This document shows, piece after piece, positions 1-39,192 of a stretch of 39,192 bases of DNA. Source of the DNA: a virus; IMG/VR virus record IMGVR_UViG_3300040802_000056, positions 1 to 39,192 of that record; one strand, 5' to 3'. The translations under genes were made by a program, and so were the position numbers. The number at the start of each line of letters is the position of its first letter. Positions within the stretch are counted from its first letter, which is position 1. The notes beneath the pieces were generated by a model. That model made no database searches. It was not told the DNA's origin and saw only the letters and a program-made list of their open reading frames with translations.

Positions 1-1263
1 CAGGTCGTTGTCCACTTCGAAGGGACGAAACGGGAAAAGGTCGCCTACGGTACGTACAAGACTGAAGACGGCTACCGGCGCAGCATCGTATTCTGGGGCG
101 ATTACAACAACCACCCAGACTACCGCGAGCTGCTGATCGAGAACAACAACATCGTCCCTCAGCTCATTGCGACCAAAAGAGATATCATCCTGGGCGGTGG
201 ACTGATGGCTTACCAGGAAAGAATTGAGGATGGCAAGATCATCAAGGACGAAGTGATGATGCCCACGGAGTTTTCGGACTGGCTGGAGGAATACGTCTAC
301 GAACCAGACTTTCTGGAAGTCCAGACCAACAACCTGCTCAAGCACGGCAACTTCTTCACGGAATTCATACGCAACGGTGAAGATGAAATCGCAGCCATGA
401 AAGCCCATGAATGCCGCTACGCACGGGCAGAGAAGCAGGATGAAAAAGGACGCATCAACAACTACTACCTCTACAGCCGCTGGGGCAAAACCAGGAACCT
501 GCAACGCCTCATGGAGAAGCAGGAGATTCGCCGGATACCTGCTTACGACAAGAGTAAGAACCAGCCCAAGTTCATGACTCAGCATGCCGACAGGCTGCTC
601 GGTGGGCCTTACTACTACGCTCCACACTGGGAAGGCAGCCTGATTTGGATTCAGCTGTCCAACCTCATCCCCCAGTTCCACCTGGCCAATATCGAAAACG
701 GCTACAGCATCCGCTACCTCATCAAGGTGCCACAGGACTACTACTTCAAAAGCCTGAGCGAAGCAAAGCGAAAGGACGAAAAGAACCTCACCCAGAACCT
801 CCTGGAGGCTAAGGAAAACTTCAAGCGCAGGTTGAACAAGTTCCTGACCGGCGCAGACAACGCAGGCAGAGGGCTTATTGTGACCAAGCACCTGTACAAC
901 CATCTGCAGAAAGAATCGCCTGAGATTGAAATAGTGCCCCTTAAGGTAGACCTCAAGGATGAAGCCATGCTCAAGCTATTCGAATCCTCCAACACCGCCA
1001 ACACCTCCGCCCACGGCACTCCTCCGGCTTTGGCTGGCATCGCCACCGGCGCGAAGATGACCTCCGGCAGCGAGATCCGGAACCTCTACAATTTCTACCA
1101 GCTCGCCGCAACCAAGTCCGCCAGGAAGCAGCTAATCAAGCCGCTGCACCTCAAGCTGCGCAGCATGGGGAACCGTGACATTAAGCTGGGCTTCAAAAAC
1201 ATCATGCTTGAGACCACAGACAAAAACCCCAATGGCGTAACCCAACCAATAACTGAAGAATGA
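1..1263 (+). CDS. phage portal protein, 5' end outside window
   Basis: The reading frame is open from the first base, so the gene starts upstream and 420 residues are visible. The portal forms the dodecameric ring at one capsid vertex through which terminase pumps DNA and to which the tail joins. Support is a portal-like region around the in-frame Met at base 205 and a downstream stretch (about bases 600-730) with tyrosine-rich LLGGPYYYAPHWEG, then IPQFHLANIENGY, as in portals of Bacteroidota siphophages. The large terminase at the right edge would be its expected upstream neighbour. It overlaps the next gene by 4 nt (ATGA). The family call is from motif memory and gene order, not a search. 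Confidence 0.8.
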   Translation, partial: QVVVHFEGTKREKVAYGTYKTEDGYRRSIVFWGDYNNHPDYRELLIENNNIVPQLIATKRDIILGGGLMAYQERIEDGKIIKDEVMMPTEFSDWLEEYVYEPDFLEVQTNNLLKHGNFFTEFIRNGEDEIAAMKAHECRYARAEKQDEKGRINNYYLYSRWGKTRNLQRLMEKQEIRRIPAYDKSKNQPKFMTQHADRLLGGPYYYAPHWEGSLIWIQLSNLIPQFHLANIENGYSIRYLIKVPQDYYFKSLSEAKRKDEKNLTQNLLEAKENFKRRLNKFLTGADNAGRGLIVTKHLYNHLQKESPEIEIVPLKVDLKDEAMLKLFESSNTANTSAHGTPPALAGIATGAKMTSGSEIRNLYNFYQLAATKSARKQLIKPLHLKLRSMGNRDIKLGFKNIMLETTDKNPNGVTQPITEE

Positions 1264-2318
1264 GCTTATTCAAAATCACCACATCACCGGCGCCCAATAA
1301 TCCTGTAGTTGGAGATACAGAGTTCAAAGACTTTTACCCTTCCGTCAACAAGAACATGGATTGGTGTACGCTAAAATCCTACATCGAGCAAGCCGAGCTG
1401 AACCACATCATCCCTGCCATCTCCCAGGCTTTTTTTGATGCGCTCAACACTGAATACCAGAACGATGGCTCTATCGCCAATGAAGAAAAAGCCGCCGCCT
1501 TCCGGCTCCTCCGGTTCGCCCTGGCCTACTACACCATTTACGATGCCCTGCCGGAGCTGGGCGCGCGCATAGCCGATGCAGGCACTACCGAAAACAACAA
1601 CCAGGACACCATGCCCATCCGGCAATGGGTCTACAAAGAAACCCGGTGGAATGTCTACCAAAAAGCCTACCGATACCTGGACATGGCCCTGGCGCTCATG
1701 GAAGACTACATCAATGCAGGCAGCACCAACTTTGATGAATTCAAATCGAGCAGCGCGTACACCCAAGCCAAAGAACTACTCATCCCCAACGCCACACAGT
1801 TCCAGCAGTACTACAACATCGGCTCCAGCCGCTACACCTTCGTCGCCCTCCAGCCCTCCATCCGGAAAGCACAGCAGCGCCATATCAAGCCTTTGCTGTG
1901 CGAGCTCTACGATGAGCTATTGAGTGAGTTCAAAAGCGGCGCACTCAGCGAAGCCAACGAAGCCCTCCTCCCCTACGTCCAGCAGATCCTCGCCGAATAC
2001 GTGATCATCGAAAGCATCCCGGATATCAACTGGCTCAACGATGGAAAGACCTGGAAAGTAGTGGACGAGCCAACCCTATCATCTTTATCCATACAGACCA
2101 TACAGAACTCCCTGCAGCAGCTGCAAAGCAAAGCCGAAACCAATGCCGCTGCATTCAAGGTTCAGCTCGAGAACTTCCTCTACCAGAACCTGGACGACTA
2201 CCCCACTTACAAAGATTCTGATTGCAACCAGATAGCCGAAGACGATGACGAAGAAATTCTAGATGACGATTGCCTGGGCAGAGACGATTGTATCCCTCCA
2301 GGCGCTGTCATTATTTAA
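1260..2318 (+). CDS. conserved phage protein after portal, possible head-tail connector
   Basis: This 352-residue protein starts at an ATGA overlap with the portal, so the two are probably translationally coupled. It is soluble, mostly helical, and has a very acidic C-terminal tail (residues about 325-345, with DDDEE and DDD runs) that contains several cysteines. No enzymatic motif is seen. The sequence recalls uncharacterised proteins found near portals in Bacteroidota prophages. A place in the head-tail connector would fit the position, but that is inference. It could also be a minor head protein. Confidence 0.5.
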   Translation: MSLFKITTSPAPNNPVVGDTEFKDFYPSVNKNMDWCTLKSYIEQAELNHIIPAISQAFFDALNTEYQNDGSIANEEKAAAFRLLRFALAYYTIYDALPELGARIADAGTTENNNQDTMPIRQWVYKETRWNVYQKAYRYLDMALALMEDYINAGSTNFDEFKSSSAYTQAKELLIPNATQFQQYYNIGSSRYTFVALQPSIRKAQQRHIKPLLCELYDELLSEFKSGALSEANEALLPYVQQILAEYVIIESIPDINWLNDGKTWKVVDEPTLSSLSIQTIQNSLQQLQSKAETNAAAFKVQLENFLYQNLDDYPTYKDSDCNQIAEDDDEEILDDDCLGRDDCIPPGAVII

Positions 2319-2356
2319 TCACTGACCCCCCACCATGAACACAGGAAATATTGATA

Positions 2357-2785
2357 ATGTCATTCGAAGATTTAATTATGGAAATGATCGCCAGTAAAAG
2401 CATCAAAATCAGCTTCTCTCTTCTGGTTTCATTCCTGGCGCATAGCGTCGTGCCTATCGCCGGGTTTATTGTCACCGGCAGCATCCTTGTCGTTGCAGAC
2501 TTGGTCACCGGTATTATAGCCGCCCAAAAAAAGAAAGAGCCTATTCACAGCAACGGGCTAAGGCGTACCGTCACCAAGATCGTCAGCTATATGGCTGCCG
2601 TGCTCCTAGGGCACATCGTGCAGCAGGTATACCTGCCCAGCGTCCCGATCGTCTACGCCATCAGCCTCTACATCGCACTGATAGAATTTAAGAGCAACCT
2701 GGAAAACCTCAGCATCATCACCGGCACCGACATAGGCAAAGCCGTGTGGGGACTGATTCAATCCAAGCTGCCCAAGATCAAGTAA
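2357..2785 (+). CDS. phage holin, toxin-secretion/phage lysis type
   Basis: A small membrane protein of 142 residues. After an amphipathic start it has hydrophobic segments at about residues 15-50 (FLAHSVVPIAGFIVTGSILVV), then the VADLVTGIIAAQKKKEPIHS motif typical of phi29/LC3-like holins (Phage_holin_4 family), and further segments at about 70-105. Holins oligomerise in the inner membrane and trigger lysis by releasing lysin. ATG at 2357 is preferred; an in-frame TTG lies two codons upstream. The lysin partner is about 15 kb away at 17867, so the lysis cassette is split. Confidence 0.75.
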   Translation: MSFEDLIMEMIASKSIKISFSLLVSFLAHSVVPIAGFIVTGSILVVADLVTGIIAAQKKKEPIHSNGLRRTVTKIVSYMAAVLLGHIVQQVYLPSVPIVYAISLYIALIEFKSNLENLSIITGTDIGKAVWGLIQSKLPKIK

Positions 2786-2814
2786 TTACTCATCATCTTT
2801 TAAACCTTGAATTC

Positions 2815-3420
2815 ATGGAAACTTTAGATTACAGAGCGCCCATCCGCGGGATTGCCAAAATGATCCTCAAGCTCCTCACTCAGCTGGCAGCTATGTTTGC
2901 CAAGCAGATCAAAGACCTGGAGCTCCGCCTTATGGCTACCGGCATCCTGGAAGGTGCCGGCCAGGCCGTCGAAGTCCTCAGCGATGCCGACCCCAATGAC
3001 CGCGAGCAGCTGCGCGCTATCCTCAATCAGCTCATCAACCGACCCGAGTTTTCCAACTCTGCCAAAGCCGAGCTGATGACTCAGATTGCCAAGCTGTCCA
3101 ACGAGCAAGTCCGGGCTACGCTGGCCATCATCAACGAGAACACCATCCCAATTGCCGACCTGCTCACCGATGAGAACGAAGACAACTCCGAGCAGATCCG
3201 CGAATACCTGGTGGTGCAGCTGCAAAGCCCGGACGGCATCGCCTTCTTCAACAACCTGCTCGCCATCATCCTGCCGAAGCTGTACGCTGATACGCTTACG
3301 CTGATCATCGTGCAGGCCCTCATCGCATTCCTCGAAGAGGATAGCGAAGCCGATGAAGACAAACAAGCGGTCATTATGCGCCTGCGCGCCACCGCGCAAG
3401 CCTACGACATGGCTGCCTAA
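2815..3420 (+). CDS. hypothetical helical phage protein
   Basis: A 201-residue helical protein with several hydrophobic helices (about residues 12-30 and 150-180) and acidic linkers. No motif is recognised. The ATG at 2815 is chosen because longer frames would run back into the holin gene; it leaves a 29-nt gap after the holin stop. A strong terminator follows, so this gene probably ends the transcript that includes portal and holin. Repeated FFNNLLAIILPKLYADTLTLI-like hydrophobicity could mean membrane association near the holin, but that is speculation. Confidence 0.6.
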   Translation: METLDYRAPIRGIAKMILKLLTQLAAMFAKQIKDLELRLMATGILEGAGQAVEVLSDADPNDREQLRAILNQLINRPEFSNSAKAELMTQIAKLSNEQVRATLAIINENTIPIADLLTDENEDNSEQIREYLVVQLQSPDGIAFFNNLLAIILPKLYADTLTLIIVQALIAFLEEDSEADEDKQAVIMRLRATAQAYDMAA

Positions 3421-3452
3421 CGAGTGTTTTCTCATATAGTATGTTTGTTTTG

Positions 3453-3486
3453 GAAGCCTGGCCAATCAGCCGGGCTTCTTTGTTCT
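3453..3486 (+). terminator. rho-independent terminator
   Basis: GAAGCCTGGC (3453-3462) pairs with GCCGGGCTTC (3469-3478) with one G-U pair and a 6-nt loop. A T-rich tail TTTGTTCT follows. It separates the portal-holin transcript from the tape measure pair. Confidence 0.8.
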
Positions 3487-3520
3487 ACCCTACCCCTGCC
3501 TCCTGGAGTACCTTCCAACC

Positions 3521-4084
3521 ATGGAAGGCAAATTCGACAAAGTAACACTAGAAGCTATTGAGCAAGTCGCGGAGGTATTCGGCATGGAAACCCTGCGCAT
3601 GCTCATTGGCCGCATCAACAAAGAAGGGCTGGTCAACACCAGGGGGCTCATACACTCCCTGGGCTACGATACCCGCAATGACCTTTCCAAAGTCGTATTC
3701 AGCATGCGGTGGGCATTTGAAGAATACGGGCGTTTCCAGGACTTGAAGAAGCACACCTACACCGCCCAGCCGCCCATTGATGAGATTGTCGCATGGGTAG
3801 AAAAGAAAGGGCTTGCCGCATTTGGCGAAGACCCCCGCCCGTACAAAAACAAAGTCAAAAGCGATGCCCGGCGCATGAATGAGATTGCCTGGGGCTTCGC
3901 CAGAAAGACCGCATCCAACCCGCGGTACCGCAAGCGCACCAAGTGGTTCAATGATGTTTTCTACCGCAACCTGTCCGCCCTCCAGGAAGAACTCCTGCTG
4001 GCAACCGGCGATGTGGCTATAGAGCAGATGAAGCAAAGCTTACTCAACCGCCTGAAAACAGGCCCTACTACACGACTTTTCTAA
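3521..4084 (+). CDS. hypothetical protein before tape measure, possible tail completion/neck protein
   Basis: A 187-residue basic protein. The N-terminal half is helical (VTLEAIEQVAEVFGMETLRML). The middle reads IDEIVAWVEKKGL and then a NEIAWGFARKTASNP-RYRKRTKWF stretch, which is somewhat reminiscent of HK97 gp10-like tail completion proteins (an amphipathic helix, then a basic turn, before a long C-terminal helix). The tape measure gene starts 10 nt after its stop. Function is inferred from position and weak resemblance only; a tail-assembly role is also possible. Confidence 0.5.
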   Translation: MEGKFDKVTLEAIEQVAEVFGMETLRMLIGRINKEGLVNTRGLIHSLGYDTRNDLSKVVFSMRWAFEEYGRFQDLKKHTYTAQPPIDEIVAWVEKKGLAAFGEDPRPYKNKVKSDARRMNEIAWGFARKTASNPRYRKRTKWFNDVFYRNLSALQEELLLATGDVAIEQMKQSLLNRLKTGPTTRLF

Positions 4085-4094
4085 CAATTAAGCC

Positions 4095-7085
4095 ATGGCA
4101 ATACGTAGAGACAACGTCCAGCTCGTACTGGAAATAGAAGCGCAAGATGGAGTTCGAGCTTATCAAAAGCTGCTCGATGAGTCGAAAAAGGTGACCAACC
4201 AAATGCGGAACCTGAAACGAGCTGGCAAGGAAAACAGCGAAGAGTTTAAGCAGCTCCAAAAAAGAGCCAGTGAGCTTAATCAAGAAATGAATGAGCTGGG
4301 CGGTGCCGGTGCCAACATGGCGCAGCTGATCACCCGGTCCAAGCAGTTAAACCAAGAGCTAAAAAGCTTAGTCCCTGGCACCAAGCGTTTCATTGAGGTA
4401 ACCGAAGAACTCAAGCAAGTCAACAGCAGGCTCAAGGATATTAGGGAACAAACCCGAGGTGTAAGCAGTGAGCTGGAGGAAATGCGGATTGCAGGGATTA
4501 AGGTGCCGCCTGCTTTTGTGAAGATCGCAAACGGCATAGAGACGGCATTCAAAGCATTCTTTGCCCTTCAGATTGTTCAGTTCTTTATCGAATGGGGCAA
4601 CCAGGTCAGTGCGCTCACTCGAGAATACCAAAAGCTTCAAGGCCAGATCGAGCAAACCACCGGCGCATCTGGCCAGCAGTTAGACGACTACACTGTCCAG
4701 CTCTCTGCAATTAGCCGCACATTCAAGGTAGAAAATCAGGAAATCATCAATGCAGCCACAGCCCTCACCAAGCAGCTTACCGGCGATTTTGGGGAATCCT
4801 TGCGGCTGATTGAACAGGGTTTTGTAGCAGGGGCGAACCGGGGCGGTGACTTCCTGGACCAGGTTAAAGAGTACCCCGCGTTTTTCAGAGAGGCAGAACT
4901 AACCGGGGAGCAGATGATTGCGACCATTACGCAGAGCGTACAGGAAGGTGTATTTTCTGATAAGGGCGCTGATCTCATCAAAGAATTTACACTTCGCGTC
5001 CGGGAGCTGACACCCGCCACCCAAGCTGCACTGGAAGGCATCGGCATCACCTCTGAGCAAATCCGTAAGAAGATTGAAGAAGAAGGGATTGGCGCGGCTT
5101 TTGAAATGGTGCAAACCCAACTGAGAAAGTTGGAGCAAGACTCCCCTGCTGTAGGTGCCGCATTGGCAGATATATTTGGCGGCCCGGGTGAGGATGCCGG
5201 TATCCAGTTCGTAGAGAACCTTAATCTGGCAGATGCCAGTATGGAAAAACTGACCGACACCAGCAATGAGTACGTGATGCAGCAACAGGCCCTACTGGAG
5301 GCAGAGCGCCAATTGTCTGAAGCTCAACTACAGCTCACCAAGGTGTCTGGACAATACGTAAACCAGTTGCAAATACTCGGTACGAAAGTGCTGGCTACCG
5401 TGATTTCCGGAGTTTCAAAGTTCCTCAACATCATCAAAGAAACCCCTGCTTTTCTTAAAGAAAACCGAGTGATCATTGGCGGGCTGGCGGCAGGGATTAT
5501 CTTGCTGAATAAGCAGCTGATCATCAGCTCTGCGCTCAGCTTGAAAGATGCTGCGGCAAAGAAAGCGGCTATCATTGCCACACAGGCTCAAACCATTGCC
5601 ACCAGGGGATTGAATGCTGTAATGCGGGCAAATCCTATTGGGGTAGTTATTACCGCATTATCGCTTTTAGCAGGTGCTATAAAAATAGCCTACGATCGTT
5701 CTCAAACATTCAGAGCTGTTATTGCCGGTACTTTCGGTGTCCTTCAGGAATTTGGGCAAATCATAAAAGAGAGCTTTTCAAACTTCCTGGGCATCTTCTC
5801 TGACCTGAGTGAAGGCAATATCAAAAGTGCTTTTGAGCGCTTCAAAAAAAGTGCTGCCAATACCAACCCCATTTCTTTCTTTAGGCAGCAAGGCGGCCGG
5901 CTCAAAGAAGCCTTTATCGAAGGCTACAATGACAAGCTCCAGGAGGAAATGATTGCTTCTACAGAAGAAGCCATTCCAGATGCAGAGGTTGAATCTCTAT
6001 CGGCTCAAGCCAAAAACCTGGGCAACGATCTTGGCAGGACTACCGGTGAAGAATTTAAGAAGAGCCTTCAGAAAGAAGCCCCAAAGGTTCAACGCGAAGA
6101 AGTCTCCGCAATGGACATAGGCGATGAAGACGTAGACAGCGAAATCGTAGACAACGCCTTTGCCTCTGAGCAAGAGTTACTCAAGAACCGATTCCTGCAG
6201 GCACTCATGACCGAGCAGGAATACTACGATCAGCGCTATGAGCTACAGCAGCAAGACTACGAGCGAAGGCTGGATTTCCTGCAGGAAAAGTTTGGGGAAG
6301 AAAGCGCCGCCTACATTCAGCTGGAGAATGAAAAGCTGGAGAAACAAAAAGACTATGAGATGCAGCGCCAGGAACTCACCCGGCGTACCGAAGACATCCG
6401 GGCACAGTTGATGCGGGAAGGAGTAAATGCTGTAAGCGATTTGGTAGGAACCACCATAGATTTACTCGGGCAGGAAGATGATGAGCGCAAAAAGAACAGC
6501 CTTGCGCTAAAAGCCTTCTCAGCTGGCAAAGTCCTTATCGACACCCAGGAAGCCATCATGGCGATCATTAAGAATGCAGAGGCTAACCCTCAAAACATCC
6601 TTTTCCCAGCTGCAGGTAAAATCATTTCGGGCATCAAGATTGCAGCCGTTAGTGCGAAATCATTAGCCGCATTGAATAAGATTAGAGGTACCAGCTTTTA
6701 TAGTGGCGGCCATACCGGCGACAAAGTCATCATGCCCGATGCCTACGGCGGCATCGTCGGAGCCGTCCACAAAAACGAATGGGTAGCGCCGGACTGGATG
6801 ACCGGGCACCCAGTGTACGGTCAGACTATCGGCTGGCTCGAAGCCATGCGGCAGCGCGGGTTCAAAGACGGAGGCTTCACTACCATCAACACTACCCCTA
6901 CCCTGCCGGTCAGCAATACCCTGGGCACCGCCCCCGACGAATCCCGGGAATTGATGATGATGTTCCTCAAGGGCAATGACCAGCTCATCAAAGCCATACA
7001 GCGCAAACGCTTTGAGGTGACTACCGGGCAAATTCGGGACGGCCTGCAGGAAGAAGATGAACTGGACCGCAACAGCGGGTTCTAA
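4095..7085 (+). CDS. phage tail tape measure protein
   Basis: 996 residues, the longest gene in the tail module. The tape measure sets tail length and leaves the tail tube during DNA injection. Residues 1-130 are heptad-rich coiled coil. Residues about 160-405 resemble the phage minor tail (tape measure core) domain with an LTPATQAALEGIGI-type repeat and ALADIFGGPGEDAG. Residues about 455-535 are strongly hydrophobic (GGLAAGIILLNK, ANPIGVVITALSLLAG), fitting membrane insertion. A second coiled coil lies at about 690-780. The C-terminus has glycine-rich SGGHTGDK and VHKNEWVAPDW, as in Bacteroidota tape measures. A bidirectional-looking terminator follows. Confidence 0.93.
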   Translation: MAIRRDNVQLVLEIEAQDGVRAYQKLLDESKKVTNQMRNLKRAGKENSEEFKQLQKRASELNQEMNELGGAGANMAQLITRSKQLNQELKSLVPGTKRFIEVTEELKQVNSRLKDIREQTRGVSSELEEMRIAGIKVPPAFVKIANGIETAFKAFFALQIVQFFIEWGNQVSALTREYQKLQGQIEQTTGASGQQLDDYTVQLSAISRTFKVENQEIINAATALTKQLTGDFGESLRLIEQGFVAGANRGGDFLDQVKEYPAFFREAELTGEQMIATITQSVQEGVFSDKGADLIKEFTLRVRELTPATQAALEGIGITSEQIRKKIEEEGIGAAFEMVQTQLRKLEQDSPAVGAALADIFGGPGEDAGIQFVENLNLADASMEKLTDTSNEYVMQQQALLEAERQLSEAQLQLTKVSGQYVNQLQILGTKVLATVISGVSKFLNIIKETPAFLKENRVIIGGLAAGIILLNKQLIISSALSLKDAAAKKAAIIATQAQTIATRGLNAVMRANPIGVVITALSLLAGAIKIAYDRSQTFRAVIAGTFGVLQEFGQIIKESFSNFLGIFSDLSEGNIKSAFERFKKSAANTNPISFFRQQGGRLKEAFIEGYNDKLQEEMIASTEEAIPDAEVESLSAQAKNLGNDLGRTTGEEFKKSLQKEAPKVQREEVSAMDIGDEDVDSEIVDNAFASEQELLKNRFLQALMTEQEYYDQRYELQQQDYERRLDFLQEKFGEESAAYIQLENEKLEKQKDYEMQRQELTRRTEDIRAQLMREGVNAVSDLVGTTIDLLGQEDDERKKNSLALKAFSAGKVLIDTQEAIMAIIKNAEANPQNILFPAAGKIISGIKIAAVSAKSLAALNKIRGTSFYSGGHTGDKVIMPDAYGGIVGAVHKNEWVAPDWMTGHPVYGQTIGWLEAMRQRGFKDGGFTTINTTPTLPVSNTLGTAPDESRELMMMFLKGNDQLIKAIQRKRFEVTTGQIRDGLQEEDELDRNSGF

Positions 7086-7115
7086 AAACCGTGTTTCTTA
7101 ATTGTGTGATTTATC

Positions 7116-7143
7116 GCCCTGGGCATTCGCCCGGGGCTTTTTT
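7116..7143 (+). terminator. rho-independent terminator between convergent genes
   Basis: GCCCTGGGC (7116-7124) pairs with GCCCGGGGC (7129-7137) around a 4-nt loop, with one G-U pair, followed by TTTTTT. It ends the tape measure transcript just before the convergent integrase gene. Confidence 0.88.
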
Positions 7144-7184
7144 GCAACCACCCCTATTTCTGTGACATAATAAATTGATAGAAC

Positions 7185-8387
7185 TTAAAGCAGGTTGTTC
7201 TTAAACCGGTCTTTGATCCGCTTATTCACCTTCTTTTTGTGACGGTACTTGAGCGTCATATCAGGCGTATGGTGGCCAGCCTGGTCCTGCACCGCCAGGA
7301 TATTCATATCGTCCATCTCCAGAGCATCCGTGATGCCAGTATCTTTCCAGCTGTACCAATGCAATCCAGAGATATCTACCAACAGACCCTCCTTTTGCAT
7401 GCGCAGCAGGATACGCCGGTGCCGTTTGCCCATCGTATTCTTATTGCAAGGCTTTGGCTGTCCAGGCTTGAAGCCCTCACCAAAGACATAGAACTTCATC
7501 GGGATCCGGTCAATAAACACAGGGTCGAAATAATGCAGGAAGTCAGCTGGGATAGTCACATATCTGGTTTTCTTAGTCTTCGCTTTACTGCTGGGTATCG
7601 TTACCATACCATTCTCCAGATCAATATCCTCCCTCATCAGCCGCATAATCTCTGAAGGACGCATGAAGCAGCAATATTCCAGCAGCAGCGCATAAAAAAG
7701 CAGCTGGCTTTCTTCCCGGATGCGAGTGATGACCAGGCGCGCCTCCCGGGGCGTGAAGTTGCGGCGCTGCTTTTCCGGCTTATCCATATACGGTATCTCC
7801 GTAAATGGGCTTGCATCGATATACTCCTTCCGGACCAGCTCATTGAAGATAGCCCGCATGTAACGCAGGTTATTATTGTAGGCATAGGCCCCCAGGTCAC
7901 GGTCTACCAGGCAACTATCCATATAGCCAGCCGCATGGCGGCGGGTGATGGCATTCACTTCCAGCCGGTCCCACCGGTGCTTGCGCAAATACAGTATGAA
8001 GAACTTAGCCGTTGAGCCGTAGGAGCGCATCGTGTCTTTGCGGGTAGTCTTCGACTTCAGCTGAAGGATGTAATCCACCGCCTCCACCACATTCGTTTTT
8101 CCCAAGTGGTCTTGTTGACTCTCCAGGAGCGCGCTGTTCGGCACCTTGCCCTCCTCAAACAAAGAGATAGGCCGACCCTGCTCCAGCCACCAGGTCAGTT
8201 TATCCACAATCTCCTGCCCTCTCTTTTCGCGAGTAGGCACATCCTTGATTCTGTTAAGATTGAAAGTGAAGCGGAAGCGCTCACGCAGCTTCGTGATGTC
8301 GTTGATGGCATACAAAACGATGTACCACCGATTGTTTCCCTTGACGAGCCGGGGCGGCTCCCATGTGGGCAAAAAGTTTTTTTTCAT
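7185..8387 (-). CDS. int: tyrosine recombinase/phage integrase
   Basis: A 400-residue site-specific recombinase expected to integrate the phage at attB. An N-terminal arm-binding-like region (1-90) is followed by a SAM-like core-binding domain (about 95-195) and a catalytic domain (about 205-395). Catalytic residues visible are Arg243 (FMRPSE), a Lys in SSKAKTKKTRYV, His372 or His373 (QAGHHTPDMT) and nucleophile Tyr381 (TLKYRH). The usual H-x-x-R box reads Y345-S-W-K348-D-T-G, so His and Arg are replaced by Tyr and Lys, a variant I associate with Bacteroidota recombinases. On the minus strand, a TACATTTG at 8454-8447 resembles a Bacteroidota -7 box. The candidate attP lies just upstream. Confidence 0.93.
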   Translation of the reverse strand: MKKNFLPTWEPPRLVKGNNRWYIVLYAINDITKLRERFRFTFNLNRIKDVPTREKRGQEIVDKLTWWLEQGRPISLFEEGKVPNSALLESQQDHLGKTNVVEAVDYILQLKSKTTRKDTMRSYGSTAKFFILYLRKHRWDRLEVNAITRRHAAGYMDSCLVDRDLGAYAYNNNLRYMRAIFNELVRKEYIDASPFTEIPYMDKPEKQRRNFTPREARLVITRIREESQLLFYALLLEYCCFMRPSEIMRLMREDIDLENGMVTIPSSKAKTKKTRYVTIPADFLHYFDPVFIDRIPMKFYVFGEGFKPGQPKPCNKNTMGKRHRRILLRMQKEGLLVDISGLHWYSWKDTGITDALEMDDMNILAVQDQAGHHTPDMTLKYRHKKKVNKRIKDRFKNNLL

Positions 8388-8410
8388 TTGAAGGTCTTCG
8401 GCTTGCCCCA

Positions 8411-8630
8411 GACTGAGTCAGAACTGTGTCAGCAAAACCGAGGTTTCAAATGTAAGTAGTTGAAAAATAGAGACTTGTAAGAAAAACAGCGGAGGAGGAG
8501 GGATTTCCTACCAACCCCCTACCCTTCCCAAAGCACTAATAAACAGTGCTTTAAGAATTAAAACCAATCGCTATTCCAAGGCTACTGACCCACTACTGAC
8601 ACACTTCTGACACACTGACACGGCCGTTTA
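8411..8630 (+). other. candidate attP: core inverted repeat flanked by arm-type repeats
   Basis: A perfect 8-bp inverted repeat, AAAGCACT (8530-8537) and AGTGCTTT (8545-8552), surrounds a 7-bp spacer AATAAAC, the geometry of a tyrosine recombinase core site. On one side are four near-tandem 11-bp units (CTACTGACCCA, CTACTGACACA, CTTCTGACACA, then CTGACACGG) at 8582-8623. On the other are CTGAGTCAG (8413-8421) and CTGTGTCAG (8424-8432), which read CTGACTCAG and CTGACACAG on the minus strand, so the arm repeats face each other across the core. No gene fits here. The hairpin could instead be a weak terminator; that is less likely without a neighbouring gene end. Confidence 0.6.
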
Positions 8631-8647
8631 GGCAAAAAAATATAAGG

Positions 8648-9064
8648 CTACACCAAGCCCGTTTCTTTATTATCCATATCATCCAGCTCCCGGCGTTCGC
8701 GTTCAGCGCCCATATCTGCCATAGCTTTTGTCGTTGACCTAAGCTCCTTCATCTCGATATCGGTATTGATACGCTCTACCTGGCCACCCAAAGTGAACAG
8801 ATCAATCGTAGCACCTACCCCGGCAACGCCCAGTGTGAACAGATAGAGAAAACCTGTGCCCGTTTTGCCCAGGTAAAAACGGTGAAAGCCCAATATGCCA
8901 AACAGACCAATGAAGTACCATAAATAAGCCTTCGTCTTGCTTTTCATGTCTGGATGGTCCTGGTCTGGTTCAGAACGAAGCCGCTTGAAAAGGTTTATAA
9001 TAAACCAGACAAAGCCCCCTACTACCATCAAAATAATCGCTAGAATAAATACCGTCTCGCCCAT
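8648..9064 (-). CDS. TM2-domain membrane protein
   Basis: 138 residues with an N-terminal transmembrane helix (about 3-27), a charged linker, and a clear TM2 domain at about 47-92 (FIGLFGILGFHRFYLGKTGTG, then GVAGVGATIDLFTL). TM2 domains are two-helix membrane modules of unknown function, common in bacteria. The C-terminal 40 residues are charged and probably cytoplasmic. It sits between integrase and repressor on the repressor strand, so it may be expressed in the lysogen. A superinfection-exclusion or lysogenic-conversion role is a guess from position. Confidence 0.8.
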   Translation of the reverse strand: MGETVFILAIILMVVGGFVWFIINLFKRLRSEPDQDHPDMKSKTKAYLWYFIGLFGILGFHRFYLGKTGTGFLYLFTLGVAGVGATIDLFTLGGQVERINTDIEMKELRSTTKAMADMGAERERRELDDMDNKETGLV

Positions 9065-9070
9065 TTGTTC

Positions 9071-9217
9071 CTATTTTTTTGGTTTGACTATTGAATGTTT
9101 TCGTTTTGAAATTCCATATACTTTCTCCGAGAGCACACACAGTTCAGCCTTCATAGCCCGAATCTTCTCAAGCAGCGCCTGCGCCGTTTCCAGTTCTTTC
9201 CCTTTATCATTTCCCAT
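9071..9217 (-). CDS. small coiled-coil protein
   Basis: 48 residues starting MGNDKGKELETAQALLEKI, a single predicted helix with heptad-like Leu/Ile spacing, and a basic C-terminus (SKRKHSIVKPKK). The longer frame back to 9307 overlaps the repressor gene and is not needed; ATG at 9217 leaves a 20-nt gap after the repressor stop. It sits 6 nt from the TM2 gene, so repressor, this gene and TM2 are likely one lysogenic transcript. No family is recognised. Confidence 0.5.
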   Translation of the reverse strand: MGNDKGKELETAQALLEKIRAMKAELCVLSEKVYGISKRKHSIVKPKK

Positions 9218-9237
9218 AGTATACACAGAGTTTTGTT

Positions 9238-9594
9238 TTAGCCGCTTTCTTCCAGCCGCCGCATTCGCTCTTTGAGGTCTTCCATTTCCTGCTTTACCTC
9301 TTGCCACTCTTCTTCAATGATGCGGAGGATGTTACTCTGGGGGGCGGGGGTGTATAGTTGTTTGGGTTCGTTTGCTTGTTCACCTTCTTTAGATAAATCA
9401 AGTCTCAAAAGATCATCAATTGATACTTGAAAATAATCTGAAAAATCAATCAAAAACTGTAATGGCGGGGGATTAATTCCACGTTCGTAGCTGCTTACCA
9501 CACCTCTTTTCAAGCCCAGCTCTTTTTCAAGTTGAGTTTGTGACATTTTTTTATCACTTCTCAAGTGTTTGATATTCAGATAAATGTGTTCCAT
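9238..9594 (-). CDS. CI-like XRE-family phage repressor
   Basis: 118 residues. Residues about 7-62 form a classic Cro/CI helix-turn-helix domain (LRSDKKMSQTQLEKELGLKR, GVVSSYERG, then DYFQVSIDDLL). A linker leads to a C-terminal coiled coil (about 90-118, WQEVKQEMEDLKERMRRLEE) that probably dimerises it. No LexA-like peptidase domain is present, so induction would not be by RecA-stimulated self-cleavage. ATG at 9594 is preferred to a start six codons upstream because it aligns with the start of the HTH fold. It is divergent from the Cro-like gene across the operator region and is the likely lysogeny repressor. Confidence 0.88.
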   Translation of the reverse strand: MEHIYLNIKHLRSDKKMSQTQLEKELGLKRGVVSSYERGINPPPLQFLIDFSDYFQVSIDDLLRLDLSKEGEQANEPKQLYTPAPQSNILRIIEEEWQEVKQEMEDLKERMRRLEESG

Positions 9595-9610
9595 TATGGT
9601 GCAGTATAAC

Positions 9611-9691
9611 AACTTATAATTGAATTTTTATCAATTATTAGTTGCATATCAATTATTAATTGAATAGCTTTGTTAACATCAAATGTTAAAC
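9611..9691 (+). promoter_or_regulatory. immunity operator region and rightward early promoter
   Basis: A TTG at 9642-9644 and TAGCTTTG at 9665-9672, separated by 20 bp, match the Bacteroidota -33/-7 promoter pattern and point toward the Cro-like gene. A 15-bp palindrome TCAATTATTAATTGA (9649-9663) lies exactly between the boxes. A related inverted pair, AACTTATAATTGA (9611-9623) and TCAATTATTAGTT (9631-9643), lies toward the repressor gene. TTAACAT/ATGTTAA (9673-9679/9683-9689) spans the expected start site. The half-site TCAATTA recurs, as expected for CI/Cro operators. Confidence 0.75.
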
Positions 9692-10000
9692 ATGGCTAAT
9701 ATAGCAAATACTGACCAGATACCTTTAAAGTACACCATAAAACGCATGGTGCAGCAGCTGCCTTACGGTGGGCGCGGCATGGTCATCATGCGTATGGCGG
9801 ATGAGACGGGTAACCACGAAAATCACATCCGCCGCATGTGGAACTATTCCTTGAATAGTGAGCATGAAATTAAGATGGAAGACCTGATCGTATTTGCGAA
9901 AATCCTCAACGTCTCAGTCGGGGAGCTTATTCATGAAGACTTACGTGAAGAAATGGTAGAGCGGTACAGCAGCTGGAAAGCCATGCTGGAACAGCAGTAA
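9692..10000 (+). CDS. Cro-like small DNA-binding regulator
   Basis: 102 residues, first rightward gene after the operator region. The body has an XRE-like helical pattern (TIKRMVQQLPYGGRGMVIMRM, NHENHIRRMWNYSLNSEHEI, then EDLIVFAKILNVSVGELIHEDL), where the last segment is the usual final helix pair of Cro/CI folds. An in-frame ATG at 9683 lies inside the inverted repeat TTAACAT/ATGTTAA and only about 10 nt from the -7 box, so ATG at 9692 is preferred. It probably competes with the repressor at the palindromic operator and commits to lytic growth. Confidence 0.75.
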   Translation: MANIANTDQIPLKYTIKRMVQQLPYGGRGMVIMRMADETGNHENHIRRMWNYSLNSEHEIKMEDLIVFAKILNVSVGELIHEDLREEMVERYSSWKAMLEQQ

Positions 10001-10016
10001 GATTATAGCATGAGAC

Positions 10017-10274
10017 GCCCTGAAAAGTCAGGGCAACGTTTTGAACTGTGCATTTTGGAATGAACCTGGAATTTGGAGAGAGTCGGTTTGCCCATTGTTC
10101 ATGGGGTGAATGGAGGTCTCGAACTGACTCTTGTTTAGGGTTCTATTGTTCATCGCCGTGCCCTTCGGGGCGCGGCATTTTCACCGCTTATGATCTCCCA
10201 AAAGAGGGAGTTGATTAATACCCCCCTCCTTCAGAGAAGGAAAGGACGAAGGCTGGAGCTGGAGGGCTCCAGCC
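10017..10274 (+). ncRNA. chain of hairpins upstream of tRNA, candidate structured RNA
   Basis: No credible coding frame fills 10001-10278, but successive hairpins do: GCCCTG/CAGGGC (10017-10034); AGAGTCGGTT (10079-10088) with AACTGACTCT (10122-10131), enclosing CCCAT/ATGGG (10091-10105); GCCGTGCCC-TTCG-GGGCGCGGC (10155-10176, a stable UUCG tetraloop); CTCCC/GGGAG (10195-10210); CCTTC/GAAGG (10228-10240); and GGCTGGAGC/GCTCCAGCC (10251-10274), ending 4 nt before the tRNA. The first could terminate the Cro-like transcript and the UUCG hairpin, followed by ATTTTC, could be another terminator. Whether this is one RNA, several, or a tRNA leader is not known. Confidence 0.5.
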
Positions 10275-10278
10275 AAAT

Positions 10279-10351
10279 GCCAGGGTGGAGCAGTTGGTAG
10301 CTCGCTGGGCTCATAACCCAGAGGTCGGAGGTTCGAGTCCTCCCCCTGCCA
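10279..10351 (+). tRNA. tRNA-Met (CAT), initiator-like
   Basis: A full cloverleaf with D stem GAGC/GCTC, anticodon stem CTGGG/CCCAG around CTCATAA (anticodon CAT), variable loop AGGTC, and T arm GGAGG-TTCGAGT-CCTCC. Three stacked G-C pairs next to the anticodon loop and an A11-U24 pair are hallmarks of the initiator tRNA. The acceptor stem 5' GCCAGGG pairs with 3' CCCTGCC except for a C2-C71 mismatch; the 1-72 pair is G-C rather than the open initiator pair. CCA is not encoded (A then CTA). It may be a phage copy or decoy of initiator tRNA; a minor tRNA is less likely given these features. Confidence 0.85.
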
Positions 10352-10390
10352 CTAGATTAAAGTCGTTCATCGGATTATGATTTGTATTCT

Positions 10391-10419
10391 GCGGGGGCTT
10401 AGAGCAGCCCCCGCTTTTT
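10391..10419 (+). terminator. rho-independent terminator after tRNA
   Basis: GCGGGGGCT (10391-10399) and AGCCCCCGC (10406-10414) form a perfect 9-bp stem with a 6-nt loop, followed by TTTTT. It ends the tRNA/hairpin transcript. Confidence 0.9.
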
Positions 10420-10475
10420 GAACGGCTTCAAGAATAGACACACTATGAACACGGCGGCAACCACTCCGCCTGACA

Positions 10476-10500
10476 GCCGGGAAAGACCGGCGCATTTTTT
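10476..10500 (+). terminator. possible second terminator
   Basis: GCCGG (10476-10480) pairs with CCGGC (10487-10491), followed by GCATTTTTT. GGCGG/CCGCC (10453-10470) makes another hairpin just upstream. The short stem makes this less certain than the terminator at 10391. It precedes the first small membrane gene by 20 nt. Confidence 0.5.
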
Positions 10501-10520
10501 CGTAACAAAAAAAAAGATCA

Positions 10521-10643
10521 ATGAAAGTCAAGATTCAAACCAACAAAAACGAGGTGCGCAAAGGCATCAAAGGCGTATTCCGAGACACGGTCATTGCCAT
10601 CGTCACACTGATTGCTTTCATCCTTATCAAATCAGCATCATGA
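10521..10643 (+). CDS. tiny single-pass membrane protein
   Basis: 40 residues: a basic amphipathic start (MKVKIQTNKNEVRKGIKGVF) followed by a hydrophobic helix (TVIAIVTLIAFILI) and a short tail. Its stop overlaps the start of the next gene as ATGA, strong support for both being translated. No homologue is recognised. Small-membrane-protein pairs in phage early regions may modulate host membrane enzymes or block superinfection, but there is nothing specific here. Confidence 0.55.
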   Translation: MKVKIQTNKNEVRKGIKGVFRDTVIAIVTLIAFILIKSAS

Positions 10644-10738
10644 GTAACCCAATCAGATCAAGGAACGAAGCCTACGGAGCGCTTATCCTATTGGCCATTG
10701 GCCTGGCTTGTTATTCCTACTTCGCGTTCGCGCATTAA
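10640..10738 (+). CDS. tiny single-pass membrane protein, coupled to the previous one
   Basis: 32 residues (MSNPIRSRNEAYGALILLAI, then GLACYSYFAFAH) with one hydrophobic helix at about 12-29. Start ATG lies inside the stop of the previous gene (ATGA). A longer 106-residue frame beginning at 10418 is in phase with it but runs through two terminator-like hairpins, so only this 3' part is called. Function unknown. Confidence 0.5.
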   Translation: MSNPIRSRNEAYGALILLAIGLACYSYFAFAH

Positions 10739-10740
10739 AA

Positions 10741-10782
10741 ACCCGCTAACGGGGCGGCTTCGAAACGGCCCCGAAAGCGGGT
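10741..10782 (+). promoter_or_regulatory. large G+C-rich hairpin in the leader of the membrane coiled-coil gene
   Basis: ACCCGCT (10741-10747) and CGGGGC (10750-10755) pair with GCCCCG (10768-10773) and AGCGGGT (10776-10782), a two-segment stem with small internal loops. On the plus strand it has no T run. Read on the minus strand it is followed by TTTTTAA, so it could terminate leftward transcription. It could also be a translation leader for the gene at 10811. Confidence 0.6.
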
Positions 10783-10810
10783 ATTGAAAAATACTTCAAT
10801 ACTCAAAATT

Positions 10811-12301
10811 ATGAAAAATCTTCGGTCTACGCCACAGGACAAGACATTCTTCGAAACCTACGCCAACCTCATCCCCTCTATTAAGAAGTCTGGCTACGCC
10901 GCCCAGGTCATTTCTGCACTCACAGAAGTGGGCGGCATTTACGCGGCGGCTTATGCCGCATTGCTGCCGGTCGCGCCCGCTTACGCTATGCTTATGGCAG
11001 GAGTCATTGCACTTATTGGCACCGCCGTCATCGAGCTGGGGCTGCGTAAGCTGCTGCCGCATTCCGTAGACGCTGTGCTGTACCACCGCTTCACAGGCCT
11101 TCACGTGCCCATGAGCCTGCTCATCCTGATTTCTACGCTTATCCTTCTGGCTGCATCCGGCTTTCTGTCTTTTCAGAATAGCAAAACGATAGTAGAGCAG
11201 GTCACGCCTGAGGCAGAAGTAGACAGCCTGGCTATCCAGGCAGCACAGATCAACTTCAATGCTGCCCTTCAGCTGGCAGACAGACAGTTCAGCAAAGACA
11301 GCGCTATGATCGCACAGCGCTATGCAGCCATGGCTGGCGCTGCCACTACTGCTTTTGATGGCAAAATAGCCGCACAGTGGACCGCCTACAACAACCTCAA
11401 GAACCGGGAGCAGCGCACCGGCAACAGCTACGCCACTCGGAAAGACCAGGTCAAAGCAAGCATTGCCAGCCTGAAAGCAGAGAAGGCACAGCAGGTGGCG
11501 CAGCTGGAGGCCGACAAGTCGCAAGAACTCGCTATCCTTCAGACCGATTTCAAGAGTAAGTCAGCCGCCGCCCGCTCCGAGCGTGAGCACGGCATAGCGG
11601 AAGTCAAAGCAGCCAACCAGGCTGCTGCCAGCAAGCGAGATGGCACCGTGGCTACCTATGGCGGTGGGCTGGCTTACTTCACCATCATCTGCCTGGTCAT
11701 CCTGGTATTCTCCATCATCCTGGACCGCATCCATCACAAGGGGTCCAAGATCACGCAAAAGGTCAGCCTGAGCCAGTACGATATAGCCACGCCGGTGTGG
11801 GAAGAAATGTGGGAAGCCTTCCGCGAACGCTTGCAGTACAACATCCGCAGCCGCATCAATGCCTTTGCCGAGCGCACCCCGGATGCGCCCCTGCCGGTCC
11901 CCCGGGCGCCGGTGTATGATGCCACAGCAATCACAGAAGAAGTGGACCTCATACAGTACCAGCAGGAAGAAGAGGAAGCAGACAAAGTGATCTACCTGCC
12001 CAAGCGCCGCCGCATTGGTTTTCATACACACGGCAGCCGTGATCCGCTAGGCACACGAAAAGAGCATGGCCCACACCCAAAAACGGAGCCCCCCACTGAG
12101 CGCACTTCACAAGAACTTGCCCTGTACAAGCAGCGCCTCAAGATGTACAAGAAACGCCTTGCACAGCAGCAGCGCAAAGCACGGGAACAGGAAAAGAAAA
12201 GCGGTGTGGTCAACCAGCGCACAGAGGATGCGGTCCTTAACAACCAGCGCTGGGTCGAGCACTACGAACAATTGATTAACCAATCAATCCGGGAGCAATG
12301 A
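10811..12301 (+). CDS. multi-pass membrane protein with long coiled coil
   Basis: 496 residues from ATG 10811. Three hydrophobic segments lie at about 42-60, 60-78 and 98-120 (VPMSLLILISTLILLAASGF). A helical, Ala/Lys/Glu-rich coiled coil spans about 150-275 (KASIASLKAEKAQQVAQLEA and similar). A fourth transmembrane helix is at about 283-305 (AYFTIICLVILVFSIIL), and the last 190 residues are charged, with a basic helical C-terminus (YKQRLKMYKKRLAQQQRKAR). The coiled coil would be bracketed by membrane helices. No family is recognised. Its place right before the replication gene suggests a membrane scaffold for replication or a superinfection factor; both are guesses. It overlaps the next gene by ATGA. 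Confidence 0.75.
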   Translation: MKNLRSTPQDKTFFETYANLIPSIKKSGYAAQVISALTEVGGIYAAAYAALLPVAPAYAMLMAGVIALIGTAVIELGLRKLLPHSVDAVLYHRFTGLHVPMSLLILISTLILLAASGFLSFQNSKTIVEQVTPEAEVDSLAIQAAQINFNAALQLADRQFSKDSAMIAQRYAAMAGAATTAFDGKIAAQWTAYNNLKNREQRTGNSYATRKDQVKASIASLKAEKAQQVAQLEADKSQELAILQTDFKSKSAAARSEREHGIAEVKAANQAAASKRDGTVATYGGGLAYFTIICLVILVFSIILDRIHHKGSKITQKVSLSQYDIATPVWEEMWEAFRERLQYNIRSRINAFAERTPDAPLPVPRAPVYDATAITEEVDLIQYQQEEEEADKVIYLPKRRRIGFHTHGSRDPLGTRKEHGPHPKTEPPTERTSQELALYKQRLKMYKKRLAQQQRKAREQEKKSGVVNQRTEDAVLNNQRWVEHYEQLINQSIREQ

Positions 12302-12477
12302 GCCAGATATCAATAGTAAACAGTGCCGAGCTGGAAGAACTACAGGCAGAAGTGATAGATGTTCTTGAGCACCTGCAAAGCATAGACTACCTGGACGCTC
12401 AGCATACCGCAGAGCAGATAGGCATAGCCAAACACCTGCTGAATAAGCTGGTGGGCACGATTGAGAGCTATAAGTAA
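12298..12477 (+). CDS. small helical protein
   Basis: 59 residues starting MSQISIVNSAELEELQAEVI, with an acidic helix and a second helix (TAEQIGIAKHLLNKLVGTIE). Start overlaps the stop of the membrane coiled-coil gene (ATGA), so it is likely translated with it and may be its partner. No family recognised. Followed by 280 nt without a gene that hold the primase leader structures. Confidence 0.6.
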   Translation: MSQISIVNSAELEELQAEVIDVLEHLQSIDYLDAQHTAEQIGIAKHLLNKLVGTIESYK

Positions 12478-12620
12478 GCGACGAGTATAGCCAGGCAAAC
12501 CCATCCCCCAAGTAAGCCCTGGCAAACGGACAGGAGGCAGGTATGCACAAGCCCCCCCAACTTTTTTCAGGAAGCATCTCTGTCCTATTGTGAGGCAGAG
12601 CAGCCACGTAATTTTCAATA

Positions 12621-12757
12621 CGGATGACCGCTAGTGCGATAGAATAGGGAACCTGTACCAAACAGGTACTGGTTCTCTATACCAGCAGTAATGCAGTCAT
12701 CCGAGGGGAGGGGCGACGGCTCCCCCCACTTTTTCCTTAAAGCACGAAACGGATGAC
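12621..12757 (+). promoter_or_regulatory. attenuator-like leader of the primase gene
   Basis: Three related segments occur: CGGATGAC (12621-12628), its complement GTCATCCG (12696-12703), and CGGATGAC again (12750-12757), which ends one base before the primase ATG. The middle one can pair with either outer copy, not both. A hairpin GGGGAG (12705-12710) / CTCCCC (12720-12725) followed by ACTTTTT (terminator-like) lies between the second and third copies. ACCTG/CAGGT (12651-12666) and CTGGT/ACCAG (12669-12685) hairpins sit in the first interval. The layout is that of a transcription/translation switch. No known riboswitch class is recognised. Confidence 0.55.
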
Positions 12758-15700
12758 ATGATCAAGAATGAACAAGACATAAAATCTGCTGCCGGGGTCC
12801 TGGATATTGTCAAAGAATATGTAGACCTCAAACCTAGAGGCACTTCTTTTCTGGGCTTATGCCCGTTTCACAATGAGAAAACACCTTCCTTCAATGTGTC
12901 TCCTGGCAAAGGCATTTATAAATGCTTTGGCTGTGGTGCATCGGGTGACGGCATACAGTTCCTTATGGACCACAAAGGGATGTCCTATCCGGAGGCACTG
13001 GAGGAAGCAGCAAGGATAGCCAGGGTGCCGGTAGAATACGACGACTCTGACGAATGGAGAGCCTTCCGGGAAAAGAACAAGGAGCAAAACGACCGGAACA
13101 AAAGCCTGAAAAATCTGCTGCTTCAGCTGCACAGCTGGATGTACCAAAACAGCTGGGCGCATGTTTCCCTCGGTCATTGCGATCAGGTAGACTTTGCCGG
13201 CCGGCACTACACCTGGAGTACCATTAAGGAATTTGGCTTATGCTATGTAGAGAAGGGCAACCTTATCACTGCAACGCATACTCAGCAAGGATGGCCAATA
13301 GATGACCTTCTCCACATGGGGCTGGTGCGGCACTCCAACGAAGGCGGCGCTCTCTATGATTATTTCCGGGAACGATACCTTTTCCCGATATCTGACCACT
13401 TAGGCAACATCATAGCCTTTGGTGGGCGTAAGCCTAAGGAGGACAAGAATAAGCGCAACCCGAAATACCTGAACAGCCCTGAAAGCAGCGTCTACGACAA
13501 AAGCACGGTGCTGTTTGGGCTGTCCAACAACATCAAGCATATTAAGCGCCAGGGCTACGCAGCCCTGGTAGAAGGCTACACGGATGTCATTTCCCTGTAC
13601 GAGTATGAGGTAAAGAATGCAGTGGCAACCTGCGGCACAGCGCTGACCGAACAACAGGCCAAACTCCTAAAACGGTTTACCGATCAGGTTTTGTTGCTTC
13701 GTGACGGAGACGAAGCAGGACGCAAAGCAGCAGAACGTGACGTGGAAGTTTGCCTGAAGGCTGGACTGATGGTCAAAGTAGCACTGCTCCCGGAAGGAGA
13801 GGATCCGGATAGCTTCATTCGCACCCACACCAAAGCGGGCTACGAGCTCTTCCTGGAAGAAGAAAGTGAAGACGGCCTGCTTTGGCGATCGATGCAGCTG
13901 TGGGACAAAAACGACATCTTCAAGCAGGAGAAGGCGTTCGATGTTGCAGCCTCTTTGATCAGCTATATCAAAAGCGCCACGCTTCGGGAGAACTATATAC
14001 GCGAGCTCACCAAGAAAGGGAATATGGGCTCAGTACGAAAGCAGCTGAATGATAAGGTTACCAGCTACGATGAGAAACGCCTGGTCAAACAAACCGACCT
14101 TTCTGAAGCTCAGGAGCGTAGCATTATTGAGTTTGGCTTGTACGAAAAGAATAACCGGTATTGGCTCACCAATGATGTTATGAACGATGGATTCACCATC
14201 AGCAATTTCATAGTTAAGCCTATCATGCTGATTATAGGCGCGAACGCCAGTCAACGCTTGGTGGAGATACGGAATGACAAAAGCAAAAGCTATATCATTA
14301 ATTGTGACTCCAGCGTATTCACCAGCCTATCCAAATTCAAGGAAGCTACTGAGCGCTTTGGTGCTTTCGTTTTCAACGGGAAGCCGGAGCATTACGAGCG
14401 CGTGAAAATGAAGGTCTACCGGGAAAGCAAAGACTGCTTCCCCATCAGCGTAATGGGAATGCACCGGGAAGGCTTCTACACCTGGGGCAACGGCATATCC
14501 GTAGACGGCAAGTTCAAGGAGGTGGATGAGTACGGCGTGGTCACCTACAATAAGACCAGGTATTTCCTGCCTGCCTTTTCGCGCCTGCAGGAGAACATCA
14601 AGGCCGATGACATGGACACCATGTTTGAATTTGAAAAGAAATTCACCTTTTTCCCCGAACTTGACTGCATCACATTCGATGAATGGTCCCTGCGCATGAA
14701 GCAAGTACACGGGTGGAATGGAGCCATGGCAGTTGCCTTTGCCTGCGCTAGTCTGTTTCGTGACATAGTATTTCAGAAATTCCAGTTCTTTCCGCACTTG
14801 AATGCCTTTGGCCCATCAGGATCAGGTAAGACGTTTCTGGCCAGGTCGATCATGGCACTGTTTGGCAAAAGCAACAAGCACGACCCTTTCAACTTGGCTA
14901 GTGGTACGGCAGTGGCTTTTAAGCGCAGGCTGGCCCAAGTCAGCAATGGAGTGATCTGGTTTGACGAGTACTCCAATGATATCTTTTTTGGGCGGGTCGA
15001 GGCGCTCAAAGGCGCATACGATGGCGCAGGGCACGAAAAAGGCGTAGCAAGCCAAGACAATCGAACCATCACTACCAAGGTCAAGAGCGCGATAATGATT
15101 ACCGGACAGCAGCAGATGACCAAAGATATTGCCCTGTACAAACGGGCCATTTCCCTGAACTGCAAAAGCGGCAGGAACACGATCGAGCGGCAAAAGCGCG
15201 CCAAGGAGCTCAAGGCTATGGAGGAAACTGGACAGTTTACTCAGATCACACAGTACCTCCTGCAGTACAGGAGCCTCATTGAGGAACATTTCAGCAGCAG
15301 CTTTGAATCCGGCAGGGCTCTAATCAACATCCGGCTGGAAAAAGAGGGCCGGGTAGTAGAAGACCGGATCGTCAACAATCACCTCATCCCACTAGCCGTC
15401 ATGGATGTACTGAGCGGCGAGATCGAACTGGGGTTTGACTACAAGGAATTCTTTGAGTATGTGTACCAGAACATTATTGAGCAGAGCGAATCTATTTTCA
15501 ATGAAGACGAGCTGAGCATCTTCTGGCGCATCGTAGAGTACCTGCACCAAAAAGGATTGGCAGATCCACGGAGCGGCATTCATCACAACATAGACATTGT
15601 AGTGCAGGAAAAAACAGATGAGCGCTACCAGAACGAACTGAATAAAAAAGAGAAGAAAGACAGCATTCAAAAGTCTTATCCGGAGAAAGCCATCTTGGTC

Positions 15701-15958
15701 TACATTCGCTTTGCTACCCTCCACCCCGAGTACCAGGAGCGACACTCCAAGCAGCGCGGCAAAAACGGGCTTGACCTGGGCGCTCTTCAATACTACCTGC
15801 GCACAAGCAGTGCCTACGAGGGGCAGAAGCGCGCGAAGAAATTCGGCGACAAGTCCTACAGCTGCTATGTATTCAATCTGGCAGAGCTGCCGGTGGAGCT
15901 GCCCCTTACAATAGAGGTCAAACCTACAGACGAAGAAGACGAAGATAAGCCGTTTTAG
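12758..15958 (+). CDS. DnaG-type primase fused to a C-terminal ATPase/helicase-like domain
   Basis: 1066 residues. The CHC2 zinc finger has Cys35, His38, Cys56 and Cys59 (CPFHNEKTPSF, then YKCFGCGASGDGIQF). The primase catalytic core is followed by a TOPRIM domain with EGYTDV (about residue 270) and LLLRDGDEAGRKAAERD (about 313-330). A separate C-terminal ATPase has Walker A GPSGSGKT (about 683-690) and Walker B VIWFDEYSN (about 732-740). This P-loop part recalls DUF927/AAA-type helicase domains, not the RecA-like fold of T7 gp4. It primes and probably unwinds DNA at the phage origin, which lies immediately downstream. The last 20 residues are very acidic. Confidence 0.92.
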   Translation: MIKNEQDIKSAAGVLDIVKEYVDLKPRGTSFLGLCPFHNEKTPSFNVSPGKGIYKCFGCGASGDGIQFLMDHKGMSYPEALEEAARIARVPVEYDDSDEWRAFREKNKEQNDRNKSLKNLLLQLHSWMYQNSWAHVSLGHCDQVDFAGRHYTWSTIKEFGLCYVEKGNLITATHTQQGWPIDDLLHMGLVRHSNEGGALYDYFRERYLFPISDHLGNIIAFGGRKPKEDKNKRNPKYLNSPESSVYDKSTVLFGLSNNIKHIKRQGYAALVEGYTDVISLYEYEVKNAVATCGTALTEQQAKLLKRFTDQVLLLRDGDEAGRKAAERDVEVCLKAGLMVKVALLPEGEDPDSFIRTHTKAGYELFLEEESEDGLLWRSMQLWDKNDIFKQEKAFDVAASLISYIKSATLRENYIRELTKKGNMGSVRKQLNDKVTSYDEKRLVKQTDLSEAQERSIIEFGLYEKNNRYWLTNDVMNDGFTISNFIVKPIMLIIGANASQRLVEIRNDKSKSYIINCDSSVFTSLSKFKEATERFGAFVFNGKPEHYERVKMKVYRESKDCFPISVMGMHREGFYTWGNGISVDGKFKEVDEYGVVTYNKTRYFLPAFSRLQENIKADDMDTMFEFEKKFTFFPELDCITFDEWSLRMKQVHGWNGAMAVAFACASLFRDIVFQKFQFFPHLNAFGPSGSGKTFLARSIMALFGKSNKHDPFNLASGTAVAFKRRLAQVSNGVIWFDEYSNDIFFGRVEALKGAYDGAGHEKGVASQDNRTITTKVKSAIMITGQQQMTKDIALYKRAISLNCKSGRNTIERQKRAKELKAMEETGQFTQITQYLLQYRSLIEEHFSSSFESGRALINIRLEKEGRVVEDRIVNNHLIPLAVMDVLSGEIELGFDYKEFFEYVYQNIIEQSESIFNEDELSIFWRIVEYLHQKGLADPRSGIHHNIDIVVQEKTDERYQNELNKKEKKDSIQKSYPEKAILVYIRFATLHPEYQERHSKQRGKNGLDLGALQYYLRTSSAYEGQKRAKKFGDKSYSCYVFNLAELPVELPLTIEVKPTDEEDEDKPF

Positions 15959-15987
15959 TAACAATATAGAAATGCATAATATGAGAA

Positions 15988-16316
15988 GTGCCGGGAAAAT
16001 TTTTATGAGTTTCAAAAAGTTTGGGGTCAAAGTTGGTCAACTGGTCAACCGAGAGAGAAAAACAGTTAAAGAAACCTCTATAACTAATTGTTTATTAATT
16101 AATTATAGAGGCTTTGCCCTCCAAAAAGCTGGTCAACTTTCGGTCAACTTTCGGTCAACCTCGGTCAACTCGGTTGACCATGGTCAACCGAAAACAGGGG
16201 TTGGTCAACCAAGTAAAGTGTTGATTATCAAACATTTAACACTCTGGTTGACCCGGTTGACCAGGTTGACCAGAAAACACACACTTCAAAATTTTTCTGC
16301 CAAAATTTCCCGGCAC
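15988..16316 (+). other. candidate replication origin with iterons and inverted-repeat borders
   Basis: The 428 nt between primase and 16387 hold no credible gene. GGTCAAC occurs directly at 16035, 16043, 16131, 16142, 16153, 16163, 16182 and 16203, and inverted (GTTGACC) at 16173, 16247, 16256 and 16265, mostly 8-11 bp apart. An A+T-rich palindrome (CCTCTATAA at 16075, complement ending 16111) lies among them. The whole is bordered by GTGCCGGGAAAATTTT (15988) and AAAATTTCCCGGCAC (16302-16316), inverted relative to each other. Iterons plus an A+T-rich unwinding element next to primase are typical of a phage origin. Confidence 0.75.
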
Positions 16317-16386
16317 TATCCTGCAAGCACTTTGTTAGGTACTCGTATTAAATTAAACCACTATACCAAAATATAAAATTTGTGAC

Positions 16387-16665
16387 ATGGATAACAGGCA
16401 AATAAAAGCGGTAGCCGTATTCTGGCTCAACGAGATGAGAGAAAAAGGCAGGAAGCGACTCAGCGCTATCCGCCGCGAACATGCGAACGGACAGAGCGAT
16501 GCCGAAGCATTGCAACAAGCCGGTCAAAAACAGGAGGCTATAGAGAAGCTCGCTGCGATCATCAACGACTGGGAGTATAGCCTGGAGGAACTGCATGACT
16601 CCATCCGGAAGATTACTGCCGATCGCCGACAGGGCAAATTGTTTCAGCCTAAAAACCCGATGTGA
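16387..16665 (+). CDS. hypothetical helical protein
   Basis: 92 residues, highly charged and helical (IKAVAVFWLNEMREKGRKRL, then EAIEKLAAIINDWEYSLEEL). First gene after the candidate origin, and one base upstream of the HNH gene start. No family recognised. Perhaps a small DNA- or replication-associated protein, from position only. Confidence 0.6.
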   Translation: MDNRQIKAVAVFWLNEMREKGRKRLSAIRREHANGQSDAEALQQAGQKQEAIEKLAAIINDWEYSLEELHDSIRKITADRRQGKLFQPKNPM

Positions 16666-16666
16666 C

Positions 16667-17341
16667 ATGAGAGGAGAACCCTGGACAGAAAAAGAAGAGC
16701 AAATACTGCGTGAAAGCTACGAAGCCGGAGGGCGGCGTTTTGCGCACCGCATGCTTACAGCAGCTGGTTACGACCGTACTTACATTGCCGTAGCCAATCG
16801 GGCTAAGAAATTGAAAATAAGAGCCCAGCAAAGCGGTAAGTTCCACTCCGGTCAGACGCCTTGGAACAAAGGCAAGAAGATGACTCAGGAGATGCGTGAC
16901 CGGGTCAGCCATAGTTGGTTCCAGAAAGGGCAGAAATCCCACACAGCTAAGTACGATGGCTGCATAACCGTCCGAACGGATACCAGCACAAAACGAAAGT
17001 ATAAATGGATCCGCATTGCAAAGAGCAAATGGAAGCCTCTGCACCGGCATTTGTGGGAAGAGGCGAACGGAGCAATTCCAAGAGGTATGATGGTTGTCTT
17101 CAAAGATGGTGACAGCCTGAACTGCACGCTGGACAACCTGGAGATGATATCCAGAAAGGAGCACCGCAACCGAATCATAGGAGATAAAACGCCTGCCGAG
17201 CGGTTGACAGATGGCTACGTCCGGCACGTCCTCCGGAACTATTACGACATGCGGGATGAAGATATCACCGCGGAAATCATAGAAGTCTGGAGGGCTAAAA
17301 TTCAAATGGAACGCGAAATTAAAAAACTAGAAAACGAGTGA
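16667..17341 (+). CDS. HNH endonuclease with NUMOD-like module
   Basis: 224 residues from ATG 16667. An N-terminal DNA-binding part (PWTEKEEQILRESYEAGGRR, a Myb/SANT-like helix pattern) is followed by PWNKGKKMTQEMRDRVSHS (about 65-83), which matches the NUMOD3-type modules of homing endonucleases. The HNH core has His126/His128 (LHRHLWEEANG), Asn152/Asn157 (NCTLDNLEM) and His166 (KEHRNRI). HNH enzymes nick or cut DNA using one metal ion. It could be a free-standing homing nuclease or a phage recombination/packaging nuclease; no intron is seen nearby. The start codon is 1 nt after the previous stop. Confidence 0.88.
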   Translation: MRGEPWTEKEEQILRESYEAGGRRFAHRMLTAAGYDRTYIAVANRAKKLKIRAQQSGKFHSGQTPWNKGKKMTQEMRDRVSHSWFQKGQKSHTAKYDGCITVRTDTSTKRKYKWIRIAKSKWKPLHRHLWEEANGAIPRGMMVVFKDGDSLNCTLDNLEMISRKEHRNRIIGDKTPAERLTDGYVRHVLRNYYDMRDEDITAEIIEVWRAKIQMEREIKKLENE

Positions 17342-17343
17342 TT

Positions 17344-17763
17344 ATGAACACGATCAATATCTCAAAGCTGGAAAACCTGATAGGCAAAACGGTAAGCTAC
17401 CGTGACTATGAATACGAAGTGCTTCAGGTTGACAAACAAGGCGACAGCGTAGTGGTGAAGACCGATAACAAACCTATCATCTTTCACAATCAAGCCCAGG
17501 TCAATTTCTTTGTCGAAGACGTAGTAGAAGTTACACACGCCGTCCAAGTCAGGCAGGAGCCTACTGCTGCAGTAGCGCAAGTCATTGGCAATGAAGTGCT
17601 GGACGAGGTCAAGAATCAATTGCTTGAGAATATCCGCAGGTTAAAGACGGACAAAGAATATATCCCCCAGGCAAAAGCCATGGCCCAGCAAGTCAATGCG
17701 CTGGTACAATTGACTCACTTGGAGATATCCGCGAGGAAGGCGCTCCACAAAGGAGATATCTAA
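17344..17763 (+). CDS. hypothetical protein
   Basis: 139 residues from ATG 17344 (an in-frame GTG at 17338 is possible). N-terminal half looks beta-rich (IGKTVSYRDYEYEVLQVDKQ, then SVVVKTDNKPIIFHNQ), like a small OB/SH3-type fold; the second half is helical (DEVKNQLLENIRRLKTDKEY). Its stop overlaps the next start (TAATG). No family recognised. Confidence 0.65.
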   Translation: MNTINISKLENLIGKTVSYRDYEYEVLQVDKQGDSVVVKTDNKPIIFHNQAQVNFFVEDVVEVTHAVQVRQEPTAAVAQVIGNEVLDEVKNQLLENIRRLKTDKEYIPQAKAMAQQVNALVQLTHLEISARKALHKGDI

Positions 17764-17870
17764 TGAAGCGGATTGTATTAGAGCTCATCAGCCTTTGCAT
17801 CGCAATTAGCCTTATCCCGCCCGCCATACTGGCTGCATTTTACTACTGGCTAGAAAACAAATTGAGATGA
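17763..17870 (+). CDS. small membrane protein before lysin
   Basis: 35 residues: MKRIVLELISLCIAISLIPP then AILAAFYYWLENKLR. One hydrophobic helix with positive residues at both ends. It overlaps both neighbours (TAATG upstream, ATGA with the lysin downstream), which supports translation. Its place directly before a lysin suggests a lysis role such as a holin-like or antiholin-like protein, in addition to the holin at 2357. That is inference from position. Confidence 0.6.
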   Translation: MKRIVLELISLCIAISLIPPAILAAFYYWLENKLR

Positions 17871-18577
17871 ACACAGTAACAATATCCTTTCTGGAGTGGC
17901 TATACAGCCTAATCGGCTACCAGGAGCCAAAGGCCGTCATCAAGCCACAGCCGCCAAAGGTACTGGAAGAAGACCTTATCTACGATGGCGGAACATTACC
18001 TGAGGTAGTCGTCACTGCCAAGCGGCTCTACATCATAGAATGGAGCGCCGCAGCAAGGAGAGCGTTAAGCCGTGACATCGAGACCGTGCAGCTTATGGCA
18101 TTGATGACCGCCTGGCATGAGCACGGTACTGGAGATGACCGGCACCTGGCCTACATCTTTGCTTCCATCTGGCATGAGTGCCACTTTGAGCCTAAGAATG
18201 AAAGACGGGCGAATCCGCTCCGGCAACCTTCGCTATATCGGCAGCAGGCCGAGTATTGGGACACCGGCTATTTTGGTCGTGGGCCCATTCAGCTGACCTG
18301 GGAAGACAACTATGCCCGGTTTGGCAAGTACCTGGGCCTGCCGCTAGTGGAGCACCCAGCGCTAGTCAACAAACCGGAAATCGGATATAAGATCGCTGTC
18401 ATTGGCATGGTACGTGGCTGGTTTACCGGGGCCCCGCTGCGCTGGTACATCAATGACGCCCGGGAGGACTACGTGAAAGCCCGCCGAACGGTCAATGGAG
18501 ACGAGCATATCAATGGCAAGAAAATCGCCCGCGATGCCGAGCGGATCCTCGAAGCTTTTCGGAGCATGAAATATTAA
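17867..18577 (+). CDS. GH19-type endolysin (chitinase/lysozyme-like)
   Basis: 236 residues. The GH19 lysozyme/chitinase signature is visible: YFGRGPIQLTWEDNYARFGKYLGL (about 135-158), and IWHECHFEP (about 101-109) with candidate catalytic Glu104. GH19 phage lysins cleave the glycan strand of peptidoglycan. The first 50 residues are extra, with a weakly hydrophobic start and a TLPEVVVTAKR linker common in Bacteroidota; there is no clear signal peptide, so release probably depends on a holin. Start overlaps the small membrane gene by ATGA. Confidence 0.88.
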   Translation: MNTVTISFLEWLYSLIGYQEPKAVIKPQPPKVLEEDLIYDGGTLPEVVVTAKRLYIIEWSAAARRALSRDIETVQLMALMTAWHEHGTGDDRHLAYIFASIWHECHFEPKNERRANPLRQPSLYRQQAEYWDTGYFGRGPIQLTWEDNYARFGKYLGLPLVEHPALVNKPEIGYKIAVIGMVRGWFTGAPLRWYINDAREDYVKARRTVNGDEHINGKKIARDAERILEAFRSMKY

Positions 18578-18580
18578 GCC

Positions 18581-18715
18581 ATGCTGGAAGTAGACCACAG
18601 CAACATCAAAGCCATCATTGAAAGCATCGTCAGTCATGCCTTAGTCAGGCACGGATTGAGCATTGATGAGTTGCGATATGGAAACTACCTTATTTTTCAG
18701 AGATTTAAATCATGA
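18581..18715 (+). CDS. small protein running into cassette junction, possibly truncated
   Basis: 44 residues. The first 30 codons (MLEVDHSNIKAIIESIVSHA, then LVRHGLSIDE) match the base composition of the lysin operon; the last 14 codons lie in the A+T-rich stretch that starts around 18670. It starts 3 nt after the lysin stop and overlaps the first cassette gene in another frame. It may be the 5' part of an original phage gene cut by insertion of the cassette array. Confidence 0.4.
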   Translation: MLEVDHSNIKAIIESIVSHALVRHGLSIDELRYGNYLIFQRFKS

Positions 18716-18944
18716 AGAAAATCTAGAAAATGGATTGACTTTTCATGCTGCTGGTATAATTGATTATATCTCTCCAAACAAAGGCAATGGGAGTGGAAAA
18801 GATTATTCTGTAATCTATATTCACCCATTTGATTTTTTTGTGGTTCGAGCATGGAGAAGTGAAAATGAGATTGAGATTTTCGAAGTTGATGATTATACAT
18901 ATCAATCTGCAAAAGAATCTCTTGATGATTTAGAATCGGAATAG
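18678..18944 (+). CDS. cassette gene 1, hypothetical
   Basis: 88 residues from ATG 18678 (METTLFFRDLNHEENLENGL). Acidic, with a beta-rich middle (SVIYIHPFDFFVVRAWRS, EIEIFEVDDYTYQS) and an acidic end. Clearly A+T-richer than the flanking phage genes. An in-frame ATG four codons upstream exists. The stop is 10 nt before the TCACACACC end of the first palindrome. No family recognised; a foreign, recently acquired gene by composition. Confidence 0.65.
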   Translation: METTLFFRDLNHEENLENGLTFHAAGIIDYISPNKGNGSGKDYSVIYIHPFDFFVVRAWRSENEIEIFEVDDYTYQSAKESLDDLESE

Positions 18945-18954
18945 GCGCACGCTG

Positions 18955-19087
18955 TCACACACCGGCTTAGCTATGCGCTGCCGCCAGATCAATCGCCTCT
19001 AATTAGTAGCAATATTATTAAGGGCCTGATAATATGATTATGCGCATGTTTTTGACTGGCGGTAGGCGTATAGCGAATGGTGTGTGA
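18955..19087 (+). repeat. imperfect palindrome 1 of the cassette array
   Basis: Outer arms TCACACACC (18955-18963) and GGTGTGTGA (19079-19087) pair perfectly. After a short unpaired spacer, inner arms GCTATGCGCTGCCGCCAG (18970-18987) and CTGGCGGTAGGCGTATAGC (19056-19074) pair with a few mismatches and one extra base. A 68-nt loop separates them. The two-box stem with unpaired spacer and an extrahelical base resembles the architecture of integron attC sites. Confidence 0.7.
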
Positions 19088-19230
19088 TGTGAACCCTAAA
19101 ATAGTGAGCTGCGACGATAGGAGCGCGGCTGACTATATACCCCCGAGCCTGTGGAGGCCGGGGGGAGAATGAACCTTATTTTTTCATGGTATAACCCTAC
19201 TCGGGAAGGCCGCTTTCAAATAAACCTAAA
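19088..19230 (+). promoter_or_regulatory. G+C-rich leader of cassette gene 2
   Basis: 143 nt without a gene between palindrome 1 and the next gene. It contains a strong hairpin at 19140-19165 (CCCCC with GGGGG, and GCC with GGC inside). No clear Bacteroidota promoter was found by eye. It is G+C-rich, unlike the genes on either side. Confidence 0.35.
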
Positions 19231-19656
19231 ATGAGTTATAAAAAAGTGTCAATTGAAAAAATCAAACCTTCTGAATCAGATTGGAAAAATGCAGTTGCAA
19301 AACTCTGGATGAAAGAGGAACAGGAATCAAAGGATGTCCCTCTTTGGTTTTCAGATAGCGTCGAGAAAGATGATATTATGTGTCAGTATCACCCAAGTTT
19401 TTTTGGGCGATTTGAAATTGATGATGTAGAGGGCATTGAGGACTTTGAAACTTCCGAATTGCGGCACGGTGACCCCTATTACCTCAATGACCAGGATGAT
19501 TTTTTTCATAGAAAAAACATCAGGTCAAACAATGCTTATCGTGCTGCTTTTTTCGAGGAACCAGCAAATCAAAACCTATGGGAGGATAGAGTCTATCTAG
19601 GGGCAGTTGAGTTGATGTTGAAAAAGATGCATGAAAAAATTGAATCGTATTCTTAG
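19231..19656 (+). CDS. cassette gene 2, hypothetical
   Basis: 141 residues starting MSYKKVSIEKIKPSESDWKN. Acidic (many Asp/Glu), rich in aromatic residues, with no transmembrane segment or signal peptide. No enzymatic motif is recognised; YHPSFFGRFEIDDVEGIEDF and GAVELMLKKMHEKI are the most structured parts. A+T-rich like the other cassette genes. The stop is 9 nt before the TCACACACC of palindrome 2. Confidence 0.7.
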   Translation: MSYKKVSIEKIKPSESDWKNAVAKLWMKEEQESKDVPLWFSDSVEKDDIMCQYHPSFFGRFEIDDVEGIEDFETSELRHGDPYYLNDQDDFFHRKNIRSNNAYRAAFFEEPANQNLWEDRVYLGAVELMLKKMHEKIESYS

Positions 19657-19665
19657 CGGCCCATA

Positions 19666-19738
19666 TCACACACCGCACAGTGCTACCCGGCGTGCCGACC
19701 GCAGGGAGGTATGATCGGGTAGCTGTAGTTGGGTGCTG
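19666..19738 (+). repeat. imperfect palindrome 2 of the cassette array
   Basis: TCACACACC (19666-19674) begins it. Inner arms GCTACCCG (19682-19689) and CGGGTAGC (19716-19723) pair perfectly around a 26-nt loop. On the right, GTTGGGT (19728-19734), inside TGTAGTTGGGTGCTG, fits the attC R' consensus GTTRRRY, though the outer arms pair only partly. The next 101 nt (19739-19839) hold no gene. Confidence 0.65.
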
Positions 19739-19839
19739 TTTTAACCCTTTCATGTTCAAGCCCGGAGGATGCGGAGGGCGGGTGACTAAATTATCGGGCA
19801 ATAAAAACTTTTCATCTATATCACATAAAGCTTTATCAA

Positions 19840-20316
19840 ATGAAAATTCGAATTGTAAAAGTAGAATGGGAGCCAGGCAGAGATGATTTTTTAGGTCGCA
19901 AGTGCTATTTTTCTTTGAAAGATTACTGCAATCTATTAGTAAAAGAAAAAATACTTCATCGACACGGAGAAGAGTACGGTCAAATGATGCAGTATTTCTA
20001 CCGAGATTACTACAAAGGCTGGGCTAATAATAGAGTTGATAATCTTTCTAGGATAGATTACATTCAATTATCCTTTTCTGATATCAGAATCTATTGCTCT
20101 CACATTAACAAAATCGTTGGTGTATTGCCTGATAAAATACTAAGCCATCCTTTTGTAAAGGAGTTAAATCGAAAGATAGATCATATGGTAGCTCATCCTA
20201 TCTGGGATAATTGGGATCATGATCTTATAAGCACAGATAAAGTATTTTTCTCTAAATATTTTGAGTTGCAAATTTTGCGGTCACTTGAAAAAATATCATT
20301 GCACTATGAGAATTAA
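19840..20316 (+). CDS. cassette gene 3a, hypothetical
   Basis: 158 residues (MKIRIVKVEWEPGRDDFLGR). Basic and aromatic-rich, with a helical middle (SLKDYCNLLVKEKILHRHGE) and a possible final helix. No known domain recognised. A+T-rich. Its last 11 nt overlap the start of the next gene, so these two genes look like a unit carried together, perhaps the kind of pair seen in toxin-antitoxin or effector-immunity modules; no specific family supports this. Confidence 0.65.
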   Translation: MKIRIVKVEWEPGRDDFLGRKCYFSLKDYCNLLVKEKILHRHGEEYGQMMQYFYRDYYKGWANNRVDNLSRIDYIQLSFSDIRIYCSHINKIVGVLPDKILSHPFVKELNRKIDHMVAHPIWDNWDHDLISTDKVFFSKYFELQILRSLEKISLHYEN

Positions 20317-20536
20317 ATATCAAAAAATTGGTAATAATACTTTCCCTGTTATCTGGCGAAAGAAAGGAAATAAAGAAACTGATCCTTGTCCATTCTGTGG
20401 TAATCTACATGTGCATGGTTTAAAATCATCTGGGCATCTTCATACTCATTGTGGTTATGGTGTCAATCGGATTTTTAAAGTAGATGGATTTAAGTTTGAA
20501 CAGGATAGAGGATATATACTTTTGGAGTATGAATAG
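20306..20536 (+). CDS. cassette gene 3b, small zinc-ribbon-like protein
   Basis: 76 residues from ATG 20306. The core reads CPFCGNLHVHGLKSSGHLHT then HCGYG: a C-x2-C knuckle followed by two His pairs and a second Cys, likely a zinc site. The CPFCG...H-x-HG...GH...HC pattern resembles small phage and actinobacterial proteins of unknown function. Overlaps gene 3a by 11 nt in another frame. Function not known; DNA or RNA binding would fit the fold. Confidence 0.7.
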   Translation: MRIKYQKIGNNTFPVIWRKKGNKETDPCPFCGNLHVHGLKSSGHLHTHCGYGVNRIFKVDGFKFEQDRGYILLEYE

Positions 20537-20617
20537 CAGCCAACTAAGGGCTACACGCAGGTGCGTTTGTAATCGTATGATGACGGCTAAGCACTTGCGT
20601 GTAGCCTATGGTGTGTG
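20537..20617 (+). repeat. imperfect palindrome 3 of the cassette array
   Basis: GGCTACACGCAGGTGC (20549-20564) pairs with GCACTTGCGTGTAGCC (20591-20606) over 16 bp with one G-U, around a 26-nt loop. TATGGTGTGTG (20607-20617) follows, and CAGCCAACTA (20537-20546) faces it. The right half (GCGTGTAGC then ATGGTGTGTG) closely matches the right half of palindrome 1 (GCGTATAGC then ATGGTGTGTG). Confidence 0.7.
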
Positions 20618-20656
20618 CCCTTCGCAGGATTAAGAATTTGGGGAATCATAAGTAAG

Positions 20657-20691
20657 ACCGGTAGTGACCAGTGCGCTGCCGGTTTTTTCTT
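20657..20691 (+). terminator. rho-independent terminator after cassette array
   Basis: ACCGGTAG (20657-20664) pairs with CTGCCGGT (20676-20683) with one G-U pair and an 11-nt loop, followed by TTTTTT from 20683. It probably terminated the lysin operon before the cassettes arrived. Confidence 0.8.
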
Positions 20692-20741
20692 GTTCTACCC
20701 CCACATTAATCCAGCTGCCATCTTAGCTGAAAATAGATGGG

Positions 20742-21278
20742 ATGAAAGCATACAGGGTAAAGGCTGGCCGGCACGATTTCAATCCACGAGAGTGGCCGTT
20801 TATCTGGCGCGTCAAGAAGATCAAGAAGCTACAGTGGCGTGTGATGTTTGCGGAGAACTGCCGCTACAGCCTGCCGGATGGCGATCAGTGGGACTGGAAC
20901 AAAGGCGGCGGAATATCCTTCAAGCTTTTCCCAAACAACCACGACAACATCATGTGGGCATGGCGGTACAATCCTCAGAAAGACCTGATCGAATTGACCG
21001 CTTACAGCAACAATACCGCTACGGGCCGGTACATAGGAACGGGGAAAGGTGATGTGTTGATAGAACTGCCCTTTGGAGAAGAGGCGGTCATCAATATTGC
21101 GCCTACCATCAACAACCAGTGGATTGTCCACTTTGAGCGGCCTGATGTCTACCAAGTCCATACTTACCACCCGGCACGAAAGTCGTTCTGCATGGCAAAG
21201 CGGCTGGGCCTCTGGTTCGGCGGCAACAGAAAGGCACCAAAGAGAATGACTATTTTCGTTGAATTCAATCACCAATGA
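20742..21278 (+). CDS. hypothetical phage protein
   Basis: 178 residues, basic, rich in Trp and aromatic residues, and probably beta-rich. No signal peptide or membrane segment. Base composition matches the phage backbone. It overlaps the next gene by ATGA, so it leads the distal tail gene run (20742-28548). Function is not recognised; a tail or virion component is inferred from position. Confidence 0.65.
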   Translation: MKAYRVKAGRHDFNPREWPFIWRVKKIKKLQWRVMFAENCRYSLPDGDQWDWNKGGGISFKLFPNNHDNIMWAWRYNPQKDLIELTAYSNNTATGRYIGTGKGDVLIELPFGEEAVINIAPTINNQWIVHFERPDVYQVHTYHPARKSFCMAKRLGLWFGGNRKAPKRMTIFVEFNHQ

Positions 21279-22141
21279 TTAACGCTAAGCTTCACATATC
21301 ATACCCAAGCTGGTGGCATGCCATACGGTTTCGATTCCGAAAGCGGTATGAGATTAGTATCCCCTCCAGCTGGACAGAGGTGCCACCTGCCAAAGTGCTG
21401 CCGGTGATGAAGGCGATGCTGGAAGGGCATCCACCGCGTAAGCTTTGCCTGCAGATATTGAGGGAACTCCTTCCTCTGCCTGCTTCTGTTTTCTACCGCA
21501 TCAAAAGCATCGACTTTTTGGAACGGCTAATCCCGCACATCGAGTGGATATCCAATACGTCGATGACCGCCACACCATTGAAAGCCATCTCCTTCAATGG
21601 CGTAGCCTATGCCATGCCTGCTGAAGACTTTCAAAATCTACGCCTGCAGGAGTACAAGGAGGCTGATAAGTATTACCAGCAAATCTTGAAAGGGGACAAC
21701 GAAGCCCTGCCACGATTCATAGCAGTACTGCTGCGCGAGATGGAGGATGACGCCGCACAGCGATTAAAAAATAATGACCTCCGCCAGCCCTTTTACCTGG
21801 CTGACCTAGAGGCTAGGGCACAAACTTTCAAACGCTTACCGGAAGAGGTAGGATTCTATGTGATTCAATACTTCACCGCCTGCAAAGTCTCGCTGTATGA
21901 ACACTACCCGGCAGCCTTTGAAGGCGGCAAAAACACGGAGCAATCAGAGGCTTCCTGGAATGATGCACTGACGGACGTGGCAGAGAATGGCACCTTCGGC
22001 AGCTTCCAGGAAGTGTTGCAGCTGCGCGTCCATATCTTCTATGAATGGATTGCCAAGAATAAGCGCCGCATCAAAGAGCAGGAGTTGAGGGAACTGCAAG
22101 ACGCGATCAAAAACAATCACAATAAAATTGCTTCCGCATGA
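21275..22141 (+). CDS. hypothetical protein of the tail module
   Basis: 288 residues, helical. Amphipathic segments include LPLPASVFYRIKSIDFLERL and PFYLADLEARAQTFKRLPEE. The GTFGSFQEVLQLRVHIFYEW segment near the C-terminus recurs, to my memory, in proteins of Bacteroidota prophages. ATGA overlaps on both sides place it in one translationally coupled run. No enzymatic motif. A tail assembly role is possible but unproven. Confidence 0.65.
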   Translation: MINAKLHISYPSWWHAIRFRFRKRYEISIPSSWTEVPPAKVLPVMKAMLEGHPPRKLCLQILRELLPLPASVFYRIKSIDFLERLIPHIEWISNTSMTATPLKAISFNGVAYAMPAEDFQNLRLQEYKEADKYYQQILKGDNEALPRFIAVLLREMEDDAAQRLKNNDLRQPFYLADLEARAQTFKRLPEEVGFYVIQYFTACKVSLYEHYPAAFEGGKNTEQSEASWNDALTDVAENGTFGSFQEVLQLRVHIFYEWIAKNKRRIKEQELRELQDAIKNNHNKIASA

Positions 22142-22923
22142 TCATCCACGGCACTGCTGATATAGAGGCTTACTTCGAGCGGATGGCTGACAACCATCCG
22201 GACATCATGGATTTTGTAGTTGGTGATTCGGAGCACATCCTGAGCCGGGACAGGAGCAGCCTGGAGTACCCTTGCTTATGGCTGGAGAGTCCGAATGTGA
22301 ATTGGGACTTTGGTACCAAGCGTAGCATGGACTATGAATTCTCCATCTCTATTCTCGAGAACGTACCCGATGATGCCTGGCGGCGCGAACAATACCTGAA
22401 GCATAAGCTGCTTCTTATCACCGGCCACATCCTGCACCAGATCAACCAAGATGCCGAGGCGGGTATCATTTTGCTGACCGGCAAAAGGACCAAGAGCATG
22501 TTCCTGCCTCGCATGGGCAATGACAACAGCATACTTTGGCGCACTGACCTGGTCTTCTCTACACCGCTCAGCTGGTGCGCACCTACCTGCAAGCTACCTG
22601 ATGCTTGCCAGTCAGGCACACTGGCTATGTTTAAATGGGAAAATAGCATTACCGGTGGCTTCACCGGGCTAAGTGTGACCAACCTTTCCAAACCAACTGA
22701 TGAGATGTGGGACTATGAATGGGAATGGCAAATTGATGATGGAGCCCCGCAGTCCAGTACATCGGAAACGCCGGCCATTTCCGGAGCGGGGGACTGGATA
22801 TACATCAGCCTGAAGATTACCGGTGAGGATGAATCTTGTGTGCGCTATGCGTCTGCCTACTTCAACCATCTCAAGAACTGTGGCGTAAGCGTCCCCTATT
22901 TGATCAACAAAAAAGATTGCTAA
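22138..22923 (+). CDS. tail-module protein with possible Ig/PKD-like C-terminus
   Basis: 261 residues. The N-terminal about 150 residues have the mixed pattern of small tail proteins (YPCLWLESPNVNWDFGTKRS, then MDYEFSISILENVPDD). The C-terminal part (MWDYEWEWQIDDGAPQSSTS, then DWIYISLKITGEDE) looks like a PKD/Ig-like beta-sandwich. A tail-terminator-like N-domain is possible. Overlaps both neighbours. Confidence 0.6.
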   Translation: MIIHGTADIEAYFERMADNHPDIMDFVVGDSEHILSRDRSSLEYPCLWLESPNVNWDFGTKRSMDYEFSISILENVPDDAWRREQYLKHKLLLITGHILHQINQDAEAGIILLTGKRTKSMFLPRMGNDNSILWRTDLVFSTPLSWCAPTCKLPDACQSGTLAMFKWENSITGGFTGLSVTNLSKPTDEMWDYEWEWQIDDGAPQSSTSETPAISGAGDWIYISLKITGEDESCVRYASAYFNHLKNCGVSVPYLINKKDC

Positions 22924-24470
22924 TGGCGATCATCGAAACCATACTGCCCGAAAAAGTGAGCCAGGTCAAGTGCAATGAGGTGCGCGTTGCAGCCAGCAGC
23001 AATATGATCGTAGAGCCTTTGGTCAATAACCTGCGTATCCGTGTCGACGGCTCTCCAAGTATTGGCGAAGAGCTGACGTTCTCTTATGATGGTGTCACTG
23101 TCACCTTTACGGTAGCCGCACAAGCAAATGACAGCGGTACCCAGCTCAGCCAACAGGGCGCACTCAGCCTGGATGAGTATGTGGCTTTGCTGGCAGATGA
23201 ATTCAAAAAGAACTGGGATGTCTGCCTCAATTTCCGGGTGGAGTTTGATGTTTCGTCGGCGCTGAAATACATCCGCTTGTTCCCCAGGGCGACCTCCTCC
23301 CTGAATTGGACGTTTGAGAACGGCTTGACTAACTTCGATGTCGTTGATGTGGTCTCCAGCTCCAGCGCTGACGTGGAAAATGGCAGCATCGCCCTGCTCG
23401 TAGAAGTCTATGACCAAGAGAGCGCCGAGTATGGAAATCCTTTGCCGCACATACTGCCCATCCTGATCAATTACCAACCGGTTGTTTTCGATATCCGCCC
23501 GGACTTCAATCTCCGCTATCATTTGCCAGACCGTGCGACCATCGGCATCGGTGGCGACTTCTTCAATCATGCGCCAGACTGCTACACCAAATACCGGCTC
23601 AGATTGGGAGAACGACAAGGCGCTCCGCCTCAGGTGCAGGCTTTGAACATTATTGATCAAGAGTTCTTCGCTATCTACGGCGGCAGGCCTACGCGGGAAT
23701 CGTACCAGAAGTGGTGGCAGTTTTTTGGCAAAGGAAAGCAGTTCCTGACTTTGCAGCCACTGCAAAAGGAGACCACTATGGAGCAGCCGGAGTGGCTGTA
23801 CTGGATAGGGCGAGCTAACCATACGCTGCTGCTAAGAGTAGAAACAACCGCTTACGATGGCACAGAAACTGCCTATACTCTGAGCGATGGGTATGACTTT
23901 GAGCTGGGGGTAGTTGCTTACATCAAAACCGGGTTCACGCAGCTGGGGCTGACTTATGACCCAGCAAATCCAATCATCGCTTATACCGTATATCTGGTAG
24001 ATGGCGCTGATTTCATCTGGAGTGAAAGGCGCGAGTACATCTTGGACGCTGACTGCGTCGAATGGGAGCGTTATTTCCTGTTTGGCAATAGCCTGGGCGG
24101 CTGTGACACGCTAAGAGCTACTGGCAAATCAGAAGCCACAATCAATTATGAAGCCCAGCAGGCGGAGCGGATCCTCAGCCAGGAGGTAATTGAAGATGGG
24201 CGCGGGCAGTACTTTCAATACAACCGGTCTCAGCGCGTGAGCTTTGAAGCCCGGGTAGGTTACATCACTAAGGAGAAGTTGCTTTACCTGCAGGAGCTGC
24301 TCCTGTCTGATGAAGCCTGGATGATTGACACTGCCACCCAAGAATTCATTCCGATCGTGATAAGCCCCGGCTCTGTGGATTTCTTCAAGGATGGGCAAGA
24401 CCTCTACACGCTCACCTTCAATTATGAATACGCTTTCCAGGATTGCGCCATCAGTAAACCGGAGATATGA
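22923..24470 (+). CDS. probable distal tail/baseplate protein
   Basis: 515 residues starting at TAATG overlap with the previous stop; a longer frame upstream would overlap that gene more and is not needed. Beta-rich throughout, with no membrane segment. The C-terminal section (SQRVSFEARVGYITKEKLLY, then DLYTLTFNYEYAFQD) has the spacing of tail-proximal beta proteins. Assigned by size and by place between small tail proteins and a 605-residue partner; family not recognised. Confidence 0.6.
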   Translation: MAIIETILPEKVSQVKCNEVRVAASSNMIVEPLVNNLRIRVDGSPSIGEELTFSYDGVTVTFTVAAQANDSGTQLSQQGALSLDEYVALLADEFKKNWDVCLNFRVEFDVSSALKYIRLFPRATSSLNWTFENGLTNFDVVDVVSSSSADVENGSIALLVEVYDQESAEYGNPLPHILPILINYQPVVFDIRPDFNLRYHLPDRATIGIGGDFFNHAPDCYTKYRLRLGERQGAPPQVQALNIIDQEFFAIYGGRPTRESYQKWWQFFGKGKQFLTLQPLQKETTMEQPEWLYWIGRANHTLLLRVETTAYDGTETAYTLSDGYDFELGVVAYIKTGFTQLGLTYDPANPIIAYTVYLVDGADFIWSERREYILDADCVEWERYFLFGNSLGGCDTLRATGKSEATINYEAQQAERILSQEVIEDGRGQYFQYNRSQRVSFEARVGYITKEKLLYLQELLLSDEAWMIDTATQEFIPIVISPGSVDFFKDGQDLYTLTFNYEYAFQDCAISKPEI

Positions 24471-26284
24471 AATTGAAGATCGGCAAGAATGGAAAATACC
24501 TGAACCTCTTTCCTGATACCAGCCTGCAGCTGGATATGATCAGCCCGGTGTATTTTGGTGACCGGTCGCCTGGGTTCTTACCGAACGTGAAAGCCTACAG
24601 TTTCACTATCCCCAACGATGCACATAACCGGGCAGTACTTAACCGGCCTGAACTGTTGGATAATCCTGAGGATCTATTTGTGGAAGAAGGCTGGCAGGTG
24701 AGCTATAATGGCTACATCATTCTTACCGGCAGGTTGGAGATAGAAGACACGACCCGCTCCGGCTCTTACAAAGTCACCATCATCGGCGGCATCGGCGGTA
24801 ACCTGTACGACCTGAAGGAAATCTACCTGAACCAACTGGAGCTGGGCAAACCCAATCTCGGTGATGATGATAATACAGTCCTGAATACTATTACCGGCAT
24901 CACCCAGGCACCTGGCGATTCCGATTTCCTTTTCCCGACCGTGAGGGTAGCGCAAGATTCCGGACTCGAGACCCCAGAGTTTGAAGAAGGAGATCCGGAG
25001 CCTGACCCGGTGCCCACCCGGTACAAATACGCCAACCGGTACCGAGCCGGGGCTCACGTCCGGGAAGAGGTACAATATGACAATCCGGTTTCCAGCACTT
25101 TCATCCCAATGCTACGCCTGCGCCGCTTGATAGAGAATGCCTTGAGCAAGGTCGGCTATCAAATGGCTGGTGTCTTCTCCAGCCACGAGCATGCTGAGGA
25201 GCTGAGCGAACTGATTGTTTTCAACACCCGCACACTCGACCAGGATGAAAGCCTGAACCCGCCGACAGAATACGAGGACATCAGCCTGATGACCGATCTC
25301 AACCTGAACCGGCATGTGCCGGAGGTGAAATGCAACGACCTTATCCGTGAGGTTTGCAACACCTTTTGCTGGGCGCCATTCGTTGACCCGATAAGCCAGG
25401 TGGTGACGCTTACGCCTATGAAGGACATCCTTGCCAACCAATCCTTCCTGGTCTGGACCGCTAAGGTTTTCCCGGAATATGTCAAGTCAAGAAAGCTGAG
25501 AGAAGTGCCGGTCAGCTTTCAATATGAGCACACCGGCCAGGATGAATACGCAGAGCAGGTTGATACAGATCAGCACCGTTTTGTAACCAAGACTTATGCC
25601 ACCTACGATGAAGCAGACGCAGACTTGACCAACGATGACCAGGGAGCCATCGTCTACATCGAAGCCTACAATGAATACTATGAATTCCGTGGCCTGATCA
25701 CCCGCCCTTCTGGCACAGTGCCACTCTTGGTGGGGCTCGGCAAAAACCTGGGCTACATCAACGATCAGCAGGAGCCCGTATTCATTCCGGACACCGACAG
25801 CTTATTGATGTGGACAGAAAGCAACGCTGAGGCGGGATGGTCCGGATACTCCTTCCCTGGTGTAGAGTGCCTGCCGGTGTTCTACGGCTCTCTGATCACG
25901 CCCTGGTATGAAGATGGAGAGCAGATAGACAAAATTGTCTTGCTCTTTTACCGAGGCATACAGCTGGACGGAGATGATGAGCTTTACCCCCTGGCATCCT
26001 CTGGCAGCTACAACTATGCCTCTGAACAAGTCGGCAATCTTTCCCTGCACTGGAATGGAGAGACGGGGCTTTACAACGTATGGTGGAAAGACTGGCATGA
26101 AGCCATTCAGCGTATGCGCCCGGTGACGTACCCCACCCGTATGAATGAACGCGACCTGGCCAACCTGGACTTTTCCAAAAAAATCCGGATCGACAAGCAT
26201 CTTTATTTCCTGAAGCGCGTACAAATCACTATAAACGCGAACAGTATAAATACTGCCAGTGTAGAATATATGCAGATCAACTAA
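24467..26284 (+). CDS. probable tail hub/baseplate protein
   Basis: 605 residues. The N-terminus (MKLKIGKNGKYLNLFPDTSL, SFTIPNDAHNRAVL) is typical of Bacteroidota phage tail proteins. The central part, with ECNDL-like KCNDLIREVCNTFCWAPFVD and PISQVVTLTPM, resembles the hub fold seen in late control gene D-type proteins. It would form part of the baseplate that joins tail tube to fibres. Overlaps the previous gene by ATGA; a 127-nt gap follows. Confidence 0.6.
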   Translation: MKLKIGKNGKYLNLFPDTSLQLDMISPVYFGDRSPGFLPNVKAYSFTIPNDAHNRAVLNRPELLDNPEDLFVEEGWQVSYNGYIILTGRLEIEDTTRSGSYKVTIIGGIGGNLYDLKEIYLNQLELGKPNLGDDDNTVLNTITGITQAPGDSDFLFPTVRVAQDSGLETPEFEEGDPEPDPVPTRYKYANRYRAGAHVREEVQYDNPVSSTFIPMLRLRRLIENALSKVGYQMAGVFSSHEHAEELSELIVFNTRTLDQDESLNPPTEYEDISLMTDLNLNRHVPEVKCNDLIREVCNTFCWAPFVDPISQVVTLTPMKDILANQSFLVWTAKVFPEYVKSRKLREVPVSFQYEHTGQDEYAEQVDTDQHRFVTKTYATYDEADADLTNDDQGAIVYIEAYNEYYEFRGLITRPSGTVPLLVGLGKNLGYINDQQEPVFIPDTDSLLMWTESNAEAGWSGYSFPGVECLPVFYGSLITPWYEDGEQIDKIVLLFYRGIQLDGDDELYPLASSGSYNYASEQVGNLSLHWNGETGLYNVWWKDWHEAIQRMRPVTYPTRMNERDLANLDFSKKIRIDKHLYFLKRVQITINANSINTASVEYMQIN

Positions 26285-26411
26285 TCGGCATTGCCCTCCA
26301 GCGCCAGCCTTTCGTCTTCTCCTTCTACTGATAAGTTTCAGCGAATAACATTTGCAGAACCCGCTTACTCTGCCCTATCCGGAGAGGAGGGAAGCGACTT
26401 ATTTAGTAGTG

Positions 26412-27233
26412 ATGCCAACAATTACGATCCACGTCAGCCGATTCACGAAACGAATCTTTGAGCGCCGATATGGCCATCAACAGCCTTATCAGATTACTCG
26501 TTCTGATGCGCTCTACAATCATTTGTGCGCCGAGCCGCTGCGCCAAAACAACTGGTGCGCGACGAAAGTCAATAAACTCCTCACGGAGTCCATTCAAATC
26601 CAAGTGACAGACCGCCTGGCCAGGCGGATGAAAGCCAAAAACCGGACTTGCTTCATCGGGGAGCACCTGCACAAGATATTCCAGGAGAAAATGCTCACGT
26701 TTGTGCAGGCGCAGGTATTAGCAGATTTGCCAGCCCAAAGAGCGCTGAAAAACTTCCTCGCTTACTACGGCATCGAGTCAGATGATTACTCCCTTGAAAC
26801 TGCCTATACAGCCTGGCAGCGACATAAAAGAAAATTTCTGCCTAAAAATTCCAGTAAATCCGCAATGTTCTGGGGCGGTTCCGGCCAACAAAAAGAAACC
26901 ATTGTTGCGCCTTACACAGAGCCATTGCCTATGCCCGTAGAAACGCTGGTTGAAATAGTGAGCACACACTTTTCTGTAACTGCAGAGAAAGTGACTGGCA
27001 ACTGCGAAGCGAACCCATACTACCGAAAGGTACTGGCTTGGGCACTTAGCAATTATACTCACCTTACCTATAAGGAGATGCAGAGCATCATCCCAAAACA
27101 CATCAGCCGGTTGAGCCGGTACATCAGTGAAATCGATTTTCAGCTCAATCATTATTCAAATGTCAACCGCGATATACTGGAAATCAGGGCTGCAATCGAA
27201 TTAGAGCGTACTAAAATGCAGGCCAGCGATTAG
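26412..27233 (+). CDS. protein with DnaA domain IV-like C-terminus
   Basis: 273 residues from ATG 26412; an in-frame TTG at 26352 is possible but reads into the gap. The C-terminal about 70 residues (VETLVEIVSTHFSVTAEKVT, then YYRKVLAWALSNYTHLTYKE, then MQSIIP) follow the spacing of the DnaA C-terminal DNA-binding domain, though the basic loop and the GGRDHTTV signature are not present. The N-terminal part is basic. A DNA-binding protein among tail genes is unusual. Alternatives are a virion-associated DNA-binding protein or a late regulator. Confidence 0.55.
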   Translation: MPTITIHVSRFTKRIFERRYGHQQPYQITRSDALYNHLCAEPLRQNNWCATKVNKLLTESIQIQVTDRLARRMKAKNRTCFIGEHLHKIFQEKMLTFVQAQVLADLPAQRALKNFLAYYGIESDDYSLETAYTAWQRHKRKFLPKNSSKSAMFWGGSGQQKETIVAPYTEPLPMPVETLVEIVSTHFSVTAEKVTGNCEANPYYRKVLAWALSNYTHLTYKEMQSIIPKHISRLSRYISEIDFQLNHYSNVNRDILEIRAAIELERTKMQASD

Positions 27234-27246
27234 CCAATTTGCAGGC

Positions 27247-28548
27247 ATGTTTGATTGCTGTAAGCTTATAAATGTAGAAGGCAGGCTTTGCTCAATAGAT
27301 GCTGGCTCGGACGAAATGAACCGGGGCGGCCTCATTGAGCTGTTTGTTATTTGCCAGGATATGATCTTGTCGGTGCCTTCCTACAGCTTTAGCTTTGACA
27401 TCAATCAGCGCTCAGAATTGGACGGCATGATGCGCCTGAGGCAGAACGCTGAGGCCTACCGCTTCCGGTTCACTCCGGAGACCGGCGTATTCACCGAGGT
27501 GCAGCAGGAAGATGACAGCGGTATCTACTACGATCAGACCCTCACCATCCAAGTCCCGAAAGACCGCCCGGAAATCACCTGGCTAAAGTACCAGATGCGC
27601 AACAAGCGCTATGCCTTCATCTATAGAGATCAGAACGGCATCGCCAAATACCTGCCGTCCCTGCGCGTAAAAATGGACCTGGACACCAAAAGCGCCCCCT
27701 CAGAGTACAATGGCCACACGCTCAACGCCCGCCGGGCCAGCAAAAAGCCAGCCCTGCACTGGAAGCTCACCCCCGGGCAGACGCTGGAGGATATCTTCCT
27801 AGCATCTATCTTGCAGTTCCGGCACGAAGTCATCAGTTTCCCAAGCGGAATTCAGGAAAATGGGGTGGCGCAAATTTCGTTTTTGCCATTTAGCGACGAG
27901 GCTATAGTGTTGATATTGAATAACTCAATAAAGCTTGAGCCCGGCACCCATTACGTAATCAGCGAGAATAGGATTTTCTTCAAGTTCTCAGATGAAGGCA
28001 CTACGGAATCACCGAGCACTATACAGGCATTCTATGCCTACGAAGACCAGGGCACTGCGATCGGAAGTTATGTAACGCACATCGAGACCAAGTCAGTAGC
28101 CTACACCTCAGGAGAAACCTTCTCTCTGCCTTCAGCACCTATCGATATACAGCACCTTTACATCACCTACAACGACACCTTGCTGCTTCAGCCAGGCGTA
28201 CACTTTACGCTGTCCGGCAGCACGGTGACGCTATTATTTGATTCTGAGCCGTCACTAACCGACACCGACACATTTAACTGCACCTACCTAAGCGACAGTG
28301 GTAGTCTGAGCTTAGGAGGATTCCGCAACTACGTATTAAAAACAAAACTTGAAATCCCGATCGGCGAAACCTTCACCCTGCCGCATACACCAATATCAGG
28401 CAGCTTGATGGCGTGGTATGACAATACGATTCGCCTTAGAGAAGGAGTACATTACAACATTACAAATGATGAAGTGGAAATCCTGTTCAATATCCCAGCG
28501 ACTAGCGGCACTGATCCTACTATTCTGGATTTTTGGTACGCCTATTAG
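27247..28548 (+). CDS. tail/fibre protein with three C-terminal repeats
   Basis: 433 residues. The first about 190 residues look like a tail-attachment domain. Three related beta-rich units follow at about 195-275, 279-355 and 362-433, each with a GETF-x-LP-like edge, a YNDTLLLQPGVHFTLSGSTV-type core and an F/Y-x-Y end. Tandem beta domains are usual in fibre shafts or baseplate wing proteins. Its last 83 nt are overprinted by the signal peptide of the next gene. Confidence 0.65.
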   Translation: MFDCCKLINVEGRLCSIDAGSDEMNRGGLIELFVICQDMILSVPSYSFSFDINQRSELDGMMRLRQNAEAYRFRFTPETGVFTEVQQEDDSGIYYDQTLTIQVPKDRPEITWLKYQMRNKRYAFIYRDQNGIAKYLPSLRVKMDLDTKSAPSEYNGHTLNARRASKKPALHWKLTPGQTLEDIFLASILQFRHEVISFPSGIQENGVAQISFLPFSDEAIVLILNNSIKLEPGTHYVISENRIFFKFSDEGTTESPSTIQAFYAYEDQGTAIGSYVTHIETKSVAYTSGETFSLPSAPIDIQHLYITYNDTLLLQPGVHFTLSGSTVTLLFDSEPSLTDTDTFNCTYLSDSGSLSLGGFRNYVLKTKLEIPIGETFTLPHTPISGSLMAWYDNTIRLREGVHYNITNDEVEILFNIPATSGTDPTILDFWYAY

Positions 28549-29320
28549 TTGCCAGGTCGTTAAACTCCGAAACCTGGAGAAAGCCCCAGGAGCTGGCTAC
28601 ATAATCCAAACAGATTCAGATGGTGACGCTTCCTGGGGTCTGGACGTAGGCGGCGCCATCACCGTCAACCTCACGCCAATCGGATATGTGCCGAGCGCAT
28701 CCGGGAATGCGAACAATAACAATGAAGTCGTTCAAGACCCGAACGGCAATATTTGGATCATTGATGGCACTGGGGATGCGGTTCAAGTCTCTACTGAAAT
28801 TGATGGCTCTGAGACGGAGATCACTGCCGGGGCTAACGTTTCAATAACCGGCGCTGGAACTATTGCTAATCCTTATGTAATCAATTCGTCGGGTGGGGGC
28901 GGTGGTAGCATAACTACTTATAATGCCGGATCCGGCGCGCTTGTTACAGCATCCGGCGTGGGCATCACGTTTGCGAAGAATACCGCCACTGGAGTCTATA
29001 CCTTTTCTATTCCTGATGAAGTAGTCCTCTACGAAGCAGTTGTAGATGGCGATGTTGCAGATGATGATGGCAATGGGGAATTGTTTGTCGCCTTCAATTA
29101 TGACGGCACCCGGGCTTTCAATCAAAGCTTAGCCACTGCCTGGCGCCCGCATGTATGGGTATGGGAAAGTGGAGGGAGTGCCCCCAGCCGCTCGGCCCCA
29201 AAAAACATACAACCGGTGACCGTGCAGGGAATCAGTTCTATTGGAAATGGAGACCTTGAGCTGACGCTTCAAAATATCTCTACGATCACTCCAAATCCTG
29301 TATTTCAATTCAAATTCTAA
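28466..29320 (+). CDS. exported fibre-region protein, signal peptide overprinted on upstream gene
   Basis: 284 residues from ATG 28466 (28469 also possible). A signal peptide has basic n-region MMKWKSCSISQR, h-region LAALILLFWIFG and c-region TPISC, with Gln30 (codon 28553) as predicted +1. No in-frame ATG, GTG or TTG lies between the overlap and a GTG about 70 codons in, so the start in the overlap is favoured. The mature part is beta-rich and repeat-like (TAGANVSITGAGTIANPYVI, GGGGG linker). Function is probably a fibre or surface protein. Its stop overlaps the next start (TAATG). Confidence 0.6.
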   Translation: MMKWKSCSISQRLAALILLFWIFGTPISCQVVKLRNLEKAPGAGYIIQTDSDGDASWGLDVGGAITVNLTPIGYVPSASGNANNNNEVVQDPNGNIWIIDGTGDAVQVSTEIDGSETEITAGANVSITGAGTIANPYVINSSGGGGGSITTYNAGSGALVTASGVGITFAKNTATGVYTFSIPDEVVLYEAVVDGDVADDDGNGELFVAFNYDGTRAFNQSLATAWRPHVWVWESGGSAPSRSAPKNIQPVTVQGISSIGNGDLELTLQNISTITPNPVFQFKF

Positions 29321-32181
29321 TGCGAAACCTGATACTAATTCTATTACTGTTCGCTGCCAGTATTGCTACTGCTCAATCGAATCAGCCATATTTTGCGGCT
29401 AGGGCTATTATGCCTGATGCTCCAGGAGACCTTGGAAGCGATATGTACAGAGTCGTCTTGGAGATCAGCGACCAGACTGGTGTCTACGATGGGCTGGATG
29501 TCAAAGATGACAGCACCTTCTTCCTTATCACGCAGCCTATTGCTGTTGGTGATGATATCAATCTCTACCCAGTGTTAGCAATTGGGCCTGCTTATGCCAA
29601 TATAATTACAGTAGATGTATTGGATATTGACGCGGCCGGCCCTCCGAACATGGGCAGCCAAGTGCTGTGCGAACAATCACCTGATGGGCTTTTTGCTTAT
29701 GTCTCCGGCGCGGGTGACCCGCTGAATCAAGCGATCAGCGATTATAACATGAAAAGGGTTGAGCTAGAACTAGCTTCCCGAATAGACAGCTTAGAGGAAG
29801 GCTTGAATGTTACTTTTTCGGGCACCGGCACGAATGAAGACCCTCTCGTTATTAATGCCTCCGGAGGCGGTGCAGGCACAGATGACCAGGTTGCAGCGGA
29901 AGTACCTTATGACAACAGCACCTCCGGCCTGGCAGCAACTGAAGTCCAAACCGCAATAGACCTTTTAGAGAATGAGATTGATGCGGTGAGCTCGGGAGCC
30001 TCCGATGGGGTTGCTGTTTCGGGAGTTGTGGATGTGGCAAACCAGGAAATCGATATGACAGTAGCTAGTCCTGGTAGTGATTTTTCTATAACACTTACTA
30101 ACCTGCCTAATTTGGCGGGCTTTTCCGATTGGGATCAGAATTCGGCCGACGATTTCGACGGCGCATGGTTAAGCCTAACGGGAGTACCTGCCGGTTTTAG
30201 TGATAATGTGGATAATGTGGATGATGCTGATCCTGACGCGTTCAATGAAATACAGGATTTGACATGGAATGGAGGGGCAAGAGTTTTGACTTTAAGTGAT
30301 GGAGGAGGCAGTGTTACCATAACGGATGATTCAGGGACTGATGACCAGAATGCCACGGAAGTAGATTATGACAATACAACATCCGGTTTAGCAGCAAGTG
30401 ATGTACAGACTGCTATTGATTTGTTAGAAAATGAGATAGATGCAGTAAGTTCAGGGGCTTCGGATGGGGTTGCCACAGGGGGAACATTGGATGTGGGTAA
30501 TCAGGAAATTGACATAACGGTGGCTTCTCCCGGTTCAAATTTTTCAATCCCTTTGAGCTTATTGCCTACGCTATCAGGGTTCAGTGGCTGGGACACTAAT
30601 TCAAGTGATGACTTTTCCGGCGCATGGGGCGACCTTACCGGAGTACCGGCTGGATTCGCGGATAATGTCGATAATGTGGACGACGCTGATCCTGACGCGT
30701 TCAATGAAATTCAAGACCTTAACGTTGATTTCACAGGCGATTTTCTAACGTTCGGTTTGACAGGATCGGCACCTTTACAGTTCAATACTTTACTATATAC
30801 TAGCGGTGATATCTCCGGTGGCGGTTCTCAAAATAACCCCCTGACGGTGGATTTTTCAACTATACCGGTTGGGAGTGGCTGGTTAAAAGATAGCCTTGAA
30901 TCAGGAGACGTAAGAATAAGCCAAGCGGGCAATTTTGAAATTGAAAACCCTACAGGACTTGACAGTATATATTTTCACAATCCCGACGGCGGGGCTTTCA
31001 ATATCATAAGTGACAAGGCAGAACTCACAGGCGCACAGATCGAAATGAATACTAATAATTTAGTGTTGGACGGGCCCCGATATAATTCATCGATAGGGGG
31101 AGATAAGTATTTTTTAGTTGTTAATAGCGCCGGCATGGTTGATACCCTGCATGAAGTTACAGGCGCAACCCCTCTTAACATTTACAACACTAGCGATACA
31201 GTGCTAACAGACAGGAAGGTAATCGCACAGGATGAAACCGTAAGCCTTGAATTTGAAAATTTCGATTACGTTAAAATCGAAAACGATGGTACAGACGATG
31301 TAGGGTTAAATATTGCAGGGAGCGGATTGCCTGCATTTAACAACAGGCTGTTGATTTTAAGCGATTCAAAAGGGCAGGATAGCCTTACTTTTACGCACGA
31401 TTACAATAGCTCAGTGGGCGGGTTTTCTGTTGTAAGTAATGCCGCCGCATTTAATATCGAAGGGGAAAAAATGCTGTTGAAATCTGGTGACATTTCTTTT
31501 AATGTAGGAAATGGGGTAGTAACAGACGACCTATCGTCAAAAGGGCTAGAATATGCTGCTGATTATTCTGCTAATTTTACAAATGAATCGCTTGTAACAA
31601 AACGATATGTTGACGCGCAGACAGGCGGCGGCTCCCCGTTGACACAAGAACAAGTACAGGATTTTGTGGGGCCAATGCTACCAAACGGCACCCATTCCGA
31701 TGGGTTTTCTTTTACGTACGATGACCCAAATGGGGAGATTGATTTAATCGCCGATGTTGATTTGACTGATATAGGTTATATCCCTAATCATTATGACAGA
31801 GTGTTTGGCATAAATTACCCGCAGGCAGTTGATTTAGGGGCGCATTTGGAAGGAATTGATTTAGAATTCAACAGGGTAACACCAAACACTCCTATTACCC
31901 TTTCTACAGGTCTTTTTGTATGCAGCAATGAAACAGGAGTTTTCCAAAAAATCGATATGACGGGGTTAAATACGATAACAATAACGGTTGCAAACCCGGT
32001 TGCAGGGGGGGCGTATGTGGCGTTGTTTCAGAATGCGGACAATACAGATACAGTTAATTGGCCTGCAAATTTCCGCTATGAAAATGGAAGCACAATCCCA
32101 AACGATATACTTTCGGATGGGAGAAGAATGGTACAATTTATTTACGATGGTACTAATTTTTATGTGCCAGGAGGGTATTAA
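29320..32181 (+). CDS. long exported fibre/surface protein with internal repeats
   Basis: 953 residues. A clear signal peptide, MRNLILILLLFAASIATA, is followed by Gln19 at +1. The mature protein is acidic and beta-rich, with two copies of a 153-residue unit (YDN-TSGLAA-VQTAIDLLENE, then DNVDNVDDADPDAFNEIQ) and a C-terminal adhesin-like part (PNGTHSDGFSFTYDDPNGE, then GRRMVQFIYDGTNFYVPGGY). Repeats of this kind occur in Bacteroidota surface proteins. The gene turns A+T-rich after about 30050. Likely a receptor-binding fibre or a surface protein of lysogens. Confidence 0.7.
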   Translation: MRNLILILLLFAASIATAQSNQPYFAARAIMPDAPGDLGSDMYRVVLEISDQTGVYDGLDVKDDSTFFLITQPIAVGDDINLYPVLAIGPAYANIITVDVLDIDAAGPPNMGSQVLCEQSPDGLFAYVSGAGDPLNQAISDYNMKRVELELASRIDSLEEGLNVTFSGTGTNEDPLVINASGGGAGTDDQVAAEVPYDNSTSGLAATEVQTAIDLLENEIDAVSSGASDGVAVSGVVDVANQEIDMTVASPGSDFSITLTNLPNLAGFSDWDQNSADDFDGAWLSLTGVPAGFSDNVDNVDDADPDAFNEIQDLTWNGGARVLTLSDGGGSVTITDDSGTDDQNATEVDYDNTTSGLAASDVQTAIDLLENEIDAVSSGASDGVATGGTLDVGNQEIDITVASPGSNFSIPLSLLPTLSGFSGWDTNSSDDFSGAWGDLTGVPAGFADNVDNVDDADPDAFNEIQDLNVDFTGDFLTFGLTGSAPLQFNTLLYTSGDISGGGSQNNPLTVDFSTIPVGSGWLKDSLESGDVRISQAGNFEIENPTGLDSIYFHNPDGGAFNIISDKAELTGAQIEMNTNNLVLDGPRYNSSIGGDKYFLVVNSAGMVDTLHEVTGATPLNIYNTSDTVLTDRKVIAQDETVSLEFENFDYVKIENDGTDDVGLNIAGSGLPAFNNRLLILSDSKGQDSLTFTHDYNSSVGGFSVVSNAAAFNIEGEKMLLKSGDISFNVGNGVVTDDLSSKGLEYAADYSANFTNESLVTKRYVDAQTGGGSPLTQEQVQDFVGPMLPNGTHSDGFSFTYDDPNGEIDLIADVDLTDIGYIPNHYDRVFGINYPQAVDLGAHLEGIDLEFNRVTPNTPITLSTGLFVCSNETGVFQKIDMTGLNTITITVANPVAGGAYVALFQNADNTDTVNWPANFRYENGSTIPNDILSDGRRMVQFIYDGTNFYVPGGY
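29878..30720 (+). repeat. 459-bp tandem repeat inside the fibre gene
   Basis: Unit 1 starts near 29878 and unit 2 near 30337, exactly 459 bp apart, matching at the protein level over most of their length. Synonymous sites differ strongly: unit 1 begins G+C-rich and unit 2 is A+T-rich, so the copies are old or came from different sources. Confidence 0.75.
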
Positions 32182-32201
32182 ATTCAGGAGGGTATTAAAT
32201 T
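32168..32201 (+). repeat. perfect 17-bp tandem duplication
   Basis: CAGGAGGGTATTAAATT occurs at 32168-32184 and 32185-32201. The first copy holds the fibre gene stop codon (TAA 32179-32181). The second abuts the ATG of the next gene, placing an AGGAGGG in its leader. Confidence 0.95.
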
Positions 32202-33080
32202 ATGGATATGAAAGTTTTATTTTTCATTTTATTTTTTTCATCGCCGTTTTTTTGCCACGGGCAATATTATGGCTTACTCTACACTCCATCTGACAATCAA
32301 ATCACTTATGATCCGGATTTCGATGCTGTGATAAGTGAGGCAACTGCTCAAGGTTATACTCTGCCGAGTTTGCCACAGCAAACATTGATGAATCAAATTG
32401 TGATTGATTTGAAAGCAGCCGGAATATGGAGTAAGCTAGATTTTTTCGCGCTGTTTGAGAATGATGCAAGCTTCCAATTTGGCTGGATTAATTGGGTTGA
32501 TCCAACAGGCACAAAGGCGCAGCATGTAGGAAGTCCGACTTGGGTGTCATCTGAAGGATATACATCATCAGATGATGCGAATTACTATGACACAAACTTC
32601 AACATGGCAACAGCTGCACAAGCGAGTCAGACCAATGTAACCGCAGGTGCGTATGTAGATCACATCCAGACGACAAGCAATTCAAGCTTTCTATTAGGCG
32701 CTGTCAATGGCAGTAATAATGGCACAGCAATCCGTTTTCGTTCAGGCACAAGTGAGCAGTTTGCACTTAATACGAGTGTAAATCTGTATGATATAGGCGT
32801 TACGCCGCGAGGCGAAACCACTTTTGTCTTAACACAAACATCTGGTGACCTTGAGCTTTTTGTTGGTGGAGCACTCGAACACGATTTTTTAAGCACCAGC
32901 ACAATCCCCCCTTTAGGCTTGGACATTTTTGTCGGATCACTAAATCTTAACGGCACATCCTTTGGGAGCAATAACGCTGGAGATTTCCATATCAAGGCTT
33001 TTTTTGCAGGCAGCCATTTGACTAATGCCGAAGTGGCAGATTTAGATTCGGCGCTTGATTCATATTTTCAAAATAATTAA
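32202..33080 (+). CDS. exported lectin-like (concanavalin A-like fold) fibre-region protein
   Basis: 292 residues. The signal peptide MDMKVLFFILFFSSPFFCHG has predicted cleavage before Gln21 (a start at Met3 is also possible). After an N-terminal helical part, residues about 95-280 read as a jelly-roll: GWINWVDPTGTKAQHVGSPT, SFLLGAVNGSNNGTAIRFRS, LELFVGGALEHDF, DIFVGSLNLNG, the strand pattern of LamG/concanavalin A-like lectins. Such domains bind carbohydrates on the cell surface. A host-recognition tip protein or an exported lectin would fit. Confidence 0.65.
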   Translation: MDMKVLFFILFFSSPFFCHGQYYGLLYTPSDNQITYDPDFDAVISEATAQGYTLPSLPQQTLMNQIVIDLKAAGIWSKLDFFALFENDASFQFGWINWVDPTGTKAQHVGSPTWVSSEGYTSSDDANYYDTNFNMATAAQASQTNVTAGAYVDHIQTTSNSSFLLGAVNGSNNGTAIRFRSGTSEQFALNTSVNLYDIGVTPRGETTFVLTQTSGDLELFVGGALEHDFLSTSTIPPLGLDIFVGSLNLNGTSFGSNNAGDFHIKAFFAGSHLTNAEVADLDSALDSYFQNN

Positions 33081-33081
33081 C

Positions 33082-33555
33082 ATGAAATTCTCACAAAAAT
33101 TAATCAATGCGATTTTGTTCGCATTACTCGCAGCACTTGGCTTTTCAGAGTATCAAGGCTATCAGCAACCTGAAATTGCTTTCGCCAAGCAAGCACCAGC
33201 GCCTGGAGAAGTATTACCAGAGCCACAGTTGATAATAGCTCCCTACACTACAGATGAAAATCTTGCGCAACAAGATGAGAAAATACCGACTTGGTATTGC
33301 TGGCTATCGTATTGGATTCCTAATCGTGAGGACTGTGATGAGAATATCGCTTTTCCGAAGTGCGAAACTTATAGCTGGTATGCTCACCCAAACAGAATCA
33401 AATTGGTGCAAAAAAACAAACCGACAAAGAAGGACTTCATCTTCGATAATGGTTTGTACATCCCTTTCCAGTTGAGGAAAATGCCTGGTTTGGATACTAG
33501 CCAAATTGAGCTGGCGGGGATTTATTCAGTTAAGGTTGCTACGCCATTTCAGTAA
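33082..33555 (+). CDS. hypothetical exported or membrane-anchored protein
   Basis: 157 residues from ATG 33082. An N-terminal hydrophobic helix (about 8-22, NAILFALLAALGF) after MKFSQKL could be a signal peptide or anchor; no clean cleavage site is seen. The rest is soluble, with four cysteines in the middle (YCWLSYWIPNREDCDENIAF, then PKCETY). No family recognised. It is the fourth gene in a row with an export-like start. Confidence 0.6.
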   Translation: MKFSQKLINAILFALLAALGFSEYQGYQQPEIAFAKQAPAPGEVLPEPQLIIAPYTTDENLAQQDEKIPTWYCWLSYWIPNREDCDENIAFPKCETYSWYAHPNRIKLVQKNKPTKKDFIFDNGLYIPFQLRKMPGLDTSQIELAGIYSVKVATPFQ

Positions 33556-33643
33556 ATGGTTTAGACAATTGCTTGTCCTACAGCTTCATGTCAAGTGATT
33601 TTATCATTGTACCGAATCGAGTTATTGACTAATCGAAAGAATC

Positions 33644-34726
33644 ATGCCTCAACCCGTCAGATGGCTTAAAAGCCAGCCCGTTATACTCAGTTTCGAAGAA
33701 GGGCAGATCGATGCCGAGAATGGCATCATCCGTGATGTCGTCATGTGCCAGGCAGGGCCTGCAAAAGGGCATGGTGTCCACCTGGAGGAAAGCTTTGTGG
33801 AGCAGCTGGTGGCTTATGACCATAAGAATTACAGCGAAGGCAATGGATTGAAGGCTCGGTTCGGCCATCCAGCACTGAGCGATACGACCATGGGGAGCCA
33901 AATGGGCTACTTCCGGAATCAGCGCTACAAGGACGGCAAAGCAATCGCAGATTTGCACTTGCTGGATTCCGCAGAGCTGAGCCCCAAAGCGCCTCAAATG
34001 CGCAGCTGGATGCTGAGCATGGCCCAAGAGGCTAATGACTTCGTGATGTCTTCCATCGTTTTCCAGCCGTCCGGATACTATCAGTATGATCCGGAAACAG
34101 GCGCGCGGGTAGAACTGGAGACCAGCAGCTGGGGACAGCCTCGTGTCCAATACGATGGCGAGCGCGTATATGTTGATTTCAACGAAGAAAAAGGTGCGCG
34201 CCACTACTACACTGACCTGGTGGAAGCCGGTGCAGCAACCAATAGCCTGTTCTCTCAAGAGTTCAACCGCGACAAATTTGCAGTCCGGACCATTGAGTGG
34301 CTTCAGGAGAATGAAGACATCCTCTCCTTCATTAAGCAAGAGCCTGGCAAGATCGTAGAAATGTGCGAAAAGCTGGGGGTAGACCTACCTAAGCCGAAAA
34401 TCACTTTCGGTGACAAAATCACTGCACTTAAGAATTGGCTGAATGGCCAGGACGAACCAGCCCAAAACTGGGAAGAGCAACTCCAAAGCCTGACTGCCGA
34501 GCACGATAAAGCGCTCTCAGAATTGCGCAGCGCCCACCAGGAAGAACTTACTGCTCTAGAGGCTAAGCATACTGCACTTGTAGAGCAGAAAGATGCGGAA
34601 ATCAAAGCCTTGAAGAAGAAGCATCTGGCTGCTATTACTGAGTATGAAGGTACGCAGCCCCACACATCTGATAATCCATTGATTTGCGAACTGACCCGCA
34701 AGGCAATGAAAAAAACTAAGAAGTAA
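33644..34726 (+). CDS. prohead maturation protease fused to scaffold
   Basis: 360 residues. The N-terminal about 170 residues carry LKARFGHPALSDT with His75, ADLHLLDSAELSPKAP with His105, and FVMSSIVF with Ser136/Ser137, consistent with an assemblin-like His/Ser protease that matures the capsid. Residues about 280-335 form a long coiled coil (LTAEHDKALSELRSAHQEEL), then a basic end, as expected for an internal scaffold removed by the protease. The major capsid protein starts at its stop (TAATG), the typical order. Confidence 0.75.
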   Translation: MPQPVRWLKSQPVILSFEEGQIDAENGIIRDVVMCQAGPAKGHGVHLEESFVEQLVAYDHKNYSEGNGLKARFGHPALSDTTMGSQMGYFRNQRYKDGKAIADLHLLDSAELSPKAPQMRSWMLSMAQEANDFVMSSIVFQPSGYYQYDPETGARVELETSSWGQPRVQYDGERVYVDFNEEKGARHYYTDLVEAGAATNSLFSQEFNRDKFAVRTIEWLQENEDILSFIKQEPGKIVEMCEKLGVDLPKPKITFGDKITALKNWLNGQDEPAQNWEEQLQSLTAEHDKALSELRSAHQEELTALEAKHTALVEQKDAEIKALKKKHLAAITEYEGTQPHTSDNPLICELTRKAMKKTKK

Positions 34727-35676
34727 TGGCAGATAGCATTAACAGATCGGCCCTTGAAGCCCTGCGCGCCTACGTAGAGCAACAGTCAGACACTATCATG
34801 GAGCTCACGCTCCGTGGAGCGCCCTCCCTGCAGTACATGACCCCGGTGCCAGGCGTGACCGGCGAACGGCTCCTGGAGTGGGCTGAGGTGCTTGACATCA
34901 TCAAGCCCTGGGCAGCGGCTTTTGCTCCGGATGCTGATACCATCGAACGCACCCCTATCCGGGTACGCTCTTACTTCCAGAAGGCAGAGCTGCAGTTCAC
35001 TCCAAAGCAGGATTTCTTCAACTATAAGGGCTACCTGGCGAAGACCAAGATGAGCGCTGAAGATTATCCTTTTGCGCAGTGGTGCATGGACAAAGCGACC
35101 AAGCGGATTCGCACCCAAATGGAATTCCAGCAGCTGTTCACCGGCGACCGTGTGGACCCACCCACTGCTGCCGATGAGATGTTCAATGGCCTGCTGACGC
35201 TGATTGCCGATGACTTGGCAGCCGGTACACCAGTACTCACGCCGGTCACCACCGGTGCGCTGGTTTCTTCCACTATCATCGACCAAATCGAGCAGATGGA
35301 TGACGCCATCGACGAAGAGTACCGCTCCGGCACTATGCGGATGTACTGCGCTCCAGAGGTTTTCCGGATGTACCGTCGCAAGTACCGGGCTGAGGCGGGC
35401 TTCCACCCTATGAATGAGACCACCGACACCATGAATGAGATCATGATCGATGGCTCTATGACCATGCTGACCTCCTGCCCGGGCATGACCGGCAGCCAGC
35501 GTCTCATCCTGACGCCGGAAGAGAACGTGTACTACGCCTACGATGGCGAGTCTGATACGGAAGTGTGGGAATTTGAAACCGACCATCGTAACCTGGACGC
35601 TTGGTGCGACCACTGGTTTGGTGCGGGGTTCTTCATCTTCGACCCGCGTATCCTGTACGTCAACGACCAGGCGTAA
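34726..35676 (+). CDS. major capsid protein, HK97-like
   Basis: 316 residues, directly after the protease-scaffold gene. The pattern is HK97-like: an N-terminal arm, then a long helix (DYPFAQWCMDKATKRIRTQM), a P-domain and A-domain stretch (YRSGTMRMYCAPEVFRMYRR, then MIDGSMTMLTSCPGMTGSQR) and a C-terminal beta end (NVYYAYDGESDTEVWEF). It assembles with scaffold and is trimmed or rearranged on maturation. Assigned by length, order and fold pattern. Confidence 0.85.
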   Translation: MADSINRSALEALRAYVEQQSDTIMELTLRGAPSLQYMTPVPGVTGERLLEWAEVLDIIKPWAAAFAPDADTIERTPIRVRSYFQKAELQFTPKQDFFNYKGYLAKTKMSAEDYPFAQWCMDKATKRIRTQMEFQQLFTGDRVDPPTAADEMFNGLLTLIADDLAAGTPVLTPVTTGALVSSTIIDQIEQMDDAIDEEYRSGTMRMYCAPEVFRMYRRKYRAEAGFHPMNETTDTMNEIMIDGSMTMLTSCPGMTGSQRLILTPEENVYYAYDGESDTEVWEFETDHRNLDAWCDHWFGAGFFIFDPRILYVNDQA

Positions 35677-35715
35677 TCAACCCCATTTTCTAACTGCAAT
35701 AAATACCATGATATC

Positions 35716-36069
35716 ATGGCAGATGATAAAATGACCCTCGAGGGCGCATACGAAGAACTGAAAGCTGAATTGGCAGAGCTAAAGGCTCAGTTTGCTGAGC
35801 TGCATGACAATCACCAGCAGCTGCAAGAAGCTTTTGAATCTCAGAAATCCGTTTCCTCAGTGCAAGCAGGCGGCAAAGCTGAAAAAAACACTCGAGTAAA
35901 GCCTCCTGAGAAGACTTTTAAATACAATGGGAAAACCTATGCGATTGTAGTCGGGGAATACATTAACCCATCAGGAAAAAGAGTTCCTGCAGCTACTATT
36001 CTTGATGACAAAGCTGAGCAAGAGCGCTTAGTAGAAATCAAGAGTGGCATCCTAAAGGAAGTCAAGTAA
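35716..36069 (+). CDS. small coiled-coil virion-region protein
   Basis: 117 residues. An N-terminal coiled coil (YEELKAELAELKAQFAELHD, about 10-48), a short linker, and a small beta domain (FKYNGKTYAIVVGEYINPSG). No family recognised. Its position between capsid and tail-tube candidate suggests a capsid decoration or head-fibre trimer protein; not confirmed. Confidence 0.6.
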   Translation: MADDKMTLEGAYEELKAELAELKAQFAELHDNHQQLQEAFESQKSVSSVQAGGKAEKNTRVKPPEKTFKYNGKTYAIVVGEYINPSGKRVPAATILDDKAEQERLVEIKSGILKEVK

Positions 36070-36103
36070 AGAACCAGGTTTTTAAACTCTCAAAGATTCA
36101 GAT

Positions 36104-36637
36104 ATGAGCGCTTTTCAAGGCACATGCTGCGGCGGACTAGAGGCGATTTCAAAATTTTGCGAGCAGTACGCGCTCGGACTATCGAACGTGGTCCACATCG
36201 CCGAAGCTTGCGACCTCGAGTCTATCCCAGCCCCAGACGTTGACACCCACACCATCAGCTCTGATGTGGTGATGGATGCCAGCAAGGTTTTCTATCAGTG
36301 GGTGCTGGGTGATGTAGACCTGGAATTTACTTACGCCAGTGTGGGCATCGTAGGCAGCCAGAGTTACCAGAATACCGTGACCGTGTTCATCCCCATCCAA
36401 CGGGACGCGATTGAGCACCAGCTGAACAGCATCATCAACGGTGAGTTTATCCTGGAATTTGGTGACAAGCAAGGGGCTCGCAGACTGGCTGGAAATGAAA
36501 ACAGCCCGATGCGGATCCCAGAAGGTGGAGTTCAAGGTGTGATCAACGGAGAGCGGAACGGCACGACCGTAACGTTCCAGAATGTTTCGGGAACGCCTTA
36601 TTTCTACACCGGCGCCATTCCGCTTACGGCTGTGTAA
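36104..36637 (+). CDS. probable major tail (tube) protein
   Basis: 177 residues with a beta-rich core: DLEFTYASVGIVGSQSYQNT, VTVFIPIQRDAIEHQLNSII, GEFILEFGDKQGARRLAGNE, then GNENSPMRIPEGGVQGVING and FYTGAIPL. This layout, with a subunit-interface strand pair and a -RRLAG- turn, is what I recall of tail tube proteins of Bacteroidota siphophages. Two vicinal Cys lie near the start (TCCGG). It is separated from the 76-aa gene by a G+C-rich hairpin. Confidence 0.65.
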   Translation: MSAFQGTCCGGLEAISKFCEQYALGLSNVVHIAEACDLESIPAPDVDTHTISSDVVMDASKVFYQWVLGDVDLEFTYASVGIVGSQSYQNTVTVFIPIQRDAIEHQLNSIINGEFILEFGDKQGARRLAGNENSPMRIPEGGVQGVINGERNGTTVTFQNVSGTPYFYTGAIPLTAV

Positions 36638-36674
36638 GGTTTTTTCATTTGATCTATAATTTGTTACGCATCCG

Positions 36675-36690
36675 GGGGGCTAAGGCCCCC
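36675..36690 (+). terminator. possible partial terminator
   Basis: GGGGGC (36675-36680) and GCCCCC (36685-36690) with a 4-nt loop, followed by TGCTTTC. The T tract is weak, so read-through to the next gene is likely. Confidence 0.5.
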
Positions 36691-36710
36691 TGCTTTCAAA
36701 ATCAGTTGCC

Positions 36711-36941
36711 ATGGGTACCCAAGTTTCGCTAGACAAAGCGTCATCATACGAATACGTAGGAGAACTACAGACTAATGTCATTTACCGGCAAGGCCGAGTG
36801 TACAAGCTGCACGAGCTGACCGATAAGAAAATCAAACGGCTCCTGGAGCAGGATGAGGCGTACTGGAGTAACCATTTCCAGCTGAAAAGCGGCTCGTCCA
36901 AATCTACGCCCACGCCGCCGCCGGCCAAAAAAGACAAGTAA
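36711..36941 (+). CDS. small hypothetical virion-region protein
   Basis: 76 residues (MGTQVSLDKASSYEYVGELQ). A helical middle (YKLHELTDKKIKRLLEQDEA) and a Pro/Lys-rich end (STPTPPPAKKDK). ATG 36711 falls inside CCATGGG and follows a G+C-rich hairpin. No family recognised; placed between tail tube candidate and terminase genes. Confidence 0.6.
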   Translation: MGTQVSLDKASSYEYVGELQTNVIYRQGRVYKLHELTDKKIKRLLEQDEAYWSNHFQLKSGSSKSTPTPPPAKKDK

Positions 36942-36970
36942 GGCTCAAGCTTTGATTAATCCTCGTTGAA

Positions 36971-37004
36971 AGCCCTGCAGGTGTTATGCCTGTCAGGGCT
37001 TTTC
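36971..37004 (+). terminator. rho-independent terminator
   Basis: AGCCCTGCAGG (36971-36981) pairs with CCTGTCAGGGCT (36989-37000), with one bulge and a 7-nt loop, followed by TTTT. It separates the capsid operon from the packaging operon. Confidence 0.85.
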
Positions 37005-37044
37005 TGTGCTACAGACAGAATTGGACAGGGCTTAGATTGCAGCC

Positions 37045-37743
37045 ATGGAAGAAATTGCAATGTACCTGGCCCTGCCAAAACAAGAAAGGCTGTACAGCGT
37101 CGGACTGGCGCTTTTTGAGCAGTACGGCGCTGCATTGAAGCCAGATGTCTGGAAAAAGCTCAAAGTAGGGCCCATGGGGCGCAACCGGCAGTTGCTGGAG
37201 GAAGAGCTGAGCCAACTGAAGGTGTCTCGCGTAGAAGCGGCACCAAAGCTGGATGTGAAGGTAATTCCGGCTCCGGCGCTCAAAAACGCCCAGGAAGAAG
37301 GAGATTATGAGTACGAGCTATTGACTCAAAAGCGAAAGCTGCTCTTGGAGCGTATGCAGCATAGCCAAAGCTTCCATAATTGCAACAGCGACGAAGAGCG
37401 CGCCATGGTCTGCGATTCCATCCGGGAAGTGAACAAAGAGCTACAGGAAGTCGAAGGCAACCTGGCTTACTTTAAGCGCTACAAAAAGCCCCCGCCTGCC
37501 CCTTCGCCCAAAACCTTTGTGCTGCCTGATACAGATGAAGACCTGGCAGCTGAGCAGCAGCGATGCCGCAGCAACATCCTGAAGGTTGAAAAGCGCATTG
37601 AGTACCTCCTATCCTTACCGGAAAACAGCTCCAAGCGCTCCAAACTGCCAGAAAAGCAAGATCAGCTAAGAGAGCTGGTCATCAAAGTGGAATTAATAGT
37701 CGAAAAACGAAAAAAAATAAAGCGTGAGCAAGAAGAAAACTGA
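37045..37743 (+). CDS. coiled-coil protein before terminase
   Basis: 232 residues, highly charged and helical, with heptad repeats at about 90-150 and 175-230 (DLAAEQQRCRSNILKVEKRI, VIKVELIVEKRKKIKREQEE). No DNA-binding motif is recognised. First gene after a terminator, and its 3' end overlaps the small terminase candidate by 20 nt. A packaging accessory is inferred from position only. Confidence 0.6.
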   Translation: MEEIAMYLALPKQERLYSVGLALFEQYGAALKPDVWKKLKVGPMGRNRQLLEEELSQLKVSRVEAAPKLDVKVIPAPALKNAQEEGDYEYELLTQKRKLLLERMQHSQSFHNCNSDEERAMVCDSIREVNKELQEVEGNLAYFKRYKKPPPAPSPKTFVLPDTDEDLAAEQQRCRSNILKVEKRIEYLLSLPENSSKRSKLPEKQDQLRELVIKVELIVEKRKKIKREQEEN

Positions 37744-38239
37744 GAAGATATTGCCTCCCGAGGTTGCCGAAGAATTGACCCAGATCGAGCGCCTGGTAGC
37801 TCACATCGATAATGGTTATGCGCTCCTGGACGAAGACCGCGAACGTATGGAGGTACTGGGCCAGTGTTTCCGGATTATTTACGATTGCGAAAGCCCGGAA
37901 AAGGCGCGCAGAAAGATGATGGCGTTTTTTAGCTCTGATATCGACCTCGCTAAGCTGGTGGATGATACCACCTTGGTATTTGGCGACTTTTTCAAGATCA
38001 ACAAGGACGCCCTGAGGGTCATTCAGGAAAAACGGCACTTGGATGTCTACCGGATGGCCATTTCTGCAGAGGAATACGATGCGGCAGAACGTGCGCTCAC
38101 TGCGATCGACAAACTGTACCTTCTCTATGATAAGAACGATACGGAGCCGTACAAAGACACCAAATTGCCGGTCGTGCGCCGTACCAGCGACCCGAAAGCC
38201 TTCCACGAACAGCAAAAACGATTGATGGGGAATGCGTGA
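37724..38239 (+). CDS. probable small terminase subunit
   Basis: 171 residues from GTG 37724 (MSKKKTEKILPPEVAEELTQ). Helical, with a basic start. It immediately precedes the large terminase and overlaps it by 8 nt, the position of the small subunit that recognises packaging DNA. No helix-turn-helix motif is convincing by eye, so this is mainly by gene order. Confidence 0.55.
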   Translation: MSKKKTEKILPPEVAEELTQIERLVAHIDNGYALLDEDRERMEVLGQCFRIIYDCESPEKARRKMMAFFSSDIDLAKLVDDTTLVFGDFFKINKDALRVIQEKRHLDVYRMAISAEEYDAAERALTAIDKLYLLYDKNDTEPYKDTKLPVVRRTSDPKAFHEQQKRLMGNA

Positions 38240-39192
38240 TGAAGTAGAGCTGTATTACAACGAAAAGCAGATCCAGCATCTGGACATGCTTGGAAATGAG
38301 CCGGGAATGATCAAAACCTTTCTTGGTGGGCGGGGATCCGGAAAAACCCGCTGCATTCCGGAGGATATCAAGGACCGTGCAGCGAATCTTCCAAAAGGGC
38401 GAATATTCCTGCTCTCCTGGAGCTTTGATATGATTGCGAAGAACGTCATGCCGGAATTACGGGAAGTATTCTCCCTGCATGGGCTGAAAGAAGGGATTCA
38501 CTTTGTCGTAGACAAAAAACCGCCCCCTCACTTCGATCTGCCATACAAACGCCTGGAAAATCCTGAACATAGCATTAGCTTTGTTAATGGATTTGCAGTG
38601 CAGTTTTTGACTGTAGCCAGGAAAGCCGAGCGGAACCGCGGGCCCAGCTATGACGGGGGCATCATTGATGAGGCACTGCTTATTACACAGTATCAGTTTG
38701 ACAGTATCATCTACCCTACTGTACGAGGATATGATTTCTGGGGCGGCAACCCGTACTTCAAAATGGTAAGTATCTACAGCTCACAGCCGCGTACCGCCTC
38801 GGGCCGGTGGTTCCTGCGTTACAAAGCATTGGCAGAGAAATTCCCAGGCAAATACGGATTTACTGAAGCAACCGCATTTGATAACCTGGAGGTGCTGGGC
38901 GAGGACTATGTCAGCAACCAAAAGGCTGTCCTGGGCTATGCGGACTTCCAGATTGAGATCATGAACAAAGGCTCTGTCAGCAATATTCCAGAGTCTTTTT
39001 ATCATAAGTACTACCGCGACAAGCACAACTACACCGCTGCCCATATAGATGTAGACTGCAATAAGCACACTGGCCTGGAGCTGTCCTTTGACTTTGGTGG
39101 GCGCTACTCCTGTTTCACGCTTAGCCAAGAGAACAACGGGACTGAGTACATCCTCCAGGAGTACGACACCAATCAGATCGCCGAGCATGAGC
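38232..39192 (+). CDS. large terminase subunit, 3' end outside window
   Basis: Starts at ATG 38232, 8 nt inside the previous gene; an overlapping ATG at 38239 meets a stop at once. 320 residues are visible. The ATPase has Walker A GGRGSGKTR (residues about 32-40, Lys38) and Walker B GGIIDEALL (Asp146/Glu147). The nuclease part begins at LSFDFGGRYSCF, with Asp287 as a likely metal ligand. It pumps DNA into proheads and cuts it. The frame runs off the window; the portal at the left edge would normally follow it. Confidence 0.9.
   Translation, partial: MRDEVELYYNEKQIQHLDMLGNEPGMIKTFLGGRGSGKTRCIPEDIKDRAANLPKGRIFLLSWSFDMIAKNVMPELREVFSLHGLKEGIHFVVDKKPPPHFDLPYKRLENPEHSISFVNGFAVQFLTVARKAERNRGPSYDGGIIDEALLITQYQFDSIIYPTVRGYDFWGGNPYFKMVSIYSSQPRTASGRWFLRYKALAEKFPGKYGFTEATAFDNLEVLGEDYVSNQKAVLGYADFQIEIMNKGSVSNIPESFYHKYYRDKHNYTAAHIDVDCNKHTGLELSFDFGGRYSCFTLSQENNGTEYILQEYDTNQIAEHE

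Follow-up and report, generated by a model that had tools for sequence, protein, structure and literature searches.

A tailed phage carries, behind its lysin gene, an array that we interpret as three integron-type cassettes with four genes, probably inserted into a small open reading frame. As read from the DNA, the sites of these cassettes are attC-like, a recombinase of their own is absent, and their movement would have depended on a recombinase supplied in trans. The DNA analysed is the whole of record IMGVR_UViG_3300040802_000056, 39,192 bases long and hereafter called the window. It encodes an integrase typical of phages, and its host is probably a member of the Bacteroidota.

Setting of the array in the phage genome

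The array is preceded by a GH19-type lysin (17867-18577) and followed by an intrinsic terminator-like hairpin detected by a terminator scan (20654-20686, plus strand). A phage-type tyrosine integrase (7185-8387; Phage_integrase, 2.3e-10) is the only integrase recognised in the window. Neither an intI with the IntI-specific insertion nor an attI was found there, in line with the original prediction that no IntI is present.

Several other features of the genome were recorded. A tRNA gene (10279-10351) lies between the integrase and the primase, and an HNH endonuclease with a weak match to NUMOD3, of the homing type, lies upstream of the lysin (16595-17341). Right behind the primase gene, an A+T-rich stretch (16030-16275) holds about 12 GGTCAAC/GTTGACC repeats in both orientations. 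They seem better read as iterons of a replication origin than as the ORF called at 15972-16376.

The sole related phage found is a second record (L043), a 17-kb fragment that is 92-97% identical to the window over most of its length. From the way the two records overlap, the window seems to be a circular or circularly permuted genome that lacks about 1.1 kb where its ends would meet. The gap is spanned by L043 8056-9152 (about 1.1 kb), and an L043 ORF (7097-8569) runs into it. Within the tape-measure gene, the middle part (window 5274-6086; L043 14426-14968) is a sharp mosaic swap in which the two phages show no DNA similarity. No empty array site was found among these relatives, the fragment ending before the array, and searches with the major capsid protein returned matches in bacterial genomes at no more than 25-29% identity.

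Composition, gene content and probable insertion point

The four array genes have a GC content of 0.32-0.38 and a GC3 of 0.19-0.37, against 0.46-0.57 and 0.53-0.73 for most phage genes; values for the tail genes at 29-33.5 kb fall in between (0.40-0.45). Measured gene by gene, composition agrees with the original prediction of four genes, arranged in three units, that are A+T-richer than the phage backbone. The left limit proposed at 18665 has to be moved, the change in composition sitting at about 18680.

All array features lie on the plus strand. Cassette 1 (18681-19079) carries a gene for a protein of 88 aa (18678-18944) that most likely starts at ATG 18678, and cassette 2 (19080-19728) a gene for a protein of 141 aa (19231-19656); neither product matches a known family. 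Cassette 3 (19729-20610) carries two overlapping genes (19840-20316, 158 aa; 20306-20536, 76 aa). All array genes point in the same direction, with one or two per cassette and a site right behind the stop codon, as in a cassette array.

The cargo is probably accessory. Searches of Pfam, PHROG and PADLOC gave weak matches only, and no relatives were found for the two larger proteins in phages, for P0002 in viral contigs or for P0003 in genomes. Single-sequence structure models were of no use (pLDDT 37 and 34). The 76-aa protein contains a zinc-ribbon-like pattern, CPFCG...HxH..CG, and weakly matches Lar-like restriction alleviation proteins (E 0.005).

Right behind the lysin lies the 5' part of a small ORF (MLEVDHSN...DELRYG, 18581-18680), broken at G18680, and the remainder of this ORF, down to its TAA, follows the array (20611-20633, plus strand). 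Joining ATG18581...CGA TAT G to GT GTG TGC CCT TCG CAG GAT TAA gives an open frame of 40 codons ending in VCPSQD*. Because the frame stays open across 18680/20611, a small gene after the lysin seems to have been split by the array. A search with the joined 40-codon protein gave no relative, and the evidence for insertion drawn from the joined ORF is therefore weak.

Folded sites behind the genes

Each cassette ends in a palindrome built like an attC site. P1 (18951-19092, plus strand) consists of R'' TCACACACC (to 18963), the spacer GGCTTA, L'' GCTATGCGC (18970-18978), a long loop, L' GCGTATAGC (19066-19074) and a second spacer leading to G19079^GTGTGTG. In P2 (19662-19741, plus strand), R'' CATATCACACACC, the spacer GCACAGT, L'' GCTACCCG (19682-19689) and L' CGGGTAGC (19716-19723) precede G19728^TTGGGTG. 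P3 (20532-20623, plus strand) is made of R'' AATAGCAGCCAAC (20532-20544), the spacer TAAG, L'' GGCTACACGCAGGTGC (20549-20564), L' GCACTTGCGTGTAGCC (20591-20606), the spacer TAT and G20610^GTGTGTG.

The box TCACACACC is present three times in the window (mean 0.21 in shuffled sequences, 0 of 100 reaching three) and GGTGTGTG four times (mean 0.71, 1 of 100 reaching four). Their copies all fall at the positions first reported, 18955, 19079, 19666 and 20610, and nowhere else in the window. P1 and P3 do share a right half, as had been noticed, with 18 of the 21 nucleotides at the right end identical. The array overall lacks the GTTRRRY / RYYYAAC boxes (R' / R'') that define canonical integrons and CALINs: the start of cassette 3, GTTGGGT, fits GTTRRRY and the R'' of P3, AGCCAAC, fits at 6 of 7 positions, while the other boxes read GGTGTGT (5/7).

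When folded as single-stranded DNA and compared with shuffled sequences, P1 (-29.7 kcal/mol, z -3.8) and P3 (z -3.2) behave as the folded palindromes that had been proposed, but P2 in place does not (z -0.35); it forms a good hairpin only when the beginning of cassette 2 supplies its right half. Folded sites with an outer box, unpaired spacers and an inner stem can be recognised in place at P1 and P3 and, for P2, in the circle form. The palindromes had also been described as lying within about 10 nt of the stop codons, which is true of P1 and P2, whereas the stop codon overlaps the arm of P3.

Hairpins directly 3' of stop codons are also what ordinary phage morons would show. Morons are often A+T-rich and closed by a terminator, and the array could consist of such genes, separately gained and each closed by a terminator or an mRNA-protecting hairpin, the GT box being due to chance or local duplication. 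We consider this unlikely: no T run follows P1, P2 or P3, the only terminator that the scan found on this strand is the hairpin at 20654, and P2 folds poorly in place.

Complementarity at the joints

In integrons, the R'' arm of a cassette pairs with the start of that same cassette in the circle; in the array, the next cassette replaces the right half. We took the exchange point to be G^ in each right-hand box, an initial choice of TGG^ having been dropped in favour of G^, which agrees with the integron rule and improves the pairing. The plus-strand joints then read ...GATATG^GAAACTACC at the leader (18680), ...GCGAATG^GTGTGTGATGTG at P1 (19079), ...GCTGTAG^TTGGGTGCTGTT at P2 (19728) and ...GCCTATG^GTGTGTGCCC at P3 (20610).

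The start of cassette 2, GTGTGTGATGTG, is complementary to its own R'', the left arm of P2, at 12 of 13 positions, a match that is unique in the window besides the arm. For cassette 3, the start TTGGGTGCTGTT is complementary to the left arm of P3 at 11 of 13 positions, as are 3 of 78,358 positions besides the arm. The same two arms match their present right halves at 8/13 each, below the match to their own starts. Pairing with the own start is a prediction that goes beyond simple hairpins, and it holds for these two cassettes. Rebuilt as the predicted circles, P2 goes from -14.0 to -23.4 kcal/mol (z from -0.29 to -3.95) and P3 from -21.1 to -29.0 kcal/mol (z from -3.95 to -7.66). Cassette 1 breaks the rule, its start matching its own R'' arm at only 4/13; its 5' end may have been lost. 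The pairing rule is blind to the side of the gene on which the hairpin lies, which is settled by the direction of the genes.

That the arms pair with the beginning of the unit to which they belong, rather than with their own partner, argues further against morons. The two-box architecture of the original prediction, seen as an outer box, a spacer and an inner stem, gains support from this complementarity. In principle, the A...A' pairing might represent a terminal inverted repeat of each unit, and inverted repeats do bound units 2 and 3. The array would then be made of small transposon-like units with 12-13 bp terminal inverted repeats and incidental inner palindromes, mobilised by a transposase acting in trans. 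We regard this as very unlikely. The repeats vary from unit to unit, here as well as in the Chitinophagales arrays described below, and a transposase that reads the end sequence is not expected to tolerate such variation. Moreover, visual inspection revealed no target duplications, hairpins join the units, and unit 1 has no such repeat.

Searches for related palindromes

The view that the TCACACACC/GGTGTGTG palindromes form a widespread family was not supported: viral_contigs, genome_contigs and the sampled Bacteroidota genomes yielded no true match. In viral_contigs, the exact palindrome pattern gave 15 matches, none of which folds as a site, and a second viral pattern gave none; the 5 matches in genome_contigs included no true relative. 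In 398 Chitinophagales genomes, TAGCN{4,7}GGTGTGTGA was no more frequent than its reversed control, and none of 295 genomes from the class contained the inner arms of P3. A general scan for cassette chains had too much noise. One match, L018, was rejected as a relative as it carries a different GACAGGTGTGTG repeat; this Chitinophagaceae contig end (1-360) contains palindromic repeats of another kind, TCACACACCTGTC...GACAGGTGTGTG, with outer letters as in P1 and other arms.

That the exact palindromes have no relatives elsewhere would suit morons. The common GT box does not mark the family, as related arrays have a separate outer box for each cassette. Palindromes that have short flanking motifs and fold as single-stranded DNA also recall IS200/IS605 elements or RAYT/REP palindromes, which undergo single-strand transposition through a Y1 transposase. 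This origin is very unlikely: no Y1 transposase domain was detected among the 20 window proteins scanned, the 398 Chitinophagales genomes contain no REP-like repeated copies of the palindromes, and the logic of the joints lies outside what that mechanism predicts.

Recombinases and arrays in Chitinophagales

When 299 Chitinophagales genomes were searched with an integron integrase profile, a single match exceeded the cut-off. Many strong matches fell below it, covering approximately positions 2-180 and 238-315 of the profile but not the stretch in the middle. Alignment shows that the IntI insertion LPxALERKYPNAG..W.W is missing from these sub-cut-off recombinases. Among NCBIfam models they best match TIGR02249 (below cut-off) and NF040815, and a tree built by a quick method places them with IntI1 and apart from E. 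coli XerC/D, with moderate support. The phage's own tyrosine integrase (7185-8387) might itself have built the array by using the palindromes as secondary attachment sites, as no other site-specific recombinase was recognised in the window. This is highly improbable, since it has no NCBIfam match, whereas the array-linked recombinases match integron/Xer models, and it sits on a very long branch in the tree.

Gene arrays with repeats between the genes surround several of the Chitinophagales recombinases. Insertion-less recombinases adjoin single-gene/attC-like arrays at L064-L083 (e.g., L077 8872-10026, L080 2632-3825 and L076 8437-10185), and the closely read loci have their array 3' of the recombinase gene. 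We counted 129 AAC-hairpin-GTT sites in 20 recombinase loci and 50 in 20 control loci from the same genomes; sites with an own-start match of at least 11/12 numbered 17 and 2, respectively. ACC/GGT cores were not enriched. The outer box is self-complementary inside each cassette and differs between cassettes. On the minus strand of L077, GTTGGTTGCTGTTT...AAATAGCAACCAAC is nearly identical to the outer box of window cassette 3, GTTGGGTGCTGTTT...AATAGCAGCCAAC, and an inner arm and spacer of L067, CTTGCGCAAAGCCTATTG, are close to CTTGCGTGTAGCCTATG of P3.

On inspection, many of the recombinase genes lie at contig tips, examples being G041:C15:419, G105:C57:225, G157:C216:353 and G071:C6:351913 of 352972; such a position is expected if nearby repeat arrays break the assembly. 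A true IntI, 53% identical to IntI1 and with the insertion, is encoded in a Chitinophagales genome (L044; G020:C40:3592-4530), and the 20 kb read around this gene showed no repeat array. Among the open-licence papers searched, none was found that describes recombinases without the insertion next to arrays of this kind.

Discussion

We favor the reading of the array as integron-type cassettes. The cassettes may once have been separate circles, each with a complete folded site. A tyrosine recombinase acting in trans, most likely the IntI-related enzyme of a Chitinophagales-type host, would have exchanged one strand at the G^ of the folded site. Entry into the phage would have taken place at ATATG^GTGTGTG, subsequent cassettes being added at the left end. 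The earlier proposal of cassettes moved through folded single-stranded sites finds support in the logic of the joints and in Chitinophagales arrays of the same plan; a widespread palindrome family is not supported. Against the cassette reading stand the mismatch of cassette 1, the restriction of GTTRRRY to cassette 3, the lack of ACC/GGT enrichment in the Chitinophagales arrays and the failure of the searches to find relatives of the palindromes or the cargo, or a related phage with an empty site. Because only cassette 3 has the GTTRRRY box, we treat the array as a variant and withhold the label of canonical integron or CALIN; despite the box mismatch, it would work like a CALIN.

The phage looks like a carrier of a Chitinophagales cassette pool, because it combines integron-like joints with a plan shared by arrays beside IntI-type recombinases. 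Whether Chitinophagales have a distinct integron-like system, with recombinases that lack I2 and long cassette-specific outer boxes, and the phage carries its cassettes between hosts, is a tentative proposal that we hold to be plausible but short of probable. If true, integron-type cassette exchange in Bacteroidota would be commoner than present detectors report and would reach phages; standard models depend on a box that is largely absent from these sites. With IntegronFinder 2.0, a complete integron was reported solely from Salinibacter among Bacteroidetes, where formerly only In0 elements were known (PMC9024848). Array-adjoining recombinases without I2 would also test the view that integron integrases owe their single-strand recombination to this insertion (PMC7790495). 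Since I2 is held to be the source of this ability, the Chitinophagales loci merit a separate look.

Clusters of attC sites without an integrase have been described earlier in phages and are experimentally active: 5 of the 6 phage sites tested were used by IntI1, and one of the examples comes from a phage of Bacteroidota, Polaribacter P12002L (PMC9892861). Like the window, these clusters combine cassette-like genes with attC-type sites and have no IntI. Their sites have the standard G|TTRRRY box, whereas two of the three window cassettes have GGTGTGTG, and the outer boxes of the window are 12-13 bp long and cassette-specific. With chromosomal integrons, the window shares an R''-spacer-L''...L'-spacer-R' site behind each gene, the G^ and a single gene direction, as well as, in cassettes 2 and 3, a start complementary to the cassette's own R''. 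Unlike them, it has R boxes off the consensus save in cassette 3, and no intI or attI alongside. The Chitinophagales recombinases also differ from those of chromosomal integrons in lacking the IntI insertion. The Chitinophagales arrays (L065-L067, L070, L076, L077 and L080) resemble window cassettes 2 and 3 in their long, cassette-specific, self-complementary outer boxes. Their core is AAC/GTT, which the window has only at the right of P2 and the left of P3, with GGT at P1 and the right of P3, and they are bacterial loci with an adjoining recombinase, whereas the array of the window has none.
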